From positions 2,714,550 through 2,778,549 of the forward strand of contig NZ_CP090958.1 of assembly GCF_025787225.1 (NCBI RefSeq): a stretch of DNA of 64,000 bases, given 5' to 3'. The translations under genes and the position numbers were made by a program. Positions 1 to 64,000 of this stretch are shown one piece after another; positions within the stretch are counted from its first letter, which is position 1, and each line of letters opens with the position of its first letter. The notes below the pieces were generated by a model. That model worked only from the letters and a program-made list of their open reading frames with translations, searched no databases and was not told the DNA's origin. This DNA is from Saxibacter everestensis (GTDB lineage: Bacteria; Actinomycetota; Actinomycetes; Actinomycetales; Brevibacteriaceae).

Positions 1-894
1 CCGCACGGACTTCGCGACGTCGACTGTGTTGCCGTCCTGCTCTTTCACCACTGAAAGGCTCAGCGAGGGCTCGCCATTGGCTCGGGACAGCGAGGACTCA
101 TCCACGGGTTCGTCGCTGACGTCGGCGATATCGCTCAGCTTGACCGGATCATCTTCGGCTGGGATCGACACCGCTTCGAGGTCTTTCACCGAATTCATCG
201 TGTTGCCAACCTCGACGCTGAGGTCTTTCGCGTCTGCGGTGATCGAACCGGCGGGAACAACGACTCCGTTTGCCTTCAGCACTTCGCTGATGCTGGCCGG
301 ATCGACGTTCTTCTTGTCGACGTCATCGGCACGCAGCCGGATGGTCACCTGCCTGACCTGTTCGCCGGACAGCGAGGCATCCCGAACGCCGTCGAGCGCG
401 CGAAGCTTGGGCAGCGCGATCGTCGTCATCTTGCGTGCAAGTTCTGCCTGGTCGCCCTCGGAGGATACGGCCAGCTGAAGCACCGGGATGTCGTCGATAC
501 TTCCGACCACTACCTCCGGGTCGACGTCCTGCGGCATATCGGTCTGGACCGAGGAGACGGCACGGCGAAGGTCGCTTTCGATCTTGTCACTGTCTTCGCC
601 GAAGTCCCATTGCACCGAGATCTGCGAAACCCCGCTGCTCGAGGTCGACTGGACCTTGGTTATCCCGTTGACGCCCTTGATCGCGTCCTCCAGCGGAACG
701 GTTACGTCATTCTGGATGGATGAGGGCGCGGCCCCCGGGTACGAACTGACAACGGACGCGCCGGGGAACTGCAGCGAGGGGAACAGCTCCTGCTTCAGCG
801 AGGTCGTTGCAAAGAGGCCGAATCCGACAATGACGAGGGTGACGAGGCCGACGAGCGCCCGGTTGGCCAGGCTGAGGCGGGTCAAAAAACTCAC
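1..894 (-). CDS. RND-family efflux transporter, N-terminal part (runs off left edge)
   Basis: The reading frame is open from a GTG at 892-894 down to base 1, giving 298 visible residues, so the C-terminal majority lies outside the window. The product starts with one hydrophobic helix after SFLTRLSLANRALVG, then reads TTSLKQELFPSLQFPGASV, SYPGAAPSSIQNDVTVPLEDAI and a porter-type domain with GVSQISVQWDFG. This is the N-terminal plan of AcrB/SwrC-type RND permeases, which export drugs or lipopeptides using proton flux; Gram-positive members act without an outer-membrane partner. An AAAGG sits about 9 bases before the GTG. It diverges from the nucleoside hydrolase gene. The substrate cannot be told. 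Confidence 0.85.
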   Translation of the reverse strand, partial: MSFLTRLSLANRALVGLVTLVIVGFGLFATTSLKQELFPSLQFPGASVVSSYPGAAPSSIQNDVTVPLEDAIKGVNGITKVQSTSSSGVSQISVQWDFGEDSDKIESDLRRAVSSVQTDMPQDVDPEVVVGSIDDIPVLQLAVSSEGDQAELARKMTTIALPKLRALDGVRDASLSGEQVRQVTIRLRADDVDKKNVDPASISEVLKANGVVVPAGSITADAKDLSVEVGNTMNSVKDLEAVSIPAEDDPVKLSDIADVSDEPVDESSLSRANGEPSLSLSVVKEQDGNTVDVAKSVR

Positions 895-973
895 AGATGT
901 ACCTTTTCGGTGTTGGGAACCCTCCAAGTATCGCGTGTCCGCCTAGCTGCTGAGGTCCCCCAAAAGGATGAAC

Positions 974-1963
974 ATGGCGGCGTCTGCTGGGGGCAGACAC
1001 GATGACAGAATGAGCCGCATGAGTGACATCAGGAAGGTTCTGCTCGATTGCGACCCCGGAATCGATGACGCGCTGGCGATTGCCCTGGCCATCGGCGACC
1101 CGGCGATCGACCTGCGGGCGATAACCACCGTCGGAGGAAATGTGGGCCTGCAACTGACGACAGAGAACGCGCTTCGGCTCCGGGAGTACTTCAACGCCGA
1201 TGTACCGATTTCCGCTGGGTCCGCCGCCCCGCTGATCCGCAACGTCGAGGATGCCAGTCATGTGCACGGCGTCGGCGGCCTCGGCGGTGCCGTGCTGCCA
1301 GCCTCGACGCTGCCGGTCGATCCGCGGCACGCGGCCCAGTTGATCATCGATACCCTGCGCAACGCTCCCGGTGAGGTGCACGTGGTGGCTATCGGGCCGC
1401 TGACAAACATCGCGCTGGCCATCCGGTTGGAACCACGCGTCGTCGAGTGGGCGGCGTCGTTCGTCATGATGGGCGGATCCTTCACCCGCGGTAACGCCAC
1501 GCCTGCGGCCGAGTTCAACGTATTCGCCGATCCGGAGGCCGCGCGGATTGTCTTCGGCGCTGGTTGGCAGGTGACCATGATCGGCCTGGATGTCACTCAT
1601 CAGGCCCGGGCCAACTCAGACGTGATCGCCCGGCTCGCCGCGATGGGCGACCTGGGAACGGAGCTGGTTGTGCCCGCACTGACCTTCTACGAGGACGCCG
1701 CGTCGGCCGACGGCCAGGGCCCCGCGGTGCACGACCTGTGTGCGGTGGCGTACATCTCGCATCCGGAGTTCTTCACCGCTGTTCCTGCCGCCGTCGACGT
1801 CGAGACGAGCGGCAGACTCAGCTACGGGATGACAGTTGTCGATTTCGATCCGCCACTGCCCAACGCCAACGTGCCAACCGGAATCGACAAGCCGGCATTT
1901 TGGGATTATGTCGTGGCCAGCTATGCAACGCATTTCACCGCGACCGGCAGGGTGGGGCAATGA
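974..1963 (+). CDS. Inosine/uridine-preferring nucleoside hydrolase
   Basis: The enzyme hydrolyses the N-glycosidic bond of ribonucleosides to base plus ribose in purine/pyrimidine salvage. The family calcium site DxDPGxDDA is seen as DCDPGIDDA. Later signatures are an EFNVFADPEAARIV block, GLDVTHQ and HDLCAVAYI, which carries the catalytic-site His-Asp of the family. Length (about 320 residues) is normal. The start is uncertain: AAAAGGA lies 5 bases before the ATG at 974, but ATGs at 968, 1010 and 1019 are in frame, and most homologues begin a few residues before the calcium motif, which favours 1010 or 1019. The stop TGA overlaps the start of a mini-ORF that leads into the amidase, suggesting one transcript. 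Confidence 0.9.
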   Translation: MAASAGGRHDDRMSRMSDIRKVLLDCDPGIDDALAIALAIGDPAIDLRAITTVGGNVGLQLTTENALRLREYFNADVPISAGSAAPLIRNVEDASHVHGVGGLGGAVLPASTLPVDPRHAAQLIIDTLRNAPGEVHVVAIGPLTNIALAIRLEPRVVEWAASFVMMGGSFTRGNATPAAEFNVFADPEAARIVFGAGWQVTMIGLDVTHQARANSDVIARLAAMGDLGTELVVPALTFYEDAASADGQGPAVHDLCAVAYISHPEFFTAVPAAVDVETSGRLSYGMTVVDFDPPLPNANVPTGIDKPAFWDYVVASYATHFTATGRVGQ

Positions 1964-1986
1964 CGGTCAACCGGTTCGACCTATGA
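1960..1986 (+). other. Eight-codon mini-ORF coupling two genes by ATGA overlaps at both ends
   Basis: ATG at 1960 overlaps the nucleoside hydrolase stop as ATGA (1960-1963). The frame encodes MTVNRFDL and ends at TGA 1984-1986, which overlaps the amidase ATG (1983) as a second ATGA. GGGTGGGG lies just upstream and could serve as a ribosome binding site. The peptide is unlikely to have a function. The arrangement could keep ribosomes on the message through the 20-base gap so that the amidase is translationally coupled. It may also be chance. Confidence 0.35.
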
Positions 1987-3551
1987 CTGAGATACATGAG
2001 CTGAGCGCGGTGGCGCTTGCGCACGCCATGCGCTCCGGCGAACTCGCGTGCGTCGATACCGTCGCCCACTTCCTCGAGCGGATCTCGGTCGGCAATCCTG
2101 CGCTTGGCGCATTTGTCACCGTGACTGCGGACGCTGCTCTCGCCGAGGCAAGGTCACTTGACGCACGATTTGCTTACGAACGAGGTTCGGCCGAGCTGCC
2201 CCTTTTGCACGGAGTGCCGATTGCGTTCAAGGATCTGACCGAAACGGCCGGCGTTCGGACGACCTACGGCAGCCGGGCCTTTGCCGACTTCGTTCCGGAT
2301 GCCGATGCGCCGATAGTTTCGGACCTTCGGACCGCTGGCGCCGTGATGGTCGGCAAAACGCAAGTGCCGGAGTTCGGCCTGACGTCATACTCCGAAAACC
2401 TCATTGCTCCGCCATCGCGGAACCCGGGTGACCTGGCGCGCGGTTCCGGAGGCTCCTCCGGCGGCAGCGCGGCCGCTGTTGCCGCCAGGCTGCTTCCGTT
2501 TGCCCCCGGCACAGATGGCGGCGGCTCGCTGCGGATACCGGCCGCCGCGTGCGGGATCGTGGCGCTCAAACCCAATCGCGGCCGGGTTCCTTCGGGTTCC
2601 GGGCAGGACGATCTCGGCGGTTTTGTGGTGGCCGGGCCGTTGGCGAATTCAGCCGAGGACGCCGCGCTGCTGCTCGATGCGCTCTGCCAGTCGCCGATTC
2701 ATCCCGGTGCACCGACCGGCCATGCGCTGAGTGCCGCTTCCGGGGGCGACTTCCTTACATCGACTCGCCGGGCCGAGGGGCGATTCCGGATCGGCGTCAC
2801 GACCCGGTCACCCTTCGAGCCCGGTCGCGACATCCGGGTCTCGGCCGAGTCGCGGGCAGCCCTGGATCAGGGCATTGCGGAGTTGCTTGCGCTGGGTCAT
2901 GACGTGGAGGAGGCCGACTTTTCCTTCGATGCCCGCTACGACGAGGCGTTCACTACGGTGTGGACCACCTCTGCGGCCAGGCTCGCCCTGTCTTCGATGC
3001 AGGAGTCGCAGCTGATGCCGCTGACCAGGGAATTCCGGCGACGCGCACGGAAGCGATCGGCCAGCGATCTCGCCGACGCCTACAGCATCCTGCAAGTCTT
3101 CGAACGCTCAGTCGTGTCGCAGTTCAGCCAGTTCGACATGGTGCTGACTCCCGCGCTTGCCCTGCCGCCGCGGCCGGTCGGTTGGTACGGGCAGCCACAG
3201 TTCAGCCTGACTGAGCCCGGAGTCCGGGCTGCCGATCCGGGGATCGGCGCCGGCGTCTCGGCCGATGATGCTTCCTCCGACGCCGCGTTGGCGGATGCGG
3301 CGTTGGCGGATGCGGCGTTGGCGGATGCGGCGTTGGCCGACGAGGATTACGACCGGCAGATCAGGTACTGCCCCTGGTCGTCATTCGTGAACGTATCCGG
3401 CCTGCCTGCCATCACCGCTCCGATCCCTGTCCGCCGGTCATCGCCTGGCGAGGAGTGGTCGGTGCCAATGAGCATTCAGCTGATCGGCCGCCCATCGGCC
3501 GAGGCCGAGCTACTTAGTGTGGTTGCGCAGCTGGAACGCGCCCGCGAATAG
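1983..3551 (+). CDS. Amidase-signature (AS) family amidase
   Basis: AS enzymes hydrolyse carboxamides using a Ser-cisSer-Lys triad. The lysine is in AFKDLTET, and the glycine/serine signature is seen as GSGGSSGGSAAAVAARLL followed by GTDGGGSLRIPAAACG, which carries both serines. At 522 residues it has normal length. The start at 1983 is chosen because ATG overlaps the end of the mini-ORF and MTEIHELSAVALAHAM matches the usual N-terminus; the frame is open further upstream but overlaps the nucleoside hydrolase. Near residues 434-454 there is an unusual alanine-rich insert made of repeats of ALADA, encoded by perfect 15-bp DNA repeats. The substrate is unknown; pairing with a nucleoside hydrolase suggests salvage of nitrogen compounds. 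Confidence 0.88.
   Translation: MTEIHELSAVALAHAMRSGELACVDTVAHFLERISVGNPALGAFVTVTADAALAEARSLDARFAYERGSAELPLLHGVPIAFKDLTETAGVRTTYGSRAFADFVPDADAPIVSDLRTAGAVMVGKTQVPEFGLTSYSENLIAPPSRNPGDLARGSGGSSGGSAAAVAARLLPFAPGTDGGGSLRIPAAACGIVALKPNRGRVPSGSGQDDLGGFVVAGPLANSAEDAALLLDALCQSPIHPGAPTGHALSAASGGDFLTSTRRAEGRFRIGVTTRSPFEPGRDIRVSAESRAALDQGIAELLALGHDVEEADFSFDARYDEAFTTVWTTSAARLALSSMQESQLMPLTREFRRRARKRSASDLADAYSILQVFERSVVSQFSQFDMVLTPALALPPRPVGWYGQPQFSLTEPGVRAADPGIGAGVSADDASSDAALADAALADAALADAALADEDYDRQIRYCPWSSFVNVSGLPAITAPIPVRRSSPGEEWSVPMSIQLIGRPSAEAELLSVVAQLERARE
3285..3344 (+). repeat. 15-bp in-frame tandem repeat inside the amidase gene
   Basis: Three identical copies of GCGTTGGCGGATGCG (3285-3299, 3300-3314, 3315-3329) are followed by a diverged fourth (3330-3344). 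They encode ALADA repeats in a loop before the conserved C-terminal part. DNA identity between copies points to recent slippage. Confidence 0.9.
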
Positions 3552-3554
3552 CCG

Positions 3555-4124
3555 CTACTCAGGCAGCCGGTGCAGGAATTCGTTCGGATCCGGGCGTTTA
3601 CGCGAGCCGGACTCGAGCTTGGCCCGGTACTTTTCCGGGATGGCCCCCACATAGAGCCAGCCCATTAGTCGTTCGCCTTTCCGAACGCCGTGCAGCTTGC
3701 GCACCGGCTTGGCCTCGGTATTCGAGCCGGTGCGCCACATGACTCCCCAGCCCGCGGCCCAGAGTGCGAGCGAGAGCAGATGCGCCGCTCCGGATGCGAC
3801 CGCTTCCTGTTCCCAGCGCGGCACCGAACCATGATCTTTGGGACTGGCGATAACGGCAATCAGCAGCGGCGCGCGCAAGGGCTTCCGATTGAAACGATCC
3901 GCAGCGGAATCCTTGCCGTCTGCCTTGTCGAACGCTCTTCCCAGCCGGATCCGGTCGTCCCCGCGAAGGGTGACCAGGCGCCACGGCTTAAGTCCCTTGT
4001 GGTCGGCCACCGGTGTGACGGATCGCAGGATCGTCAACAGGTCGGCATCGGAGGGGGCAGCGTCGTCAACGGTCGATATCGATCGCCGAGCGGCCATCGT
4101 GGCAAGAAAATCCTGATTCGTCAC
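3555..4124 (-). CDS. Nitroreductase-family FMN oxidoreductase
   Basis: A 189-residue protein of the nitroreductase fold, a homodimeric FMN enzyme that uses NAD(P)H to reduce nitroaromatics, quinones or similar. Visible family features are the N-terminal AARRSISTVDDAAP block (phosphate-binding arginines), HKGLKPWRLVTLRG, and a central AAHLLSLALWAAGWGVMWRTG helix typical of flavin reductases of the YdjA type, with GWLYVGAIPEKY near the end. It ends 3 bases from the convergent amidase stop and follows the molybdopterin gene on the same strand, 23 bases away. The true substrate is not predictable. Confidence 0.85.
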   Translation of the reverse strand: MTNQDFLATMAARRSISTVDDAAPSDADLLTILRSVTPVADHKGLKPWRLVTLRGDDRIRLGRAFDKADGKDSAADRFNRKPLRAPLLIAVIASPKDHGSVPRWEQEAVASGAAHLLSLALWAAGWGVMWRTGSNTEAKPVRKLHGVRKGERLMGWLYVGAIPEKYRAKLESGSRKRPDPNEFLHRLPE

Positions 4125-4147
4125 TCACCAATAGTAGGGCTGCGCGC

Positions 4148-5719
4148 TCAGCCCACTGTCACCGTGCGGCTGTGCAGGCCGGTGGCGCCGTCCGGTGCCG
4201 GTGCTGCGCGGCTGGACGTCTGAACGACTCCTTCGGTGTCGATGGCCCGAACAGTGAGCCGGTGGCTGCCAGGTTTGGCGTCCCAGTCGAACCGCCATTG
4301 CCGCCAGGTGTCGGTGCTCGGCGCTGCCGCCAACTCGGTCGGCTGCCACGGACCGGAGTCGAGCTTGAGCTCGACCCGTTCGATCCCGACGTGCGGGGAC
4401 CAGGCTGTGCCTGCCACCACCACGGGCCCCGGCTGCACCGGGTTGCCTCCGGAGCGGGGCACCTCGATTCGCGAGGACAGCTTCACCGGACCGCGCGCCG
4501 ACCAGCCCCGCGTTGTCCAGTAGGCGACCTTTCGGTCGAACCGGGTTACTTCCAGGTCAACGAGCCACTTGGTCGCCGAAACGAATCCGTAGAGACCGGG
4601 AACCACCATCCGGACCGGGAAGCCATGTTCCATCGGCAGCGGCTCGCCGTTCATGCCTACAGCGAGAATCGCATCGCGGTCGCTGTCGGTCAAGGTATCG
4701 AGTGGTGTGCCGGCGGTAAAACCATCTGAGCTCTTCGAGAGCACCATATCGGCGTCATAGTGCACGCCGGCCTTGCTCAGCAGCTCGCGGATCGGATAGC
4801 CGAGCCATAGCGCGTTGCCGACCAGATTCCCGCCGACCGGGTTCGAGACGCACGAAAGCGTCATCATCCGTTCGATCATCGGCAGCTTCAGCAGTTCGGC
4901 AAAAGACATCGTGATCTCGGTATCCACCATGCCGTGCACCCGAAGCGACCACTCGTCGGCCGATAACTGCGGGACCTGTAGCGCGGTATCGATCCGGTAG
5001 AAGTCATTGTTGGGCGTTTGGAACGGCTCGAGCACATCCACCTGGGTGCCGGTCTGCAGACGCTCCCGCTCGACCGGCTCCGGCAGGGTGACTGACTCCC
5101 GGCTGCTGACCGCCTTGCGGGCCGTGGTGGCAAACGCCCGTCCGGCGGCGAAGGCGATTCCGCCTGCGGCCGCACCGATGCCAAGCAGTTGGACGAAACT
5201 GCGCCGGGCCAGCAGTGAGCTCTTCACAGCCTCGCCGCGTTCTTTGGTTGTCAGCGTCCGAAGCGCAAGCACGCCGGCTACGATGCCGAGCAGCGTCGGC
5301 AACGGCGAGAGCACACCGGCATCGGCCCTGGTCCAGGCCGCGGCCATTCCGATCGCTCCGAACAGGTAGAACATCACGGTTCCATACGGCCTGCGCCGGG
5401 ATTCAACCATCCCGGCAACCGCGAGCAGGGCAGCGATCACGACCGCCATCACAACGAAGAGCGCAAGTTTGTCGAAACTACCGAAGGTGGTAATCGCGAA
5501 TTCCTTCAGGCCGGTCGGCATGGCGTCGACCACGGCGGACCCAACGGCAAGATACGGTGAGCTGCTCTGACCGGTCCAGATCGCTATCAGGTCACCGATC
5601 CCAAGGGCAAGAATCCCTGACACCAGGCCGGCCAGTGCCCGTCGCCTGCCGGACTTAGTCGTCCGGCTTTCCGGCTCACCGACGGCGAGCTCGGGGCGCT
5701 CCTGCAGTTCCTTCGTCAC
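4148..5719 (-). CDS. Membrane-anchored molybdopterin-dependent oxidoreductase (sulfite oxidase family)
   Basis: A 523-residue protein. Residues about 25-180 hold several hydrophobic helices (GLVSGILALGIGDLIAIW, LALFVVMAVVIAALLAVAGM, YLFGAIGMAAAW), followed by a Tat-like LLARRSFVQLLGIGAAAGGIAFAAG segment. The rest is an extracytoplasmic sulfite-oxidase-type Moco domain. The Moco-ligating cysteine is in MTLSCVSNPVGGNLVGNALW, with the HGFPVRMVVPGLYGF block and a C-terminal Ig-like dimerisation domain (WSPHVGIERVELKLD). Physiological substrates of this actinobacterial group are not established; sulfite or methionine sulfoxide are possible. The ATG at 5719 is the first codon after a spacer that diverges from the dehydrogenase gene. 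Confidence 0.88.
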   Translation of the reverse strand: MTKELQERPELAVGEPESRTTKSGRRRALAGLVSGILALGIGDLIAIWTGQSSSPYLAVGSAVVDAMPTGLKEFAITTFGSFDKLALFVVMAVVIAALLAVAGMVESRRRPYGTVMFYLFGAIGMAAAWTRADAGVLSPLPTLLGIVAGVLALRTLTTKERGEAVKSSLLARRSFVQLLGIGAAAGGIAFAAGRAFATTARKAVSSRESVTLPEPVERERLQTGTQVDVLEPFQTPNNDFYRIDTALQVPQLSADEWSLRVHGMVDTEITMSFAELLKLPMIERMMTLSCVSNPVGGNLVGNALWLGYPIRELLSKAGVHYDADMVLSKSSDGFTAGTPLDTLTDSDRDAILAVGMNGEPLPMEHGFPVRMVVPGLYGFVSATKWLVDLEVTRFDRKVAYWTTRGWSARGPVKLSSRIEVPRSGGNPVQPGPVVVAGTAWSPHVGIERVELKLDSGPWQPTELAAAPSTDTWRQWRFDWDAKPGSHRLTVRAIDTEGVVQTSSRAAPAPDGATGLHSRTVTVG

Positions 5720-5789
5720 ATGTATAGCGTAGTCTCGGGCATCGCGTTGCCATATCGCCGTTGCGAATCACCGTACGAGGAGAGCTGAA

Positions 5790-6809
5790 TTGGCTGAGAA
5801 CATCCGGATTGGCGTCATTGGGGTCGGACGAATCGGCACCTCGCACGCGAAGGCTCTGGCTGGGTTTCCCGGCGTGGAGGTCGTTCTGGCGGATCGGGAT
5901 TCCGGCCGCGCGGCCGAAGTCGCGGCGCAGCTTGGCGTCGGATCGGTAACGGACGTCGCCGACCTGGCGACCGCCGGGCTCGGCGGAATAGTGGTGGCAA
6001 CGGCGACCGCGACGCACCCGGATATGATCCGCTTCGGCGTCGACGCCGGCCTGCCGGTGTTCAGCGAGAAGCCCATTTCACTCGACCTTGCGGCCGCGGT
6101 AGCCGTCGAGGCCGACGTTCGGGCGAAGAACGGCGTTGTGCAGATGGGCTTCCAGCGCCGCTTCGACGAAGGCTTCGTGCGGGTTCGGGACGCCATCCAA
6201 TCGGGAGAGCTCGGCCGGATCCACACCATCCGATCGGTGAACTGGGACCCTTTCCCGCCGGATGCCGCCTTCATCCCGACGTCCGGTGGCATTTTCCGGG
6301 ACTGCGCAACCCACGACGCGGACGTGCTGCGCTGGGCCACCGGCGAAGAGGTGATCGAGGTCTTCGCCATCGGCAGCAACGGCGCCCACGGGTATATCGA
6401 GGAAGCAGGTGACTTCGATTCGGCCGTTTCGACCCTGCGCCTGACCGGCGGCCTGCACGCCACCTTCAGCCACGGACGGTACAACGAGGCAGGCTACGAT
6501 GCCCGCTTCGAGGCGGCCGGCGTGAAGAAGACCATCTCGGCAGGGTTCGGCCAGAACACGGCCGTCGTCGCCGCCGAGGAATCAAGCACGCTGACCGGAC
6601 CCCATCCCGCCAGCGACTTCTACGGTCGCTTCGTTCCGGCTTTTGCCGCCGAACTCGAGGCATTCGTCGACCTGATCAACGGCGGGCCGAACCGGGCATC
6701 GATAGCCGATGCGGTGGAGGCAGCGTTCATTGTTGAGGCGCTGGATCGTTCGGCGCATCAGGGTCGTCCGGTGCAGCTGGCCGAGATCAAGGCCGAGCTC
6801 GGCCTCTAG
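5790..6809 (+). CDS. Gfo/Idh/MocA oxidoreductase, inositol 2-dehydrogenase-like
   Basis: A 339-residue NAD(P)-dependent sugar or polyol dehydrogenase. It has the N-terminal Rossmann motif GVIGVGRIGTSHA, the family motif SEKPISLDL with the catalytic lysine, and DCATHDADVLRW with the catalytic Asp/His pair. GFQRRFD and the length match IolG-like inositol 2-dehydrogenases best, but other sugar substrates are possible because no iol genes are nearby. The start is TTG at 5790, chosen because AGGAGA lies 6-7 bases before it and no ATG fits the Rossmann N-terminus. It is divergent from the molybdopterin gene and appears monocistronic. Confidence 0.87.
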   Translation: MAENIRIGVIGVGRIGTSHAKALAGFPGVEVVLADRDSGRAAEVAAQLGVGSVTDVADLATAGLGGIVVATATATHPDMIRFGVDAGLPVFSEKPISLDLAAAVAVEADVRAKNGVVQMGFQRRFDEGFVRVRDAIQSGELGRIHTIRSVNWDPFPPDAAFIPTSGGIFRDCATHDADVLRWATGEEVIEVFAIGSNGAHGYIEEAGDFDSAVSTLRLTGGLHATFSHGRYNEAGYDARFEAAGVKKTISAGFGQNTAVVAAEESSTLTGPHPASDFYGRFVPAFAAELEAFVDLINGGPNRASIADAVEAAFIVEALDRSAHQGRPVQLAEIKAELGL

Positions 6810-6822
6810 CGGCGTCGGTGCC

Positions 6823-7344
6823 TTACACCAGCCAGTCGCCGTACTCTTTGCGGGCCTTGGACAGCTTTGGATTGATGATCACCTGGCAGTAGCCCTGGTA
6901 GGGATACTTCGCATAGAAGTCCTGGTGGATTTCCTCGGCCTGGAAGTACGTTCCGAGTGGAACGACTTCGGTGACGATGGGATCGGCCCAGTGCTGCTGG
7001 GCTTTTTCAATTGCGGCCTGAAATGTCTCACGCTGATCCTCGGAGCTGTAGAACATCGCCGAGCGGTACTGGGTGCCCACGTCGTAGCCCTGTCGGTTAA
7101 GCGTGGTCGGGTCGTGCGAGACGAAGAACATGCCGAGGATGACGTCACTCGGCACGATGTTCTCATCGAAAGTCACCGCGACGGCTTCGGCATGTCCCGT
7201 CGTTCCGGAGCACACCGATTCGTAGTTGGGCCGTGGATCGTGACCGCCGGTATAGCCGGAAACGACCGAGGAAACGCCCTTCGTCTTTTGGTACACCGCA
7301 TCGAGGCACCAGAAACAGCCACCGCCAAGCACATAAGTCTTCAT
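6823..7344 (-). CDS. msrA: Peptide-methionine (S)-S-oxide reductase MsrA
   Basis: This enzyme repairs oxidised methionine in proteins. The catalytic GCFWC motif is near the N-terminus (LGGGCFWCLDAVY), followed by GYTGG and TGHAEAV, which are diagnostic of MsrA. The C-terminus has YQGYCQVIINPKLSK, which supplies another cysteine that can act in recycling. The start at 7344 gives MKTYVLGGGCFW and has GTAGGAG 6 bases before it; seven further residues upstream are possible but unlikely. The 173-residue length is typical. Confidence 0.95.
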   Translation of the reverse strand: MKTYVLGGGCFWCLDAVYQKTKGVSSVVSGYTGGHDPRPNYESVCSGTTGHAEAVAVTFDENIVPSDVILGMFFVSHDPTTLNRQGYDVGTQYRSAMFYSSEDQRETFQAAIEKAQQHWADPIVTEVVPLGTYFQAEEIHQDFYAKYPYQGYCQVIINPKLSKARKEYGDWLV

Positions 7345-7403
7345 AGTCACTCCTACGTATTGCACCGCGATTTAATTCCAGGCAGGGGGTTGACTGGCAG
7401 AGA

Positions 7404-8081
7404 CTAGCCGCGGCGGCCGGATCCGAGCCGGAATCCCAATGCCCCGGCGGCATGTTCGGGCGAGGGCTGGTCCCAAAGCCCGGCCACCGCCTGATGCGTC
7501 GCCAGCGAGCGCGTCTCAGCCCGATCGAGGTACAAGATTCCGTCCAGGTGATCGGTTTCATGCGCGACAATACGCGCCGGCCAGCCGGTCACTTCCTCAT
7601 CAAGCACTTCGCCTCGTTCGTCGAAGCCTTGCAACCTGATCGCCGCGCTGCGATTGACGACGGCCTGGTAGCCGGGAACGCTGAGGCAGCCTTCGTAGAA
7701 GGACGCTTCGCGGGCCCCAATAGCTGTATAGCTCGGATTCACGATGACGCGGAACGGCAGCGGTGTCCGCTCACGGGCCAGTGCAACATCGGGATCCACA
7801 GGCGCCGAGTCTTCAAGAACCGCCAACCGCAGCGGAATGCCTACCTGGGGCGCGGCGAGCCCGACCCCCGGCGCTGCTTTCATGGTCGCGCGCATCGAAT
7901 CGATCAGCCGACAGAGCAGTGCGTCTTCCAGCTGCCCATCGAAAGTGTCTGCGGGTGTGCGCAGCACCGGATCACCGGCGGCGACGATCGGCATAATTCC
8001 GTCGTGCTCGTCGGCCCAACCCAGTGCACGCTCGACCAGATTGCGCAGTGCCGCATCCCTGGCCGCGCCGTCGGCCGTCAC
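7404..8081 (-). CDS. def: Peptide deformylase
   Basis: It removes the N-formyl group from nascent proteins. All three metal/active-site motifs are visible: GVGLAAPQVG, EGCLSVPG (metal cysteine) and HETDHLDG (HExxH). At about 225 residues it is longer than minimal Def because of an N-terminal helix (LRNLVERALGWADEHDG) typical of actinobacterial paralogues. I take GTG at 8081, which overlaps the stop of the upstream CitE-like gene as GTGA, so it is likely co-translated as the last gene of the leucine operon. A GTG at 8099 is also possible. A def gene at the end of a catabolic operon suggests a second, non-housekeeping copy, but that cannot be shown here. Confidence 0.93.
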   Translation of the reverse strand: MTADGAARDAALRNLVERALGWADEHDGIMPIVAAGDPVLRTPADTFDGQLEDALLCRLIDSMRATMKAAPGVGLAAPQVGIPLRLAVLEDSAPVDPDVALARERTPLPFRVIVNPSYTAIGAREASFYEGCLSVPGYQAVVNRSAAIRLQGFDERGEVLDEEVTGWPARIVAHETDHLDGILYLDRAETRSLATHQAVAGLWDQPSPEHAAGALGFRLGSGRRG

Positions 8082-8896
8082 AGGCCGGCGCGGGCGCACA
8101 GCTGCTCGGCGTGCCGCAGCACCGGCGAGTCGACCATCTTCCCCTCGAAGCTGAAGACTCCACGCTCCCCCTGCGCCGCGGCAAGAACGCGCTGCGCCCA
8201 GCCGATCTGCGACTCGGTCGGCCGGAACGCAGTCCGAACCACGTCGACCTGGGTCGGATGAATGCAGACCGTGCCCGAGAATCCGCTAGCCGCGGCGTCC
8301 CGTGCCTCATCGGTGAGTCCCTCGACATCCTTGATATCCAGGTGCACGGCATCGAGAGCGAACCGGCCGTAGGCCGACGCGGCCAGCAAAACCGACGCGC
8401 GCGCGTGCCTGGCGACATCCCGATAGCTGCCATTGAACTTACGGCTTGAGCCGCCACCGATGCTGGCGATGAGGTCCTCGGCTCCCCACATCATTCCGAC
8501 CACGTTGTCCGCCTGGGCGATGTCCGAGGCCTTGATCACTCCAAGTGGCGTCTCCACCAGGGCGACTACCTGGAAACCGTCAAGCTCGAGCACCTGCGCG
8601 GGTGACTCGGCCTTGGCCAGCATCAGCTGCGTGTAGTCGGTGTGCGAGATCGCTTCGAGATCTCTGCGCTGGTCCGTCGTGCCGCCGGGGTTCACCCGCA
8701 CCACGGTCGACTTCGGATCGAGCCGGACATCGAGGAGAGCTTTCCGGGCGTCGTCCTTGTCGGCCGGCCTGACGGCGTCTTCCAGGTCGAGAATGACGAC
8801 ATCGGCAGCGTCTGCCGCCTTCTGGTACCGGTCCGGCCGGTCGGCGGGACAGAACAGCCAGCCCGGCAGTCCGGCGAGATTGGTTGCGTCGCTCAT
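8078..8896 (-). CDS. HpcH/HpaI-family CoA-ester lyase (CitE-like; probable HMG-CoA/citramalyl-CoA lyase)
   Basis: A 272-residue TIM-barrel CoA-ester lyase. Family signatures are LFCPADRPDRYQKA at the N-terminus, VILDLEDAVRPADKDDAR (Mg-binding acidic cluster), VRVNPGG, VVALVETPLG with the second metal glutamate, and MMWGAEDLIASIGG. The operon order MCC-beta/biotin carboxylase/acyl-CoA dehydrogenase/MaoC/CitE is that of M. tuberculosis, whose Rv2498c is a bifunctional (R)-HMG-CoA and (S)-citramalyl-CoA lyase serving leucine catabolism and itaconate dissimilation. I infer the same last step (to acetyl-CoA plus acetoacetate) here. It is not true citrate lyase, since no citC/D/F genes are present. 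Confidence 0.88.
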   Translation of the reverse strand: MSDATNLAGLPGWLFCPADRPDRYQKAADAADVVILDLEDAVRPADKDDARKALLDVRLDPKSTVVRVNPGGTTDQRRDLEAISHTDYTQLMLAKAESPAQVLELDGFQVVALVETPLGVIKASDIAQADNVVGMMWGAEDLIASIGGGSSRKFNGSYRDVARHARASVLLAASAYGRFALDAVHLDIKDVEGLTDEARDAAASGFSGTVCIHPTQVDVVRTAFRPTESQIGWAQRVLAAAQGERGVFSFEGKMVDSPVLRHAEQLCARAGL

Positions 8897-8949
8897 GGTG
8901 GGCGTTCCTCGTATGCAGTAGTCGTTGGCCTGTCGATACGCGTCCTAGC

Positions 8950-9420
8950 CTATGGCTTGCAGCGGACCATGGTGGAACGGGTGGCCAGGGCAACTACGTC
9001 GCCGTGCTGGTTCCTGCCGGTGTGTTTGAGGGTGACGACGCCCTCGCCTGGCCGCGACTTCGACAACCGCTTGTCGAGCACCACTGTCTCCGCGTACAGG
9101 GTGTCGCCATGGAAGACCGGCTTGGGAAACGACACATCGCTGAAGCCGAGGTTCGCCACTATCGTGCCCTGGGTCAGCTGGGCAACGGAGAGCCCGACCA
9201 GGGTTGAGAGGGTGAACATCGAGTTGACCAGCCGCTGGCCGAATGGTTCGGTCTCGGCGAATGCCGCGTCAAGGTGTAGCGCCTGGGTGTTCATCGTGAC
9301 GGCGGTGAACCAGGTGTTATCGGCTTCGGTAATGGTGCGGCCGGGCCGGTGCAGGTAGACGGCGTCGAGGTCGAACTCTTCGAACCACAGGCCCTGCTGG
9401 ACGATTTCGCGGCGCGTCAT
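8950..9420 (-). CDS. MaoC-family hot-dog dehydratase (probable methylglutaconyl-CoA hydratase)
   Basis: A 156-residue MaoC/R-hydratase-like protein. It shows GRTITEADNTWFTAVTMNTQALHLDAAFA, the usual hydratase-2 arrangement with the D-x4-(H/N) active-site region, and FGDVSFPKPVFHGDTLYAET-type strands (read here as LGFSDVSFPKPVFHGDTLYAET). The position between the acyl-CoA dehydrogenase and the CitE-like lyase matches M. tuberculosis Rv2499c. I infer it hydrates 3-methylglutaconyl-CoA to (R)-HMG-CoA, the stereoisomer used by the neighbouring lyase; this is inference. It starts 3 bases after the dehydrogenase stop. Confidence 0.85.
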   Translation of the reverse strand: MTRREIVQQGLWFEEFDLDAVYLHRPGRTITEADNTWFTAVTMNTQALHLDAAFAETEPFGQRLVNSMFTLSTLVGLSVAQLTQGTIVANLGFSDVSFPKPVFHGDTLYAETVVLDKRLSKSRPGEGVVTLKHTGRNQHGDVVALATRSTMVRCKP

Positions 9421-9423
9421 GCC

Positions 9424-10614
9424 CTACAGCCCCAGCTCTCGTGCGATCAGCATCAGCTGAACCTCGGTCGTGCCCTCGCCGACCTCGAGGATTTTCGAAT
9501 CGCGGTACTGGCGGGCGACGAGGTACTCGTTCATGAATCCATAGCCGCCGTGGATCTGCGTTGCATCCCGGGCGTTGTCCATCGCTGCCTCGCCGGCGAC
9601 GAGCTTGGCGATGGCGGCGTCCTTCTTGAACGGCTTACCTGCCAGCATTTTGGCCGCGGCGGTGTAGTACGCGGCCCGCGCCGTCATCGTGCGGGCTTCC
9701 ATCCGGGCGATCTTGAACGCGATCGCCTGGTTGCTGCCGATCGGCGCACCGAAGGCTTCGCGTTCCTTGGCGTACCTGACGCTCTCATCGACGCATCCCT
9801 GGGCAGCACCGACGGCGAGCGCACCAACCGCAATCCGGCCCTCGTCCAGGATCCGCAGGAAGTTGGCGTAGCCCCGCCCCCGTTCACCGAGCAGGTTTGC
9901 CTCTGGCACCCGGACATTGTCGAAGCTGAGCGGATGAGTGTCGCTGGAATGCCAGCCGACCTTGTTGTAGGCCGGTTCCGCGGTGAAGCCTGGAGTACTT
10001 GTCGGCACCAGGATGGTGGAGATTTCCGGTTTCGCGGTGCCGTCCCTGCCCTCGCGCTGACCGGTCACGGCGGTAACTGTGACGAGCCGGGTGATGTCGG
10101 TGCCGGAGTTGGTGATGAACGCCTTGGAGCCGTTGATCGCCCACTCACTGCCTGCGTCACCCTCTTCAAGTCGTGCCGTGGTGCGGGTGCCGCCGGCATC
10201 GCTGCCCGCGCCTGGCTCGGTCAGCCCGAAGGCGGCAAGCGCCTTGCCGCTGGCCAGCATGGGCAGCCATTCCTGCTTCTGCTCCTCCGTGCCGAAGCGG
10301 TAGACCGGCATTGCCCCTAGCGAGACGCCGGCCTCAAGCGTTATGGCGACGCTCTGGTTGACCCTGGCAAGTTCCTCGATGGCGAGACACAGCGCGAAGT
10401 AGTCACCGCCCATCCCGTCGTATTCTTCCGGGAATGGCAGGCCGAACAGCCCCATGTCGGCCATTCCGCTGACTATCTCGTACGGGAATGTCTTGGCGGT
10501 GTCGTGGCTTTCGCTGACCGGTGCGACGACGTTATCGGTGAAGTCGGCCACCGTGCGGCGCAGGTCTTCGTACTCGTCCGGCAGCTCGCCTGCCGTGAAC
10601 GCTATTGTGCTCAT
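9424..10614 (-). CDS. Acyl-CoA dehydrogenase (probable isovaleryl-CoA dehydrogenase, FadE19-like)
   Basis: A 396-residue FAD flavoenzyme that makes an alpha,beta-unsaturated acyl-CoA and passes electrons to ETF. The signatures [21 protein letters not shown] and [34 protein letters not shown] are classical for the family. In this operon the likely reaction is isovaleryl-CoA to 3-methylcrotonyl-CoA, the substrate of the carboxylase encoded just upstream. The ATG overlaps the biotin carboxylase stop as ATGA. A branched-chain or short-chain specificity other than isovaleryl cannot be excluded from sequence alone. Confidence 0.92.
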
Positions 10615-12725
10615 GATGTCGCTGCTTTCTGATCGCTGGGAATATCGTTGGGAATACTGTCCATGGCAGGCGTCTCCACACTCGCCAGTACTTCGTCGAG
10701 GGCGACCTGCTGTCCTGCGCGTACCCGGAGGGTCACCACGCCGTCGGCAGGGGCGGTGAGCACATGCTCCATCTTCATCGCCTCGACGATAACAATCGGC
10801 TGTCCGGCCACGACCTGCTCGCCGTTGCCGACCGGAATATCGATGATGGTGCCCGGCATCGGCGAGAGCACGTCGTCGCCTGCTGTGCCGGCTCCTTCTC
10901 CGGATGCTGCCCTACGCGGCGCCTTCAGCGCGAAGGTCCCCTGCCCCGTGCTTATCCAGAGGTCGTCTCCGTCAGGCCAGACCTGGAAATGCTGCCTGGC
11001 ACCGTCGAGTACCGCGTCGAGCTTCTGCCCGCTCATGCTTGCCGACGCGAAGAATCCATCCGGCACGTCATCGCCGTGGGCGCCGGTCGCTACCTCAATC
11101 CGGCCCCGGGCGGTGATGATGCCGTCGTCGTGAACCCCGGCGATGTCGCGCGCGGGGTCATCCGGCCAGAGCGTCGCGCGGCGGGAATCGTCACCTACCG
11201 CGAACTCGCAGCGCACCGGGGCGTGCTCTCCGACCCGCCAGCCGGAGGGGTGGTCCCAGAGGGAGTTCCCCGGGCGGCTCCTGGCCTCGGCGACCAGGGC
11301 AAGCTGGCGATAGAGGGCCGCGACCGCCCAGACCTCGGCGGGCGCACTGGCCGGGACGTAGTCCGGCATCCGCCGGTCGATCAGGCCGGTGTCGAGCTCG
11401 CCGGCCTGCACCTGCGGGTCATTGATCAGGAACCTCAGGAAGTCGATGTTGGTCACGACTCCCGGCACGGACAGGTGACCCAGCGCCGCATCCAGCCGCT
11501 GCAGGGCCTCGGCGCGACTCGCACCGTGGGTGATCACCTTGGCAAGCATCGGGTCGTAGTCGGTGCCGATCCGCTGGCCGGCCAGCAGCCCGGAGTCGAC
11601 CCGAGCGTTTTCCGGCTCGGCGATATCGATCGCGATGCCGCCGGTCGGCAGGAAGTCCCGCGCCGGATCCTCGGCATAGATCCGAGCCTCGATCGCGTGC
11701 CCGGTCATCCGAACGTCGGCCTGGCCGAATGTCAGCTCGGCGCCGGCGCCGATCAGAAGTTGCTGTTCGACCAGATCCAGTCCGGTCACCTCCTCGGTGA
11801 CCGGGTGCTCGACCTGGAGCCGGGTGTTCATCTCCATGAAGAAGAACTCGTCAGGTTGGTCGGCGGACACGATGAATTCCACCGTTCCGGCCCCCGTGTA
11901 CCCGACGCTGCGGGCGGTATTGCAGGCAGCCTCGCCAATTCGTTGCCGGGCTGCCTCGTCGAGTAACGGCGAAGGCGCCTCCTCGATCACTTTCTGGTGC
12001 CGACGCTGCAGACTGCATTCCCGCTCGCCCAGATGCACGACGTTGCCGTGGCTGTCGGCCAGGATTTGAACCTCGATATGCCGCGGGTTCCGGATCAGCC
12101 GCTCGAGAAAGAGCGTGTCATCGCCGAATGAGGATGCCGACTCGCGTCGGGCGCTCGCCAGGGCCGCCGGCAGGTCTTCTGCCCTCTCGACCTCGCGCAT
12201 GCCCTTGCCGCCGCCGCCTGCCGAAGGCTTGACCAGGACCGGGAAACCGATATCGGCGGCGCCCTCGATGAGTTCGGCATCGCTGAGGTTCGGCCGGGAG
12301 ACCCCCGGAACCAGTGGGACGCCGTAGCCGGCCACGGTTGCCTTCGCCGCGATCTTGTCGCCCATCACCTCGATTGCAGCCGCGCTAGGGCCGAGGAATA
12401 CGATGCCTGCTGACTCACAGGCGCGGGCGAAGTCTGTGTTCTCGGACAGGAAACCATAGCCAGGATGGATCGCCTGAGCGCCTGTGGCCTTGGCCGCGGC
12501 GATGACCCGGTCGATGTTGAGGTAACTCTGCTGCGCGGAAGCACGCCCGATGTGGACGGCGATATCGGCCTCGCGTACGTGCCGGGATCCGGCATCCGCG
12601 TCGCTGTACACCGCGACTGTGCGGCTGCCGAGCCGCCGGCAGGTACGCATGACCCGCACGGCTATCTCGCCCCGGTTGGCAACGAGCACCGTGTTGAACA
12701 GGGTCGAAGACGGAACTCTCGTCAT
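10611..12725 (-). CDS. accA1: Biotin carboxylase/BCCP subunit of acyl-CoA carboxylase (AccA1-type, probable methylcrotonyl-CoA carboxylase alpha)
   Basis: A 704-residue alpha subunit. The N-terminal biotin carboxylase domain begins [23 protein letters not shown] and has the ATP-grasp glycine loop [11 protein letters not shown] and [17 protein letters not shown] linker domain is followed by a C-terminal biotinyl domain with the biotinylation motif EAMKMEH. With the adjacent beta subunit it should carboxylate 3-methylcrotonyl-CoA in leucine breakdown, as shown for M. tuberculosis AccA1-AccD1. I choose ATG 12725 because GGAGGAAG lies 7 bases before it; an ATG eight codons upstream is in frame but lacks this spacing. 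Confidence 0.95.
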
Positions 12726-12756
12726 TTTCGCTTCCTCCGGAGTAATCATCGCCCGG

Positions 12757-14388
12757 TCACATCCTGAAAACGCCGTAGGAGACCGGCTCGATCGGCGCGT
12801 TGGCACAGACTCCCAGGGCGAGTCCGACAACGTGCCGGGTGTCGGCAGGGTCGATGATGCCGTCATCCCATAACCGCGCGGTCGAGTAGTACGGATTGCC
12901 CTGCGCTTCGTACTGCTCACGAATAGGCGTCTTGAACTCTTCTTCTTCCGCCTGACTCCAGGCCGCTTCCGGATCCCGGCCGTCGGCGGCTGCCTGGTTC
13001 TCGAGCTGGCCGCGCCGCACGGTTGACAGCACCGAGGCTGCCTGCTCGCCGCCCATCACCGAGATGCGCGCGTTCGGCCACATCCAGAGGAACCTCGGGC
13101 CATAGGCCCGGCCGCACATCGAGTAGTTTCCCGCGCCGTAGGATCCTCCGATCACCACGGTCAGCTTCGGTACCCGGGCGCATGCGACCGCGGTGACCAT
13201 CTTCGCGCCGTGTTTTGCGATGCCAGCCGCCTCGTAGTCCCGGCCGACCATGAAGCCGGAGATGTTCTGCAGGAAAAGCAGTGGCGTTTTGCGCTGGTCG
13301 CACAGCTCGATGAAGTGCGCGCCCTTGAGCGCGGATTCGCCGAACAGCACGCCATTGTTGGCGACGATGCCGACCGGGTGTCCATGGATCCGGGCGAAGC
13401 CGGTTACCAGCGTCTTGCCGTACTCGGCTTTGAACTCGTGGAACGCGCTGCCGTCGACCAGGCGGGCGATCACCTCGTGAACGTCGTACGGGGTCCGCGA
13501 ATCCGGCGGAACGACGCCACGCAGTTCGGCTACGTCGAAATCGGGCTCCTCACCGGGAGCGGTCGCCCACGGAGTATCTTCCGGCGCAGCTAGCGTCGTG
13601 ACGATGTCGCGCATTATCGATAACGCGTGCGAGTCGTCGTCGGCGAGGTGATCGGTCACTCCTGAGGTCCTGGAATGCAGCGCTCCGCCCCCGAGGTCCT
13701 CGGCGCTGACAACCTCGCCGGTCGCCGCCTTCACCAGCGGCGGGCCGCCGAGGAAGATCGTGCCCTGGTTCGCGACGATAATGTTCTCGTCGCTCATCGC
13801 CGGGACATATGCTCCCCCTGCCGTGCAGGAACCGAGTACCGCCGCGAGCTGCGGGATACCTCGTGCACTCAGGGTCGCCTGGTTGAAGAAGATCCGGCCG
13901 AAATGGTCCCGGTCCGGGAAGACCTCGTCCTGGTTCGGCAGGTTCGCCCCGCCGGAGTCCACCAGGTACAGGCAGGGCAGCCGGTTCTCGCCAGCGATTT
14001 CCTGCGCCCTGAGGTGTTTTTTCACCGTGATCGGATAGTAGGTTCCACCCTTGACCGTGGCGTCGTTAGCCACGATCATGCACTCGCGGCCGGAGACCCG
14101 GCCGATGCCGGTGATGATGCCGGCGCCTGGCGAGGCATCGCCGTACATCCCGTTGGCGGCCAGCGGCGAAAGCTCAAGGAACGGGCTGCCCGGGTCTAGG
14201 AGCGCGTTGACGCGTTCCCTTGGCAGCAGTTTCCCGCGCGAGGTGTGCCGCGCCCGTGCCAGTTCCGAACCGCCGAGCGCTGTTTTAGCTAGCCTGGAAT
14301 CGAGTTCGTCCAGCAGCGTGGCGAACGCGGCGGAATTGTTCCGGTAGCTTTCGCTGCCCTGGTCGACCGGCGTGCCTATCTTTCGCAT
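12757..14388 (-). CDS. accD1: Acyl-CoA carboxylase carboxyltransferase, methylcrotonyl-CoA type (AccD1/LiuB)
   Basis: A 543-residue crotonase-fold carboxyltransferase. It carries [62 protein letters not shown] and the C-terminal [31 protein letters not shown]. The GANLP-QDEVFPD and [15 protein letters not shown] stretches are distinctive for methylcrotonyl-CoA carboxylase beta subunits rather than acetyl/propionyl types. It is the first gene of the leucine operon, directly facing the divergent TetR regulator across a 168-base spacer that holds the candidate operator. Confidence 0.94.
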
Positions 14389-14480
14389 CCTGCCCCCACG
14401 CTTCAGTCATCGATCAAGTTCGTCACGTTGTGCGTTACTGCCCGGCGCCCCGCCTCGTCGCGGTGGGACCGATCCCCGTT

Positions 14481-14528
14481 CTCAGTTAATGCAAAATAAC
14501 TGAGTTCAGGTTAATCTGAGTTCACTCA
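14481..14528. promoter_or_regulatory. Candidate TetR operator between leucine operon and its regulator
   Basis: A perfect inverted repeat CTCAGTTA-N8-TAACTGAG occupies 14481-14504. Just beside it TGAGTTCA occurs at 14501-14508 and again at 14517-14524, the latter inside TGAGT-TC-ACTCA (14517-14528). The stretch is AT-rich compared with its surroundings and lies between the divergent carboxyltransferase and TetR genes, where an autoregulating repressor would bind. No footprint data are implied. Confidence 0.65.
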
Positions 14529-14556
14529 ATCTGTCTATAGAGGGCTCGAGTGTCGA

Positions 14557-15153
14557 ATGATTAACGAAACCAGGCCCCGCAGCCAGCAAAAGGCCGAGCG
14601 CCGGGCCTTATTGCTCCGCTCGGCGGCAAGGCTTTTCGCCGATCAGGGCTTCCGCTCGGTGCGCCTGGAGGATCTCGGTGCCGCCGCGGGCATCTCGGGA
14701 CCCGCCGTCTACCGGCACTTCGCAAACAAAGAGAACGTGCTGACCGAATTGCTTGTCGGCATAAGTATCCGCCTGTTGGAAGGCGGCCGGAAGGTCGTCG
14801 CGGACAGCAGCTCGGACCAGGAGGCGTTGGAGAACCTGATCGACTTCCATGTCGACTTCGCTTTGAACGACCCGGAACTCATCCGGATCCAGGACCGCGA
14901 TTTCACCTCGTTGCCACAGACGGCAAAACACCAGGTTCGGCGCTTGCAGCGGGAGTACGTCGAGGTGTGGGTCTCCGTGCAGACCAGGTTGTCCGCAGAT
15001 CTCGAGGTTTCTGCCGCCCGCACCAAGGCACACGCGGCACTCGGCCTGATCAACTCGACGCCGCACAGCGTGCCACGGAACAGACACTCGCAATCGCGTC
15101 AGCTGCTGCGCTCGATGGCGCGTGCCGCACTGCTGGCACCGCCTGCGGACTGA
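14557..15153 (+). CDS. TetR-family regulator of the leucine/isovalerate operon
   Basis: A 198-residue TetR protein. The N-terminal helix-turn-helix runs from QKAERRALLLRSAARLFADQGF through VRLEDLGAAAGISGPAVYRHFANKENVLTELL. The rest is a variable ligand-binding domain. Divergent placement beside accD1 copies the Rv2506-Rv2502c arrangement, so it probably represses the operon until an acyl-CoA intermediate binds. The ATG at 14557 is the only good start. The ribosome binding site is weak. Confidence 0.9.
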   Translation: MINETRPRSQQKAERRALLLRSAARLFADQGFRSVRLEDLGAAAGISGPAVYRHFANKENVLTELLVGISIRLLEGGRKVVADSSSDQEALENLIDFHVDFALNDPELIRIQDRDFTSLPQTAKHQVRRLQREYVEVWVSVQTRLSADLEVSAARTKAHAALGLINSTPHSVPRNRHSQSRQLLRSMARAALLAPPAD

Positions 15154-15244
15154 GCCGATCGTCATCCCGGAGTCGCACCCCAGCCGAGGCAATCTCATGT
15201 CCTGAACCGATGCCGGAAACCTGGCGTCGCGTCAGTCTGGAGGC

Positions 15245-15451
15245 ATGGAAACTTTCACCGACATCGCAACCGGGCTCGGCGTCATCGTCGGCACGGCCGG
15301 CCTCTACGCATTCGCTCTATTCACCCTGGCATTCATAATCGGCGGCGCCGTGCTGCTGCCGATCTGGAACATCCAATCCGACCGCAGGGAAGACGCACTG
15401 CGGAATCAGCAGCCGGGGTCGCGCGGCCTGTTTCGGCGAGCTCACGGCTGA
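15245..15451 (+). CDS. Small membrane protein of unknown function
   Basis: A 68-residue reading frame. Residues about 9-40 are strongly hydrophobic (GLGVIVGTAGLYAFALFTLAFIIGGAVLLPIW), long enough for one or two helices, followed by a charged tail (QSDRREDALRNQQPG). TGGAGG precedes the ATG but is almost adjacent to it, which is poor spacing. I do not recognise a family. The composition looks like a real membrane protein, but coding status is uncertain. Confidence 0.4.
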   Translation: METFTDIATGLGVIVGTAGLYAFALFTLAFIIGGAVLLPIWNIQSDRREDALRNQQPGSRGLFRRAHG

Positions 15452-15456
15452 CGTTG

Positions 15457-16683
15457 TCACACCACCCGCACGCCACCCTGGTAGACCGCCGAGATGTTCT
15501 CCTGCAGCGAGGCGAGCTGGCCGGTCCGATTGAGTTCACGGTCGAGGACCAGCACATCCCCGCGCTGTCCTGCTGCCAACCGGCCGACAGGCTCTCGGGT
15601 GAGCTCCCCGGCAACCGATGTGCCGGCGGCAAGCGCACCTTCCAGGCTTAAGCCAGCCTCGGCCATGAGATGCAATTCCTCGGTGTTGTGTCCGTGTGGT
15701 CCGACCCCGGAATCAGTGCCCATCGCGATCTTGACTCCAGCCCCGATCGCCTTGGCGACGGCGGCCTTGTGGTCGTCAATCACGTTGATCGCCTTCTGCA
15801 CCATCAGCGGCGGGATGTTGTGACCCGCCTCCGCATTGCGCACAACCGACAGCGGAGCCACCAGCGTGGGAACCAGAAACGCGTCCTTCTCCAGCATCAG
15901 CTCGATCGTCTCGTCATCGAGGTAAATGCCGTGCTCGATACTCCGCACCCCGGCGTTCAGCGCGTTCCTGATCCCCTGCGTTCCCTGGGCGTGGGCCATG
16001 ACGTACTTGCCTTGATTCTCGGCCTCTTCGACGATGACGCGGATCTCGTCCGGGCTGAACTGCGAATGTCTCGGGTCATCGGACGGCGACATGACGCCGC
16101 CGGTCGAGCAGATCTTGATCTGGTCGGCTCCTGCCCGGAGCAGCCTGCGGGTTGTCCGGCGCACCTCGTCCAGTCCGTCCGCGACGCCGGACGGACGACC
16201 CGGGTGCTCGCCGAAGATCGACATGTCGGTTCCGGAAGGAACCCAGCCGTCGGCGTGCCCTCCGGTCTGCGACATGATGGCGACAGCCAGCTTCAGCCGG
16301 GGCCCGGCGATCAGGCCGGATTCAATCGCCTCCCGCACACCGAGGTCGGCGCCGCCAGCGTCCCGCGCCGTGGTCACGCCGGCTTCCAGAGTCCGGCGCA
16401 GATGGCCAACCGATTCGTAGAACGGCAGTGAAAACGGCTTGGTCACCATTGCCATCGGGTTGTAGGTATCGACCATCACGTGAACGTGGCAGTCGATCAG
16501 GCCCGGCATCACTGTCTTGCCCTGACACTCGACAACTGTGTCACCCGGCAGCAGGTCGCCCAGGGTCCCGATCGGAGCCAGTCGCGAAATCATGCCATCT
16601 TCCAGCACTACGTGGTGCGGTTCGGAGCGAAAGCTCGTGCCGTCGAAAACGTGTGCGTCCTTGAAGATCGTACGACCGGTCAT
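15457..16683 (-). CDS. Metal-dependent amidohydrolase (imidazolonepropionase/prolidase-like subgroup)
   Basis: About 408 residues of the amidohydrolase superfamily. Metal ligands are visible: the first strand motif GLIDCHVHVMVD (HxH), a lysine in GADQIKICSTGG, YVMAHAQGTQGIRNAL (His), SIEHGIYL (His) and AMGTDSGVGPHG (Asp). LDRELNRTGQL closes the small beta domain. Relatives hydrolyse Xaa-Pro dipeptides, imidazolonepropionate or carbamates; this subgroup is usually annotated only as amidohydrolase. ATG 16683 has GAGGAG 5 bases before it; a start 4 codons earlier is possible. It stands alone and is divergent from the SCO6745-like gene. Confidence 0.87.
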   Translation of the reverse strand: MTGRTIFKDAHVFDGTSFRSEPHHVVLEDGMISRLAPIGTLGDLLPGDTVVECQGKTVMPGLIDCHVHVMVDTYNPMAMVTKPFSLPFYESVGHLRRTLEAGVTTARDAGGADLGVREAIESGLIAGPRLKLAVAIMSQTGGHADGWVPSGTDMSIFGEHPGRPSGVADGLDEVRRTTRRLLRAGADQIKICSTGGVMSPSDDPRHSQFSPDEIRVIVEEAENQGKYVMAHAQGTQGIRNALNAGVRSIEHGIYLDDETIELMLEKDAFLVPTLVAPLSVVRNAEAGHNIPPLMVQKAINVIDDHKAAVAKAIGAGVKIAMGTDSGVGPHGHNTEELHLMAEAGLSLEGALAAGTSVAGELTREPVGRLAAGQRGDVLVLDRELNRTGQLASLQENISAVYQGGVRVV

Positions 16684-16753
16684 TGTGCTCCTCACGAAAA
16701 GACATCATTGTGTTTCCACTCAATCAGACGTCTCCGCAGCCCGGACACACCGC

Positions 16754-16759
16754 TATGGT
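16754..16759 (+). promoter_or_regulatory. Candidate -10 element for a leaderless transcript
   Basis: TATGGT (TANNNT type) ends 6 bases before the ATG at 16766, and no Shine-Dalgarno sequence lies between. This spacing would start transcription at the A of the ATG, a common leaderless arrangement in actinobacteria. A clear -35 is not seen. Confidence 0.45.
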
Positions 16760-16765
16760 CTGTCT

Positions 16766-17638
16766 ATGGATAACAACGTTGCCGGCCGTTCACTCCAAGC
16801 CATCGAGGCACTGCATTCCTGTGCCTATTTCGCGCCCGAAACCGAAGAAGCCCTCGTCGCGGCAGGACTACGGCCTGGCCGGATGTGTTACTTCGCCAGC
16901 CGCGCCGCGCCAATGGGAGAGGTGACGGCGCCGGTTGTCACTGCGACTTTCTTCAATTTCAGCCCCGGCCTGGTGGCCCGCCACATTCCCCGCGCCTGGA
17001 GCCTGGCCCCGGCGCAGTCACTCATCCAGCCCCGGCTCGAGGCCGCCGGCCGTGCCCTGCGCCGGCTGCTCGGCGACGAAGCTGCCGACTCGGCCGACGT
17101 TGCCCGGGCGGCCGACCTCGCACGCGAAGCGACCGACCATTGCAGGATCGAGGGACGTCCCTTGTTCGCCGGGCATACCGCACTCGCGTGGCCGGACGAG
17201 CCGCTTCTCGTTCTGTGGCACGCCATCACGCTAATGCGCGAACATCGCGGCGACGGCCACATCGCGGCGCTTGTCGGCACCGGTCTGTCCGGGATCGAGG
17301 CACTGGTCAGTCACACGGCGACCAACAAGGGCTTCACGATTCCGGCCGCCATCAAGTCCCGGGGCTGGTCGGAAGAGGACTGGACGGCCGCGGTGCAGCG
17401 ATTGGCCGAACGTGGCGTGCTCACGCCGGAAGGCGAGCTCACGGATGCCGGCCGGCAGCTGCGAATCGAGGTGGAAACAGCCACCGACGCTGCGGCGATT
17501 GCGCCATGGCGCGCTCTCGGCGCGGAAAAGGCCGACGAGCTGGTGACCCTTGGCGGCGCGCTGGCACGCGCTGCTGTGAACGCCCGGGCCTTTCCCGCCG
17601 GGACGTTCGCCGCAGGTTCCAACCGCAATCCCGACTGA
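16766..17638 (+). CDS. SCO6745-family protein (winged-helix-like, function unknown)
   Basis: A 290-residue protein resembling the actinobacterial SCO6745 family. It begins RSLQAIEALHSCAYFAPETEEALVAAGL, has MGEVTAPVVTATFFNFSPGLVARHIPRAW, then GHTALAWPDEPLLVLWHAITLMREHRGDGHIAAL and a helix-turn-helix-like C-terminal part (SRGWSEEDWTAAVQRLAERGVLTPEGELTDAG). The family has no established biochemical role. No signal peptide or membrane segment is present. Transcription is probably leaderless (see the -10 element just upstream). Confidence 0.82.
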   Translation: MDNNVAGRSLQAIEALHSCAYFAPETEEALVAAGLRPGRMCYFASRAAPMGEVTAPVVTATFFNFSPGLVARHIPRAWSLAPAQSLIQPRLEAAGRALRRLLGDEAADSADVARAADLAREATDHCRIEGRPLFAGHTALAWPDEPLLVLWHAITLMREHRGDGHIAALVGTGLSGIEALVSHTATNKGFTIPAAIKSRGWSEEDWTAAVQRLAERGVLTPEGELTDAGRQLRIEVETATDAAAIAPWRALGAEKADELVTLGGALARAAVNARAFPAGTFAAGSNRNPD

Positions 17639-17642
17639 CGTT

Positions 17643-18206
17643 TCAGCTGCCCGATTCGTCTGCGTCGTGTTCCCGGGCCTCACGGCTGCTGGCGTCGGAT
17701 TTCCGCTCCGCACCGGATCCCTTCCGCCGGACGAAGAAGGGGAAGGCGAGCCAGAGAATCAGCAGCACGACGATCAGCGATCCCCCCACCACCAGTGCCG
17801 CCGTCCGGCCGACCACAACATCAAAGACCAGCGCCACGGTGCCGGCCACCAGTAGCCCGACACTTGCCAGGCTGACCCGGACGACGCGGTCGCTGTTCGC
17901 GACCAGGCGGGACTTGATACCCCGGCCGAAGAGGCCGCGATGCAGGCTGACCGGGGTCAGCACGAGGCCGGTGACCAAAGCGGCAAGCACAACCAGCACC
18001 AGATACCCGGTGCGCTGGCTGGAATCGAGCCGGTCGAACGACGCCTGAAACGGCAACGTAAGCAGGAAACCGGTCAGTATCTGCACCCCGGTCTGCATAA
18101 CCCGAAGTTCCTGGAGCATTTCGACCCAGTTTCGGTCGAGCCGCTCATTTTCGGTTTCGTGCCGCCCGTAATCGGAGTTACCCGCAATGTCGGCTGCATT
18201 TGGCAT
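17643..18206 (-). CDS. DUF6328 family membrane protein
   Basis: A 187-residue protein with a charged N-terminus (RHETENERLDRNWVEMLQELRVMQTGVQILTGFLLTLPF) and four predicted helices: LTGFLLTLPF, GYLVLVVLAALVTGLVLTPV, VSLASVGLLVAGTVALVFDVVVG and LVVGGSLIVVLLILWLAFPFFV. The tail is hydrophilic and acidic. The ELR-MQTGVQILTGFLLTLPFQ stretch is the hallmark of DUF6328. The function is unknown. It converges with the SCO6745-like gene 4 bases away. Confidence 0.8.
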   Translation of the reverse strand: MPNAADIAGNSDYGRHETENERLDRNWVEMLQELRVMQTGVQILTGFLLTLPFQASFDRLDSSQRTGYLVLVVLAALVTGLVLTPVSLHRGLFGRGIKSRLVANSDRVVRVSLASVGLLVAGTVALVFDVVVGRTAALVVGGSLIVVLLILWLAFPFFVRRKGSGAERKSDASSREAREHDADESGS

Positions 18207-18221
18207 TCACCGACCTCCTTT

Positions 18222-18320
18222 CCTGCCTGAGCTGTGCGAGCCTGCCTGAGCTGTGCGACTTGAGGTTCGCGCCCTGTACTTCCGGTTCGCGCCCCTCTAC
18301 TTCAGCTGCGCGAACCGGAA
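18222..18320. repeat. Direct repeats and a 13-bp perfect hairpin
   Basis: CCTGCCTGAGCTGTGCGA occurs at 18222-18239 and 18241-18258. GGTTCGCGCCC occurs at 18264-18274 and 18284-18294. TTCCGGTTCGCGC (18280-18292) is the exact reverse complement of GCGCGAACCGGAA (18308-18320), giving a 13-bp stem with a 15-base loop. The stem lies 24 bases after the aldo/keto reductase stop and could end its transcript; no T-run follows, as is common in actinobacterial terminators. Confidence 0.7.
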
Positions 18321-18343
18321 TGTCGAATATACGTAAGCCAGGC

Positions 18344-19183
18344 TCAGAACTGGGTGAAGGCAGCGGTTGCCGGGTCAGCTCCGATGCGATTGCCCGATTC
18401 GAGTGCGGTGATCGCGGCAAGTTCGTCCGCGGTCAGTTCGAAGTCGAAGACGTCGATGTTACTGACGATGCGTTCGGGCGTCACAGACTTCGGGATAACA
18501 ATTCGATCCTTCTGCAGATGCCAGCGGAGCACTATCTGGCCCGTCGTCTTGCCGTACTTCTCGGCCAGTCGGCCCACGACATCCGCCGACAGATCGGCGC
18601 CCTGCCCCAGCGGGCTGTAGGCCTCGACCTTGATTCCCTTCGAGCGTGAATATGCGCCGAGCTCGGCCTGCTCCAAGGTCGGATGCGACTCGATCTGGTT
18701 GACGGCGGGAACAATGTCAGTCTCCGCCAGCAACCGATCCAGGTGCTCGGTCAGGAAGTTCGAGACACCGATCGCCCGGACGGCGCCATCGGCGTACAAC
18801 TTCTCCAGCGCCTTCCAGCTCTCGACGTAGAGGTCCTTCGAGGGATACGGCCAATGGATCAGGTACAGATCGATCACATCGAGGCCGAGGGCTTCCCGAG
18901 ATCTGACGAACGCCTCCAGCGTGGAATCGAAGCCCTGATCGCCATTACGAAGCTTGGTCGTGATGAAAACCTCATCGCGCGGAATTCCGCTGGCCTTCAG
19001 CGCCGCCCCGACGCCGGCCTCATTCCGGTAAGCCGCAGCGGTATCAATATGCCGGTAACCGGCCTCCAGCGCCTTTTCCACCGCGGACTGCGCCCCCTCA
19101 GGCGGAACCTGGAATACGCCGTAACCGAGCTGCGGGATCTTTACCTCGTTGTTCAGGGTGACGAGCGGAACTGTGGCGGACAT
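18344..19183 (-). CDS. Aldo/keto reductase (2,5-diketogluconate reductase-like)
   Basis: A 279-residue NADPH-dependent aldo/keto reductase. Signatures are LEAGYRHIDTAAAYRNEAGVGAAL with the catalytic Asp and Tyr, VFITTKL (Lys), IDLYLIHWPYPS (His) and IVIPKSVTPERIVSNIDVFDFEL for cofactor binding. It resembles bacterial 2,5-diketo-D-gluconate/methylglyoxal reductases; the physiological carbonyl substrate is unknown. ATG 19183 has AAGGA 8-9 bases upstream. It diverges from oleA across 236 bases and is probably unrelated to olefin synthesis. Confidence 0.93.
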   Translation of the reverse strand: MSATVPLVTLNNEVKIPQLGYGVFQVPPEGAQSAVEKALEAGYRHIDTAAAYRNEAGVGAALKASGIPRDEVFITTKLRNGDQGFDSTLEAFVRSREALGLDVIDLYLIHWPYPSKDLYVESWKALEKLYADGAVRAIGVSNFLTEHLDRLLAETDIVPAVNQIESHPTLEQAELGAYSRSKGIKVEAYSPLGQGADLSADVVGRLAEKYGKTTGQIVLRWHLQKDRIVIPKSVTPERIVSNIDVFDFELTADELAAITALESGNRIGADPATAAFTQF

Positions 19184-19215
19184 AAGATGAGTCCTTTCTG
19201 AATGCGGCAAGGTTT

Positions 19216-19264
19216 TCTCTCGACGAGAGACTCACAACGGTTAAGGAGTATTCAACCTACTCCT
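19216..19264. promoter_or_regulatory. Two perfect inverted repeats in the oleA upstream region
   Basis: TCTCTCG-A-CGAGAGA (19216-19230) and AGGAGTA-N7-TACTCCT (19244-19250/19258-19264) lie in the 236-base spacer between the divergent aldo/keto reductase and oleA genes. Either could be an operator, and the first is also placed to act in the reductase leader. The rest of the spacer is relatively AT-rich, and I find no confident promoter pair in it. Confidence 0.5.
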
Positions 19265-19419
19265 GACAGCTGACACTCAGGCTACATAGATACGCTCTCT
19301 ATTACTCGTTTCGCTGTGGCGCTGTTACTTAGCTCGACGGAGCCAAGAGGATACCGCTAGCCTTATGAGGCATATGACCTAGGATCCGCAGACTGCGGCG
19401 CCGCACCGATAGGACTTTT

Positions 19420-20442
19420 TTGACAGGCAATTCTAATTTTCGCCATCAGAACGCATCGCTGCTCGCCGTCACGAGCATCGATGCCCCTGTCGTGGTGACG
19501 TCCCGCGAACTCGATGAGCGACTGAAGCCCTCACTTCAACGACTTCGGCTGCCGCGTGGTCTGCTCGATCGGCTCGCCGGCGTCAGCGAACGCCGTTGGT
19601 GGGACGCTTCAATGGACTTTGACGACGCCGCCATCGAGGCCGGAGCAAAGGCGTTGGCCGAGGCCGGCGTGGAGCCCGGCGATGTCGGCCTGCTGATCAA
19701 CACTTCGGTAACCCGCAAACACCTTGAACCGTCGGTCGCGGTAAAGATCCACCACGGCCTCGGCCTGCCGTCATCGGCGCTGAACTTCGACGTTGCTAAC
19801 GCCTGTCTCGGTTTCGTCAACGGCATGTCGCTCGCGTCGACCATGATCGACGCCGGGCAGATCAGATACGCGGTTGTCGTCGCTGGCGAGGACGCGGGCG
19901 AAACCCAGCGTGCCACGCTTGAGCGACTGCTTCGCCCGGATGTCACCCGGGAAGACTTCAATAACGAATTTGCCACTCTGACCCTGGGCTCGGGCGCCGC
20001 TGCAGCGGTGATCGGCCCTAGCAGCGACCACCCCGGGGCACACCGGATTCTCGGAGGCGTGGCGCGGGCGGGCACCGAGCACCACGATCTGTGCGTAGGT
20101 GATATCAATGGCATGCGCACCGATACAAACGGCCTGCTCGAGGGCGGCCTGGAACTTGTACTCGAGGCGTGGCGCGACGCTCAGGGTGAGTGGGACTGGA
20201 ATGGCATGGATCGCTATTTCATGCACCAGGTATCCAATGTGCACCTGAACGCGATCGTCAAGGCGCTCGACCTCGATACCGCTCGGGTACCGGTGACGTA
20301 TCCGACGCTCGGCAATGTCGGCCCGGCCGCCCTACCAATAACGCTTGCCCAGAGTGTCGACACCCTGAATCCCGGCGATCGCGTGCTCTGCATGGGGGTC
20401 GGCTCGGGGCTGAACACCGCGATGACCGAGATCCTCTGGTAG
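19420..20442 (+). CDS. oleA: OleA: thiolase-superfamily acyl-CoA condensing enzyme
   Basis: OleA joins two fatty acyl-CoAs head to head to a 2-alkyl-3-ketoacid in long-chain olefin synthesis. In this 340-residue protein I find all catalytic residues of the Xanthomonas enzyme at equivalent spacing: Glu103 (HLEPS), Cys129 (NACLGFVNG), His269 (MHQVSNVHL) and Asn299 (PTLGNVGPA). The oleBC-oleD genes follow directly, which separates it from housekeeping FabH. The start is TTG at 19420, with TAGGA at about 6 bases. The reductase upstream faces the other way, so this is the first gene of the operon. Confidence 0.95.
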   Translation: MTGNSNFRHQNASLLAVTSIDAPVVVTSRELDERLKPSLQRLRLPRGLLDRLAGVSERRWWDASMDFDDAAIEAGAKALAEAGVEPGDVGLLINTSVTRKHLEPSVAVKIHHGLGLPSSALNFDVANACLGFVNGMSLASTMIDAGQIRYAVVVAGEDAGETQRATLERLLRPDVTREDFNNEFATLTLGSGAAAAVIGPSSDHPGAHRILGGVARAGTEHHDLCVGDINGMRTDTNGLLEGGLELVLEAWRDAQGEWDWNGMDRYFMHQVSNVHLNAIVKALDLDTARVPVTYPTLGNVGPAALPITLAQSVDTLNPGDRVLCMGVGSGLNTAMTEILW

Positions 20443-23120
20443 TGGTGCCTTTCCAAATCGACAGCCTGCCGGCGCCGATCCGCACCGCTGCAAAGCTGCC
20501 GCCATCCGGGCTGCCCGGTTTGCGGCCGGAATTTTCCCGGCTGGTCACCGCCCCCGGACCGGACGGTGACCGCACCTGGCACCTGCTGGACAACGGACCC
20601 GTGCTTGCCGCGGCAGGGGTGACGCCCAGGCTGACCCTGCTGTGCGTGCACGGAAACCCGACGTGGTCCTACTTGTGGCGGAAGCTGGTCTCCGCAGCGG
20701 CCGATGCGCCGCAGCACGCGGTTCGGGTGATCGCGGTGGACCAGCTGGATATGGGATTCTCCGAACGCACCGGTTCGTCCCGGTCCTTGCCGACCAGGAT
20801 TGCGGACCTATCGGCGCTGACCGGGCAGCTCGGCATCGATACCCAAGTCGTCACCGTCGGCCACGACTGGGGTGGTGTCGTCTCGCTCGGCTGGGCCGTT
20901 GATCACCCCGATCAGTTGGCCGGCGTCATCCTGACCAACACAGCGGTTCATCATCCCGCGGGCGAACCAATTCCGGCACCGCTGCGTCTCGCGCTGGCTA
21001 AGGGCGTGCTGCCTCGCGGAACCGTCACCACACCGGCGTTCTTGCAGACGACGCTTGCACTCGGCCACCCGGCCTTGTCACCCGAGACCAAAACGGCCTA
21101 CTCGGCGCCCTACCCGAATTCCGCGCAGCGGGGCGGAATCGGCGCCTTCGTCGCCGATATCCCGGTCAATGACAGCCATCCCAGTTTTGCCGAGCTGGAC
21201 CGGGTCGCCACCGGCGTGCGTGAGCTTACTGTTCCGGCGCTTCTGCTGTGGGGGCCGAAAGATCCGATCTTCGACGACCGCTACCTTCGCGATCTGATCG
21301 CACGACTGCCGCACGCCGACGTGCACCGCTTCGAGGGTGCGGGGCATTTGCTGGCCGAGGATGTCGATATCGCCACACCGATCCTTGACTGGCTGGCCGA
21401 AGGGTTGCTCGCCGCGCAACCGTGCGGTCGGGAAGCGACGGCCGAGGCCGGCTCCGGGCCGTCCGCCGAACCACTCTGGGCCCAGCTCGAGCAACGCGCC
21501 GATGATGATTCGACCGCCTTCGTCGAGATGGCGCCGCCAGGGCTGAAGCGCCGCCGGGTGGTCAGCTGGCGGCGGCTGAACGACCAGGTACTGGCGCTTG
21601 CCGCTGGCCTGCACGCAAGCGGTGTGCGGCCCGGGCACCGCGTCTCGCTGCTGGTGCCTCCGGGTGCCGACCTGACCGCGCTGATTTACGCCTGCCTGCG
21701 CATCGGCGCAATCGTGGTCATCGCCGACGCCGGCCTGGGCGTAAAGGGTCTGAGTCGCGCCGTCCGTGGCGCCGGCCCCGATTACATTGTGGCGATTGCG
21801 CGTGGCCTTGCCGCGGCGCGCGCCTTCGGCTGGCCTGGGACGAAGATCTCGGTCGAGCCGCTTAATCAGACCACCCGCAGGGCCCTGGGGGTCGAGCTGA
21901 CCCTGCCGGACTTGCTCCGCCGAGGCATCGATGCCGAGCTTCCTGCGCCGCCTGCCGCCGACGTAACCGCCGCGATCCTGTTCACGTCCGGCTCGACCGG
22001 ACCGGCAAAGGGCGTCGTCTACACCCACCGGCAGCTTGAGGCAATGCGTGACGCGCTGGCCGGCCGCTTCGACATCGGCCCCGGCACCGGGTTGGTCGCG
22101 GGCTTTGCGCCGTTCGCTCTGCTCGGCCCGGCGCTCGGCGCAACCTCCGTCAGCCCGGATATGGATGTGACTGCGCCGCGCACGCTCACCGCCCGCGCGC
22201 TCGCCGAAGCCGCACAGGCGGTCGAGGCCACCGTTGTCTTCGCCGCGCCCGCTGCGCTTCGGAACGTACTGGCCACGGCCGGGGATCTGGATCACACCGG
22301 GCGTCGAGCGCTGGAGCAGGTACGGATTGTGCTCTCGGCCGGCGCGCCAATTCCGGAGCCGCTGCTCACCCGGATGGCGGGGCTGACACCGAACGCCAGC
22401 CTGCACACGCCCTACGGCATGACCGAGGCACTGCTCGTCACCGACATCAGCCTTGACCAGATCCGTGCGGCGGGCAGTTCGGAGGGCGTATGCGTTGGTG
22501 AACCTGCGGGACCGGTGCAGGTGGCCATCGCAGCATTCGACGCCGAGGGCGTGCCGTCTGCGGAGCTGACCAACAGCCCCGGCGTGAGCGGTGAAATCGT
22601 GATCAGCGCGCCGCATATGAAGGATCACTACGATCGGCTCTGGATCACCCAGCGGCTCAGCGCCGCAAATCCGGGCTGGCACCGCACCGGCGATATCGGA
22701 CACCTCGACGGCGATGGGCGGCTCTGGGTCGAGGGACGCCTGGCCCACGTCATCACAGCGCCTGACGGAATTCACACCCCGGTCGGCCCGGAACAGCGCA
22801 TCGAGGCTCTGGATCAGGTGGGCAGCGCAGCCGTCGTCGGCATTGGGCCACCCGGCGCACAGCAGGTCGTCGTCATAGTTACGCCGGCGCGGGGTGGCAC
22901 GGCTCGCCGGCCCAGATTGGCTCTGCCCGGCCGCCGGCCCAGGCTGGCCGGGACCACCCTCGCTGCCCAGGTGCGCAAGGCGGCAGGTATTCCGGTAGCC
23001 GCTGTATTCGTGCTGCCACAGCTGCCCACCGATATCCGGCACGACTCGAAGATCGACCGCGCGCGACTTGCCGCCTGGGCGGATCGGGTGCTTGCCGGCG
23101 GCAGGCTGACCCGACCATGA
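20442..23120 (+). CDS. oleBC: OleBC fusion: beta-lactone decarboxylase plus beta-lactone synthetase
   Basis: About 892 residues in two domains. Residues about 1-325 form a haloalkane-dehalogenase-like alpha/beta hydrolase (HGNP at 70-73, nucleophile Asp142 in GHDWGG, His near 300 in GAGHLLAEDV): OleB, which decarboxylates a cis-beta-lactone to the olefin. Residues about 345-892 form an AMP-dependent ligase fold with the P-loop LFTSGSTGPAKGVVYTH near 512-530 and HRTGDIGHLDGDGRLWVEGR: OleC, which makes the beta-lactone from the 3-hydroxyacid. The fusion is known from actinobacteria such as Micrococcus. I take GTG 20442, which overlaps the oleA stop by one base; GTG 20445 is equivalent. A low-complexity insert (RRPRLALPGRRPRLAG) sits in the C-terminal part. 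Confidence 0.95.
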   Translation: MVPFQIDSLPAPIRTAAKLPPSGLPGLRPEFSRLVTAPGPDGDRTWHLLDNGPVLAAAGVTPRLTLLCVHGNPTWSYLWRKLVSAAADAPQHAVRVIAVDQLDMGFSERTGSSRSLPTRIADLSALTGQLGIDTQVVTVGHDWGGVVSLGWAVDHPDQLAGVILTNTAVHHPAGEPIPAPLRLALAKGVLPRGTVTTPAFLQTTLALGHPALSPETKTAYSAPYPNSAQRGGIGAFVADIPVNDSHPSFAELDRVATGVRELTVPALLLWGPKDPIFDDRYLRDLIARLPHADVHRFEGAGHLLAEDVDIATPILDWLAEGLLAAQPCGREATAEAGSGPSAEPLWAQLEQRADDDSTAFVEMAPPGLKRRRVVSWRRLNDQVLALAAGLHASGVRPGHRVSLLVPPGADLTALIYACLRIGAIVVIADAGLGVKGLSRAVRGAGPDYIVAIARGLAAARAFGWPGTKISVEPLNQTTRRALGVELTLPDLLRRGIDAELPAPPAADVTAAILFTSGSTGPAKGVVYTHRQLEAMRDALAGRFDIGPGTGLVAGFAPFALLGPALGATSVSPDMDVTAPRTLTARALAEAAQAVEATVVFAAPAALRNVLATAGDLDHTGRRALEQVRIVLSAGAPIPEPLLTRMAGLTPNASLHTPYGMTEALLVTDISLDQIRAAGSSEGVCVGEPAGPVQVAIAAFDAEGVPSAELTNSPGVSGEIVISAPHMKDHYDRLWITQRLSAANPGWHRTGDIGHLDGDGRLWVEGRLAHVITAPDGIHTPVGPEQRIEALDQVGSAAVVGIGPPGAQQVVVIVTPARGGTARRPRLALPGRRPRLAGTTLAAQVRKAAGIPVAAVFVLPQLPTDIRHDSKIDRARLAAWADRVLAGGRLTRP

Positions 23121-24082
23121 GGGTCCTGGTCACCGGCGCCAGCGGGTTGCTTGGCGGTGCGGTCGCGACTCGGCTGGCAGCCGCGGGACACCGGGTGCGA
23201 ACCTTCCAGCGCAGCCCAGCCGGACTGGCGGGGATCGAAGATATCAACGGTTCCGTCACCGACGTCGAAGCAGTCTTGGCGGCAGTGGACGGTTGCGACG
23301 CCGTCGTGCACCTGGCCGCCAAGGTATCTTTCGCCGGAGAGCTGAGAGAGTTCGAGGCGATCAATATCGACGGCACCAATAACCTCCTGACCGCCGCACG
23401 CCGGGCCGGCGTCACCCGCTTCGTCATGGTGTCGTCGCCGTCGGTGGCGCACGCAGGCTCATCGCTGGTCGGGGTCGGCGCGGAACCTGCAGACCCGGAG
23501 CGAGCGCGTGGCCATTATGCCCGCACCAAGGCCAGCGCCGAGCTGCTCGCACTCGCGCAGGACTCGAACTCCCTTTCCGTCGTGGCGGTCAGGCCACATA
23601 TCGTCTGGGGCCCGGGCGACACCCAGCTTGTGGCCCGGGTGGTGGATCGGGCCAGCCGGCATCGGTTACCGCTGCTGGATCACGGAACGGCGCTGATTGA
23701 CACTACCTACATCGACAACGCAGCCAGCGCCATAGTCGCAGCATTGGAACGCGCCACCGTGGCCCACGGGCAGGCGCTGGTTGTCTCGAACGGCGAGCCG
23801 CGCCCCGTGGCCGAGCTGATCGCAGGGATTTGCGCAGCTGCCGGCGTGCCGGCCCCGGCGTGGCGGGTTCCGGCATCGGCGGCTCGCCTTGCCGGTGGCG
23901 TCGTGGAACGAGTCTGGCAGGTTCGCCGCGGCCAGGACGAACCTCCAATGACCCGGTTCCTGGCGGAGCAGCTATCCACCGCACACTGGTTCGACCAACG
24001 ACGGACCCGCGAGGTGCTTGACTGGCGCCCGGAAGTATCGCTTGACCAGGGCTTCGAGCGTTTGGCCCGAAGCTACCGCTAG
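23117..24082 (+). CDS. oleD: OleD: NAD(P)H-dependent 2-alkyl-3-ketoacid reductase
   Basis: A 321-residue extended short-chain dehydrogenase that reduces the OleA product to the 2-alkyl-3-hydroxyacid used by OleC. It has the nucleotide motif TGASGLLGG at residues 6-14 and the catalytic pair Tyr134/Lys138 (YARTK), with VMVSSPSV supplying the serine. Its ATG overlaps the oleBC stop as ATGA, so the three genes form one tight unit. The order A-BC-D matches the actinobacterial olefin locus. Confidence 0.93.
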   Translation: MRVLVTGASGLLGGAVATRLAAAGHRVRTFQRSPAGLAGIEDINGSVTDVEAVLAAVDGCDAVVHLAAKVSFAGELREFEAINIDGTNNLLTAARRAGVTRFVMVSSPSVAHAGSSLVGVGAEPADPERARGHYARTKASAELLALAQDSNSLSVVAVRPHIVWGPGDTQLVARVVDRASRHRLPLLDHGTALIDTTYIDNAASAIVAALERATVAHGQALVVSNGEPRPVAELIAGICAAAGVPAPAWRVPASAARLAGGVVERVWQVRRGQDEPPMTRFLAEQLSTAHWFDQRRTREVLDWRPEVSLDQGFERLARSYR

Positions 24083-24167
24083 GTCCGACTGCGGCTTTGG
24101 TGGCCGAGACTTCGCTTTGGTGCCGATTCGTTGGTTTTTTCGCGCGATTCGACCACAAACCCTCGAT

Positions 24168-25694
24168 TCACCCGAAGACCGCCAGTAGCAGCGTCAGTCC
24201 GCCCAGCAGCGGCAGCAAAACGGCATGCGCACCCAGCACCGTCCGGAAAATCGCCGCTCGCTGCAGCTTTGTCGTCATTGCTGAGCGACCTGGCAGTCCG
24301 CGGTTCGCCAGACCGGCGGCAAAGATGATCTTCGGCGGAGCCGCCATCGCGAGCGCGGAAGCGCTGACGTTTTGCGCAGCCAAGGTGACAACCGGATCGA
24401 TGCCCAGCGCATGCGCGGATGCGGAAGCACTTGTGGACAGCATTGCGCTCGCCCCGGTGTTCGAGCCCGTGATGAAGCCACTCGCGGCGCCGATGAACGG
24501 CAGCAGGAAGAGGTAACCGGCGCCCATCCCCGCCACGTAGGTTGCCGCATAAGCGCTCATTCCGCTACCGGTCAGGATCGCGCCGAGCAGCAGGAACGCC
24601 GCCGTGGAGAGTCCGATTGGCCGCCACATCCGCAACACTGTCGGCAGCAGGCCGGCGTAGATCGAGCGGTCGGCACCGACCAGCATGGGCGCCAGGGCCG
24701 CGGTCACCAGCAGCCAGAACGCCGGGCTCCGCAGTGCGTCCCACGGGCCGGCTAGGCCGAAGATCGTGGTTACCACGCTGGTCAGGAGCAGGCCGAGGAT
24801 CAACACGGCGTAAGGAAGAAGTGCCCGGCGCACCGGCCATGGAAACTCCAGCGGCGCCTGCAGCCTCGATCGCAACAGCACCAAGATGACTGCAGTCAAC
24901 GAGGCAACTACCCCGGCGAGCGGCGGGCTGAGGAAGGCATTGACCGCGAGCAACACCAGCCACATCGCCAGGCTGACAACGACGGCTTCGGCCAGGTGAC
25001 CGGTGACTCCCTTTCGTCCCAGGCCGACGTAAAGAGCCGCGAGCACCATGACCAGCAGCACCGGCAGTGTGAGCAGAGCCGTGTGCAGGCCGAGCGAGCT
25101 GAATTCGACGTCGCCGAGCCGGGCCGAGATCAGCAGGCCAGGGGCGAGGGATCCCCAGGGAACCAGGACCAGACCGAGCAGCCCGATGACTGCCGAGCGC
25201 GTGGCCGAGAAACCGACTCGGCGCAGAATCGGGATCGCCACGATGATGCCAAGCCCGAAGCCGGTCACTGATTCCGCGAACGGCGTGACGCCCAGTACCA
25301 ACAGGATGACGGCACGTCCCTGTGCGGGGCAGACCGAGAGGATCCAACCGCTGATCTTCTCCTGCGCGCCGGATCGGCCGAGTACCTCCGCGAGGGCGAT
25401 GCCGCCGAGGACGATCAGCAGAACCTCCGCGAAGGACGGCCCGAGCGAGCCTGCGACGGCTGCTGCCTGCGGACCGGATACCGGAAACCACAGCAGGCTG
25501 ATAATGACGGCGGCAAAGCAGGAGCCCAGCGCGGCCAGCGTCGGGTTGATCCGAAGGGCAAGCAGCACTGCGGCCAGGCCGATGGGCGCCGCAGCCGCGA
25601 GAGCCAGCCATCCGCTCATGACACGGAAGGAGCGGCGTGGAGAATCGGCAACGGCTTGGTCCTTCATCGATTGAAAGGCAGCGGGCATCGCCAC
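24168..25694 (-). CDS. L-lactate permease (LctP/LldP)-family transporter
   Basis: A 508-residue polytopic membrane protein with about 12-14 helices. Family markers include PFAESVTGFGLGIIVAIPILRRVGF, WGSLAPGLLISARLGDV and GAASGFITGSNTGASAMLSTSASASA, the hallmark of LctP permeases that import lactate or glycolate with protons. The GTG at 25694 has AAAGGCGAGC 7 bases upstream; ATG 25688 is an alternative start. No lactate dehydrogenase gene is adjacent, so the substrate is only inferred from family. Confidence 0.88.
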   Translation of the reverse strand: MAMPAAFQSMKDQAVADSPRRSFRVMSGWLALAAAAPIGLAAVLLALRINPTLAALGSCFAAVIISLLWFPVSGPQAAAVAGSLGPSFAEVLLIVLGGIALAEVLGRSGAQEKISGWILSVCPAQGRAVILLVLGVTPFAESVTGFGLGIIVAIPILRRVGFSATRSAVIGLLGLVLVPWGSLAPGLLISARLGDVEFSSLGLHTALLTLPVLLVMVLAALYVGLGRKGVTGHLAEAVVVSLAMWLVLLAVNAFLSPPLAGVVASLTAVILVLLRSRLQAPLEFPWPVRRALLPYAVLILGLLLTSVVTTIFGLAGPWDALRSPAFWLLVTAALAPMLVGADRSIYAGLLPTVLRMWRPIGLSTAAFLLLGAILTGSGMSAYAATYVAGMGAGYLFLLPFIGAASGFITGSNTGASAMLSTSASASAHALGIDPVVTLAAQNVSASALAMAAPPKIIFAAGLANRGLPGRSAMTTKLQRAAIFRTVLGAHAVLLPLLGGLTLLLAVFG

Positions 25695-25763
25695 GCTCGC
25701 CTTTAAGCGGGCGCCTTCATGCTACCGAGTGGCCGCGGGCGGGAGTGCCGGCGCGTTCTCCCG

Positions 25764-27413
25764 TCACTCACCCGCGGACTCGTGCACGACCTGCCCGCCT
25801 ACCATGGTCAGCCGTGGCCGGATCGCCGACAACTCCCGCGCCGGCGTATGCAGCGGATCGCGGTCGAGCACCACGAGGTCGGCCGCCTTGCCGATCTCGA
25901 TGCTGCCGGTCAGGTGGTCGAGCCTGTTCGCTCGGGCGGCACCAAGGGTGTACGCGTGCAGTGCCGACTGGACACTGATCGCTTCGCCGGGCAGCAACGG
26001 CTCGGTTTGGGACCGCTCATCCGCGGCATGCGGGTCGGCCACCGGGGCGGTCCGATTCACAGCCACGTGAATGCCCCAGATGGGATCGGGGCTGGACACC
26101 GGCCAGTCGCTGCCCATCGCCAACGCCACCCCGGCGTCGGCCAGTGCCCGGAAGGCGAAATGCTGACTGCGCTGGGCATCGTCCAGGTACGGCAGCTTTG
26201 TCTCGACCAGAACCGGATCCTGTCGGGCCCACAACGGCTGGATATTGGCAATCACGTTCAGCTGCCGCATCCGTAAGACGTCCGAGCGGTCGATCAAATC
26301 GATGTGCGCGATCTGGTGCCGGCTGTCCCATTCCCGACTGGCGGAGGCCTCGATCGCGTCCAGGCATTCCCTGACGGCGCGATCCCCGACTGCATGCAGG
26401 TGGATGTCGAAACGCTCCCGGTCCAGCCGGCCCACGATCTCGGTCAGGGCGGCCGGCTCGATGAAGCTCATCCCATGGTTGCCTGGCTGCCCGCGGTACG
26501 CGTGCAACACCGCCGCGGTCAGGTTCTCGCAGACTCCGTCCTGCATGATCTTGATGGCGGTGGCCTGGAACCGTCGATGCCCTGCGGCCTTTCGCCGGGC
26601 GGCGAGCTCCGGGATCTGTTCCAGACCGGCGTCCCGATCCCACCACAATGCCGCGGTGACTCGCGCGGTCAGTTGTGCTCGATCGTCCAGGTCACAGTAG
26701 AGCGGGAACGTCTCCGGTATGCCCAGCGCCTCCCCCACTGCGGCGTCCTGCCAGGCGGTGATGCCCAGCGAGTGCAGGTAGGACTGGGCGGAGAGCAGCG
26801 CCTTCTCCAGGTCGTTACCCTCCGGCGGCGGGATCAGCCGGGTCACCAGCTCGGCCGCACTCTCGGCCAGCATGCCGGTCGGCTGGCCGGCATGATCGCG
26901 AAAGATTCGTCCGCCAGCCGGATCAGGCGTAGTGGAAGTGATGCCGGCCCGTCGCAAGGCTGCGGAATTCACCCAGGCGCCGTGGGCGTCATGACTGACG
27001 AATACGGCCGGCCGGTCACCAACCAGGGCGTCCAGTTCCAGACGATCGGGGAAGCCGCCTTCGAAAACGTCGCCGTACCAGCCGGCGCCCTGGATCCACT
27101 CACCCGCGGCGTGAGCGGCATAGCGTCTGATCACCTGGCGGTAGTCGTCCAGCGAGTGCCACTCGCTGAGGTCGCACTGCAGCTGTTGCAGGCCGCCGGC
27201 GACCGGATGGATGTGCGCATCCTGGAATCCAGGCAGTAACGCCGACCCGCGCAGATCGACGATCTCGGTATGAGACGCCTTGACCTCGGCAACCTTGCTC
27301 GCACCCACCGCCACGATCCGGCCGTCGGCTACGGCGACGGCATCGGTTGTCGGAGCCTCCGAGTCCATGGTGAGGACCGGGCCTCCGTGGAAAATCCAGT
27401 CGGCCCCCGTCAT
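25764..27413 (-). CDS. YtcJ/NfdA-type amidohydrolase (possible N-substituted formamide deformylase)
   Basis: A 549-residue amidohydrolase of the YtcJ group. Metal and catalytic features are HIH at 67-69 (GFQDAHIHP), IHLHAVGDRAVRECLDAIE, HQIAHIDLID and the aspartate in MGSDWPVSSPDP. The group includes N-substituted formamide deformylase (NfdA) of Arthrobacter, which turns N-benzylformamide into benzylamine plus formate. Here it lies in one operon with a copper amine oxidase and an aldehyde dehydrogenase, which would consume the amine. That role is inference, and other amide or carbamate substrates are possible. ATG 27413 overlaps the permease stop as ATGA. Confidence 0.85.
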   Translation of the reverse strand: MTGADWIFHGGPVLTMDSEAPTTDAVAVADGRIVAVGASKVAEVKASHTEIVDLRGSALLPGFQDAHIHPVAGGLQQLQCDLSEWHSLDDYRQVIRRYAAHAAGEWIQGAGWYGDVFEGGFPDRLELDALVGDRPAVFVSHDAHGAWVNSAALRRAGITSTTPDPAGGRIFRDHAGQPTGMLAESAAELVTRLIPPPEGNDLEKALLSAQSYLHSLGITAWQDAAVGEALGIPETFPLYCDLDDRAQLTARVTAALWWDRDAGLEQIPELAARRKAAGHRRFQATAIKIMQDGVCENLTAAVLHAYRGQPGNHGMSFIEPAALTEIVGRLDRERFDIHLHAVGDRAVRECLDAIEASASREWDSRHQIAHIDLIDRSDVLRMRQLNVIANIQPLWARQDPVLVETKLPYLDDAQRSQHFAFRALADAGVALAMGSDWPVSSPDPIWGIHVAVNRTAPVADPHAADERSQTEPLLPGEAISVQSALHAYTLGAARANRLDHLTGSIEIGKAADLVVLDRDPLHTPARELSAIRPRLTMVGGQVVHESAGE

Positions 27414-28834
27414 CCCTGACCTGCTTCCAGCAGCGGATCCGGAGCGCTGGGAGCGATCCGGACCAGCCGCGGCCAAACTCGGGCGAGCAGGATGTAAAGC
27501 CCAGCACTGACCGCAAATCCGACCAGCCACGCGATGTCGAGGCCGTCCATCGCCGCAGCGACCGGGCCGACAAAGATCGTCGTTGACATGAACGGAACCT
27601 GGACCAGAACTCCAACGACGAAAACAATCATCGCTCCCGGATTCCATCGGCCGTAGCGGCCGCCGTCGGGTGCGAAGAAGTCATCGATCGCATAATCAGC
27701 GCGTCGGATGAGGTAGTAATCGACCAGGTTGACCGCCGACCACGGAATCAGCAGGTACAGCAGGATGCTGAGGAAGTTGAAGTAGGAGCTGGCGAAGCTG
27801 GTGGCTGCGGCAAACGCGATCGTCAGCCCGACCACGTGCAGCGCCAGCGTGGCGATCAGCCTTGCGCGCATCATCGGACGCCAGCCGCGGCGGAACGTTT
27901 CGATCAGGGTGAGCAGGCACAGGCAGCTGCAGTAGACATTGACGGAGTTGCCTGCGCTGGCCGCGAGGGCGAACCCGAACAGCACGATGGCGGCCAGGAC
28001 CGGGCCGAGCAGGCCGCCGAGCCCCGCCATGGTGTCCGCATTGTCGACCGCCAGGCCGACGACCGCACCGAGCACCATCAGCAGAATACTGCTGAGCACG
28101 CAGCCGGTGTACGAGCCCCAGAACGCTCCGCGGGTGCCGGTGTCGCGTGGCATGTACCGCGAATAGTCCGAAACATATGGGGCATAGGTCAGCTGCCAGA
28201 CCACCCCGATCGCCACCATCGCGAAGAACCCGGTCAGGCTGAACTCACCTTTTCCCAGGTACTGGGTGATGTCCCCGCCGACGGCGAGTGCGATGAAGGA
28301 GATCAGCACGAGGGCGCCGACAACGTAGGAACTCCATGCGGTGACGGCCCGCACCAGGGTGTACCCGAAGACCGACACGACGAGGCTGAACAACGTGCAC
28401 AGAATTAACATCAGGTTTCCGCTGGCTCCGGGGAGCACTGCTGTCAGCGAATCGGAGGCCACGACAAGGTTGGACGAGAAGTAGCCGATGAACATCACTG
28501 TGGCGATCAGCACGATTATTGCCGCCCCGTAAGAACCGAACTGCCCCCGGGCCTGCAGCATCTGCGGCACACCCATCCGTGGTCCCTGTGCCGCGTGCAG
28601 CGCCATCCCGATCCCACCGACTCCGTGTCCGATCAGGATCGCCAAGACCGACCAGCCGAGCGGCAGGCCGAGCAAGGTGGTGGCGGTGGCGCCGGTGACA
28701 ACCGTCAGCGGCGTCATGTTCATGCCGAACCAGATGGCGACAAGTTCACGGGGCCTGCCGTGCCGTTGCCCCACAGGGATCGGCGCGATGGTTTCCTTCT
28801 CCATCGCGAAGAGCTGAGCGCGTGTTTCGGCCAT
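27410..28834 (-). CDS. NCS1-family purine/cytosine-type permease
   Basis: A 474-residue, 12-helix nucleobase-cation symporter-1 protein. It begins with the typical cytosolic IAPIPVGQRHGRPRELVAIWFGMNMTPLTVVTGATATTLLG, has QMLQARGQFGSYGAAIIVL in helix 3 and YAPYVSDYSRYMP, and ends in INLVDYY-type sequence (VNLVDYYLIRRADYAIDDFF). NCS1 members carry cytosine, allantoin, hydantoins, thiamine or similar small amides. Translation appears coupled to the following amidohydrolase, so it likely imports that enzyme's substrate. Confidence 0.92.
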   Translation of the reverse strand: MAETRAQLFAMEKETIAPIPVGQRHGRPRELVAIWFGMNMTPLTVVTGATATTLLGLPLGWSVLAILIGHGVGGIGMALHAAQGPRMGVPQMLQARGQFGSYGAAIIVLIATVMFIGYFSSNLVVASDSLTAVLPGASGNLMLILCTLFSLVVSVFGYTLVRAVTAWSSYVVGALVLISFIALAVGGDITQYLGKGEFSLTGFFAMVAIGVVWQLTYAPYVSDYSRYMPRDTGTRGAFWGSYTGCVLSSILLMVLGAVVGLAVDNADTMAGLGGLLGPVLAAIVLFGFALAASAGNSVNVYCSCLCLLTLIETFRRGWRPMMRARLIATLALHVVGLTIAFAAATSFASSYFNFLSILLYLLIPWSAVNLVDYYLIRRADYAIDDFFAPDGGRYGRWNPGAMIVFVVGVLVQVPFMSTTIFVGPVAAAMDGLDIAWLVGFAVSAGLYILLARVWPRLVRIAPSAPDPLLEAGQG

Positions 28835-28858
28835 GACGGCCTCCTTGGGTGGTAGGGA

Positions 28859-30406
28859 CTAGCCGAACTGGATCCAGGTGGTTTTCATTGCGGAGTAGTT
28901 ATCCAGAGCGTGCAGCGATAGGTCTCGCCCGAAGCCGGACTGCTTGAACCCGCCGAACGGGGTGGTGACACCGAGCGCGTCGACAGTGTTGACCGATACG
29001 GTGCCGGCCACCAGTTGCCCGGCGACCCGATGCGCCCGCGAGAGGTTCGACGTCCATACCGAGGCGGCCAGGCCGTACGGCGTCGAGTTGGCGATGCCGA
29101 CCGCCTCGTCCTCGGCATCAAAGGGCACCACGGTGAGCAGCGGCCCGAAGACCTCCTCCTGCAGGAGCTGGTGGCTGGCCTGCAGCCCGCCGACGATGGT
29201 CGGCGTGATGAAAGCCTGGGAGCCGTTGATCTCAAGTCGGTCCCCACCGTGCAGCAGATCGCCGTCGACCCGGCCCTTTTGCACGGCCGCCCACACGTCC
29301 TCGGCGTGCTCAGCGCTGACCAGGGAGCCGGTTCCGGAGGCAGCCGAGAGCGGGTCGCCTGGCAGGTAGTCCCCCGCAGCCTCGATCAGAAGTTCCACGA
29401 AGTCGTGGTAGATCGAACGCTCGACCAACAGCCGGGAATTCGCCGAGCACACCTCCCCCTGGTTATAGAAGGCACCGAAGGCCGCCTTTGTCGCGGCGGC
29501 GGCAAGATCCTCGGCATCGGCGAATACCAGGTTGGCGCTCTTGCCACCGGCTTCCAGACTCAGCCGTTTCAGGTTGGACGCTCCGGCGTAGCCCAGCAGG
29601 CGTTTTGCCACGGCGGTCGACCCGGTGAAGGAAAGTGCGTCGATGTCCGGGTGCAGGCCGATGGCCTCGCCGACGCTGCCGCCGGGACCGGGCAGCACGT
29701 TGAGCACTCCGCGGGGCAGGCCGGCCTGCAGGGCCAGGTCCGCCAACCGCAGCACGGACAGCGATGACTGGGCGGCGGGTTTGAGCAGCACGCTGTTGCC
29801 CAGTGCCAACGCGGGAGCGAGTTTCCAGCCGGCGATTTCCAGCGGGTAGTTCCAGGGCACGATGGCGCCGACCACGCCGACCGGCTCCCGGGTCACCATC
29901 GCCACCGAACCGGGCGGAGTGCTGGGGATCTCGTCGATGAGCTTGTCGATGGCCTCGGCGTACCACCGGAAGGTGGCCGCGGTGCCTTGCACGTCGACGG
30001 CGCGGGCCTCGGCGACCGGCTTGCCCATCTCCAGGCTGTCCAGTAACGCCAGCTCGTCGCCGTGCTCATCAAGCAGGTCGGCAAGCCGGCACAGCACCGC
30101 CTTGCGGTCTTCGGCTGCGGACCGGCTCCAGTCGCCATCCTGGAATGCCCGTCGAGCGGCGCGTACCGCACGGTCAACGTCGTCGGCATTACCGGAGACG
30201 ACGTCGGCAAGCGGCTGGTTCGTCGCCGGGTTCACGCTGGTGAATGTGCGGCCCGCGGCAGCGTCAGCGCGTTCGCCGTCGATGACGGCCCGGCCATCGA
30301 TGTTCAGACGGCCGGCCAGCTCGGCCCAGTTCGGAGCGCCCCCGGATGACGTTGGGCCGCCGGACGGCACCACGTCGGCACGCTGCTGCTCGTCGAGGTT
30401 ACTCAC
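28859..30406 (-). CDS. NAD(P)-dependent aldehyde dehydrogenase (amine-derived aldehydes)
   Basis: About 515 residues of the ALDH superfamily, similar to gamma-glutamyl-gamma-aminobutyraldehyde/PuuC-type enzymes. Signatures are VVGAIVPWNYPLEIAGWKLAPALALGNSVLLKPA, FTGSTAVAKRLL, LEAGGKSANLVFADAD-type sequence with the general-base Glu (LSLEAGGKSANLV), and NQGEVCSANSRLLVERS with the catalytic cysteine. The C-terminal TPFGGFKQSGFGRDLSLHALDNY is typical. GTG 30406 is chosen, with GGAGGG 8 bases upstream, overlapping the amine oxidase end by 8 bases. It would oxidise the aldehyde made by that oxidase. Confidence 0.93.
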   Translation of the reverse strand: MSNLDEQQRADVVPSGGPTSSGGAPNWAELAGRLNIDGRAVIDGERADAAAGRTFTSVNPATNQPLADVVSGNADDVDRAVRAARRAFQDGDWSRSAAEDRKAVLCRLADLLDEHGDELALLDSLEMGKPVAEARAVDVQGTAATFRWYAEAIDKLIDEIPSTPPGSVAMVTREPVGVVGAIVPWNYPLEIAGWKLAPALALGNSVLLKPAAQSSLSVLRLADLALQAGLPRGVLNVLPGPGGSVGEAIGLHPDIDALSFTGSTAVAKRLLGYAGASNLKRLSLEAGGKSANLVFADAEDLAAAATKAAFGAFYNQGEVCSANSRLLVERSIYHDFVELLIEAAGDYLPGDPLSAASGTGSLVSAEHAEDVWAAVQKGRVDGDLLHGGDRLEINGSQAFITPTIVGGLQASHQLLQEEVFGPLLTVVPFDAEDEAVGIANSTPYGLAASVWTSNLSRAHRVAGQLVAGTVSVNTVDALGVTTPFGGFKQSGFGRDLSLHALDNYSAMKTTWIQFG

Positions 30407-32387
30407 CGCAACACCCTCCTTCGTCGGCACGGCCTTCATCAGCGCAGTGCTTCTTTGGCCGCGGGGTGTCCAGGGTCGGGTTCTCGTCGAAGAAGCCGTG
30501 CGGCTTGAGCTTGAAGCCGCATTTGTCCACCGGCATCACCGGCCAGTCCTCCGGGCGCGGAAAATGCGTCAGACCGAATGTGTGCCAGAGCACGATGTCG
30601 GCGTTGTCTACGTTTCGGTCCCGCTGCACCCAGGAGGTGAGCGTGTCGTTGCCCGGGTTCTGATTGACGTAGGTTCCGGAGGGGAATCGCTCATGCTCGG
30701 CGTACTGCGTCACCCAGAGGTGCCTGGTGGTGAAGCCGGCCCGTCGTGCGATCGACGAGTCGTCGTCGGCCAGCAACGTCGGCTGGCCCTCCGGGTAGAG
30801 GGTGTAGGCGACCGGCTTCCCGACCGCGTTGGTCACCGACGGGTTGACGATCTGCCACACCCTGGCCCGGGAGTTGTCAGCCAACCGGGCGGCCTGACTT
30901 TCTGTGGTCAGTCGGGTCTGCTGCCGGGTGAAGGCATTCCCGTACCGGTTGCCCGGGCCGATCGGCACCCGCTTGGCCTCCACCTCGTCCACCGCATTGT
31001 GCTCACCGTCCACGGTCATGTCCAGCCGAGCGGAGAACAGGTGCTGGTGGTAAGGGGCGCCAACGCCTGGCGCTATCTCGCTGGCCCACGGGTACTCCGA
31101 GCCGTCGGCGGTACGCGGGTAGGAGGACGCGAAGACTACGCCTGTGGCCTTGCATTCAAGTTCGATCGCGCCGTCCAGGTACAGGTACCAGTAGAAACCG
31201 TAGTCGTAGTTGCCCACGGTGATGAAGAACGAGACCACCAGCCGACGGGAGCGACGCACGTCCACCGACCCGGTGTATTCGTCGCTGTGCTTCCACAGCA
31301 CGCCATCGTCTTCCTCGTGCATGCAGATCGCGTTCTTGATGGTGCGCGGCTTGCCGTCGTCGTCCGCGAGCACCGCGTCGAAGTACCGGATCTCGCCCAG
31401 GCAGTCGCAGCCCAATTCGAGGGAGTTAGCCTCCTTTCCCAGCGAGTACTCGCCGGCGTCGAAGTAGTTCTGCCAGAACCGCACAGGGCTCGGGTCTCCG
31501 TAGGGCACCACCATCTCGGCGATCGAGGCCCGGTAGATGATCGGCCGCACCCGGTCACCGTCCGAGAAGCCGATCTGGTGCAGTACGAGGCCTTCCACCG
31601 GGTCGAAGCCGATCCGGAAGCGCCAGTTCTCCCAGCTGACCACGTCGTCATCGACGGTGAAGCTCGGGCCCTCAGGCTGAGTGATCTCGATTGGTTTCTG
31701 GGTGGTGCGCGGCTCCGGCAGCCCGGCGTCCTTGTGGAAGTTATAGCTGCGCTGTGGCAGGTCGAAGACGCCGTCGTCGATCAGGTCGATCACCTCTCCG
31801 GTGATCAGGTCCAGGTAGGCCACCACGCCGTCGATCGGGTGCGCCCACGCATTGTCGTCATCGTCAAGCTGCAGGAAGGACAGACACCGGGTGATCCGCC
31901 GTCCCTCCTCACCGGGGATGTCGAAACAGCCCGCGCTCAACGCTGAGATCCGCACCAGTGAGACGTCGGTGATGCCGCGACGTTCCATCGCCGCCACCCA
32001 GCCCGGGTCCTGGCGCAGCAGCCGCTCCACCAGCTCGAACTCCTCGGCGATGATCGGCGGTTGGCCCTCCGCGGTCACATCCACCGTGCGGGTGCTGACC
32101 AAACGCCGTTCGGTCAGTGACACGATGACCTCGGTGACCTCACCCGTGCCGCGGTCCATCAGGACGGTGCCGACCCGCCGGTCGATCAGTGGTTTGTCGT
32201 CGGAGTTGTCGAAGCCGAGGACGGCGGGTTTCGCCGGTTCCGCCAGACTGACAAGCATGAACCGGGTGCCGGCGTTGAGCAGGCCGGCCTGCTCCACTAC
32301 CTCCCGATTCGCGGTGAGTTCGTCCGCGGTCAGCCGGCTGAGCGGATGAGTAGTGGCGGCGGTCTTGGGGTCGGTGGCGATACTCAC
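30399..32387 (-). CDS. Copper-containing primary amine oxidase
   Basis: A 662-residue TPQ enzyme that converts RCH2NH2 to aldehyde, ammonia and H2O2. The cofactor tyrosine is Tyr394 in NYDYGF. The catalytic base Asp310 in YFDAGE lies 84 residues before it, the same spacing as Asp298/Tyr382 of the Arthrobacter globiformis enzyme. Copper ligands are His447 and His449 (PYHQHLF) and a histidine in GLTHFPRPEDWPVMP. There is no signal peptide, so it acts in the cytoplasm, unlike the periplasmic E. coli TynA. The C-terminus is Cys-rich (KKHCADEGRADEGGCCGE). GTG 32387 has AAGGAA 6 bases upstream and a 4-bp overlap with the APC gene stop. Confidence 0.96.
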   Translation of the reverse strand: MSIATDPKTAATTHPLSRLTADELTANREVVEQAGLLNAGTRFMLVSLAEPAKPAVLGFDNSDDKPLIDRRVGTVLMDRGTGEVTEVIVSLTERRLVSTRTVDVTAEGQPPIIAEEFELVERLLRQDPGWVAAMERRGITDVSLVRISALSAGCFDIPGEEGRRITRCLSFLQLDDDDNAWAHPIDGVVAYLDLITGEVIDLIDDGVFDLPQRSYNFHKDAGLPEPRTTQKPIEITQPEGPSFTVDDDVVSWENWRFRIGFDPVEGLVLHQIGFSDGDRVRPIIYRASIAEMVVPYGDPSPVRFWQNYFDAGEYSLGKEANSLELGCDCLGEIRYFDAVLADDDGKPRTIKNAICMHEEDDGVLWKHSDEYTGSVDVRRSRRLVVSFFITVGNYDYGFYWYLYLDGAIELECKATGVVFASSYPRTADGSEYPWASEIAPGVGAPYHQHLFSARLDMTVDGEHNAVDEVEAKRVPIGPGNRYGNAFTRQQTRLTTESQAARLADNSRARVWQIVNPSVTNAVGKPVAYTLYPEGQPTLLADDDSSIARRAGFTTRHLWVTQYAEHERFPSGTYVNQNPGNDTLTSWVQRDRNVDNADIVLWHTFGLTHFPRPEDWPVMPVDKCGFKLKPHGFFDENPTLDTPRPKKHCADEGRADEGGCCGE

Positions 32388-33895
32388 GAAACTTCCTTTT
32401 CGACGATGTCGTTGACGTTGATTTTCGGATGGCGGTTCCGGACCGGTTTGCCGAGCAGGTACCCGACGAGGCCGAGGATCAGCAGCGCGACCAGGGTGCC
32501 GACGGTGAATAGCTCGAAGGTGGGCTGGCTGACGCCCCAAATCTCCTGGAAGTCGTAGTCCAGCCCAAATAGGCGTTCCAGGGTGCCGGGGAACACGGCA
32601 ACCCACGATCCAAGCAGAACCCAGGCGAAGCAGAGGATGCCCATAGCCCGGAACCCGGCGTTACCGACCGGGACCCGGAAGGGACGTTCGACATCGGGGT
32701 AGCGGGTGCGCAATCGGATGGCGGCCGGGATCACAAACAGGTAACTGAGCAGGAATGTGGAGATCGAGATCGTCAGTACCACCCCGAAGACCGACGCGCT
32801 GGAGCCGGTCACCTGCATAGCAACGAGCATGAACACGGTGGACACAACGCCGGAGAGGCAGTTCACCCGGACCGGGGTGCCCAGCCCGGCGTGAAACTTG
32901 CCGAAGAAGCCGCCGAAGAACGCGCCGTCGGCGGCAGCCATGGCCTGCATCCGATCGCTGATGATCATCCAGGCCGATCCCTGGCTCATCAGCGCGATAA
33001 CGAACATCACCGCGGTGATGAACAGCATGACCGGTCCTGCCGCTCCGTAGACGCTGTAGACGGTGTTAACCGCCTCGAGCAGGCCCCCGATGCCGGTGAT
33101 CTGGTCCGCCGGGACAACGAGCAGGATTGCCAGAATCGGCAGCAGATAGCAAGCTGCGGCGATGCTACAGGCGCGGGCGATGCTGATCGGCACGTCGCGC
33201 TTCGGGTTCTTCATCTCGCCGGAAGCGCTATTGGTCGATTCGAACCCGAGGTAGGAAAAGAGCAGTAATGGCGTCACTCCGAGCAAGCCGGCGAGGGTTG
33301 GGCTCAGATCGGCGAACTTGAAGTCGACGACGCCGTGGGTGAACGCGTAAATGACGGTGGTGATCAGGAAGAACCCGAGGAAGGCCACCTTGAGCACGGC
33401 CCCCATGGTGGGGATCCATTTTCCTTTGCTCAGCGAGATGATGGCCGCGAATACGGTGATCCAGATGAAGATGATCTTGAACACGTAGTCACCCACGGAG
33501 CCGGTGGGCAGCGGGGCGATGTAATGGTCCCAGCTTTCGGCGGCCAGAAACGCCATCGAGCCACCCACCCATACCGGCTGGGTGACCCAGGTGAGTAGCG
33601 CGGTCAGCGCCGCCACCGGCCGGCCAAATGCTTGCCTGGTCCACAGGTAGACGCCGCCTTCGCCGACGAACGTGCTGCCTATCTCGGCGAAGATCAGGCC
33701 GTACGGAATCAGGAAGAACACGGCCAGGATCAGTGCCCAGGTGAATGTTTCCCTGCCGAAGGCCGACACCTGCCCGAGAACTTCCAGGCCGACGACGGCG
33801 GCCACGATCAGGAACAGAATGTCGAAGCGTCCCAGCGTCTTCTTCAGATGCCTGGTCTGCTCCTGGGCAAGGACTGTCGATTCGTCGCTTCTCAT
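32384..33895 (-). CDS. APC-superfamily amino acid/amine permease
   Basis: A 503-residue permease with about 12 helices. It has the APC features VAAVVGLEVLGQVSAFG in helix 1, FAEIGSTFVGEGGVYLWTRQAFGRP near helix 2-3 and SYLGFESTNSASGEMKNPKRDVPISI in helix 6. Tight coupling (GTGA) to the amine oxidase gene suggests it takes up the primary amine, as PuuP or ethanolamine/tyramine permeases do. ATG 33895 has GGGGAG 9 bases upstream; GTG 33901 is possible. It is the first gene of the operon and is divergent from a TetR gene. Confidence 0.9.
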   Translation of the reverse strand: MRSDESTVLAQEQTRHLKKTLGRFDILFLIVAAVVGLEVLGQVSAFGRETFTWALILAVFFLIPYGLIFAEIGSTFVGEGGVYLWTRQAFGRPVAALTALLTWVTQPVWVGGSMAFLAAESWDHYIAPLPTGSVGDYVFKIIFIWITVFAAIISLSKGKWIPTMGAVLKVAFLGFFLITTVIYAFTHGVVDFKFADLSPTLAGLLGVTPLLLFSYLGFESTNSASGEMKNPKRDVPISIARACSIAAACYLLPILAILLVVPADQITGIGGLLEAVNTVYSVYGAAGPVMLFITAVMFVIALMSQGSAWMIISDRMQAMAAADGAFFGGFFGKFHAGLGTPVRVNCLSGVVSTVFMLVAMQVTGSSASVFGVVLTISISTFLLSYLFVIPAAIRLRTRYPDVERPFRVPVGNAGFRAMGILCFAWVLLGSWVAVFPGTLERLFGLDYDFQEIWGVSQPTFELFTVGTLVALLILGLVGYLLGKPVRNRHPKINVNDIVEKEVS

Positions 33896-34121
33896 GGCCA
33901 CTCACTCCCCTTTCGGATGCCGACCCTCACGGACGACAACTCTCGGTTCGGCCCCTCGCAGGCGTCGCTTCCGTAGGCGTCGCTGCCGCCTTAGAAGGTC
34001 ACCGTTTGGCAGTTCTTTGAGACGTAGCTCATATAATTGCGCGTTAGACTGCTGCGAGGGAAGACTTCGCGCAGAAGCAGAGGGCGTTATTTTTTGATGG
34101 CAGTCATCGATAATTGTGGCA
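33896..34121. promoter_or_regulatory. Divergent control region of the amine operon
   Basis: The 226-base spacer between the APC permease and TetR genes drops sharply in GC after 33990. TATAAT at 34032-34037 could be a -10 for the TetR gene; the best -35-like match, TTGGCA (34006-34011), is 20 bases away, which is too long. GGCGTCGCT is repeated at 33961-33969 and 33976-33984. I see no convincing long palindrome, so the operator is not assigned. Confidence 0.4.
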
Positions 34122-34733
34122 ATGGCTAGACCGAGGAATCAGACGGCGCGGCGCAGCCAGATCGTTCACGCCGCGATGACGGCGATTGCTACCCGCGGAC
34201 TGGCCGGTTTGCGGATCAAAGACGTCGCCCAGAGCGCCGGTCTTTCCGCCGGTTCAGTGAGCTACTACTTCAGTGAGCTGGACGATCTGGTCCGCGAGGT
34301 ACACCGGCACGCTGTCGATCGGTTCTACTGGGAGCGACTGCGGGAGGCCGAGGCGTGCGCCGACCCACGGCAGAAACTGGTCCGTGCGCTGCGCAGTGGG
34401 CTTCCGCGAGCCGACGGCGACCTGGAGTACCGGGTGTTATGCGAAATGCATGCCCAGGCGTGCCGCGACCAATTTCACGCCCAGCTCATGTCGAACCTAT
34501 TCAACCGTGAGGTTTCGCTATACCTGCCGATCCTGACCATGGGCGCACAGCACGGTGTTTTCGAACTCGCCGCGCCCGAGCTGACCATCTCCCGAAACCT
34601 GGTCGCGCTCGAGGACTCATACGGATTGCACCTACTGGGTGGGCTGTCTCTTAGCCTCGAAGAGGCCTACGGCCTGCTGATCAGCTATGCCGAAGCCGCC
34701 ACCGGCACCCGGCTCGAGGTGGAGGTGGGGTGA
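34122..34733 (+). CDS. TetR-family regulator (BetI-like), probable control of the amine operon
   Basis: A 203-residue TetR protein. The helix-turn-helix is seen in RRSQIVHAAMTAIATRGLAGLRIKDVAQSAGLSAGSVSYYFSELDDLV. The C-terminal domain includes RALRSGLPRADGDLEYRVLCEMHAQACRD. BetI/RutR-like regulators commonly respond to amines or related nitrogen compounds. Divergence from the APC-amine oxidase operon makes it the likely local repressor. Two starts are possible, GTG 34116 and ATG 34122; no good Shine-Dalgarno decides between them. Confidence 0.88.
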   Translation: MARPRNQTARRSQIVHAAMTAIATRGLAGLRIKDVAQSAGLSAGSVSYYFSELDDLVREVHRHAVDRFYWERLREAEACADPRQKLVRALRSGLPRADGDLEYRVLCEMHAQACRDQFHAQLMSNLFNREVSLYLPILTMGAQHGVFELAAPELTISRNLVALEDSYGLHLLGGLSLSLEEAYGLLISYAEAATGTRLEVEVG

Positions 34734-34816
34734 GGATGACCCGGATGTCGTCAGCTCGCTGCCACCAACGACACGTTCACTCCCTCGCACAACACCGCAA
34801 GCCATTCCAAACGGAA

Positions 34817-34848
34817 GCAGGCCACAAGCTGAAAAGCCTGTGACCTGC
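34817..34848. terminator. Hairpin downstream of tRNA-Thr (bidirectional candidate terminator)
   Basis: GCAGGCCACAAGC and GCCTGTGACCTGC form a 13-position stem with two mismatches around the loop TGAAAA. It lies 35 bases past the tRNA 3' end (minus strand) and 84 bases past the TetR stop (plus strand), so it could end either transcript. No clear T-run follows on either strand. Confidence 0.5.
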
Positions 34849-34882
34849 ATGCACACTGTTCATCTGACTACCAGAATGTCGG

Positions 34883-34955
34883 AGCCTCCTAACAGAATCG
34901 AACTGTTGACCTTCTCATTACGAGTGAGACGCTCTACCGACTGAGCTAAGGAGGC
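34883..34955 (-). tRNA. tRNA-Thr (anticodon CGU)
   Basis: A 73-nt cloverleaf on the minus strand. The acceptor stem GCCTCCT pairs with AGGAGGC, the D-arm is AGCTCAGTCGGTAGAGC, and the anticodon stem TCTCA/TGAGA encloses the loop CTCGTAA with anticodon CGT. The T-arm contains GTTCGATTC. The 3' CCA is not encoded (the genome reads TCC then G). It decodes ACG threonine codons, common in a high-GC genome. Confidence 0.97.
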
Positions 34956-34982
34956 ATGCGGGCGTTGAACCCACGGCGTCTA

Positions 34983-35011
34983 ACTCTATAAGAGCCGCTG
35001 TTGTCGGTCAA
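34983..35011 (-). promoter_or_regulatory. Promoter of tRNA-Thr
   Basis: On the minus strand TTGACC (35011-35006) is separated by 17 bases from TAGAGT (34988-34983), a good sigma-70-type pair. The -10 ends 27 bases before the tRNA 5' end. The stretch stands out as AT-rich. Confidence 0.65.
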
Positions 35012-35098
35012 AACGGGCTCTGATGACGCCGGAACAGAGCTGGGAAGGCGATCGGGCCCTTCATAGCCAAGCCAGGACACACACCCGGCAAGTCAGGG

Positions 35099-35512
35099 CT
35101 ACTTGGCAGCCTTCTCCAGCGACTGGTGGAATACCTCGATGTCGGTTTCCAGCGACTTCACTATCTGCAGGAATCGTTCTGAGTCGTCTTCGTTCTCATC
35201 GACATCGATCAGGAAAACGTCACGCAGGCCGAGCAGGATCCGGTGCTGCGCCCGAGTCAGCTTCTGGCTGGTGTACTCGAAGTTGTCCTCGAGGTAATCC
35301 AGCAACTCCTCGGTCAACTCTGCGGCTTTGTCATACTCGCGCCACACCGCATCCACCCACGCGGCAACGGCGTCCCGCACCTCGTCGTCCTCGATTCCCA
35401 GCAGCGCGTCGACGACGTCGGCGACCAGACGAATACGGAAAATCGGGGTATAAAGCTCAGATTCAAAATCGATAGGCACGTCTGTGAAGGTACCACTGAC
35501 CAGCCGGATCAC
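35099..35512 (-). CDS. Hypothetical acidic protein
   Basis: A 137-residue soluble acidic protein, largely helical by eye, with many D/E residues (GIEDDEVRDAVAAWVDAVWREYD, AAELTEELLDYLEDNFEY, VDENEDDSERFLQIVKSLETDIEVF). I do not recognise a family. The frame starts at GTG 35512 without a clear ribosome binding site. Codon use is normal for the region and no overlapping gene competes, so it is probably real. It is divergent from the polymerase gene. Confidence 0.6.
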   Translation of the reverse strand: MIRLVSGTFTDVPIDFESELYTPIFRIRLVADVVDALLGIEDDEVRDAVAAWVDAVWREYDKAAELTEELLDYLEDNFEYTSQKLTRAQHRILLGLRDVFLIDVDENEDDSERFLQIVKSLETDIEVFHQSLEKAAK

Positions 35513-35588
35513 GAACGTCGGCTACTCACGCCCGGTCAGGTAGGACGATCTGCTTCTGCGTGCCCCACTGTCTGCGCCGCGCCGTAGT

Positions 35589-37289
35589 GTGGTTTCCGTG
35601 TATCTAGTGTTGGGCCGGCACCCGCAAGCAGACGGTCGGCTGCAGCTGTTCGACGTCGACGACTCGCTTACGGTTCTGGCGTCCACCGAGCTCGATCCTG
35701 CCGAGCTGCCCGCCGTCACGGCACTCCGAGCACCCGCTGCTGCCCGCTGGGTTTGGGCGAACACTGCGGAGTGGTACCCGATGTTGCTGCGGGCCGGAAT
35801 CAGGATCGATCGGTGCATCGACCTGCGGCTGACCCATGCGATCCTTCGTCGCTCTGAGCTGTCGGCACGGTCAAAACTCGCCACCGCGGATGACGGCCGC
35901 TGGGATATGCCGGTGGTGGTCGAGGAAGCCGATCAGAAGCTTTCGCTTTTCGATGCCGACCGCTCGGCTGACGAGTTGACCTCCGACGATGTGCTGCAAG
36001 AACTCAGGCTGCAACATGAGGCCATCGAGGAATCGCTAGACCCCCGTCGTCTGAAGCTGCTGCTCGCTGCCGAATCGGCCGGAGCACTGATCGCTGTGGA
36101 GATGAAGCACGACGGACTGCCCTTCAACGCCGATGTTCACCACAAGCAGCTCACCCTCGCGCTTGGCCCGCGGCCGCAGTTCGGCGGCCGACCGGAGAAG
36201 TTGGAACACCTCGCCCGGCAAATCCGCGCGCTGCTCGACGCACCCCGGCTGAACCCCGATTCCGCCATCGAACTGCTGCGAGCGCTCAAGCGCGCGGGCC
36301 TCGACGTTTCGACGACGCGGCAGTGGGAGCTGGAGCGACTGGAACATCCGGTGACCACGCCGCTACTGGAGTACAAGAAGCTCTCCAGGCTGTTGACCGC
36401 GAACGGCTGGGCCTGGATGGATGCCTGGATCCGCGACGGACGATTCCACCCTGACTATGTACCCGGCGGCGTCGTCACCGGTCGATGGGCGACGCGCGGC
36501 GGTGGCGCCCTGCAATTGCCGAAGCAGATCCGCTCGGCCGTTGTTGCGGACCAGGGCTGGAAACTCGTTGTGGCAGATGCCGCGCAACTTGAGCCCCGCG
36601 TGCTTTCCGCCATGTCACACGATGCGGCGATGGCATCGGCAAGCCTGGGCAAGGACCTGTATCAGGGGCTCGTGGACAACGGCGTGGTCGACACCCGCGC
36701 GCACGCGAAACTGGCGATGCTCGGGGCTCTCTACGGATCGACGACCGGCGAAAGCGCACAGCTGATGCCGCGACTCCAGCGGGCATATCCGGCAGCCATC
36801 GGCATGGTTGAAACCGCGGCGCAGACCGGCGAGCGGGGAGGGATCGTCTCGACCTGGCTCGGCCGGAGCTCACCACCGCCGGGTAGCGGCTGGAATCAGG
36901 TGCAGCAGAAGGCATCAGATCCGGATGCAGGGCCGGCCGATGAACGACGGGCCCGATCCCAGGCACGCGAGCGCGGCCGGTTCACCCGGAACTTCATCGT
37001 CCAGGGTTCCGCTGCCGAGTGGGCCCTGTGCTGGATGGCCAACCTCCGGCAACGGCTGGCCTCGCTGCCGACCGCTGATCTGGCCGCCCCATGGAATTCC
37101 GGCCGGCCACACCTGGTGTTCTTCATGCACGACGAGGTCATGGTGCACACCCCGGAAGACCTCGCCGAAGACGTGCACACCGCGGTACTGGCCGCCGCGA
37201 GGGACGCCGGGCGGCTGATGTTTGGCACGTTCCCGATCGATTTCGCCCTGCAGGTCGCCGTAGTGGACAACTACGCTCAGGCGAAGTAG
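35589..37289 (+). CDS. Family-A-like DNA polymerase ('bifunctional 3'-5' exonuclease/DNA polymerase' of actinobacteria)
   Basis: A 566-residue protein with a C-terminal PolI-type polymerase domain. Motif A is VVADAAQLEPRVLSAMS (metal Asp kept), motif B/O-helix is RAHAKLAMLGALYG (Arg and Lys kept at E. coli 754/758 spacing; the Phe762 position is Leu), and motif C is FFMHDEVMV (Asp/Glu kept). The N-terminal 190 residues resemble an exonuclease-like fold, but I do not see a DEDD DxE motif. It lacks the 5' nuclease domain, so it is an accessory, probably repair, polymerase. Start is GTG 35589 or 35598. Confidence 0.85.
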   Translation: MVSVYLVLGRHPQADGRLQLFDVDDSLTVLASTELDPAELPAVTALRAPAAARWVWANTAEWYPMLLRAGIRIDRCIDLRLTHAILRRSELSARSKLATADDGRWDMPVVVEEADQKLSLFDADRSADELTSDDVLQELRLQHEAIEESLDPRRLKLLLAAESAGALIAVEMKHDGLPFNADVHHKQLTLALGPRPQFGGRPEKLEHLARQIRALLDAPRLNPDSAIELLRALKRAGLDVSTTRQWELERLEHPVTTPLLEYKKLSRLLTANGWAWMDAWIRDGRFHPDYVPGGVVTGRWATRGGGALQLPKQIRSAVVADQGWKLVVADAAQLEPRVLSAMSHDAAMASASLGKDLYQGLVDNGVVDTRAHAKLAMLGALYGSTTGESAQLMPRLQRAYPAAIGMVETAAQTGERGGIVSTWLGRSSPPPGSGWNQVQQKASDPDAGPADERRARSQARERGRFTRNFIVQGSAAEWALCWMANLRQRLASLPTADLAAPWNSGRPHLVFFMHDEVMVHTPEDLAEDVHTAVLAAARDAGRLMFGTFPIDFALQVAVVDNYAQAK

Positions 37290-37340
37290 TCGTTGCACGC
37301 CAGGCCGAGGCCGCACGTTCGACGCTAGGATCTTAAAGAC

Positions 37341-37913
37341 ATGGGGCAGAGCACGCACACCGTGTCCGGAGACTTCGATCTGACTACGGACGAGCTGCGC
37401 ATCGTGGCGCATTACGTCGTTCTACACGCAGAGGACGTCCTGCCAGTCTTCGAGCAGGCCGTTCCCGATGATCCGCGCCCCCGTGCAGCGATCGATGCGG
37501 CCTGGACGTTCATCAACGGCGCCAACAGGACGGCGTTGCAGCGCATTGCTTCCCTCGACGCCCATCGAGCCGCTCGGTCCGCACTCTCTGAAGCCGCACG
37601 GCTGGCCGCGCGATCCGCCGGTGATGCCGCCTCGGCTGCGTACCTGCACCCCATCGCCCAGGCCGGTCAAGTCGGCCACATCCTGCGCGCCGCCGCGAGT
37701 GTCGCGCGCATCTCGGAGCTGGAAGCAGGCGGTGACCCCACAGTCGGGCACGCCCAGCTGGAGCAGTCCCGGCAGCGCGCGACTCCGGTGCTTATCGACG
37801 TACTACGTCGCTACCCCACGGCCGCTGCGGCTAAGAACCGCGTTGCGCAACTGATGAATGCCCTCGACCACTCCCTGCGCGAGTCAGCGGAGGTGCGCCA
37901 TGATCCTTCCTGA
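37341..37913 (+). CDS. Imm-5-like putative immunity protein
   Basis: A 190-residue helical, alanine-rich protein. TTDELRIVAHYVVLHAEDVLPVFEQAVPDDPRPRAAIDAAWTFINGA and SAAYLHPIAQAGQVGHILRAAASVARISEL match what I know of the Imm-5-like family, predicted from gene context elsewhere to be immunity or associated proteins. No toxin gene is adjacent, so the function here is open. A second, truncated reading frame of the same family type overlaps its stop by 14 bases. Confidence 0.7.
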   Translation: MGQSTHTVSGDFDLTTDELRIVAHYVVLHAEDVLPVFEQAVPDDPRPRAAIDAAWTFINGANRTALQRIASLDAHRAARSALSEAARLAARSAGDAASAAYLHPIAQAGQVGHILRAAASVARISELEAGGDPTVGHAQLEQSRQRATPVLIDVLRRYPTAAAAKNRVAQLMNALDHSLRESAEVRHDPS

Positions 37914-38018
37914 GATCCGGGATCCGCGCTTCGTGACGACCAGTTATGGCGGGACTCTTACCGATGCGGATTTGCCGCCTCCTCGCGGTGGGGGATGCCT
38001 CTTGCTCGGAGGACCGCA
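37900..38018 (+). pseudogene. Truncated second Imm-5-like gene
   Basis: ATG 37900 overlaps the end of the intact Imm-5-like gene. The product begins MILPEIRDPRFVTTSYGGTL then TDAD, which resembles the N-terminus of another branch of this family (usually followed by an alanine-rich helix and a DPRPR motif). Here the sequence breaks after TDAD into Pro/Gly-rich residues and runs antisense into the 3' end of the TetR gene. I read it as a remnant cut short by deletion. The family match is from memory and needs a search. Confidence 0.4.
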
Positions 38019-38561
38019 CTACGCCTCAAGTTGCGACAACAGTCGATCGAACACCTTTCGCATCAACGCTTCATCGGGCACCGGCAGTCCCGCTACGGCA
38101 CTGAGGAACAGCCCATCACCCACCAGTCTGATCGTCTCAGCCAGCACGGGGTCCTTCACCTCGTCGTGCAGGGCATCGATCCAGTGCGTGAAGATGGACT
38201 CGATTCGCTTCGACACCGAGTCCTCCGCCCCGTCTGCGGTTCTGAGCACGGCGATCACTGACCAGTAGAGGCTCATCTCGTCCTCAGGACCGGGAACCGA
38301 GGTTTCGAGGAACCATCGGGCCACGCTCTGCTGCCCGGTCCTGGCCTCGGCAATCTCTTTATCGGTCACCTCGGCTAACCGGTCGACGAGTCCGCCGATC
38401 AGCTCCTGTTTACTGCCGAAGTGATACAGCAGGCCGCCCTTGGAGACGCCTGCGGACTTTGCCACGGCTTCAAGTGTCACCGCCTGCGGTCCGTCCTGAA
38501 CCAGCACCTTCTCCAGTGCGTCAAGAATTTTTTCACGAGTTTGTTGCGCTGTCACGTCCAA
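38019..38561 (-). CDS. TetR-family repressor of the adjacent efflux pump
   Basis: A 180-residue TetR protein. TREKILDALEKVLVQDGPQAVTLEAVAKSAGVSKGGLLYHFGSKQELIGGL is a clear helix-turn-helix. The GGLLYHFGSKQELI form and the C-terminal domain resemble the subgroup that controls MFS multidrug pumps. It is divergent from the DHA2 transporter across 150 bases that contain a palindromic operator. Confidence 0.92.
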   Translation of the reverse strand: MDVTAQQTREKILDALEKVLVQDGPQAVTLEAVAKSAGVSKGGLLYHFGSKQELIGGLVDRLAEVTDKEIAEARTGQQSVARWFLETSVPGPEDEMSLYWSVIAVLRTADGAEDSVSKRIESIFTHWIDALHDEVKDPVLAETIRLVGDGLFLSAVAGLPVPDEALMRKVFDRLLSQLEA

Positions 38562-38566
38562 TACCC

Positions 38567-38621
38567 TACCGTCCGGCTGGTGCAGAACCTCATTCTCATG
38601 CTACTGTACCGTCTGGACGGT
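38567..38621. promoter_or_regulatory. TetR operator controlling the DHA2 efflux gene
   Basis: The perfect palindrome ACCGTC-TG-GACGGT occupies 38608-38621. A related half-site, TACCGTCCGG, lies 40 bases away at 38567-38576 (compare TACCGTCTGG at 38607-38616), six bases from the TetR ATG. This is typical of autoregulating TetR-MFS pairs. Confidence 0.7.
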
Positions 38622-38711
38622 TTAGTTCGTAAATCGGTCTCTAGATAAAGGCTCACGCCCGCTCACTCAATGAAAGGAACTCGGTTCAGCACTCTGCGCC
38701 GAGGTGACAAA

Positions 38712-40268
38712 ATGTCGACCGCGACCCCTGCGCTGCGTACCAAATCCGCGCACACGACTCCGCTAAATTTCCGCCAGTGGCTGGCATTGGCGGCACTGAC
38801 CCTGCCGGTGCTGATCATCGCCATCGATTCAACGGTGCTCGGCTTCGCCGTCCCGGCACTCAGCGCCGACCTGAAGCCGAGCAGCACACAGCTGCTCTGG
38901 ATCGTCGATATCTACTCGTTCATCCTGGCCGGCCTTCTGATCACCATGGGCACGCTTGGCGACCGAATCGGCCGGCGAAAGCTGCTGCTGATCGGCGCAA
39001 CCGGCTTCGGGGTGACCTCTGCGATCGCGGCGTTCGCACCCAGCGCCGAATTGCTGATAGCGGCTCGGGCCCTGATGGGCATCTCGGGCGCAACCCTGAT
39101 GCCGTCAACTCTGTCGCTCATCCGCAATGTGTTCACCGACCGGCAACAGCGGCGGCTGGCCATAGCGGTCTGGGCTGCGGCTGCTTCCGGTGGCGCGGCG
39201 CTCGGCCCGATCGTCGGCGGCCTGCTGCTCAACCATTTCTCGTGGGGTTCGGTCTTCCTGATCAACCTGCCAATCATGGTCGTGCTGCTCATCCTTGCCC
39301 CGTTCGTCGTGCCGGAGTCACGTACCAGTAATCCTGGGAAGTACGACCTGCTCAGCGTCGCGCTGACCCTGGGGTCGATCCTGCCCTTCGTCTACGGCAT
39401 CAAGCGGTTGTCCCACGACGGTTTCGATGTTGTGACGGCGGCCTGCCTGATCGCGGGCATTGCCATCGGCATCTGGTTCGTCCGCCGGCAATTGTGGCTC
39501 AGCAGTCCGATGATCGACGTCTCACTGTTCACCAACAGGGTCTTTTCCACTGCTGTCTGCGTCAACCTGCTGTCGGTTTTCGCCCTGGTCAGTTCGCTGT
39601 TTTTTGCCACTCAGTACCTGCAGGGTGTGCTCGGCCTCGATGCACTGACTTCGGCCCTCTGGCTACTGCCGGCAATGGCCGCATCCGTCATCATGTCGCT
39701 GGTGGCTGTGCTCATCGCCCGGAAGTTCTCCCTGGCAGTCTCCATTTCGGCCGGCATGTTCCTGGCCACGATTGGCTACGTTCTGATGGTATTCCTCGGC
39801 AGCGGACACGATGTCGCTGTCGTTGGCGGCGGCCTGCTGCTGATCGGAGCCGGCATCGGCCTCGCCGAGACGCTGACTAACGACGCCATCATGTCGGCGG
39901 TGCCCGCCAATCGCGCTGGGGCAGCTTCCGCGATTTCTGAAACGGCCTACGAGATGGGTGCCGCCCTGGGCGTCGCCATCATGGGGTCGATAATGGCGGC
40001 CAGCTATGCGAGCCGACTGCGATTCCCGCAAGGAACGCCGGATGACGTCCGCCAGGCGGCGCATGAAACGCTGGGCGCCGGCCTTTCGGCAGCCGAGACG
40101 CTGCCGAGCCGGCTGGGCGACGCCGTCATCGACGCCGTGTCGTCGGCGTTCACTTCGGCCATCCACGTGACCAGCGCGATCGCCGCGGTTATCGTGCTGG
40201 CCGGTGCCATCGGCTCGCTGGTGGTTCTCGGCTCGCACAAGGCTCGGGCGCTGGCAGAGCGGGACTGA
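38712..40268 (+). CDS. DHA2-family (14-helix) MFS drug exporter
   Basis: A 518-residue MFS protein of the QacA/LfrA/SmvA type. Helix 1 is [27 protein letters not shown]. The loop motif A is [16 protein letters not shown], and motif C appears as [14 protein letters not shown], which marks exporters. The [17 protein letters not shown] stretch with the acidic residue in helix 1 is usual for QacA-like pumps of cationic biocides. ATG 38712 is preferred (GAGGTGA at about 7 bases); ATG 38670 is in frame but has no ribosome binding site. Confidence 0.92.
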
Positions 40269-40342
40269 CCGTCGGGCTCGACGTTCAAAACCGATGCTTG
40301 ATCAACAATGAGCAACTCCCCGCCGGATTGTTTGGAGCGTGG

Positions 40343-40348
40343 CATAAT
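40343..40348 (+). promoter_or_regulatory. Candidate -10 for a leaderless antitoxin transcript
   Basis: CATAAT ends 6 bases before the antitoxin ATG at 40355, and no Shine-Dalgarno fits between. Transcription would start at or beside the ATG. Confidence 0.4.
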
Positions 40349-40354
40349 GGTGGC

Positions 40355-40591
40355 ATGAATCGCATACGTCTGAGCACGACAGTCGACGCGTCTCTGCTCC
40401 AACAAGCGCGGAATGTGCGGTCGGGGAGCACTGACGCTTCTCTCGTGGACGAAGCTCTCGCTGCACTGCTGGCTCGCTACCGTTCCGCCGAGGTGGACGC
40501 CAGTTACGCTGCCTATGATGAGCACCCGCTCGACGAGCCGGACGAATGGGGCGACCTCGCGTCGTTCCGACGGGCTGCGGCAGCGTCGTGA
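40355..40591 (+). CDS. Type II antitoxin (MazE/ribbon-helix-helix-like)
   Basis: A 78-residue protein. The N-terminal [24 protein letters not shown] resembles ribbon-helix-helix DNA-binding antitoxins, and the acidic C-terminal half ([21 protein letters not shown]) looks like an unfolded toxin-wrapping tail. The downstream PemK/MazF-like gene starts inside its stop codon. It should bind and neutralise the toxin and repress its own promoter. Confidence 0.8.
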
Positions 40592-40917
40592 ACACGGCCC
40601 CCGCACGCGGGGAGGTGTGGTGGTGCGAGACGGCCGAGATCGGTCGTCGGCCGGTCGTCGTGCTGTCTCGTGACGCAGTGATCCCGCGACATCGCCGCGC
40701 GCTTGTCGCGCCGTGCACAACGACGATTCGAGGGCTAGTCAGCGAAGTGGTACTCGAGCCCGGCGACGACCCCGTGCCCCGTCAAACGGCCGTGAACCTC
40801 GACTCGGTAGAAAGCGTTTCGATCGCTATCCTCGTCACCCGCATAGGACGTTTGCGCGACACCCGAATGCGCGAGATCTGCGCCGCACTTGCAGTCGCCG
40901 TCGGCTGCTCCGACTGA
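40588..40917 (+). CDS. MazF/PemK-family endoribonuclease toxin
   Basis: A 109-residue protein. [29 protein letters not shown] matches the N-terminal MazF pattern (R-G-x-V-W, then R-P-x-V-V-x-S). The central [18 protein letters not shown] and the [23 protein letters not shown] region carry the conserved Thr and Asp of the fold. MazF toxins cut mRNA at short sequences. GTG 40588 overlaps the antitoxin stop as GTGA, which couples translation. Confidence 0.88.
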
Positions 40918-40949
40918 TCCTCAACGTCGGAAAAGCACGGGCCCGAGCC

Positions 40950-41324
40950 TCAGACCAGTGATTCGGTCGGCCGAAACTCGGGCTGATCGATAACTCGCAA
41001 CCAGGAACCATCAGCCTGACGCCGAACCACCTGGGCTCGGGCCCCTGCACCATCGCTTGGAGGTGTGGCGGTGAGCGCGATCTCTCCGCAGATAAGAGTC
41101 GGCAACGGCGGCTCCGCGGTAAAGGTGGGCGCGTGCTCAAGCACCGACGCCCAGAGCTCGCGAATTGCCGCCCGGCCCACGGTGGTTTGACCTGGCGGAT
41201 ACGCCAGCACGGCATCTTCTTCATACAGCGCGGCGACGCCATCGGCATCCCCGGCATTCGACCGTTCAACGAAAAGCCGGGTTATGTCTTCCGGGGTCCG
41301 CGCAGTTTCTGTGGCTTCACTCAT
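40950..41324 (-). CDS. NTF2/SnoaL-like protein
   Basis: A 124-residue cone-shaped alpha+beta fold protein. TPEDITRLFVERSNAGDADGVAALYEEDAVLAYPPGQTTVGRAAIRELWASVL is typical of the SnoaL/ketosteroid-isomerase-like group used as small enzymes or binding proteins. ATG 41324 has AAGGA 6-8 bases upstream; longer upstream starts would run into the LysR control region. It diverges from the LysR gene and may be its target. Confidence 0.8.
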   Translation of the reverse strand: MSEATETARTPEDITRLFVERSNAGDADGVAALYEEDAVLAYPPGQTTVGRAAIRELWASVLEHAPTFTAEPPLPTLICGEIALTATPPSDGAGARAQVVRRQADGSWLRVIDQPEFRPTESLV

Positions 41325-41408
41325 GTCAGTCCTTAGCTCGGCAGCGCTGATCATTTCCAGTCTCCGGCAGCCTCGGGGATAACTCAAACAGCTAATACTA
41401 ATGACTTG

Positions 41409-41414
41409 TAGAAT
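41409..41414 (+). promoter_or_regulatory. Candidate -10 for the LysR gene
   Basis: TAGAAT ends 8 bases before the ATG at 41423, with no Shine-Dalgarno in between. This is consistent with a leaderless or near-leaderless transcript. The 98-base divergent spacer is AT-rich around 41381-41415. Confidence 0.4.
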
Positions 41415-41422
41415 CACTCCTT

Positions 41423-42304
41423 ATGGAACTGCACCAGCTTCGATACTTAACCGCGGTGGTCGATCAGGGTTCGTTCACCCGGGCCGGAATGAGTCTTCAC
41501 ATCAGTCAGTCGGGGGTCAGCGCTCAACTGCGACAGCTTGAGCGGGAACTCGGCCAGCCACTGATCGACCGTTCAGGCCGGGCAGTCAGGCTGACAGATG
41601 CCGGCGAGGCCGTGCTTCCGTTCGCTCGCGCCGCCCTCGCCGCCGTCTCGGCAATTCGCGAGGCTGTTGACGAAGTCGCAGGACTGCACCGCGGGAGCGT
41701 CACGATCGGCATGGTCTCAGGCTGCTCCATTCCCGGATTCCTGGACGCCTTGTCCGATCTCCACCGCAAACATCCGCAGTTGATCCTGTCGTTGATCGAG
41801 GGTCCATCGGATCAGCTGCAAAGCCAAGTGATGGCCGGCGATCTCGGTGTCGCCCTGGTCGGCTACTCGGATCAACCTAAGCCAGGACTGGAGGTAGCGG
41901 TGGTTATCGACGAATCTCTCGTCGTTGCCGTCGACGGTCAGCATCCGTTCGCTGACCGGAAATCGGTGCGCCTCAGTGAGCTCGACCGGGAGTCCGTCAT
42001 CTCGCTGCCACTGGGCACCGGGATCCGGACTGCGTATAACAACGCCTGTCGTGCGGCGGGCCTTGGCGGCAGCGTCGGCCTGGAGGCTAGTTCGCCAGAG
42101 GCAATCGTCGGGCTGGCGGTCCGTGGCCTCGGAGTTGCGGTACTCAGCGAGTCAATGGTCGATGTCGATTCCGGTCTGGTGAGCGTGCCGATCCGTGCTC
42201 AAGGTGCGACCGCCCGGCTCGGCCTGGTCTGGAAGCGGCAGGAAGCCATACCCGCAGCCACTCGCGCGGTGATCGAAGCGATGACCGATCGCATGGTCGG
42301 ATAA
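41423..42304 (+). CDS. LysR-family transcriptional regulator
   Basis: A 293-residue LysR protein. The N-terminal MELHQLRYLTAVVDQGSFTRAGMSLHISQSGVSAQLRQLERELGQPLIDRSGRAVRLTDAGEAVLP holds the winged helix-turn-helix. The C-terminal domain is a periplasmic-binding-protein-like effector fold (SVTIGMVSGCSIPGFLDAL). Divergence from the NTF2-like gene suggests it controls that gene. The effector is unknown. Confidence 0.93.
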   Translation: MELHQLRYLTAVVDQGSFTRAGMSLHISQSGVSAQLRQLERELGQPLIDRSGRAVRLTDAGEAVLPFARAALAAVSAIREAVDEVAGLHRGSVTIGMVSGCSIPGFLDALSDLHRKHPQLILSLIEGPSDQLQSQVMAGDLGVALVGYSDQPKPGLEVAVVIDESLVVAVDGQHPFADRKSVRLSELDRESVISLPLGTGIRTAYNNACRAAGLGGSVGLEASSPEAIVGLAVRGLGVAVLSESMVDVDSGLVSVPIRAQGATARLGLVWKRQEAIPAATRAVIEAMTDRMVG

Positions 42305-42328
42305 GAGGCCGGTTAAGAGGCTCCGCGG

Positions 42329-43414
42329 CTACCCTGCGAGCCGATACACCTCCGCGGCGACGGCTGCTCGCAGCGGGTGTAATGGAGGCGTCGCCCGGCT
42401 CGGGTGGATCCGGTTCGTCAGCAACACAACCGACACGTCATGCTCCCGATCGACCAGCATCGAGGTGCCGGTGAAGCCGGTATGGCCGCGCGCATTCCGC
42501 CCGGACTGGCTCATCCAGGCCCGCTGACCGATTCGCATGCCGATCGCCTGGCCGAAGTTCGGCAGGTAGGCCGGCTCGACCCGTGAGCTGTCGAGCACTA
42601 CCGGCAGCTGGTCGCGCCATAGCTCCTCGCAGGTTGCGCGGCTGAGCAGGCCAGGCAGCCCCATCCTCAGCGACTCGGCGAAACGCAGCACATCGCCCGC
42701 GGTGCCGAACAATCCGGCGTTGCCGCTTATCCCGCCGAGCGACCAGGCAGCTTCGTCGTGGACGACGCCGCAGACCATGCCCCGGCCGAGATCCGGCTGG
42801 TATTCGGTGGCGGCACACAGTGCCGGATCAGCGCCGAACGTGACGCCATCCAACGACAGCGGGCTCAGTACCCGGTCGGTGAATAGCTGGTCCCAGCCCT
42901 GACCGGTTACCCGCTCGGCCAAGGCCATTGCCACCAGATAGCCGACGCACGAGTAGACATAGCGGGTCCCCGGTGGCGCTTCGGGCCCGATTGCCAGCAA
43001 ATCGGAGATCAGAGTGTCCCGATCGAAACCACTAACCAGGTACTGCCGCCATCCCCGCCATGCCGGCTGCAGTCCCGAGGTGTGCGCGAGCAACTGGCGC
43101 AGTGTGATCCGGTCTTTCGACGACTTCCGGAATTCGGGCAACCAGCCGGCCACGGGTTCGTCCAGCCGCAGTAGTCCGTCGTCCACCAAGGTGAGCAGTC
43201 CTACCGCGGTGAAGACCTTGGTCAGCGAGGCAAGATCGAAAACAGTGCCGACGGTGACCGCCTGACGACGCTCGACTGGCAACAAGCCGTTCTCGTCGGC
43301 CTGGACGGCATCGCCGATTGCCACCGTCTCGAGCTCATTGCCGCCGATAGCCGCAGCCGCGACAGCGCCTGGGACCACACCTGCGGCTACGCCTTGGGCA
43401 ATGACATTGCGCAT
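42329..43414 (-). CDS. Serine beta-lactamase-fold hydrolase (S12 family)
   Basis: A 361-residue penicillin-binding-protein/esterase-like enzyme. The catalytic SxxK is in DLASLTKVFTAVG. The second motif, normally YxN, reads YSC (VYSCVGYLVAMALAERVTG), so its usual asparagine is missing. The third motif is HTG (ARGHTGFTGTSML). LLAHTSGLQPAW is characteristic of class C/EstB-like proteins. It lacks a signal peptide. Its start directly abuts the stop of the upstream S33 peptidase gene, so they are likely cotranscribed. Confidence 0.85.
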   Translation of the reverse strand: MRNVIAQGVAAGVVPGAVAAAAIGGNELETVAIGDAVQADENGLLPVERRQAVTVGTVFDLASLTKVFTAVGLLTLVDDGLLRLDEPVAGWLPEFRKSSKDRITLRQLLAHTSGLQPAWRGWRQYLVSGFDRDTLISDLLAIGPEAPPGTRYVYSCVGYLVAMALAERVTGQGWDQLFTDRVLSPLSLDGVTFGADPALCAATEYQPDLGRGMVCGVVHDEAAWSLGGISGNAGLFGTAGDVLRFAESLRMGLPGLLSRATCEELWRDQLPVVLDSSRVEPAYLPNFGQAIGMRIGQRAWMSQSGRNARGHTGFTGTSMLVDREHDVSVVLLTNRIHPSRATPPLHPLRAAVAAEVYRLAG

Positions 43415-44983
43415 CTAGCACCTCGTGCCCGCGGCCGGCAGCTTCCCTTCAATGAAGTAGGCATCGACCTTCGAATTGATGCAGGCACCGGCACGCCCAT
43501 ACGCCGTATGTCCTTCCCCTTCGTAGGTAAGAAGCGTGGAGGATTCGAGCTGCTCTGTGAGCGCCTCCGACCATTCGTAGGGCGTGGCAGGATCGCCCGT
43601 GGTGCCCACCACCAGAATCGGTTCGGCGCCCGGTGCATTCGCCGGTTCCGGTGTTCGCACCGGCTGATATGGCCAGCTTTCGCACACCGCCCCGCCGTAA
43701 CCGAGCGCAACGCCGAATGTCGGCGCGGCATCTTTCAGTTCCTCGGCCTCGGCGCGCATCGTGTCCGTCTCGGAGTTCGTTGGATAGTCAAGACAGTTGA
43801 TCGCGTTGAATGCCTCATCCCCGTTGCCGCTGTAGGTCCCGTCCGGCTCGCGGTCTGCACCAAGGTCCGCAAGTCTCAGGAACTCGTCCGGCGAGCCGTC
43901 GAAGGCCTGTGCCAGTGCCTCACCGAGCAGCGGCCAGTTCTGATCGTTGTACAACGGCAGAATGAAACCGGACAGCAGCAGCGGCAGCCCGACCTTCCGG
44001 CCGTCAGATGCCGTCATCGGCGCGGATTCAACCGTGTCGAAGAGCGACTGGACCTTCTTGACGCCATCGTCGACGTCGCCGCCGAGCGGGCAGCCTTCAC
44101 GCGATTGGCAGTCCTCGATGTACGCCCGCAGCGCTCCTTCGAATCCCTTCGCCTGGCCGAGGGCAAGCTCCGCGTTGGACAGGCTCGGGTCAAGTGCGCC
44201 GTCGAGCACGAGGCGGCCGACCTTTTCCGGGAAGAGAGTTGCATAGGTGGAGCCGAGGAAGGTGCCGTAGGAGAAGCCCAGGTAGTTGAGCCTGGTGTCG
44301 CCGGACACCTCCCGCAGGACATCAAGGTCCCGGGCTGCGCTCTGGGTGTCCACATGACCAAGAAGTTCGCCTGTGTTCGCCTCGCAGGCCTCTGCGAACT
44401 TCTTGTACTGGGCACGCATTTGCTCCAGGCCTTCGTCCGTCTCGGGATTCGCGGTGGATTCACGCATCTTGTCCCGATCGGCGTCGCTGAGGCAGTCGAC
44501 CGCGCTCGACGCCCCGACTCCACGGGGGTCAAACCCCGCGATCGAGTAATTGGCCAGCAAATCTTCTGTTGCGACGTAGCTCAGCGAATCGCGGACCATC
44601 TCGATCCCGGATCCTCCGGGGCCGCCCGGGTTGAGCCAGATCGTTCCCTTGGAGACCGACTCAGGCACCGTCCGGATCACTGCGAGCTCAATTGACTTGC
44701 CTGCCGGGTCTGACCAGTCCAGCGGCACCGCAACTTTGGCGCATTCGAAGCCATCGTCACACGGCGCCCATGAAACATCCTGGGCGTAGATCTCTTCGGC
44801 ACCCGGCGGAATCGCCGCGGATGTTGCGTCGGGTCCCTGGGCACCCGCCCCGTCCAGCGGGGCGGTGCCGGTTGACCGATCGCCCGACGGGTTGCAGGCC
44901 GTCAGCATGAGGACAGTTGCGAGCACGACCGCAACCAGCGGACGCCAGCGTGCTTCGGTGCTGCCTCGGTTGGTGATCCTCAT
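43415..44983 (-). CDS. S33-family alpha/beta hydrolase lipoprotein (tripeptidyl aminopeptidase-like)
   Basis: A 522-residue exported hydrolase. The N-terminal RWRPLVAVVLATVLMLTAC ends in a lipobox (LTAC), so the mature protein is lipid-anchored outside the membrane. Mature features are WLNPGGPGGSGIEM (oxyanion loop), YLGFSYGTFLGSTYA with the nucleophile in GFSYG, TTGDPATPYEWSEAL with the acidic residue, and EGEGHTAYG with the catalytic His. These match Streptomyces tripeptidyl aminopeptidases and Mycobacterium CaeA-type enzymes, which process peptides or cell-envelope esters. Confidence 0.92.
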   Translation of the reverse strand: MRITNRGSTEARWRPLVAVVLATVLMLTACNPSGDRSTGTAPLDGAGAQGPDATSAAIPPGAEEIYAQDVSWAPCDDGFECAKVAVPLDWSDPAGKSIELAVIRTVPESVSKGTIWLNPGGPGGSGIEMVRDSLSYVATEDLLANYSIAGFDPRGVGASSAVDCLSDADRDKMRESTANPETDEGLEQMRAQYKKFAEACEANTGELLGHVDTQSAARDLDVLREVSGDTRLNYLGFSYGTFLGSTYATLFPEKVGRLVLDGALDPSLSNAELALGQAKGFEGALRAYIEDCQSREGCPLGGDVDDGVKKVQSLFDTVESAPMTASDGRKVGLPLLLSGFILPLYNDQNWPLLGEALAQAFDGSPDEFLRLADLGADREPDGTYSGNGDEAFNAINCLDYPTNSETDTMRAEAEELKDAAPTFGVALGYGGAVCESWPYQPVRTPEPANAPGAEPILVVGTTGDPATPYEWSEALTEQLESSTLLTYEGEGHTAYGRAGACINSKVDAYFIEGKLPAAGTRC

Positions 44984-45053
44984 CTGGTCTCTTTCATTGG
45001 TCGTGGTGGGCAGGCCCCCGATGGTTTCGGCAAGCGCCGCCCGGCTGTAATGA

Positions 45054-46199
45054 CTATCTGAGCGACAGGGTGAGTGCTTCCATCGCGAGTAGCGGTGAGG
45101 TGTTGGTCTTCAATCGCCGGCGCGCCGTCGCCAGCGCATCCAAGCGGCCGAGAGTGGCATTCGGCGTCGATGTCCGCGCCATCTCATGCACCTGGCTGGT
45201 GTAACCGATATTCATCAGCTCCTCGCCTGCGCCCAGTTGCACCATCAGGACATCACGGTACAGAGACAGCAGATCGACCATTGCCCTATCGAGCACGTCC
45301 CGCTGGGCGCGGGTTGCCCTCCGCTTTTGGTCCTCTTCGAGCTGACGCACCTGAGCCCGCAGCGCCGGCGGCAAGGTCTGGCCCGATTCCGCTCCAAGCG
45401 ACCGCAACAGTTCCGCACGTTCCTGCGCGGAGCGTTCCTCGGTGAGTGCCTTGGACTCGGCCGCAGATCGCTCGACAAGTTCACCAGCGGCAAGAATCGC
45501 CTGTCCCACACTGCCGATCGCTCCGGGCAACCTGATATTCGAATCGCGATGGCCCCGCGACACCTCATCTGTTGCCAGTCGACGGGCCCTGCCTATGTGG
45601 CTCTGCGCGGCGAGCGACGATTCACGGGCCAAGCCCGGATCGACACCGTACTTCCGGACCAGGAGCTCGGCAACAGCCTCGGGCGGCGGCACTCGCAAGG
45701 TCAGCGCCCTGCATCGGGACCGGATAGTCGTGACGACATCGGCCGGACTCGGGGCGCAGAGCAGCCACACGGTGCGCGCAGGTGGCTCTTCTATCGCCTT
45801 CAGCAAGACGTTCGACGTCCGCTCGGCCATGCGATCGGCGTCCTCAATGATGATGATTCGCCACTTGCCGCCCGCCGGTGAACGCTGCGCCTCCTGGACC
45901 AGGCCGCGCACCTCGTCGATGCTGATGGTTACCTTTTCGGTCGCAACGACGGTCACATCGGCATGCGTTCCGCTGAGCACGGTGGCGCGTTCCGCGCTTT
46001 CCGACTCTCCGTGGTCCCCGCAGAGCAGCGCAGCGGCAAAGGCGCGGGCGGCATTGGACCGGCCCGACCCCGGGGGGCCGGTGAACAGCCAGGCGTGCGT
46101 CATTGCCGAACCGGGAGTGGCCTGTGCGGCGGCCGCAGCAGCTGATTTCAACGTGTCGATCACGCGATCCTGGCCGACCAGGTCGTCCCAAACGCTCAT
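45054..46199 (-). CDS. holB: DNA polymerase III subunit delta'
   Basis: A 381-residue clamp-loader subunit. It begins SVWDDLVGQDRVIDTLKSAA and has the P-loop FTGPPGSGRSNAAR, where the usual Lys is Arg, as expected for a delta' subunit that does not hydrolyse ATP. SIDEVRGLVQEAQRSPAGGKWRIIIIEDADRM and NVLLKAIEEPPARTVWLLCA are classical. It starts one base after the thymidylate kinase gene ends, a tmk-holB pairing conserved widely in bacteria. Confidence 0.95.
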   Translation of the reverse strand: MSVWDDLVGQDRVIDTLKSAAAAAAQATPGSAMTHAWLFTGPPGSGRSNAARAFAAALLCGDHGESESAERATVLSGTHADVTVVATEKVTISIDEVRGLVQEAQRSPAGGKWRIIIIEDADRMAERTSNVLLKAIEEPPARTVWLLCAPSPADVVTTIRSRCRALTLRVPPPEAVAELLVRKYGVDPGLARESSLAAQSHIGRARRLATDEVSRGHRDSNIRLPGAIGSVGQAILAAGELVERSAAESKALTEERSAQERAELLRSLGAESGQTLPPALRAQVRQLEEDQKRRATRAQRDVLDRAMVDLLSLYRDVLMVQLGAGEELMNIGYTSQVHEMARTSTPNATLGRLDALATARRRLKTNTSPLLAMEALTLSLR

Positions 46200-48749
46200 C
46201 TACTGGCCCCGATTCGTGTTTCTACGTTGCTGTCGGGCGGCTCGCTCGGCTTCGGCCTGGGCACTCAGCCGCGCCCTCTGCATGCTCAGGGCATCAAGGA
46301 TCTCGACGGGTTCGGTCGATACCGCCGCGGGGCCGGAATCCGGAATGGTGGGGATTACCTGGGTCTCGTTGTTGTCGAACGTTGGCTCGACAAGTGGTCC
46401 AACCTGCTCGAAGACCTCCGTCTCAGGCCCCGCCATGACACCCGCGGGGGGCCGCACCTGCTCGAAGACCTCCGTCTCAGGCCCCGCCGTGGTGCCCGCG
46501 GGGGGCCGCACCGGTGCCGCTGGCCGTGCCGGCGCTCCGTTCGGTTCCGAACCTGAAGCGGGCCGTGCCGGTGCACTCGTCGGAGACACCCCCGGGCGCG
46601 GCGATGCCGGGTTCGGCGCGGACGCCACAGGGAATTCCGCGGGACGCGGCACAACCTGGCCGCCGCGGCCGGGCATAGACTCCGAGGGCGGCGCGCTCAG
46701 AGATTCGCCGGCCTCGGCCAGGTCGGCGGAAGAGATGAGCGGCAGCAGCGCGGCCTGGATCTGCTCGGTGAGCAGTTCGGCCGGCTCGCCCGCATCCAGA
46801 ATCAGATAGCGATCCGGATTCTGATCCGCCAGGGAGAGAAACCGTTCACGGACCCGGGAGTGAAAATCCGGCGACTTGCGTTCGAGGTGGTCTTCGGCGC
46901 CCCGTCCTGCCCTTCGCGCCCGCGCAACTTCGGGATCGACATCCAGCAACACAGTCAACGCCGGGCGCAGGCCCTCTGTCGCCCACCATGACAACTGCGC
47001 GATCTCCCCGGCATCGAAATCCCGGCCAGCGCCCTGATAGGCGATCGACGAGTCCATGTAGCGGTCGGTCAGGACCACCGAATGCTTGCCAAGCGCGGGC
47101 CGGATCAGCCGATTCACGTGATGGCCGCGATCCGCCGCGAACAGCAGAGCCTCGGCTCGGGGCGCCACCCCGTCCGCGCCCAACACGATGTCACGGAGGC
47201 GCACGCCTTCAGGTGTTCCGCCCGGCTCGCGGGTCAATACGACGCTGAGGCCGAGATCCTCGCGCAGCCAGCGGTCGATGGCTTTGAGCTGGGTGGACTT
47301 TCCGGCGCCGTCTCCGCCTTCAAAAGCGATAAAGAGTCCCCCGGATTCCGGGTGTTCTGCCATGGTGAGAGCGAGGTTGCCCCCGCCGGCCTCGCTGTCG
47401 GCCAGGTTGCCCCGGTCGGCCTCGCTGTCGACTGGTTTGGTCCAGGCAGAGCGTATTTCCTGGCCCATATCCCGGAGGCGACGGGGGTCGAGCACGACGA
47501 TCGCGGCGATACCGGCAACGACGCCGGCCACGCCGAGGATCAGGAACACGCTTGAGCTCGGAGAGATCTGCCAAGTGACGTTCTCGCTGACCGTGGCCGA
47601 TCCGGACAGTTCGGTCAGCGCGATAAGCAGGGCGACTCCCGCGCCCGCGGCACTCCAGTTATGTACCTGCAGGCGCGAAAACGGGCCGCGCGCGGGCGTG
47701 CTGGACTGCGACGGCTCCAGCTGGTCCGTCTGCGCCAGCTGAGCGACGATCGCTACTCCGGCCAGCCAGCCAAGGACCGCTCCAAGTACGGCCACCGCGG
47801 TAAGTTCCTGGACTACTCCCTGCGCCAGGGTCAGCAGTCCAGCTGCAACCAGCGCAAGTCCGACGAGCCGGGGTCGGGACAGTCCCGGCAGTGTTCGGCT
47901 CGATGTCGCGATCCCGAGCCCCATCCCCAGTGCCAACAGCAACACGATGAAACCGAAACCTGCCTGGCCGCCGCCGAGCTCGGCAACCACCGGCTGGGAC
48001 AACACGGCCGTCGCGCCGAGCAGGGCCAGGATCGCGCCCGCACCCCAGGTTTTCGGCGGCGAGACTCTCCCAGCGTGCGGGCGGTGCTCGCCGTGAACCC
48101 GACTTGCCCCGCTGGACGGTTTGCTTACCCGCCATGGAACATAGAAAGCAGCAACCGCTCCGGTGAGCATGCCTGCGGCGACGAGGTAACCGAGCCAGGT
48201 AGCGGAGCGCAATCCACCTTCGGGCCCGAGCATGAACTGGGCTGTCAGGGCGCCGGCGGTCAATACAGTCGCGGCGATCGAGAGGGCACGCCAGATCGTC
48301 GTCTCGCGGTGCCAAGCCTGCGGGCTTTCGGATTCGGCGAGGGTAGCGACTCGGGTAGTGGCGCCGAGCAGCAGGGCCGCGATCCAGACCCACCAGAGCC
48401 GGCCAACAACCGGGATGAGCACGAACGACAGAGCGCTCAACCCGGCAAGGCCTGCGATCAGGACCGCTTGCCCCAGCCGGTAACTCAACTGCTGCCAGAC
48501 CCGGACCGGCAGCAGCCAGGCAACGCAGTAAAGCACCAACAGGGCCAGCAACGCCCCGGCGCCCGCACGGACCGAAATATCTTCGCCGCTTATCGCTGGC
48601 GGAAATGTGCCGTCGGAAGGGGCGCCGAGACCGACGGAACCGCCCACGACGTAGCCGATGCCGACCAGGAGCAGCAAGCCCAGCCAACCGGCAGATTCGA
48701 GCACGCCAATCGACAGCCTTGTCGGATCACGGCGGCTCGGGATGTTCAC
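46200..48749 (-). CDS. tmk: Fusion of a multi-helix membrane domain with thymidylate kinase
   Basis: An 849-residue protein. Residues about 1-440 form 10-12 helices in an MFS-like arrangement (GWLGLLLLVGIGYVVGGSVG, AGALLALLVLYCVAWLLPV, FIVLLLALGMGLGIATSS and others). A linker of repeats (DSEADRGNLADSEAGGGNLA) leads to a complete dTMP kinase near residues 468-680: P-loop FEGGDGAGKSTQ, TREPGGTPEG, DRYMDSSIAYQG (DRY) and LDVDPEVARARRAGR. It makes dTDP from dTMP. The last 165 residues are Pro/Ala-rich and disordered, with an 18-residue tandem repeat. Similar membrane-tmk fusions occur in Streptomyces. The role of the membrane part is unknown. Confidence 0.93.
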   Translation of the reverse strand: MNIPSRRDPTRLSIGVLESAGWLGLLLLVGIGYVVGGSVGLGAPSDGTFPPAISGEDISVRAGAGALLALLVLYCVAWLLPVRVWQQLSYRLGQAVLIAGLAGLSALSFVLIPVVGRLWWVWIAALLLGATTRVATLAESESPQAWHRETTIWRALSIAATVLTAGALTAQFMLGPEGGLRSATWLGYLVAAGMLTGAVAAFYVPWRVSKPSSGASRVHGEHRPHAGRVSPPKTWGAGAILALLGATAVLSQPVVAELGGGQAGFGFIVLLLALGMGLGIATSSRTLPGLSRPRLVGLALVAAGLLTLAQGVVQELTAVAVLGAVLGWLAGVAIVAQLAQTDQLEPSQSSTPARGPFSRLQVHNWSAAGAGVALLIALTELSGSATVSENVTWQISPSSSVFLILGVAGVVAGIAAIVVLDPRRLRDMGQEIRSAWTKPVDSEADRGNLADSEAGGGNLALTMAEHPESGGLFIAFEGGDGAGKSTQLKAIDRWLREDLGLSVVLTREPGGTPEGVRLRDIVLGADGVAPRAEALLFAADRGHHVNRLIRPALGKHSVVLTDRYMDSSIAYQGAGRDFDAGEIAQLSWWATEGLRPALTVLLDVDPEVARARRAGRGAEDHLERKSPDFHSRVRERFLSLADQNPDRYLILDAGEPAELLTEQIQAALLPLISSADLAEAGESLSAPPSESMPGRGGQVVPRPAEFPVASAPNPASPRPGVSPTSAPARPASGSEPNGAPARPAAPVRPPAGTTAGPETEVFEQVRPPAGVMAGPETEVFEQVGPLVEPTFDNNETQVIPTIPDSGPAAVSTEPVEILDALSMQRARLSAQAEAERAARQQRRNTNRGQ
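46403..46510 (-). repeat. 54-bp tandem duplication in the Tmk tail
   Basis: Two adjacent 54-base copies (46403-46456 and 46457-46510) differ at only a few bases. They encode RPPAGTTAGPETEVFEQV and RPPAGVMAGPETEVFEQV. The duplication is in frame within the disordered C-terminal tail. Confidence 0.92.
47371..47430 (-). repeat. 30-bp tandem duplication in the membrane-kinase linker of Tmk
   Basis: Copies at 47371-47400 and 47401-47430 encode DSEADRGNLA and DSEAGGGNLA. They lengthen the flexible link between the last membrane helix and the kinase. Confidence 0.88.
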
Positions 48750-48841
48750 CAGTCCAGCCTACCGGCGACTGCTGACAGTCAGGTTCGGCCATTCGTGGTA
48801 ACCGGCGAGCCGACCGGCACGTTGCCCGCGAGCGAACCGGA

Positions 48842-48915
48842 CAGCACCGCCGGACGGCGGGGCAGTCGGTACGGCAGCACCGCCGGACGGCGGACACAAC
48901 GGAGCAGTCGGTACG
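48842..48915. repeat. 33-bp-spaced direct repeat with hairpin potential upstream of lipoate ligase-like gene
   Basis: CAGCACCGCCGGACGGCGG occurs at 48842-48860 and 48875-48893. GCAGTCGGTACG follows each copy, at 48862-48873 and 48904-48915. Each first unit can fold as CCGCC-GGA-GGCGG-like stems. The repeat ends 10 bases before the ATG of the plus-strand gene, so it lies in that gene's leader and in the divergent spacer with tmk. Confidence 0.7.
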
Positions 48916-48925
48916 ATATCGTTCC

Positions 48926-49693
48926 ATGACAACTCAGCCCGAGCAGAGGCGCGCACTGGCTCTGTACGAGCAAAACGAGCCGATGCCCGCCCCACTCGCC
49001 CTTGGATACGCGAGGGCGCTGCTTGAGCGGGCGCAGAGCGGTGCACTCCCTGGCGCACTGCGCATCTATCGCCCGGAACCAACGGTCGCCTTCGGCCAGC
49101 GCGACCGATTCCTCCCCGGCTTCCCCGCTGCCGTGGAGGCCGCCCGGAGCCATGGTTTCGAACCTGTGATCCGGGGCCTCGGCGGCCGGGCTGCCGCCTA
49201 CCATCGTGGATCGCTGGTCGTCGATCACATCGAGGCCTCGCAGAACGCCATCGCGGAGACCCAGTCGCGATTCGCCGGTTTCGGCGATCTGATCGCGGAC
49301 GCGCTTAGGTCGGTGGGCGTCGATGCCCGAGTCGGCGAGATCGATGGCGAGTACTGTCCCGGTGAATACAGCATTAATGGGGGCGGACGGATCAAACTGG
49401 TGGGAACCGCTCAGCGAATCGTCTCAGGAGCGTGGCTGTTCTCCATGGCGATTCTGGTAGAGGATTCCGCGCCGATCCGGGTCGTGCTGGATGAGGTCTA
49501 CCCCCGGCTTGGCCTGCCCTGGAAGCCCGAGACGGCCGGCACCGCCGAAGACCTGACCGCCGGCATCACGGTGGACGCGGTCAAGGCGGCGGTGGTCGAG
49601 GCCTATCGCCGTGACTACGCGATAACGACGGCCCACATCGATCAGGGAACCCGCCTGCTCGCCGAACGGCTTGCACCGGCGCACGGCCTTTAG
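48926..49693 (+). CDS. Lipoate-protein ligase A family protein
   Basis: A 255-residue BPL/LPL-fold protein. It shows YRPEPTVAFGQRDRFLPGF, RGLGGRAAAYHRGSLVVDHI (the ligand-binding GG-x-AVYH-like region) and CPGEYSINGGGRIKLVGTAQR with the conserved lysine. Members attach lipoate or octanoate to E2/H proteins, or transfer between carriers. The GG-AAAYH and CPG(E/D)YS-GG-KL-GTAQR pattern fits the octanoyl/lipoyl transferase-like group. A direct repeat sits in its leader. Confidence 0.88.
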   Translation: MTTQPEQRRALALYEQNEPMPAPLALGYARALLERAQSGALPGALRIYRPEPTVAFGQRDRFLPGFPAAVEAARSHGFEPVIRGLGGRAAAYHRGSLVVDHIEASQNAIAETQSRFAGFGDLIADALRSVGVDARVGEIDGEYCPGEYSINGGGRIKLVGTAQRIVSGAWLFSMAILVEDSAPIRVVLDEVYPRLGLPWKPETAGTAEDLTAGITVDAVKAAVVEAYRRDYAITTAHIDQGTRLLAERLAPAHGL

Positions 49694-49722
49694 CCGAGCG
49701 CCGGCACAGAGACTGTCCGAAC

Positions 49723-52575
49723 CTACTTCTTGGCGGCCGCGGTCTTCTTGGCCGCAGGTTTCTTAGCTGCTGGCTTCTTCGCCGCTGGTTTCTTGGCTGC
49801 CGGCTTCTTCGCCGGGGCCTTCTTCTTCTTGGCCGGCCCCTTCGCGCGCTTTTCGGCAAGCAGCTCGGCGGCGCGTTCCAGGGTCACGGACTCCACCGCG
49901 TCATCCTTGCGCAACGTTGCGTTCGTCTCGCCGTCCGTCACGTAGGGCCCGAATCGGCCGTCCTTCACCACAATCGGCTTCTGCGACACCGGGTCCTCGC
50001 CGATCTCGCGCAACGGCGCCGCCGCAGTGCGGCCACGCTGCTTCGGCTCGGCGTAGATCTTCAATGCCTCGTCGAGCGTTATGTCGAAAAGCTGATCCTC
50101 GCTGGTCAACGAACGCGAATCCGTGCCCTTCTTCAGATACGGACCGTATCGGCCGTTCTGAGCGGTGATCTCGGTGCCCGTCTCCGGTTCCTGGCCGACG
50201 ACGCGCGGCAGCGATAGCAAACGTAGTGCCTGCTCAAGGGTGACCGTGGACGGATCCATCGACTTGAACAGTGATGCCGTGCGCGGCTTGGGTCCCTTCT
50301 TGGCTGCCGGCTTCTTCTTTGGTTTCGCCGGCTTGCCATCGGAGTCGTTCCCGGTTGAGCCGCTGCCGTCAGCCGATCCCGGCGTTGCGCCCGTCTCGTT
50401 GGCCGACGACGACGCGTCCTCTGCCTCGTCTTCAAGGATTTCGGTCACGTAGGGGCCGAAGCGCCCCGCCTTCACGACCAGCATTTTGCCGTTGGACGGA
50501 TCGATGCCGAGCTCACGGTCGCCGTCACCCTGGTTCTCCACGAGTTCGCGGGCCTTCTCGGCGGTCAGCTCATCGGGAGCCAGATCATCGGGGACCGAGA
50601 CGCGTTTGGGTGTTCCGTCAGCGCCTGGCACCTCGATGTAGGGTCCGTATCGGCCAACCCGAAGCACCAGGTCGTCACCAATCGGTATCGAGTTGATCTC
50701 CCGGGCGTCGATATCGCCCAGGTCGTCGACGATCTCCCGCAGCCCGACGATGTCGGACCCCTCGGCGCCGAAGTAGAAGTGACTGAGCCAGTCGACCCGG
50801 TCACGAGCGCCAACGGCGATCTGGTCGAGGTCGTTCTCCATCGCCGCAGTGAACTGGTAATCGACCAGCCGGGCGAAGTGCTCCTCCAACAGTCGAATAA
50901 CGGAGAAGGCAAGCCAGCTCGGCACCATTGCCGAGCCACGCACCGTCACGTAGCCGCGGTCGATGATTGTCGAAATCGTTGCCGCATAGGTGGACGGACG
51001 TCCGATTCCGAGCTCCTCGAGCTGCTTGACCAGGCTCGCTTCCGTGTAGCGGGGCGGAGGCGAGGTTTCGTGGCCGTCGGCTTCGACGCCGAGCACGTCG
51101 AGCTTCTGACCTTCTGCGACCTCGGGCAGCCGCGCATCGCCCTTGTCGCCATCCTCATAGCGGGCGGCGTCGCGACCCTCTTCGTAGGCAGCCATGAACC
51201 CGCGGAACGTGATCACGGTTCCCGAGGCGGCCAATTCGACAGTGCGCCGGTTACCGGCGATGTCGAGCGGGGTGTGCAGCCGGACGGATGCCGTGGAGCC
51301 CTTGGCGTCGGCCATCTGTGAGGCAACGGTCCGCTTCCAGATCAGGTCGTATAGCCGGAACTCGTCACCGCGCAGCGCGTTGGAGACCTGCGCCGGTGTC
51401 CGGAACGAGTCACCGGCCGGCCGGATTGCCTCGTGAGCCTCCTGCGCGCCTTTGGCCTTGCCCTTGTAGAGGCGTGGCTTCTCAGGCACGAATTCCGGGC
51501 CGTACAGCTCACTTGCCTGCCGACGTGCAGCGCTGATCGCCTGGGTCGACAGCGCGGGTGAATCGGTACGCATATAGGTAATGAAGCCGTTTTCGTACAG
51601 CGACTGAGCCACCCGCATGGTCTGCCGGGCCGAGAATCGCAGCTTGCGCGCAGCTTCCTGCTGCAGCGTCGATGTGGTGAACGGCGCTGCCGGACGACGC
51701 GTGTAAGGCTTGGTCTCCAGCGACTTCACCGCAAGGGTACCGGCGGGAACGGATTCCAGCGCCGTGGCAAGTGACCGCACGGTCGACTCGTCGAGCTGTA
51801 CTGCCTTCGACGTCTTCTTCAGCTCGCCGCGGTCGTCAAAATCGCGGCCGGTGGCAACCTTGTCGCCGTCGACCGCGACCAGGCGGGCGGAAAACGGTTC
51901 GTGTGATGTCGTCGGGGTGACGTTAGCGGTCAGGTCCCAGTACGAGGCGGAGCGGAACGCCATCCGTTCGCGTTCGCGTTCGACGACAAGCCTCGTCGCT
52001 ACCGATTGAACCCGGCCGGCAGACAGGCCGGCGCGGACTTTGCGCCAGAGAACCGGCGACACTTCATAACCGTAGAGACGGTCCAGAATGCGGCGGGTTT
52101 CCTGCGCGTCGACCAGAGCGCCATCGACGTCGCGGGTGTTTTCCAACGCCCTTTGGATGGCTTCGGGGGTGATCTCGTGAAAGACCATCCGCTTGACCGG
52201 GATCTTCGGCTTGAGCACCTCCAGCAGGTGCCATGCGATCGCCTCTCCCTCGCGGTCCTCATCGGTTGCGAGGTATAGCTCGTCGGCATCCTTGAGCAGC
52301 TTCTTGAGCTCGGTGACCTTTTTCTTCTTGTCCGGCGTCACCCGATAATAGGGCTCGAAGCCGTTATCGACGTCGACGGCGAACTTGCCGAACGGACCTT
52401 TTTTGAGTTCCGCGGGCAGCTCAGATGGCTGGGGCAGGTCACGGATGTGGCCAACCGAGGCTTCAACATCGAAACCTTCACCCAGGTAACCGACAATCGT
52501 CCGTGCCTTCGTCGGTGACTCGACAATGACGAGTCGACGCGGCGAACTCGCACTTGCGGTCCGGGACACAGTCAT
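49723..52575 (-). CDS. topA: DNA topoisomerase I with lysine-rich tail
   Basis: A 950-residue type IA topoisomerase that relaxes negative supercoils. The Toprim domain starts RRLVIVESPTKARTIVGYLG with the acidic DEDREGEAIAWHL. The catalytic tyrosine is near residue 335 in ENGFITYMRTDSPALS. As in other actinobacteria it has no zinc fingers; instead several C-terminal TOPRIM_C repeats (KMLVVKAGRFGPYV, TAQNGRYGPYLKKGTDSR, VVKDGRFGPYVTDGETNATL) end in a lysine/alanine tail of AAKKP repeats that increases processivity and DNA binding in mycobacterial and Streptomyces enzymes. Confidence 0.98.
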   Translation of the reverse strand: MTVSRTASASSPRRLVIVESPTKARTIVGYLGEGFDVEASVGHIRDLPQPSELPAELKKGPFGKFAVDVDNGFEPYYRVTPDKKKKVTELKKLLKDADELYLATDEDREGEAIAWHLLEVLKPKIPVKRMVFHEITPEAIQRALENTRDVDGALVDAQETRRILDRLYGYEVSPVLWRKVRAGLSAGRVQSVATRLVVERERERMAFRSASYWDLTANVTPTTSHEPFSARLVAVDGDKVATGRDFDDRGELKKTSKAVQLDESTVRSLATALESVPAGTLAVKSLETKPYTRRPAAPFTTSTLQQEAARKLRFSARQTMRVAQSLYENGFITYMRTDSPALSTQAISAARRQASELYGPEFVPEKPRLYKGKAKGAQEAHEAIRPAGDSFRTPAQVSNALRGDEFRLYDLIWKRTVASQMADAKGSTASVRLHTPLDIAGNRRTVELAASGTVITFRGFMAAYEEGRDAARYEDGDKGDARLPEVAEGQKLDVLGVEADGHETSPPPRYTEASLVKQLEELGIGRPSTYAATISTIIDRGYVTVRGSAMVPSWLAFSVIRLLEEHFARLVDYQFTAAMENDLDQIAVGARDRVDWLSHFYFGAEGSDIVGLREIVDDLGDIDAREINSIPIGDDLVLRVGRYGPYIEVPGADGTPKRVSVPDDLAPDELTAEKARELVENQGDGDRELGIDPSNGKMLVVKAGRFGPYVTEILEDEAEDASSSANETGATPGSADGSGSTGNDSDGKPAKPKKKPAAKKGPKPRTASLFKSMDPSTVTLEQALRLLSLPRVVGQEPETGTEITAQNGRYGPYLKKGTDSRSLTSEDQLFDITLDEALKIYAEPKQRGRTAAAPLREIGEDPVSQKPIVVKDGRFGPYVTDGETNATLRKDDAVESVTLERAAELLAEKRAKGPAKKKKAPAKKPAAKKPAAKKPAAKKPAAKKTAAAKK

Positions 52576-52624
52576 CTTTCCTTTCGTTGGTCACGCCTCA
52601 CGGCGAAACCGGTGTGGGGTCCAC

Positions 52625-53566
52625 TTACTTAGACGCCTGGACCCACGGGGTGCGGGCCGCGATCGGTGCCAGCGCCAATGCTAAGGCAAACACCAACGCC
52701 GCTACACCCGCAATTCCTGCGGTTCCCCCACCGTAGGCCACGAGCAGCTGGTCCGTTGTATTCAGGGGGGCGGCGCCGGCTTGGGTTTGATACATCAGCA
52801 CGAATGCGACGCACAAGGTCAGCAGTCCGGCGACTACCAGCACCCAGACTACGGCCTTTGCGGGCGGACTGAGTGCCTGAGCCGTCGCCTGGGATGGATC
52901 GTCGACCACCGGATGGCGCAGCTGAACCAGGGCGGAGACCAGCGCAGTCCAGGCCGCGACGACCAGCAGCGCGGTGATCACATCCGCGGGTCGGTGCCAG
53001 CCGGCGCTCAGCGTCGCAATCCCGGTTGCGGTGGCGTAGCCGCCGGCCAGCAGGACCGTGAGGATCCGGAACTGGCGCGGTACGACAAGGATCAGCGCGG
53101 CAGCAACCGAAGCGGCAACCGTTGTGTGCCCGGAGGGAAGCGAGTTGAAGTTGATTGTGCTGACACCGTATTCGGGCCGCTCAAGCGCGTGCTTCATCAC
53201 CTGGGTGGACACATTCGCGCCAACGACCAGCGCCATTGCGGCTATCGCCAGACCGTACCGTTTGCGACCGACGGCAAAAACCCCGACCACGATGATGGCA
53301 ATGATGAGGAAGACAACCGAAACGATATTCAGCACGGTCTCGGCAGCACCGATCAGAATGTCGCGACCGATCTCGGCGCCCTTCAGCGCCGCCTCGTCGA
53401 GAGCCTGGCCCGGCCGGGTCTGCACGAAGATCCAGTAGATCACCAGCGCCGCGATGGCGAAAACCAGCGAGAGTGCCAGCAGTGCCGCGCAGACGCTCAG
53501 CCGGTGACTGAGGCTGGTGCCGCGGAACGGATGCTGTGCGGAATCAGGCGTGGCCGCTTTCGTCAT
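52625..53566 (-). CDS. PAP2-family membrane phosphatase
   Basis: A 313-residue protein with about 6-8 membrane helices. The three phosphatase motifs are present: KHALERPEYG (K-x6-RP), FNSLPSGHTTVAAS (PSGH) and SAGWHRPADV (S-R/G-x-HRP-xD). Such enzymes dephosphorylate undecaprenyl pyrophosphate, phosphatidic acid or phosphatidylglycerol phosphate. A charged cytoplasmic N-terminus precedes the first helix. ATG 53566 has GGTGAG 8 bases upstream; GTG 53587 is possible. Confidence 0.92.
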   Translation of the reverse strand: MTKAATPDSAQHPFRGTSLSHRLSVCAALLALSLVFAIAALVIYWIFVQTRPGQALDEAALKGAEIGRDILIGAAETVLNIVSVVFLIIAIIVVGVFAVGRKRYGLAIAAMALVVGANVSTQVMKHALERPEYGVSTINFNSLPSGHTTVAASVAAALILVVPRQFRILTVLLAGGYATATGIATLSAGWHRPADVITALLVVAAWTALVSALVQLRHPVVDDPSQATAQALSPPAKAVVWVLVVAGLLTLCVAFVLMYQTQAGAAPLNTTDQLLVAYGGGTAGIAGVAALVFALALALAPIAARTPWVQASK

Positions 53567-53714
53567 TTTCCGGCTCACCTTTCCCACCTACTCATTCTCT
53601 CTGCGCGGTTCGCAGTCGATGATCCGCATCGTGCCGCAGCCGGATAGTTCCCCGTTGGCGCAGCTTGCAGACGACGAACACTAACAGAATAAGCTCAGAC
53701 CCGTACGCCCACGG

Positions 53715-55253
53715 TCAGTCTGCCGATACGTCAGCGGTCAGGAAGCCATCGAGCACCAGCTGCCGCACTGCCGGAAGCGTCTGTGCCCTGAGCTCCGCCT
53801 CGTCGACGCCAAGCAGTTCGGCGAGTGCGTAGCAAATCGCTCCCAGCGGCAATTCCCCGTCACAGGCGCCTACCAGTCCGGCGAGCGCGGTGTCGAGCGG
53901 CCTTGTCCGGCCGAAGCCCGAGCCCTGCCGAAGCATGATGACACCAGGGTCCTCCGCCCCCGGGCGGTAGTGCCGCTCCTCCGTCACATCGTCGGCGACC
54001 GCGAGGCGGGCGAGAGCCAGCGCATCGTCGTCGCGTGCGGCCAGCCAGTCATGCCGCCGCAGTGTCTCGGCGAAGTACCCGCCAAGCCAGCTGCCGGGAT
54101 TCGGTAGCGGCGTGTGCAGCTGTTCGAATCGGCGCAGCGTCGGCGCTCCGGCAGTCCGGCGCAGCAAAACGTACCCGAAGCCGACCGACCGGACCCCTCG
54201 GGCGCGAAAATCTTCGAGCCAGGCCCGGTACATGCTGTCGAACTCGCTGGAGCCCGGACGGGTACCGCCGTCGCGGATCCAGGTTTCGGCATAGTCGTGT
54301 GGGTCCTGAAGCTCGCGTTCGATCACCCAGGCGTCAAGCGAGGTGCCCTGGAGCCATTGCTCGATCCGCTCGAAGCCGCTCGCCTCGTCGTGATACTCCC
54401 AGTTCCCGAGTAGCTGGCCGATGCCGCCGGGTTCGAGCGCGACATCGAGCCCTCGGATCACGTCGGCGACAATCTGGTCACCGATTTTTCCGCCGTCCCG
54501 GTATTCGTAGGTTGGCACGCCCGGCTCCCGCGGCGTAATGACGAACGGCGGGTTGGATAGCACCTGCCCGAAACGTTCTCCGGTCACCGGCTCGAAAAGG
54601 CTGCCCAGCCGGAAATCGATCGAATCAATGCCGTTGAGGGCCGCGTTAAAGCGGGCGATGTCGAGGGCACGTGCGGAGATGTCGGTGCCAACCACCCTGC
54701 GCGCATGGCGGCTTGCATGCATTGCCTGAATTCCACAGCCGGTGCCGAGGTCGAGGACGGCATCCCGCTCATCGGTGATCGCTATGTTCAGCAGGGACGT
54801 CGACGCACCGCCAATTCCCAGCACGTGGTCGACATCGAGCGAACGACCCAGCACCATCTCGCCGAAGTCCGAGGCTATCCACCAGTGTGCTTCACCCCCG
54901 GCGTCCGAAAAGGCGTACGGACGCAGATCGAGCCGGGCGCGGATCGAACCAGGCGCGACGACGTCGATCAGACCCAACGCCTCGGCACCGGCCACCCCCA
55001 GGGTGGGAAACGCGGCTTCGACTGCTTCCCGGGGTAACTCGCAGCCGAAGATGAAGAGCCTGGCCAGGGTTGCCGCCGGTTCCAGCCGGCCACGGTCGTG
55101 TTCTCGCGCGCTCAGCACGCTCAGGGCGGGTACTTGGAAGCCGCGGTGCAATGCCGCCTCCGCCTCCGGTCCCCACAGCGCGGTCAGGGTATCGGTGGTA
55201 TAGCCGCAGCTGCCCAGGTCCTCGCCCAATTGCCGGATCAGCTCGTCAGTCAC
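53715..55253 (-). CDS. Class I SAM-dependent methyltransferase with N-terminal DUF7059 domain
   Basis: A 512-residue protein. Residues about 1-110 form the DUF7059 region (LIRQLGEDLGSCGYTTDTLTALWGPEAEAALHRG). The methyltransferase core follows, with VLDLGTGCGIQAMHASRHA (SAM motif I), VVGTDISARALDIARFNAAL (motif II) and LSNPPFVI (the NPPF motif of amino-methyltransferases such as HemK/RsmC). A further domain follows. The probable target is a nitrogen atom in protein or RNA. GTG 55253 is chosen from the MTase-family N-terminus; the divergent helicase starts 43 bases away. Confidence 0.9.
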   Translation of the reverse strand: MTDELIRQLGEDLGSCGYTTDTLTALWGPEAEAALHRGFQVPALSVLSAREHDRGRLEPAATLARLFIFGCELPREAVEAAFPTLGVAGAEALGLIDVVAPGSIRARLDLRPYAFSDAGGEAHWWIASDFGEMVLGRSLDVDHVLGIGGASTSLLNIAITDERDAVLDLGTGCGIQAMHASRHARRVVGTDISARALDIARFNAALNGIDSIDFRLGSLFEPVTGERFGQVLSNPPFVITPREPGVPTYEYRDGGKIGDQIVADVIRGLDVALEPGGIGQLLGNWEYHDEASGFERIEQWLQGTSLDAWVIERELQDPHDYAETWIRDGGTRPGSSEFDSMYRAWLEDFRARGVRSVGFGYVLLRRTAGAPTLRRFEQLHTPLPNPGSWLGGYFAETLRRHDWLAARDDDALALARLAVADDVTEERHYRPGAEDPGVIMLRQGSGFGRTRPLDTALAGLVGACDGELPLGAICYALAELLGVDEAELRAQTLPAVRQLVLDGFLTADVSAD

Positions 55254-55296
55254 GCGTCTTAACCTAACCCGGATCGAAAGGTGTGAAAATGGGCAG

Positions 55297-57774
55297 GTGC
55301 CTTCTGCCTCCGCTGCCTTCGACGTGATCGCTGGCTTCGGTGACCGCGCCGAGCGCATCGTGCACCTGCACGAGGTGCCTGAGCGAGTGGCCCGGCATGC
55401 GGACTGGCCCGACTGGTTGCATGCTGACGTGCGCGCGGCGCTCGAACGATCGGGGGTCTCCCGGCCGTGGCAGCATCAGGTCGATGCGGCGAACCTGGCG
55501 CGTAACGGCGAGAATATCGTGGTCGCCACCGGCACGGCCTCCGGGAAGTCTCTTGGGTACCTGATGCCGAGCCTCACCTCCGTGCTCGAGGGACTGGATT
55601 CGATCGACGGGCGCGGATCGACCGTGATCTACATCAGCCCAACCAAGGCCTTGGCCGCGGACCAGCTGAACGCGATCGAGGAACTCGGCATCAAGGGCGT
55701 GCGAGCAGCGACCTACGATGGCGACACTTCGCTGGATTCCCGTGACTGGATCCGACGGCACGCCAATTACGTGCTGACCAACCCGGACTTGCTGCATCGG
55801 TCGCTGCTACCGGGGCATCCCCGGTGGTCCTCGTTCCTGAAGGCGTGCACGCACATCGTGATCGACGAGTGTCACGGCTACCGCGGGCTGTTCGGTTCGC
55901 ATGTCTCGGCCGTGCTGCGCCGGCTGTTACGAATGGCCCGCTATTACGGCGCGAACCCAACTGTCATCGCGGCTTCGGCAACTATCGCGGACCCGGCCGG
56001 TTCTCTGTCCCGGCTGACCGGCCAACCGGCAGTCGCCGTGACCGACGATGCCTCTCCCCACTCGGCCGGGAAGTTCGTGCTCTGGGAGCCTCCCTTGCTG
56101 CCGGGTGGTGGCGGCGAACATGATGCACCGGTACGGCGCACAGCGATCACCGAATCGGGCACCCTGCTGGCCGATCTGGTGGCCGGGGGCATCCGCACCA
56201 TTGCTTTTATTCGCTCGCGCCGCGGGAGCGAGGCGATGGCGGCAACCGCCCGACGGCTGCTGGCCGATGTGGACGACACGCTGCCCCGAAAGGTTGCGGC
56301 CTATCGCGGCGGGTACCTGCCGGAGGAACGCCGGCTGTTGGAGAGTGCGCTGCGGCGCGGCCAGCTGCTCGCCGTGGCCAGCACGAACGCGCTGGAACTT
56401 GGCGTGGACATCTCCGGCCTGGACGCGGTGATCATCGCCGGCTGGCCGGGAACCAGGGCCTCGCTGTGGCAGCAGGCGGGACGAGCAGGCCGGGCGGGCG
56501 CGGACTGGCTCGCGATCTTCGTGGCCCGCGACGATCCGCTGGACACCTTCCTGGTTCATCACCCGGAATCAATATTCGAGACTTCGGTCGAGGCATCGGT
56601 TTTCGACACCGACAATCCCTACGTGCTGGCCGGACACCTGTGCGCCGCGGCGGAAGAGCTGCCGCTCACCGAAAGCGACCTCGCGCTGTTTTCCGACTCC
56701 GCCCGCGGGATTGTGGACATCCTGGTGCAGCGTGGTCTGCTGCGGAAGCGGCCCGCCGGCTGGTTCTGGACCAAACGGGAGGCCGCGGCGGGCCTGACCG
56801 ACCTGCGCGGCGCAGGAGGTCCGCCCGTGCGGGTCGTCGATCACGCCACCGGTCGCCTGATGGGCACCGTGGATGCCGCGAGCGCGCACGCCCAAGTGCA
56901 TACCGGCGCCGTGTACATGCATCAGGGCGCTACATTCCTGGTGGATGCCCTCGATGAGGAGGACGGCGTCGCACTGGTGCAACCCGCCCACCCGGACTAC
57001 ACCACCCAAGCCCGGAACGTTACCGAAATCCGGGTGCTGGAGCCGGCGTGGACGAAGCTGTGGGGAAACGGGGTCCGGCTCAGCTTCGGTACAGTGCAGG
57101 TCAGCGAACAGGTGGTGTCCTACCTGCGGCGGCAGTTGGTGACCAACCAGGTCATCGCCGAAGAGCCACTCGATCTGCCCGCCCGCGAACTCTCTACGAA
57201 GGCGGTGTGGTGGACGCTGCCGAAGGACCTGCTGGAGCAGGCCGAGATCGGCCCGGCCGAGGTTCCGGGGGCTGCGCATGCGGCTGAGCACGCCGCCATC
57301 GGGCTGCTCCCACTGCTGGCAACCTGTGACCGATGGGACATCGGCGGCGTATCCACGGCGTTGCATCAGGACACCGGGCAGGCCACGATATTCGTCTACG
57401 ACGGGCACCCTGGCGGGGCCGGGTTTGCCGAGCGTGGGGCGCACGCGGCCAATGTCTGGCTGGGCGCCACCGCGGCTGCGATTGCAGCCTGCGAGTGCCC
57501 CGAGGGTTGTCCCTCGTGCGTGCAGTCGCCCAAATGCGGAAATGGCAACGAGCCGCTTGACAAGGAAGCCGCGCTGACGCTGCTCCGGGCCATGCTTGAC
57601 GGCGCCAGCCCTGACGATTCCGCCGAGGTCCCAGGCGGCGCCGTCGAGGTCCCAGCATCATCCGGGCTCTTGACGTCGCCTGGGCTTTCGGCACCGCCGT
57701 ACCGGCCGGAACCAGCTGACCTGCCTGCACCAGCTGACCGGGCGGCGTCGGCAGACCGGCCTGCAACGCCCTAG
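55297..57774 (+). CDS. DEAD/DEAH-box DNA helicase with DUF1998 domain (MrfA/YprA-like)
   Basis: An 825-residue SF2 helicase. Motifs are the Walker A VATGTASGKSLGY, VIDECHGYRGLFGSH (DECH) and ASATIADP, then the second RecA domain with FIRSRRGSEAM, STNALELGVDISGLDAVIIAGWPGTRASLWQQAGRAGR. The C-terminal DUF1998 region has four cysteines (CECPEGCPSCVQSPKCGNGNE) that bind zinc in the MrfA family. MrfA of Bacillus repairs mitomycin-induced DNA damage. The last 60 residues are a Pro/Ala-rich tail. Orthologue position corresponds to M. tuberculosis Rv3649. GTG 55297 start has a weak ribosome binding site. Confidence 0.93.
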   Translation: MPSASAAFDVIAGFGDRAERIVHLHEVPERVARHADWPDWLHADVRAALERSGVSRPWQHQVDAANLARNGENIVVATGTASGKSLGYLMPSLTSVLEGLDSIDGRGSTVIYISPTKALAADQLNAIEELGIKGVRAATYDGDTSLDSRDWIRRHANYVLTNPDLLHRSLLPGHPRWSSFLKACTHIVIDECHGYRGLFGSHVSAVLRRLLRMARYYGANPTVIAASATIADPAGSLSRLTGQPAVAVTDDASPHSAGKFVLWEPPLLPGGGGEHDAPVRRTAITESGTLLADLVAGGIRTIAFIRSRRGSEAMAATARRLLADVDDTLPRKVAAYRGGYLPEERRLLESALRRGQLLAVASTNALELGVDISGLDAVIIAGWPGTRASLWQQAGRAGRAGADWLAIFVARDDPLDTFLVHHPESIFETSVEASVFDTDNPYVLAGHLCAAAEELPLTESDLALFSDSARGIVDILVQRGLLRKRPAGWFWTKREAAAGLTDLRGAGGPPVRVVDHATGRLMGTVDAASAHAQVHTGAVYMHQGATFLVDALDEEDGVALVQPAHPDYTTQARNVTEIRVLEPAWTKLWGNGVRLSFGTVQVSEQVVSYLRRQLVTNQVIAEEPLDLPARELSTKAVWWTLPKDLLEQAEIGPAEVPGAAHAAEHAAIGLLPLLATCDRWDIGGVSTALHQDTGQATIFVYDGHPGGAGFAERGAHAANVWLGATAAAIAACECPEGCPSCVQSPKCGNGNEPLDKEAALTLLRAMLDGASPDDSAEVPGGAVEVPASSGLLTSPGLSAPPYRPEPADLPAPADRAASADRPATP

Positions 57775-58142
57775 CCCGGATCTTCGGGAGCACCGGCGAC
57801 CGCCTCCTGCCGAGCAGCTTTGAACGGCCTTGGCAGGCTCACCGCTGTTTGCACCTTGACCGACTGCTGGTAGTAGCTGGCAATGCACTCCGTGACCCTG
57901 GCGCCATTTTTCCCCGCCACCTGCCGCGCTACTTCGCAGGCGTCACCGGAACTCAGCCCACGCACCACGTCTGCCGCGGCGAGCGCCGACAGGTCGGCTG
58001 CCGCGGCTGCCCGGTGCTTGGCAATCACGACCTGGCCCAGTAGCCCGATCGTCGCAAGCAAGGTCAGCATCGCGGCACACACTCCGAGCGCCATTACGCT
58101 GCTTGATCCACGGTCGGACCCGCGCCGCCCAACGTCGATCAT
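57771..58142 (-). CDS. Rv3654c-family TadE/TadG-like pilus-assembly protein
   Basis: A 123-residue protein with a short basic N-terminus (DVGRRGSDRGSSSVMALGVCA) and one hydrophobic helix (VMALGVCAAMLTLLATIGLLGQVVIA). AKHRAAAAADLSALAAADVV is typical of the TadE/Rv3654c-like helical proteins secreted through a pilin-like signal. Four cysteines lie in the mature part or helix. ATG overlaps the tadE stop as ATGA. Its TAG stop overlaps the helicase TAG stop inside one CTAG. Confidence 0.85.
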   Translation of the reverse strand: MIDVGRRGSDRGSSSVMALGVCAAMLTLLATIGLLGQVVIAKHRAAAAADLSALAAADVVRGLSSGDACEVARQVAGKNGARVTECIASYYQQSVKVQTAVSLPRPFKAARQEAVAGAPEDPG

Positions 58143-58546
58143 CTGAGTCCCCCGACGGACGCTGCCTCCGGGCCGGCGGGCTTCCATTCGCGCCGGGCGG
58201 TAGCAGTTGCCTCGACCGGTTTGCCTACAAACTCCCTCAGCATGCTTGGAAGCTGAGCGCCGACCGTCACGGTGACAAAGTCCGCTGACATCGCGATGTC
58301 GACATCGGCGGCCGGGCCGGCCACCCGCTTCGCCGCGGCGACAATGGCTGCTGCGGACTCGCCCCGCGCCGCCTCGCGCGCTCCCGCCCGCGAGGCATCC
58401 GACAGTTTCAATTGGGTCAGCCCGAGCGACGCCGCGGCGAGCAGGATCAACAGCACGAAGACAATCGCCGGCATGACCACCGCAAGTTCGGCTGCTGCGG
58501 AACCGGTGTCCCGCTGAGGGCAACGACCACGTCTTCGGCAGGCCAT
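58139..58546 (-). CDS. tadE: TadE-family pseudopilin-like protein
   Basis: A 135-residue protein. A basic leader (ACRRRGRCPQRDTGSAAAE) is followed by the helix LAVVMPAIVFVLLILLAAASLG, with the Glu that follows the prepilin-type cleavage region in SAAAELAVVMP. The C-terminal part is a soluble extracytoplasmic domain. TadE proteins are minor pilins that help assemble Flp pili. It starts 2 bases after the DUF4244 gene. Confidence 0.88.
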   Translation of the reverse strand: MACRRRGRCPQRDTGSAAAELAVVMPAIVFVLLILLAAASLGLTQLKLSDASRAGAREAARGESAAAIVAAAKRVAGPAADVDIAMSADFVTVTVGAQLPSMLREFVGKPVEATATARREWKPAGPEAASVGGLR

Positions 58547-58548
58547 GA

Positions 58549-58746
58549 CTAGGCCCCCAACGCCAAGGCTTTCGTAATGATCCCCAGCAACGCATCACGA
58601 ACCTCGTTGCTTCGCAGCAGCACCACCATCAGCGCCGCGAAGCCACACGCGGCTAGCGTCGCAATGGCATATTCCGCAGTTGCCATTCCCGAATCCCTGA
58701 GTCGACGATTCCGGGATCCTGGTTTTAGATCTGGCTGCAGTGTCAT
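58549..58746 (-). CDS. DUF4244 small pilin-like protein (Flp major pilin candidate)
   Basis: A 65-residue protein. The pattern RDSGMATAEYAIATLAACGFAALMVVLLRS has a basic leader, a Glu-Tyr pair (ATAEYAIAT) at the start of a single hydrophobic helix, and a short tail (NEVRDALLGIITKALALGA). This is the DUF4244 family, equivalent to M. tuberculosis Rv3656c, which is thought to be the Flp-type pilin subunit. It is first in the three-gene pilin unit. Confidence 0.88.
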   Translation of the reverse strand: MTLQPDLKPGSRNRRLRDSGMATAEYAIATLAACGFAALMVVLLRSNEVRDALLGIITKALALGA

Positions 58747-58804
58747 CTTCTCGTCCCTTCATTCACGGGTCGCGAAACCCGCACCGGCTGTTCTTTCCTC
58801 CATC

Positions 58805-58820
58805 CTCTTCCGAGGAAGAG
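58805..58820. promoter_or_regulatory. Inverted repeat in the DUF4244/TRIC intergenic region
   Basis: CTCTTCC-GA-GGAAGAG is a perfect 7-bp inverted repeat around a 2-base centre, in the 170-base spacer between divergent genes. It could be an operator for the pilin unit, the TRIC gene or both. Confidence 0.45.
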
Positions 58821-58903
58821 CGCCCGGAACGCCGCTGGCTGGATCGGTGGATAAGAACTTCCTGGTCAGGCACTGTGACGACAGGTTTCGGACCGGGCTC
58901 GAC

Positions 58904-58909
58904 TATTCT
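58904..58909 (+). promoter_or_regulatory. Candidate -10 for a leaderless TRIC-family transcript
   Basis: TATTCT (TANNNT) ends 7 bases before the GTG at 58917, and no Shine-Dalgarno is present between them. Confidence 0.4.
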
Positions 58910-58916
58910 TCACACC

Positions 58917-59555
58917 GTGCAGCTAACGGATTTGGTCTTCGGCCTTGACATGCTCGGTGTCTTCTTCTTTGCGGTGTCCGGATCGCTGTTGGCAGCCAGG
59001 AAGCGATTCGACATCGTGGCGAGCCTGATTCTCGCCTCGCTTACCGGGCTTGGTGGTGGCGTGGTCCGCGATGTGATCATCGGCGCCCATCCGCCTGCGG
59101 CTTTCGCGCAGCCGCTGTATTTTCTGCCACCGGTTATCGCCGTGGTGCTGGTCTTTTTCTTCTTCAACGGCGTAACCAGGTTCCGGAAGACCCTGCTGCT
59201 TTCCGACGCCGGCGGGCTGGGCATGTTCTGTGTTGCCGGGACCGTGAAGGCGATCGATTTCGGGGTCAATCCGCTTTCCGCTGCCCTGCTGGGCGTCACG
59301 ACCGCCGTTGGAGGGGGACTGCTCCGCGATGTCGTGGCGAACGTCGTGCCGTCGATTCTGCGTCAGGACGATATTTATGCCCTGCCCGCTCTGATCGGGG
59401 CGGGGCTCACCGCGTTATTGGTGCAGTTCGGCCTGTTCAACGCGGTCACCGCCGTACTGGCGGCGCTACTGACCATCACACTTCGAGCGCTATCGATAAA
59501 GTTCCGCTGGCACCTTCCCCTCGCCACGCCACATTCGCAGGCCCCGGGAGATTGA
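58917..59555 (+). CDS. Trimeric intracellular cation channel (TRIC/YicG) family protein
   Basis: A 212-residue membrane protein with 7 helices in two similar halves. The repeat is seen as SLTGLGGGVVRDVIIG in the first half and TTAVGGGLLRDVVANVVPSIL in the second, the GGG-RD motif of bacterial TRIC channels (UPF0126, E. coli YicG), which conduct K+ and related cations. The start is GTG 58917, chosen because QLTDLVFGLDMLGVFFFAVSGSL is the expected N-terminus. It lies on the opposite strand between the pilin unit and tadC. Confidence 0.9.
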   Translation: MQLTDLVFGLDMLGVFFFAVSGSLLAARKRFDIVASLILASLTGLGGGVVRDVIIGAHPPAAFAQPLYFLPPVIAVVLVFFFFNGVTRFRKTLLLSDAGGLGMFCVAGTVKAIDFGVNPLSAALLGVTTAVGGGLLRDVVANVVPSILRQDDIYALPALIGAGLTALLVQFGLFNAVTAVLAALLTITLRALSIKFRWHLPLATPHSQAPGD

Positions 59556-59656
59556 CGAGCGGCGTCGATATCCAGGCTCTGTGGGTGCATTCCAAGTCCC
59601 AACCCCGCCCCTGGCTCGGCGATAGGACGGTGCGATAAATCTCCGCCGTAATGTGC

Positions 59657-60301
59657 CTACAGTGCCGTCGCAAGATCTGAGACGAGGGAAATGACCACCG
59701 GCATCACGCCGAGTGCGATGAACGCGGGAAGAATGCAGAGGCCCAGGGGCAGCACGAGCCGAACTCCCAATCGACCGGCCGCCGCCTGTGCTTCACGGAC
59801 TCGTCGGCGGCGTAATTCCTCGACCCTCGACTGGATCAGGCCTGCAGCAGGAGCCCCGGTCAGGTGGGCAAAGCGAATTGTGGACGCGATATCCCGGGTA
59901 AGGGCCGATCGGCGCGAATGCTGGTCATCTGGCTGCTCCGAAATGGCCTCGTCTGCCTGCTCCAGCAGCAGTGACCGGCCTAGCGTGGCAAGGTCTGCCC
60001 CTCCCTCACCGACTGCGGCCGCGACAACCTCAAGAGCCCTGTTGGGCGCCAGTCCACTGTGCAGGCCGACAGCCACCAGATCCATCACCAAGCCGTCGTC
60101 CACCCCGTTATCCCCGATGGATGGCCGCTTCGAGCGGAAGTGCCTGGTCAGCGGCCCGATAACGGCCTCGGGTCTCTCCGGTCGCTCGCTGCCCCGGCCA
60201 CCGCCGGCACCACGACCGATAAGCAGCTGCAACCGACCCAAGGCGGACTCGAAGAACAAGGCCGTGGCGAGCGCCACCAGCACCCCGACCAGGAGATTCA
60301 T
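59657..60301 (-). CDS. tadC: Tad pilus inner-membrane platform protein TadC (type II secretion F family)
   Basis: A 214-residue protein. The first helix is NLLVGVLVALATALFFESALG. The GspF-like part reads GLVMDLVAVGLHSGLAPNRALEVVAAAV, with two C-terminal helices (LGVRLVLPLGLCILPAFIALGVMPVVISLV). With TadB it forms the platform for pilus assembly. ATG 60301 overlaps the TadB stop by one base. The stop leaves 101 bases before the convergent TRIC gene end. Confidence 0.9.
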   Translation of the reverse strand: MNLLVGVLVALATALFFESALGRLQLLIGRGAGGGRGSERPERPEAVIGPLTRHFRSKRPSIGDNGVDDGLVMDLVAVGLHSGLAPNRALEVVAAAVGEGGADLATLGRSLLLEQADEAISEQPDDQHSRRSALTRDIASTIRFAHLTGAPAAGLIQSRVEELRRRRVREAQAAAGRLGVRLVLPLGLCILPAFIALGVMPVVISLVSDLATAL

Positions 60302-61071
60302 CACGTCACGGTCCGCATCAGCCTGGACATCCACATTTTCCCGGCAAGCAAAAGAACGAGACCAGCCGACAGACAGGCAGTACCGGCCCCAGGTTCGAGA
60401 AGCGTATCGATCGGATCCGTGCCAACGAGTGCGCCAACAAACAGTCCGCCGACCGGGAGCCAGGTCAGTACGGTGACCGTCGACCGCGGACCAGCCAGAG
60501 CCGCCTCCCGGGCCATCCGGGCGTCGACATCCGATCGAGCCGAGGCGGCAAACCTGTCGAGAACATCGGCAAGCGGTGCCCCGCACTCGTTCGCCACCCG
60601 CCAGGCAAGTCCCATCCCCCGGAATACCCGTTGTTCCGCCGTCGACCGCTGAGTCGAGGAAGCAGCCAGGGCAACGTCCACGCTGTCACCGAGCTCGGCG
60701 GCACGCGCGGCTGCGACCAGCACGACGGAGCCCTCCTCGTTCTTGTGCACATGCGCCAATTGCCTCAGCGCTGTTTCCGCTGAGACTCCGGCACGTAGCA
60801 GCGCCGCCAATTCGGCAACCGTGTCGATCGCCCTCAGTGCTGCATCGGCAGCGTGTGCCTGTCTGTTTCGGCTGATTCGGAACCGGATGGCGTTTCTGCC
60901 AAATCCGATGCCGGGCGCAGAGGAGCCGCAAGGATGGGGCCACGACCCTGACCGGCCATATCCGGCGCTTGTGCCCGGGGGCCGCAACAGGCGGCGCAGG
61001 CGCTCCGTGGACGAACCTGCCTGCCAAAGCCAGACCGCTACTGCGATCAGACCGCCAAAGAACATGCTCAT
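60301..61071 (-). CDS. tadB: Tad pilus inner-membrane platform protein TadB (type II secretion F family)
   Basis: A 256-residue protein with an N-terminal helix (FFGGLIAVAVWLW), a soluble GspF-type region (AIDTVAELAALLRAGVSAETALRQLA, then VANECGAPLADVLDRFAASARSDVDARMAREAALAGPRS) and C-terminal helices (TVLTWLPVGGLFVGALVG and SAGLVLLLAGKMW). It partners with TadC. The ATG overlaps the tadA stop as ATGA; the frame is open upstream but that part overlaps tadA. Confidence 0.9.
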   Translation of the reverse strand: MSMFFGGLIAVAVWLWQAGSSTERLRRLLRPPGTSAGYGRSGSWPHPCGSSAPGIGFGRNAIRFRISRNRQAHAADAALRAIDTVAELAALLRAGVSAETALRQLAHVHKNEEGSVVLVAAARAAELGDSVDVALAASSTQRSTAEQRVFRGMGLAWRVANECGAPLADVLDRFAASARSDVDARMAREAALAGPRSTVTVLTWLPVGGLFVGALVGTDPIDTLLEPGAGTACLSAGLVLLLAGKMWMSRLMRTVT

Positions 61072-62315
61072 CGCCCGCGTCGCCACCTCGGGTCGAGGCC
61101 AAGCAAGTCTGCGAGTTCCACCCATCCCGGGCCAAGCCTGGTCTGGTGCTGGCCCGGCGGTCCGTCTCCCTTGACGTTTCGTTCGCGTTCAAGACAGTCG
61201 AGCACTGCCATGTTCCGATTCGAGTCCCGGACCAGAAGGGCGATGTGTGTGATCATTCTGTGCGGGCCCGCCCGCCGGACATGCACCAGCACATCCAGGG
61301 CGCTACATGCCTGAGCGGCGACGGCATCGTGGTCCAGGCCGGCAAGCCCGCCGAGCGCCTCGAGCCGAGCGGGTACGTCCTCCGTCGTGTTTGCATGCAC
61401 CGTGCCGCAGCCCCCTTCGTGCCCGGTATTAAGAGCCGTGAAGAGTTCGCGTACTTCGGCGCCGCGGCACTCGCCGACCACAAGGCGATCCGGCCGCATC
61501 CGCATAGCGTTTCGCACCAGATCGGCCTGGTTGACTTCACCCGCGCCCTCGATGTTCTGGTGCCGGGCCGAAAGCTGCACGAAGTGCGGGTGGGATATCA
61601 CCAGTTCCGGCGCGTCCTCGATGGCGATCAGACGCTCGTGTGCCGAGACCAGGCCAAGCAGCGTTCCGAGCAAGGCGGTCTTGCCGGCACCGGTTCCGCC
61701 CGAGATCAGGAAGTTCTTCCGACGGGAGATCAACGCCTCGAGCACGGGCCGCCAGGACGGCAGCAGTGTTCCGTTCGCCACAAGTTCATCCAGGCTGAAC
61801 GCCACGGGACGCGGAATCCGCAATGACAACGAGGTGTATCGGCCGGATATCGGTGGAATCACGGCGTTCACCCTGACGCCGTCCGGCAGCCGGGCGTCGA
61901 CCAGCGGACTGGATTCGTCCAGTCGGCGACCGCCTGTGGCCGCAAGTCGCATGGCGAGCGCTCGAACCTCGGCTTCGCCGCCGAGGGTGATGTTCGCCCG
62001 CTGCAGCCCTTCCCCTGCGTCGAACCAAACGTCGCGAGGCGCGTTCACGAAAACGTCGGTGATCCGAGGATCGTCCAGCAGCCGCTGCAACGGACCGGCC
62101 CCGGAGATCTGCGCGCTCAGCCGTTCCACGAGTTCCAGGATCGCCGCCGTGCCGAACACCTTGCCGCTGGCCCGCAATGCCTCGGCAACTTTGGCCGGGG
62201 TTACCGGCCCGGTCTCCTTGAGCAGTCGCGATCGAATTTGCTGCAAAAGCTCGGCATCGATCCACTCGTCGTCGGGTTCCGGACCGGTCAGCGTTGCGGG
62301 CGACGAGAAGCTCAC
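61068..62315 (-). CDS. tadA: TadA-family pilus-assembly ATPase
   Basis: A 415-residue secretion ATPase (VirB11/CpaF type). The N-terminal domain has SRLLKETGPVTPAKVAEALRASGK. The Walker A motif is LISGGTGAGKTALLGTLLGLV, the Asp box is ERLIAIEDAPELVISHPHFVQL, and the later His box is HEGGCGTVHANTTEDVPARLEALG. It powers Flp/Tad pilus assembly. It overlaps the ssd stop and the tadB start by 4 bases each, so the genes are translated together. Confidence 0.94.
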   Translation of the reverse strand: MSFSSPATLTGPEPDDEWIDAELLQQIRSRLLKETGPVTPAKVAEALRASGKVFGTAAILELVERLSAQISGAGPLQRLLDDPRITDVFVNAPRDVWFDAGEGLQRANITLGGEAEVRALAMRLAATGGRRLDESSPLVDARLPDGVRVNAVIPPISGRYTSLSLRIPRPVAFSLDELVANGTLLPSWRPVLEALISRRKNFLISGGTGAGKTALLGTLLGLVSAHERLIAIEDAPELVISHPHFVQLSARHQNIEGAGEVNQADLVRNAMRMRPDRLVVGECRGAEVRELFTALNTGHEGGCGTVHANTTEDVPARLEALGGLAGLDHDAVAAQACSALDVLVHVRRAGPHRMITHIALLVRDSNRNMAVLDCLERERNVKGDGPPGQHQTRLGPGWVELADLLGLDPRWRRGR

Positions 62316-63355
62316 GACGCCAGCTCAGTCACTTGGGCGATGATCTCTTCACTGAGTCTCGCAAGCCTGCTGTTTCTGCCCTTCGGGATTCCCTCTCCCC
62401 GGTCGAGCGCCTCTGCCAGGCCACGATCTGGTTTCAGATATCCCTCCAGCTCAAGCCCGAGACTCCGCGCGACGCCATCCGCCGCCAGGCCGGAACGCAC
62501 CGGGCCGCGCACCACCAGGCGCACGTCCGGATGGTTCTCACTCAACCGACGGGCAACCTGGTTGGCCGCGACCGCGGCGCGAACCTGGGCACAGGTCACG
62601 AGCAGCAACCGGTCGCACCATCTGGTGCAGTCGATAGGAGCATGCCGCGGCAGGTCGATTACCAGCAGCGCGAAGGCATGCCTTGCCGCAGTCAGCACGG
62701 AATCGAATAGATCCTGCGGAAGTTCACGTGCGGCTGTGCGGTCCCAGGACAGCACCGAAAGGTTCTCCAGGCGGGGCAACGCCTCGTAAAGCGCGCTGGG
62801 GCGCAAGCTGCCCCGGCTGGCCGTGAGGTTCGGCCATCTAATGCCGCCGAGGCCTTCGGCGCCCAACACCAGGTCCAGGCCTCCGCCGAGCGGGTCAGCA
62901 TCGATCAGCGCGCTTCTCGTCGTGGAGATCGACGCGGCCCGTGCCAAACCGCAGGCCAGCGTGCTCGCGCCGGCACCGCCGCTTCCTCCGACGACGCCGA
63001 GAACCAGACCGGTCGGAGTGGCTGGTTCGACTGCGGAAATCATCCGCTGGACCAGCCACTCCGCGGCGTCCGGCAACAGCGCGACGTGCTCGGCCCGAAG
63101 CTCCGTCGCATGCCGCCAGACCTGTGCGGTGGATCCCCCCGAATCCAGCGCAACAACTACCCGTTCCGCCGAAGCATGTCCGGGCAGCTCGTTGATATCC
63201 TCACCGACCAGGAGCAGCGCGGCATCCCGCCAGGACGATGCGCTGCGGCCAGGAACGAGCAGCTCGACGCCGGCGGAAGAAGCCAACCGTCGGACCTCGT
63301 CCGAAAGTTCTTCGATGCCGGTGAAGACAACCACCGATCGTTGTGTCGAGCGCAT
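62312..63355 (-). CDS. ssd: Ssd/CpaE-like MinD-family protein of the Tad locus
   Basis: A 347-residue deviant-Walker P-loop protein. An N-terminal receiver-like domain (VVVFTGIEELSDEVRRLASSAGVELL) is followed by LGVVGGSGGAGASTLACGLA, where the Walker A has lost the usual first Lys pattern (G-G-x-G-G-A-G-x-S-T, as in M. tuberculosis Rv3660c Ssd). ALIDADPLGGGLDLVLG and LLVIDLPRHAP are MinD/ParA motifs. It is thought to place the pilus machine at the pole or septum. It is the first gene of the tad operon. Confidence 0.9.
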   Translation of the reverse strand: MRSTQRSVVVFTGIEELSDEVRRLASSAGVELLVPGRSASSWRDAALLLVGEDINELPGHASAERVVVALDSGGSTAQVWRHATELRAEHVALLPDAAEWLVQRMISAVEPATPTGLVLGVVGGSGGAGASTLACGLARAASISTTRSALIDADPLGGGLDLVLGAEGLGGIRWPNLTASRGSLRPSALYEALPRLENLSVLSWDRTAARELPQDLFDSVLTAARHAFALLVIDLPRHAPIDCTRWCDRLLLVTCAQVRAAVAANQVARRLSENHPDVRLVVRGPVRSGLAADGVARSLGLELEGYLKPDRGLAEALDRGEGIPKGRNSRLARLSEEIIAQVTELAS

Positions 63356-63405
63356 GGCACAATACTGGTCGTGGTGGGTCGGCGATTACTTGCCGACTGA
63401 GATTA

Positions 63406-63443
63406 TGTGGATAACTTTCCTTGCCCGGTCCAATTGTGGACAG
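63406..63443. promoter_or_regulatory. DnaA-box-like pair upstream of the tad operon
   Basis: TGTGGATAA (63406-63414) is the exact reverse complement of the consensus DnaA box TTATCCACA. TGTGGACAG (63435-63443) matches the actinobacterial form (TTGTCCACA reversed) at 8 of 9 bases. Both lie in the 100-base spacer between the Fic-like gene end and the ssd start. A short GTCGGC/GCCGAC stem (63388-63407 region) lies beside the first site. Confidence 0.4.
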
Positions 63444-63455
63444 CGCGACGACAAG

Positions 63456-64000
63456 TCAGATCTGGGGCAGCTTTCCGGCCAGCACAGCGTCGGCAATCGT
63501 GCTGCCCTCGCCGGCGCCATCCGTGACGGCTCGGGCGCAACTGGCAACCCAGCCGGGCACGTCCGCACCGCTGGTGTACTGCGCCGCCGCCTGGCCGTAA
63601 CCGACAGCGTCAGCGAGGAACGCCGCCTCCGGGACAATCACCCCGCTAGGGTCCACTCCTCCGGAGACGAGCAGGATCCGGAAAACCGCGCGCGCCACAA
63701 GTCCGTTGCCGAGCACGAATGGCCTGATGGCCAGTATTTCGCCGTGCGCAATAGCCGCCGTGAGCAGCGCCGAGTGCTTCGCATCGGACCCTAGTAGTTC
63801 GGCTAGCCCGCGCAGCCGGGCAGCGGCGGCTTCGGCGGCCGGTGCGGGCGGCAGGCCGGATAGGTCGCGCGGCAGTTCGGCGCCGATACGCGGCCTGCCC
63901 ACCTGCGCGTCATCGATCAGCCCCGCGGCGGCAGCAACGTGCAGCCGCGCGATTGCCTGCATCGGCGATGCAGACAGCGGGTGCGGGTGTGAGCCAAGTT
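63456..64000 (-). CDS. Fic-fold protein with degenerate motif (runs off right edge)
   Basis: The frame ends at 63456 and is open to the right edge, so the N-terminus lies outside; the visible stretch reads SHPHPLSASPMQAIARLHVAAAAGL before the core. The Fic motif normally HPFxxGNGRxxR reads RPFVLGNGLVARAVFRI here, with the catalytic His replaced by Arg and the following Arg by Leu. AMP-transfer by the classical mechanism is therefore unlikely. Homologues of this kind beside ssd genes occur in other actinobacteria. Helices around LLTAAIAHGEILAI and VIVPEAAFLADAVGYGQAAAQY fit the fold. Confidence 0.8.
   Translation of the reverse strand, partial: LGSHPHPLSASPMQAIARLHVAAAAGLIDDAQVGRPRIGAELPRDLSGLPPAPAAEAAAARLRGLAELLGSDAKHSALLTAAIAHGEILAIRPFVLGNGLVARAVFRILLVSGGVDPSGVIVPEAAFLADAVGYGQAAAQYTSGADVPGWVASCARAVTDGAGEGSTIADAVLAGKLPQI

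Follow-up and report, generated by a model that had tools for sequence, protein, structure and literature searches.

The locus at 19420-24082 of the window (the whole 64,000-nucleotide stretch of Saxibacter everestensis DNA analysed here, positions 2,714,550-2,778,549 of a genome made up of one 4.05 Mb contig) is very probably a complete ole operon of the Micrococcales type, predicted from its sequence and by analogy with studied homologues to make a cis internal alkene. This reading draws on its genes, their order and overlaps, a gene fusion, conserved residues and relatives of the locus. Three overlapping genes, oleA, oleBC and oleD, lie on the + strand (Table 1). The coordinates, order and end-to-start overlaps given in an earlier note on this DNA were verified: the TAG stop of oleA (20440-20442) ends on the first base of the oleBC GTG (20442-20444), an overlap of 1 base, with a second GTG right behind the first at 20445, and oleBC and oleD share the 4 bases ATGA (23117-23120). 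The operon is ordinary; the points that go beyond the descriptions we found are a replaced OleC residue and a rare start codon of oleA that many relatives share.

Table 1. Features of the ole locus in window coordinates.
Feature	Position	Strand	Remarks
AGGA, likely Shine-Dalgarno of oleA	19411..19414	+	5 bases before TTG
oleA	19420..20442	+	340 aa, TTG start
OleA Glu103 codon, then Pro104	19726..19728	+	Glu117 of Xanthomonas OleA; 97/97 homologues
OleA Cys129 codon	19804..19806	+	Cys143 of Xanthomonas OleA; 97/97 homologues
OleA His269 codon	20224..20226	+	aligns with His of 3row; 97/97 homologues
OleA Asn299 codon	20314..20316	+	aligns with Asn of 3row; 97/97 homologues
oleBC	20442..23120	+	892 aa, GTG start; fused beta-lactone decarboxylase and beta-lactone synthetase
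OleB domain			residues ~1-325; beta-lactone decarboxylase
OleB nucleophile Asp142 codon	20865..20867	+	99/99 homologues
OleB Asp274 codon, likely triad	21261-21263	+	99/99 homologues
OleB His302 codon, likely triad	21345-21347	+	99/99 homologues
OleB-OleC linker, residues 326-340	21417..21461	+	pLDDT below 50
OleC domain			residues ~341-892; beta-lactone synthetase
OleC ATP-binding loop TSGSTG, residues 515-520	21984..22001	+	99/99 homologues at each position
OleC RHDSK motif with Lys870	23037..23051	+	Asp868 in place of a near-invariant Asn
oleD	23117..24082	+	321 aa, ATG start; 2-alkyl-3-oxoalkanoate reductase

Conservation of residues was counted over 99 loci with an OleBC match, copies of the window excluded. 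A filter for 90% of the length and a stop codon was passed by 97 OleA, 99 OleBC and 96 OleD sequences; OleA was missing in L025 and broken into two pieces in different frames in L069, and OleD was cut in L081 and not found in the stretch in L097 and L102, so these rows were dropped.

OleA scored 453.6 bits on the NCBIfam model NF006720, far above chance level (curated cut-off 285). From residue 5 to its end it aligned with chain 3row (E=2.9e-85, 289.5 bits), which the match table labels 3-oxoacyl-[ACP] synthase III and which we take to be Xanthomonas campestris OleA. The active-site residues Glu103, Cys129, His269 and Asn299, named in the earlier note, are all at the positions it gave, both in this alignment and in every aligned homologue; the counterparts of His269 and Asn299 in the Xanthomonas enzyme are presumably residues 285 and 315. 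Glu and Cys are numbered 117 and 143 there (PMC7064751). The same note had the spacing of the four residues identical to that of Xanthomonas, which is not exact: it is 26/140/30 in the window and 26/142/30 in 3row, with a 2-residue gap between Cys and His in the alignment. Since the Cys-His distance is 140 in 72 and 141 in 26 of the 98 aligned OleA rows (window included), the shorter distance is, on this alignment, normal among these relatives. OleA also matches, at residue 103, the pattern EPxx[AS]x(14,18)DxxNACL, the OleA search pattern of PMC7158056.

The OleBC protein carries an alpha/beta-hydrolase and an AMP-binding domain, and the fused gene adjoins oleA as in the Micrococcales layout. 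An AlphaFold2 model built on a 32-sequence alignment was confident and had two domains (mean pLDDT 85.7, pTM 0.86); besides the linker, pLDDT fell below 50 at residues 519-521 (in the ATP loop), 819-829 and 865-867. Among 20-residue blocks of the protein, conservation is lowest at residues 321-340 (mean 0.10). Foldseek matches to the model (50 of 1993 were listed) included amide bond synthetases, acyl-CoA synthetases, MenE and adenylation domains; by our grouping, the matches listed are of the adenylate-forming kind and cover the predicted OleC half. By sequence, haloalkane dehalogenases and other alpha/beta hydrolases are relatives of the OleB half, whose invariant Asp142, Asp274 and His302 we take, by analogy with the dehalogenases, to be the catalytic triad. 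Asp142 and the TSGSTG loop of OleC were found where the earlier note had put them, and the ATP loop is accompanied by YGMTE and by the C-terminal Lys motif, YGMTE and Lys870 being present in 99/99 homologues. Residue 868 (23043-23045), in the RHN[S/A]K motif next to this lysine, is Asp in the window and Asn in 98/99 homologues, including the nearest relative (L085); the sole other exception, L089, has Arg. The claim that all catalytic residues are present thus holds for the residues checked, but it overlooked N868D in OleC.

OleD is closest to 2-alkyl-3-oxoalkanoate reductase models and contains the motif TGASGLLG and a Tyr134...Lys138 pair, both residues of which are invariant in 96/96 homologues. 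Its score on NF042422 (oxyalk_red_OleD), 302.4 bits, does not reach the cut-off of 580, nor does OleC, with 264.8 bits, reach the curated cut-off of 900 of the NCBIfam equivalog OlefBLtnSynXan. Arthrobacter citreus DSM 20133 (L032) and Curtobacterium pusillum (L049) score much the same and also fall below both cut-offs (305.6 and 262.2; 287.6 and 323.9), so the low scores do not speak against the window locus. These relatives belong to genera with measured olefins. From the scores compared, the OleC and OleD equivalog cut-offs seem not to cover this clade.

The window has in common with the oleABCD genes of Xanthomonas campestris and Shewanella oneidensis the four activities, and with Xanthomonas OleA the Glu, Cys, His and Asn. 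In Xanthomonas oleB and oleC are unfused, unlike in the window, where moreover one OleA spacing is 2 residues shorter and neither OleC nor OleD reaches the cut-offs set for the Xanthomonas and Shewanella models. Much closer is the oleA-oleBC-oleD operon of Micrococcus luteus and other Micrococcales, with which the window shares gene order, OleBC fusion, OleA pattern, taxonomic order and the three-gene unit; among the features checked, only Asp868 of OleC differs. That operon is described in PMC7158056, where its first description is credited to Beller 2010, and fusions of oleB and oleC are known, typically from Micrococcales (PMC7064751).

The individual reactions and the product are inferred from studies of homologues, in which condensation is followed by reduction, lactone formation and decarboxylation to a cis internal alkene (PMC7158056). 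OleA would join two fatty acyl-CoAs head to head into a 2-alkyl-3-keto acid; Cys129 would carry the first acyl chain, and Glu103 would act as the base in the active site of the other subunit (the corresponding Glu117 is reported as essential for condensation; PMC7064751). OleD would reduce the keto group, the OleC half of OleBC would close the resulting beta-hydroxy acid to a beta-lactone using ATP, and the OleB half would remove CO2 to leave the cis internal alkene. The expectation that long-chain alkenes should be made remains the best reading of the locus, in view of the sequence features above and since, as reported by Surger et al. 2020 (PMC7158056), olefins occurred in all ole-bearing Micrococcales genera whose lipids were analysed. 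These were mostly branched, with 27-29 carbons, and several genera made traces only, so production in the window organism may be low. By analogy, the main products are most likely branched alkenes of about C27-C29, a narrower range than the C25-C31 proposed in the earlier note. The genome has E1-alpha genes of alpha-keto acid dehydrogenases; by our reading two E1-alpha genes are followed by an E1-beta-like frame, and these could supply branched primers. Olefin loci from Micrococcales are already on record; this one extends the list by a single genome and lends support to predicting that its family makes branched long-chain alkenes.

Relatives of the operon are common. A contig scan yielded 377 candidate stretches, 353 of them confirmed as relatives, and the best 80 were kept; among these 80, a set that favours fused genes because the query was the OleBC fusion, oleBC and oleD were present in 80/80 and oleA in 79/80. 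The exception is L025, in which the oleBC match runs from base 10 of the contig. Within the family, OleBC is present in every one of the 36 other genomes examined, as long matches in frames of more than 900 codons, and in an even draw of the order OleA was found at E<=1e-60 in 116/297 genomes and 36/95 genera. The OleA of Arthrobacter citreus DSM 20133, a strain on the list of PMC7158056, is 71% identical to that of the window. Several loci depart from the usual arrangement. One 280-contig draft of the family (G021, C209) has OleBC and no OleA match at E<=1e-60. In L181 (G012, 12692-16762) oleD lies about 4 kb from oleBC, so that something now separates them, and in L102 (G020) oleD was not found within the fetched stretch. 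The two pieces of OleA in Salinibacterium sp. PAMC 21357 (L069, 3971-4989) reflect a frameshift in the genome or the assembly. Operons of actinobacterial type also turned up in records labelled 'Acidobacteria bacterium' MAG (L019) and 'Planococcus sp.' (L057), which are perhaps misbinned or misnamed.

The substitution at residue 868 bears on whether the pathway runs to its end. If the cluster were expressed but N868D weakened its OleC half, the pathway would stall, and in place of alkenes there would be a build-up of beta-hydroxy acids, or of ketones formed from spilled keto acid. Asp at this position is unique among the 99 aligned homologues, two residues before Lys870 of the RHNSK motif; however, no other motif checked is damaged, no stop interrupts the 892-residue frame, OleBC shares 65% identity with its nearest relative, and we found no role for Asn868 itself. 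We consider such a stall improbable.

Two other products or functions appear to us even less credible, to the point of being hardly worth entertaining. One is that the cluster makes a beta-lactone natural product instead of an alkene, as relatives of OleA, OleC and OleD are inferred or known to do in clusters without oleB (PMC7064751). The oleACD-type clusters of Streptomyces toxytricini and Nocardia brasiliensis share homologues of these three proteins with the window and lack oleB, whereas the window has oleB, fused to oleC and with its likely triad invariant. The other is that the genes serve general fatty acid metabolism, as a FabH-like synthase and an acyl-CoA ligase; the names of the NCBIfam models would fit this, NF006720 being called '3-oxoacyl-ACP synthase III' and the OleC model with the highest score 'fatty acid CoA ligase family protein'. 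However, OleA scores 89.3 on the FabH model TIGR00747 (cut-off 292.1), and a better-scoring FabH-type C-terminal domain exists elsewhere in the genome (91.9 vs 55 bits). OleA also has the Glu base (followed by Pro), which, within the thiolase superfamily, only OleA homologues have according to PMC7064751.

Within the alkene operon that we favour, oleA starts with TTG, as the earlier note had said, suspecting that this may lower the OleA level: between the upstream in-frame stop and codon +12 the window gene (locus L084) has TTG as its sole start candidate. The N-terminus of OleA could be aligned in 167 loci, or 157 once 10 identical stretches were dropped, which allowed the homologous start to be compared. 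At or nearest to this start position the codon was TTG in 81 of the 157 loci, GTG in 53 and ATG in 7, with no candidate within -6..+2 codons in 16, in a sample that is uneven, with the named loci being those nearest to the window, and in raw counts that ignore relatedness. Loci with a single possible start gave TTG 44, GTG 14 and ATG 1 (n=59). A Shine-Dalgarno-like tetramer lies at most 16 bases upstream of the homologous start in 122/167 loci, near-identical ones included.

Under a rule anchored on homology, oleA had 22 TTG and 2 GTG (n=24), oleBC had TTG in 2/23 and oleD in 0/12, and other neighbouring genes gave TTG 10, GTG 32 and ATG 28 (n=70). A relaxed rule gave 30 TTG and 5 GTG in oleA (n=35) and 10 TTG in 106 other genes; TTG was kept in 776/911 ordered oleA pairs vs 8/19 for other genes. 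The TTG excess was absent from a control without homology anchoring, which took the first in-frame candidate past the upstream stop: with a 15-codon rule oleA had TTG 4, GTG 7 and ATG 3 (n=14) and other genes TTG 10, GTG 37 and ATG 29 (n=76), and with a 30-codon rule the counts were TTG 1, GTG 3 and ATG 1 (n=5) and TTG 5, GTG 23 and ATG 14 (n=42), respectively. Since the first candidate in many oleA lies well before the homologous N-terminus, and a base-composition filter retained just 47 oleA frames, this control was replaced by the anchored rule.

In the window's own family, TTG is found at position 0, -1 or -4 in 21/22 distinct oleA sequences, the window counted, and it also prevails among the distinct sequences of families f6 (11/13) and f19 (3/5). 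GTG is the start in families f3 (3/3), f7 (6/6), f8 (8/8) and f13 (4/5), which speaks against a general TTG rule, and family f11 is mixed (3 ATG, 2 TTG, 2 GTG; n=7). Judging by these loci, the TTG start of oleA is a trait shared by part of the order, not peculiar to this genome; other families mostly have GTG, and the scarcity of ATG is wider than the TTG trait. In Curtobacterium, 11/12 sequences had no start candidate within -6..+2 and 10/12 had an ATG 15 codons upstream, so that OleA apparently begins at least 15 codons upstream (L018, L021, L031, L033, L039, L042, L047, L049, L055 and L059); this ATG would give OleA an N-terminal extension.

We tentatively suggest, as a possibility about which we are rather doubtful, that TTG may be held by selection in this family and several others, keeping OleA below OleBC and OleD. 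Low translation of OleA would stop the unstable keto acid from outrunning the enzymes that consume it and leaking as ketone. This role is plausible because the keto acid spontaneously decarboxylates to a ketone in the OleA assay (PMC7064751), and because in Corynebacterium glutamicum a thioesterase gene was weakened by replacing its ATG with TTG (PMC10355004). If so, the pathway would carry its own dosage setting in the conserved start codon, which would then be a simple target in production strains for altering the yield of alkene or the ketone side product. Among the papers searched, none reports a conserved oleA start, judged by title or abstract, and the terms 'start codon' and 'TTG' are absent from the main texts of PMC5857589 and PMC6195688.

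No Rfam family matched at gathering scores over 18900-24400, so the idea of a regulatory RNA was dropped, and no consensus promoter or terminator was found over 19100-24300 (the promoter scan covered the sigma-70 consensus only). When 16 genes of the window were tested, only oleA, oleBC and oleD recurred in stretches of 15-20 kb from seven relatives, where none of the 13 flanking genes was found beside ole (E<=1e-25); in the best 80 named loci a single flanking gene was found, an aldehyde dehydrogenase, in 4 loci. Because of this, a functional link to the acyl-CoA carboxylase/acyl-CoA dehydrogenase cluster 4-11 kb upstream, as a supply of branched precursors, was rejected as coincidence. This cluster (8078-15153, - strand) encodes a CitE-like lyase, an acyl-CoA dehydrogenase, a biotin carboxylase-type subunit and a carboxyltransferase, and adjoins a regulator of the SACE_7040 family on the + strand; in our reading, its apparent role is branched-chain acyl-CoA catabolism. 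Over 18% of its length, in pieces within 8959-14280, a 25 kb query matched a Nocardia farcinica record at about 77% DNA identity.
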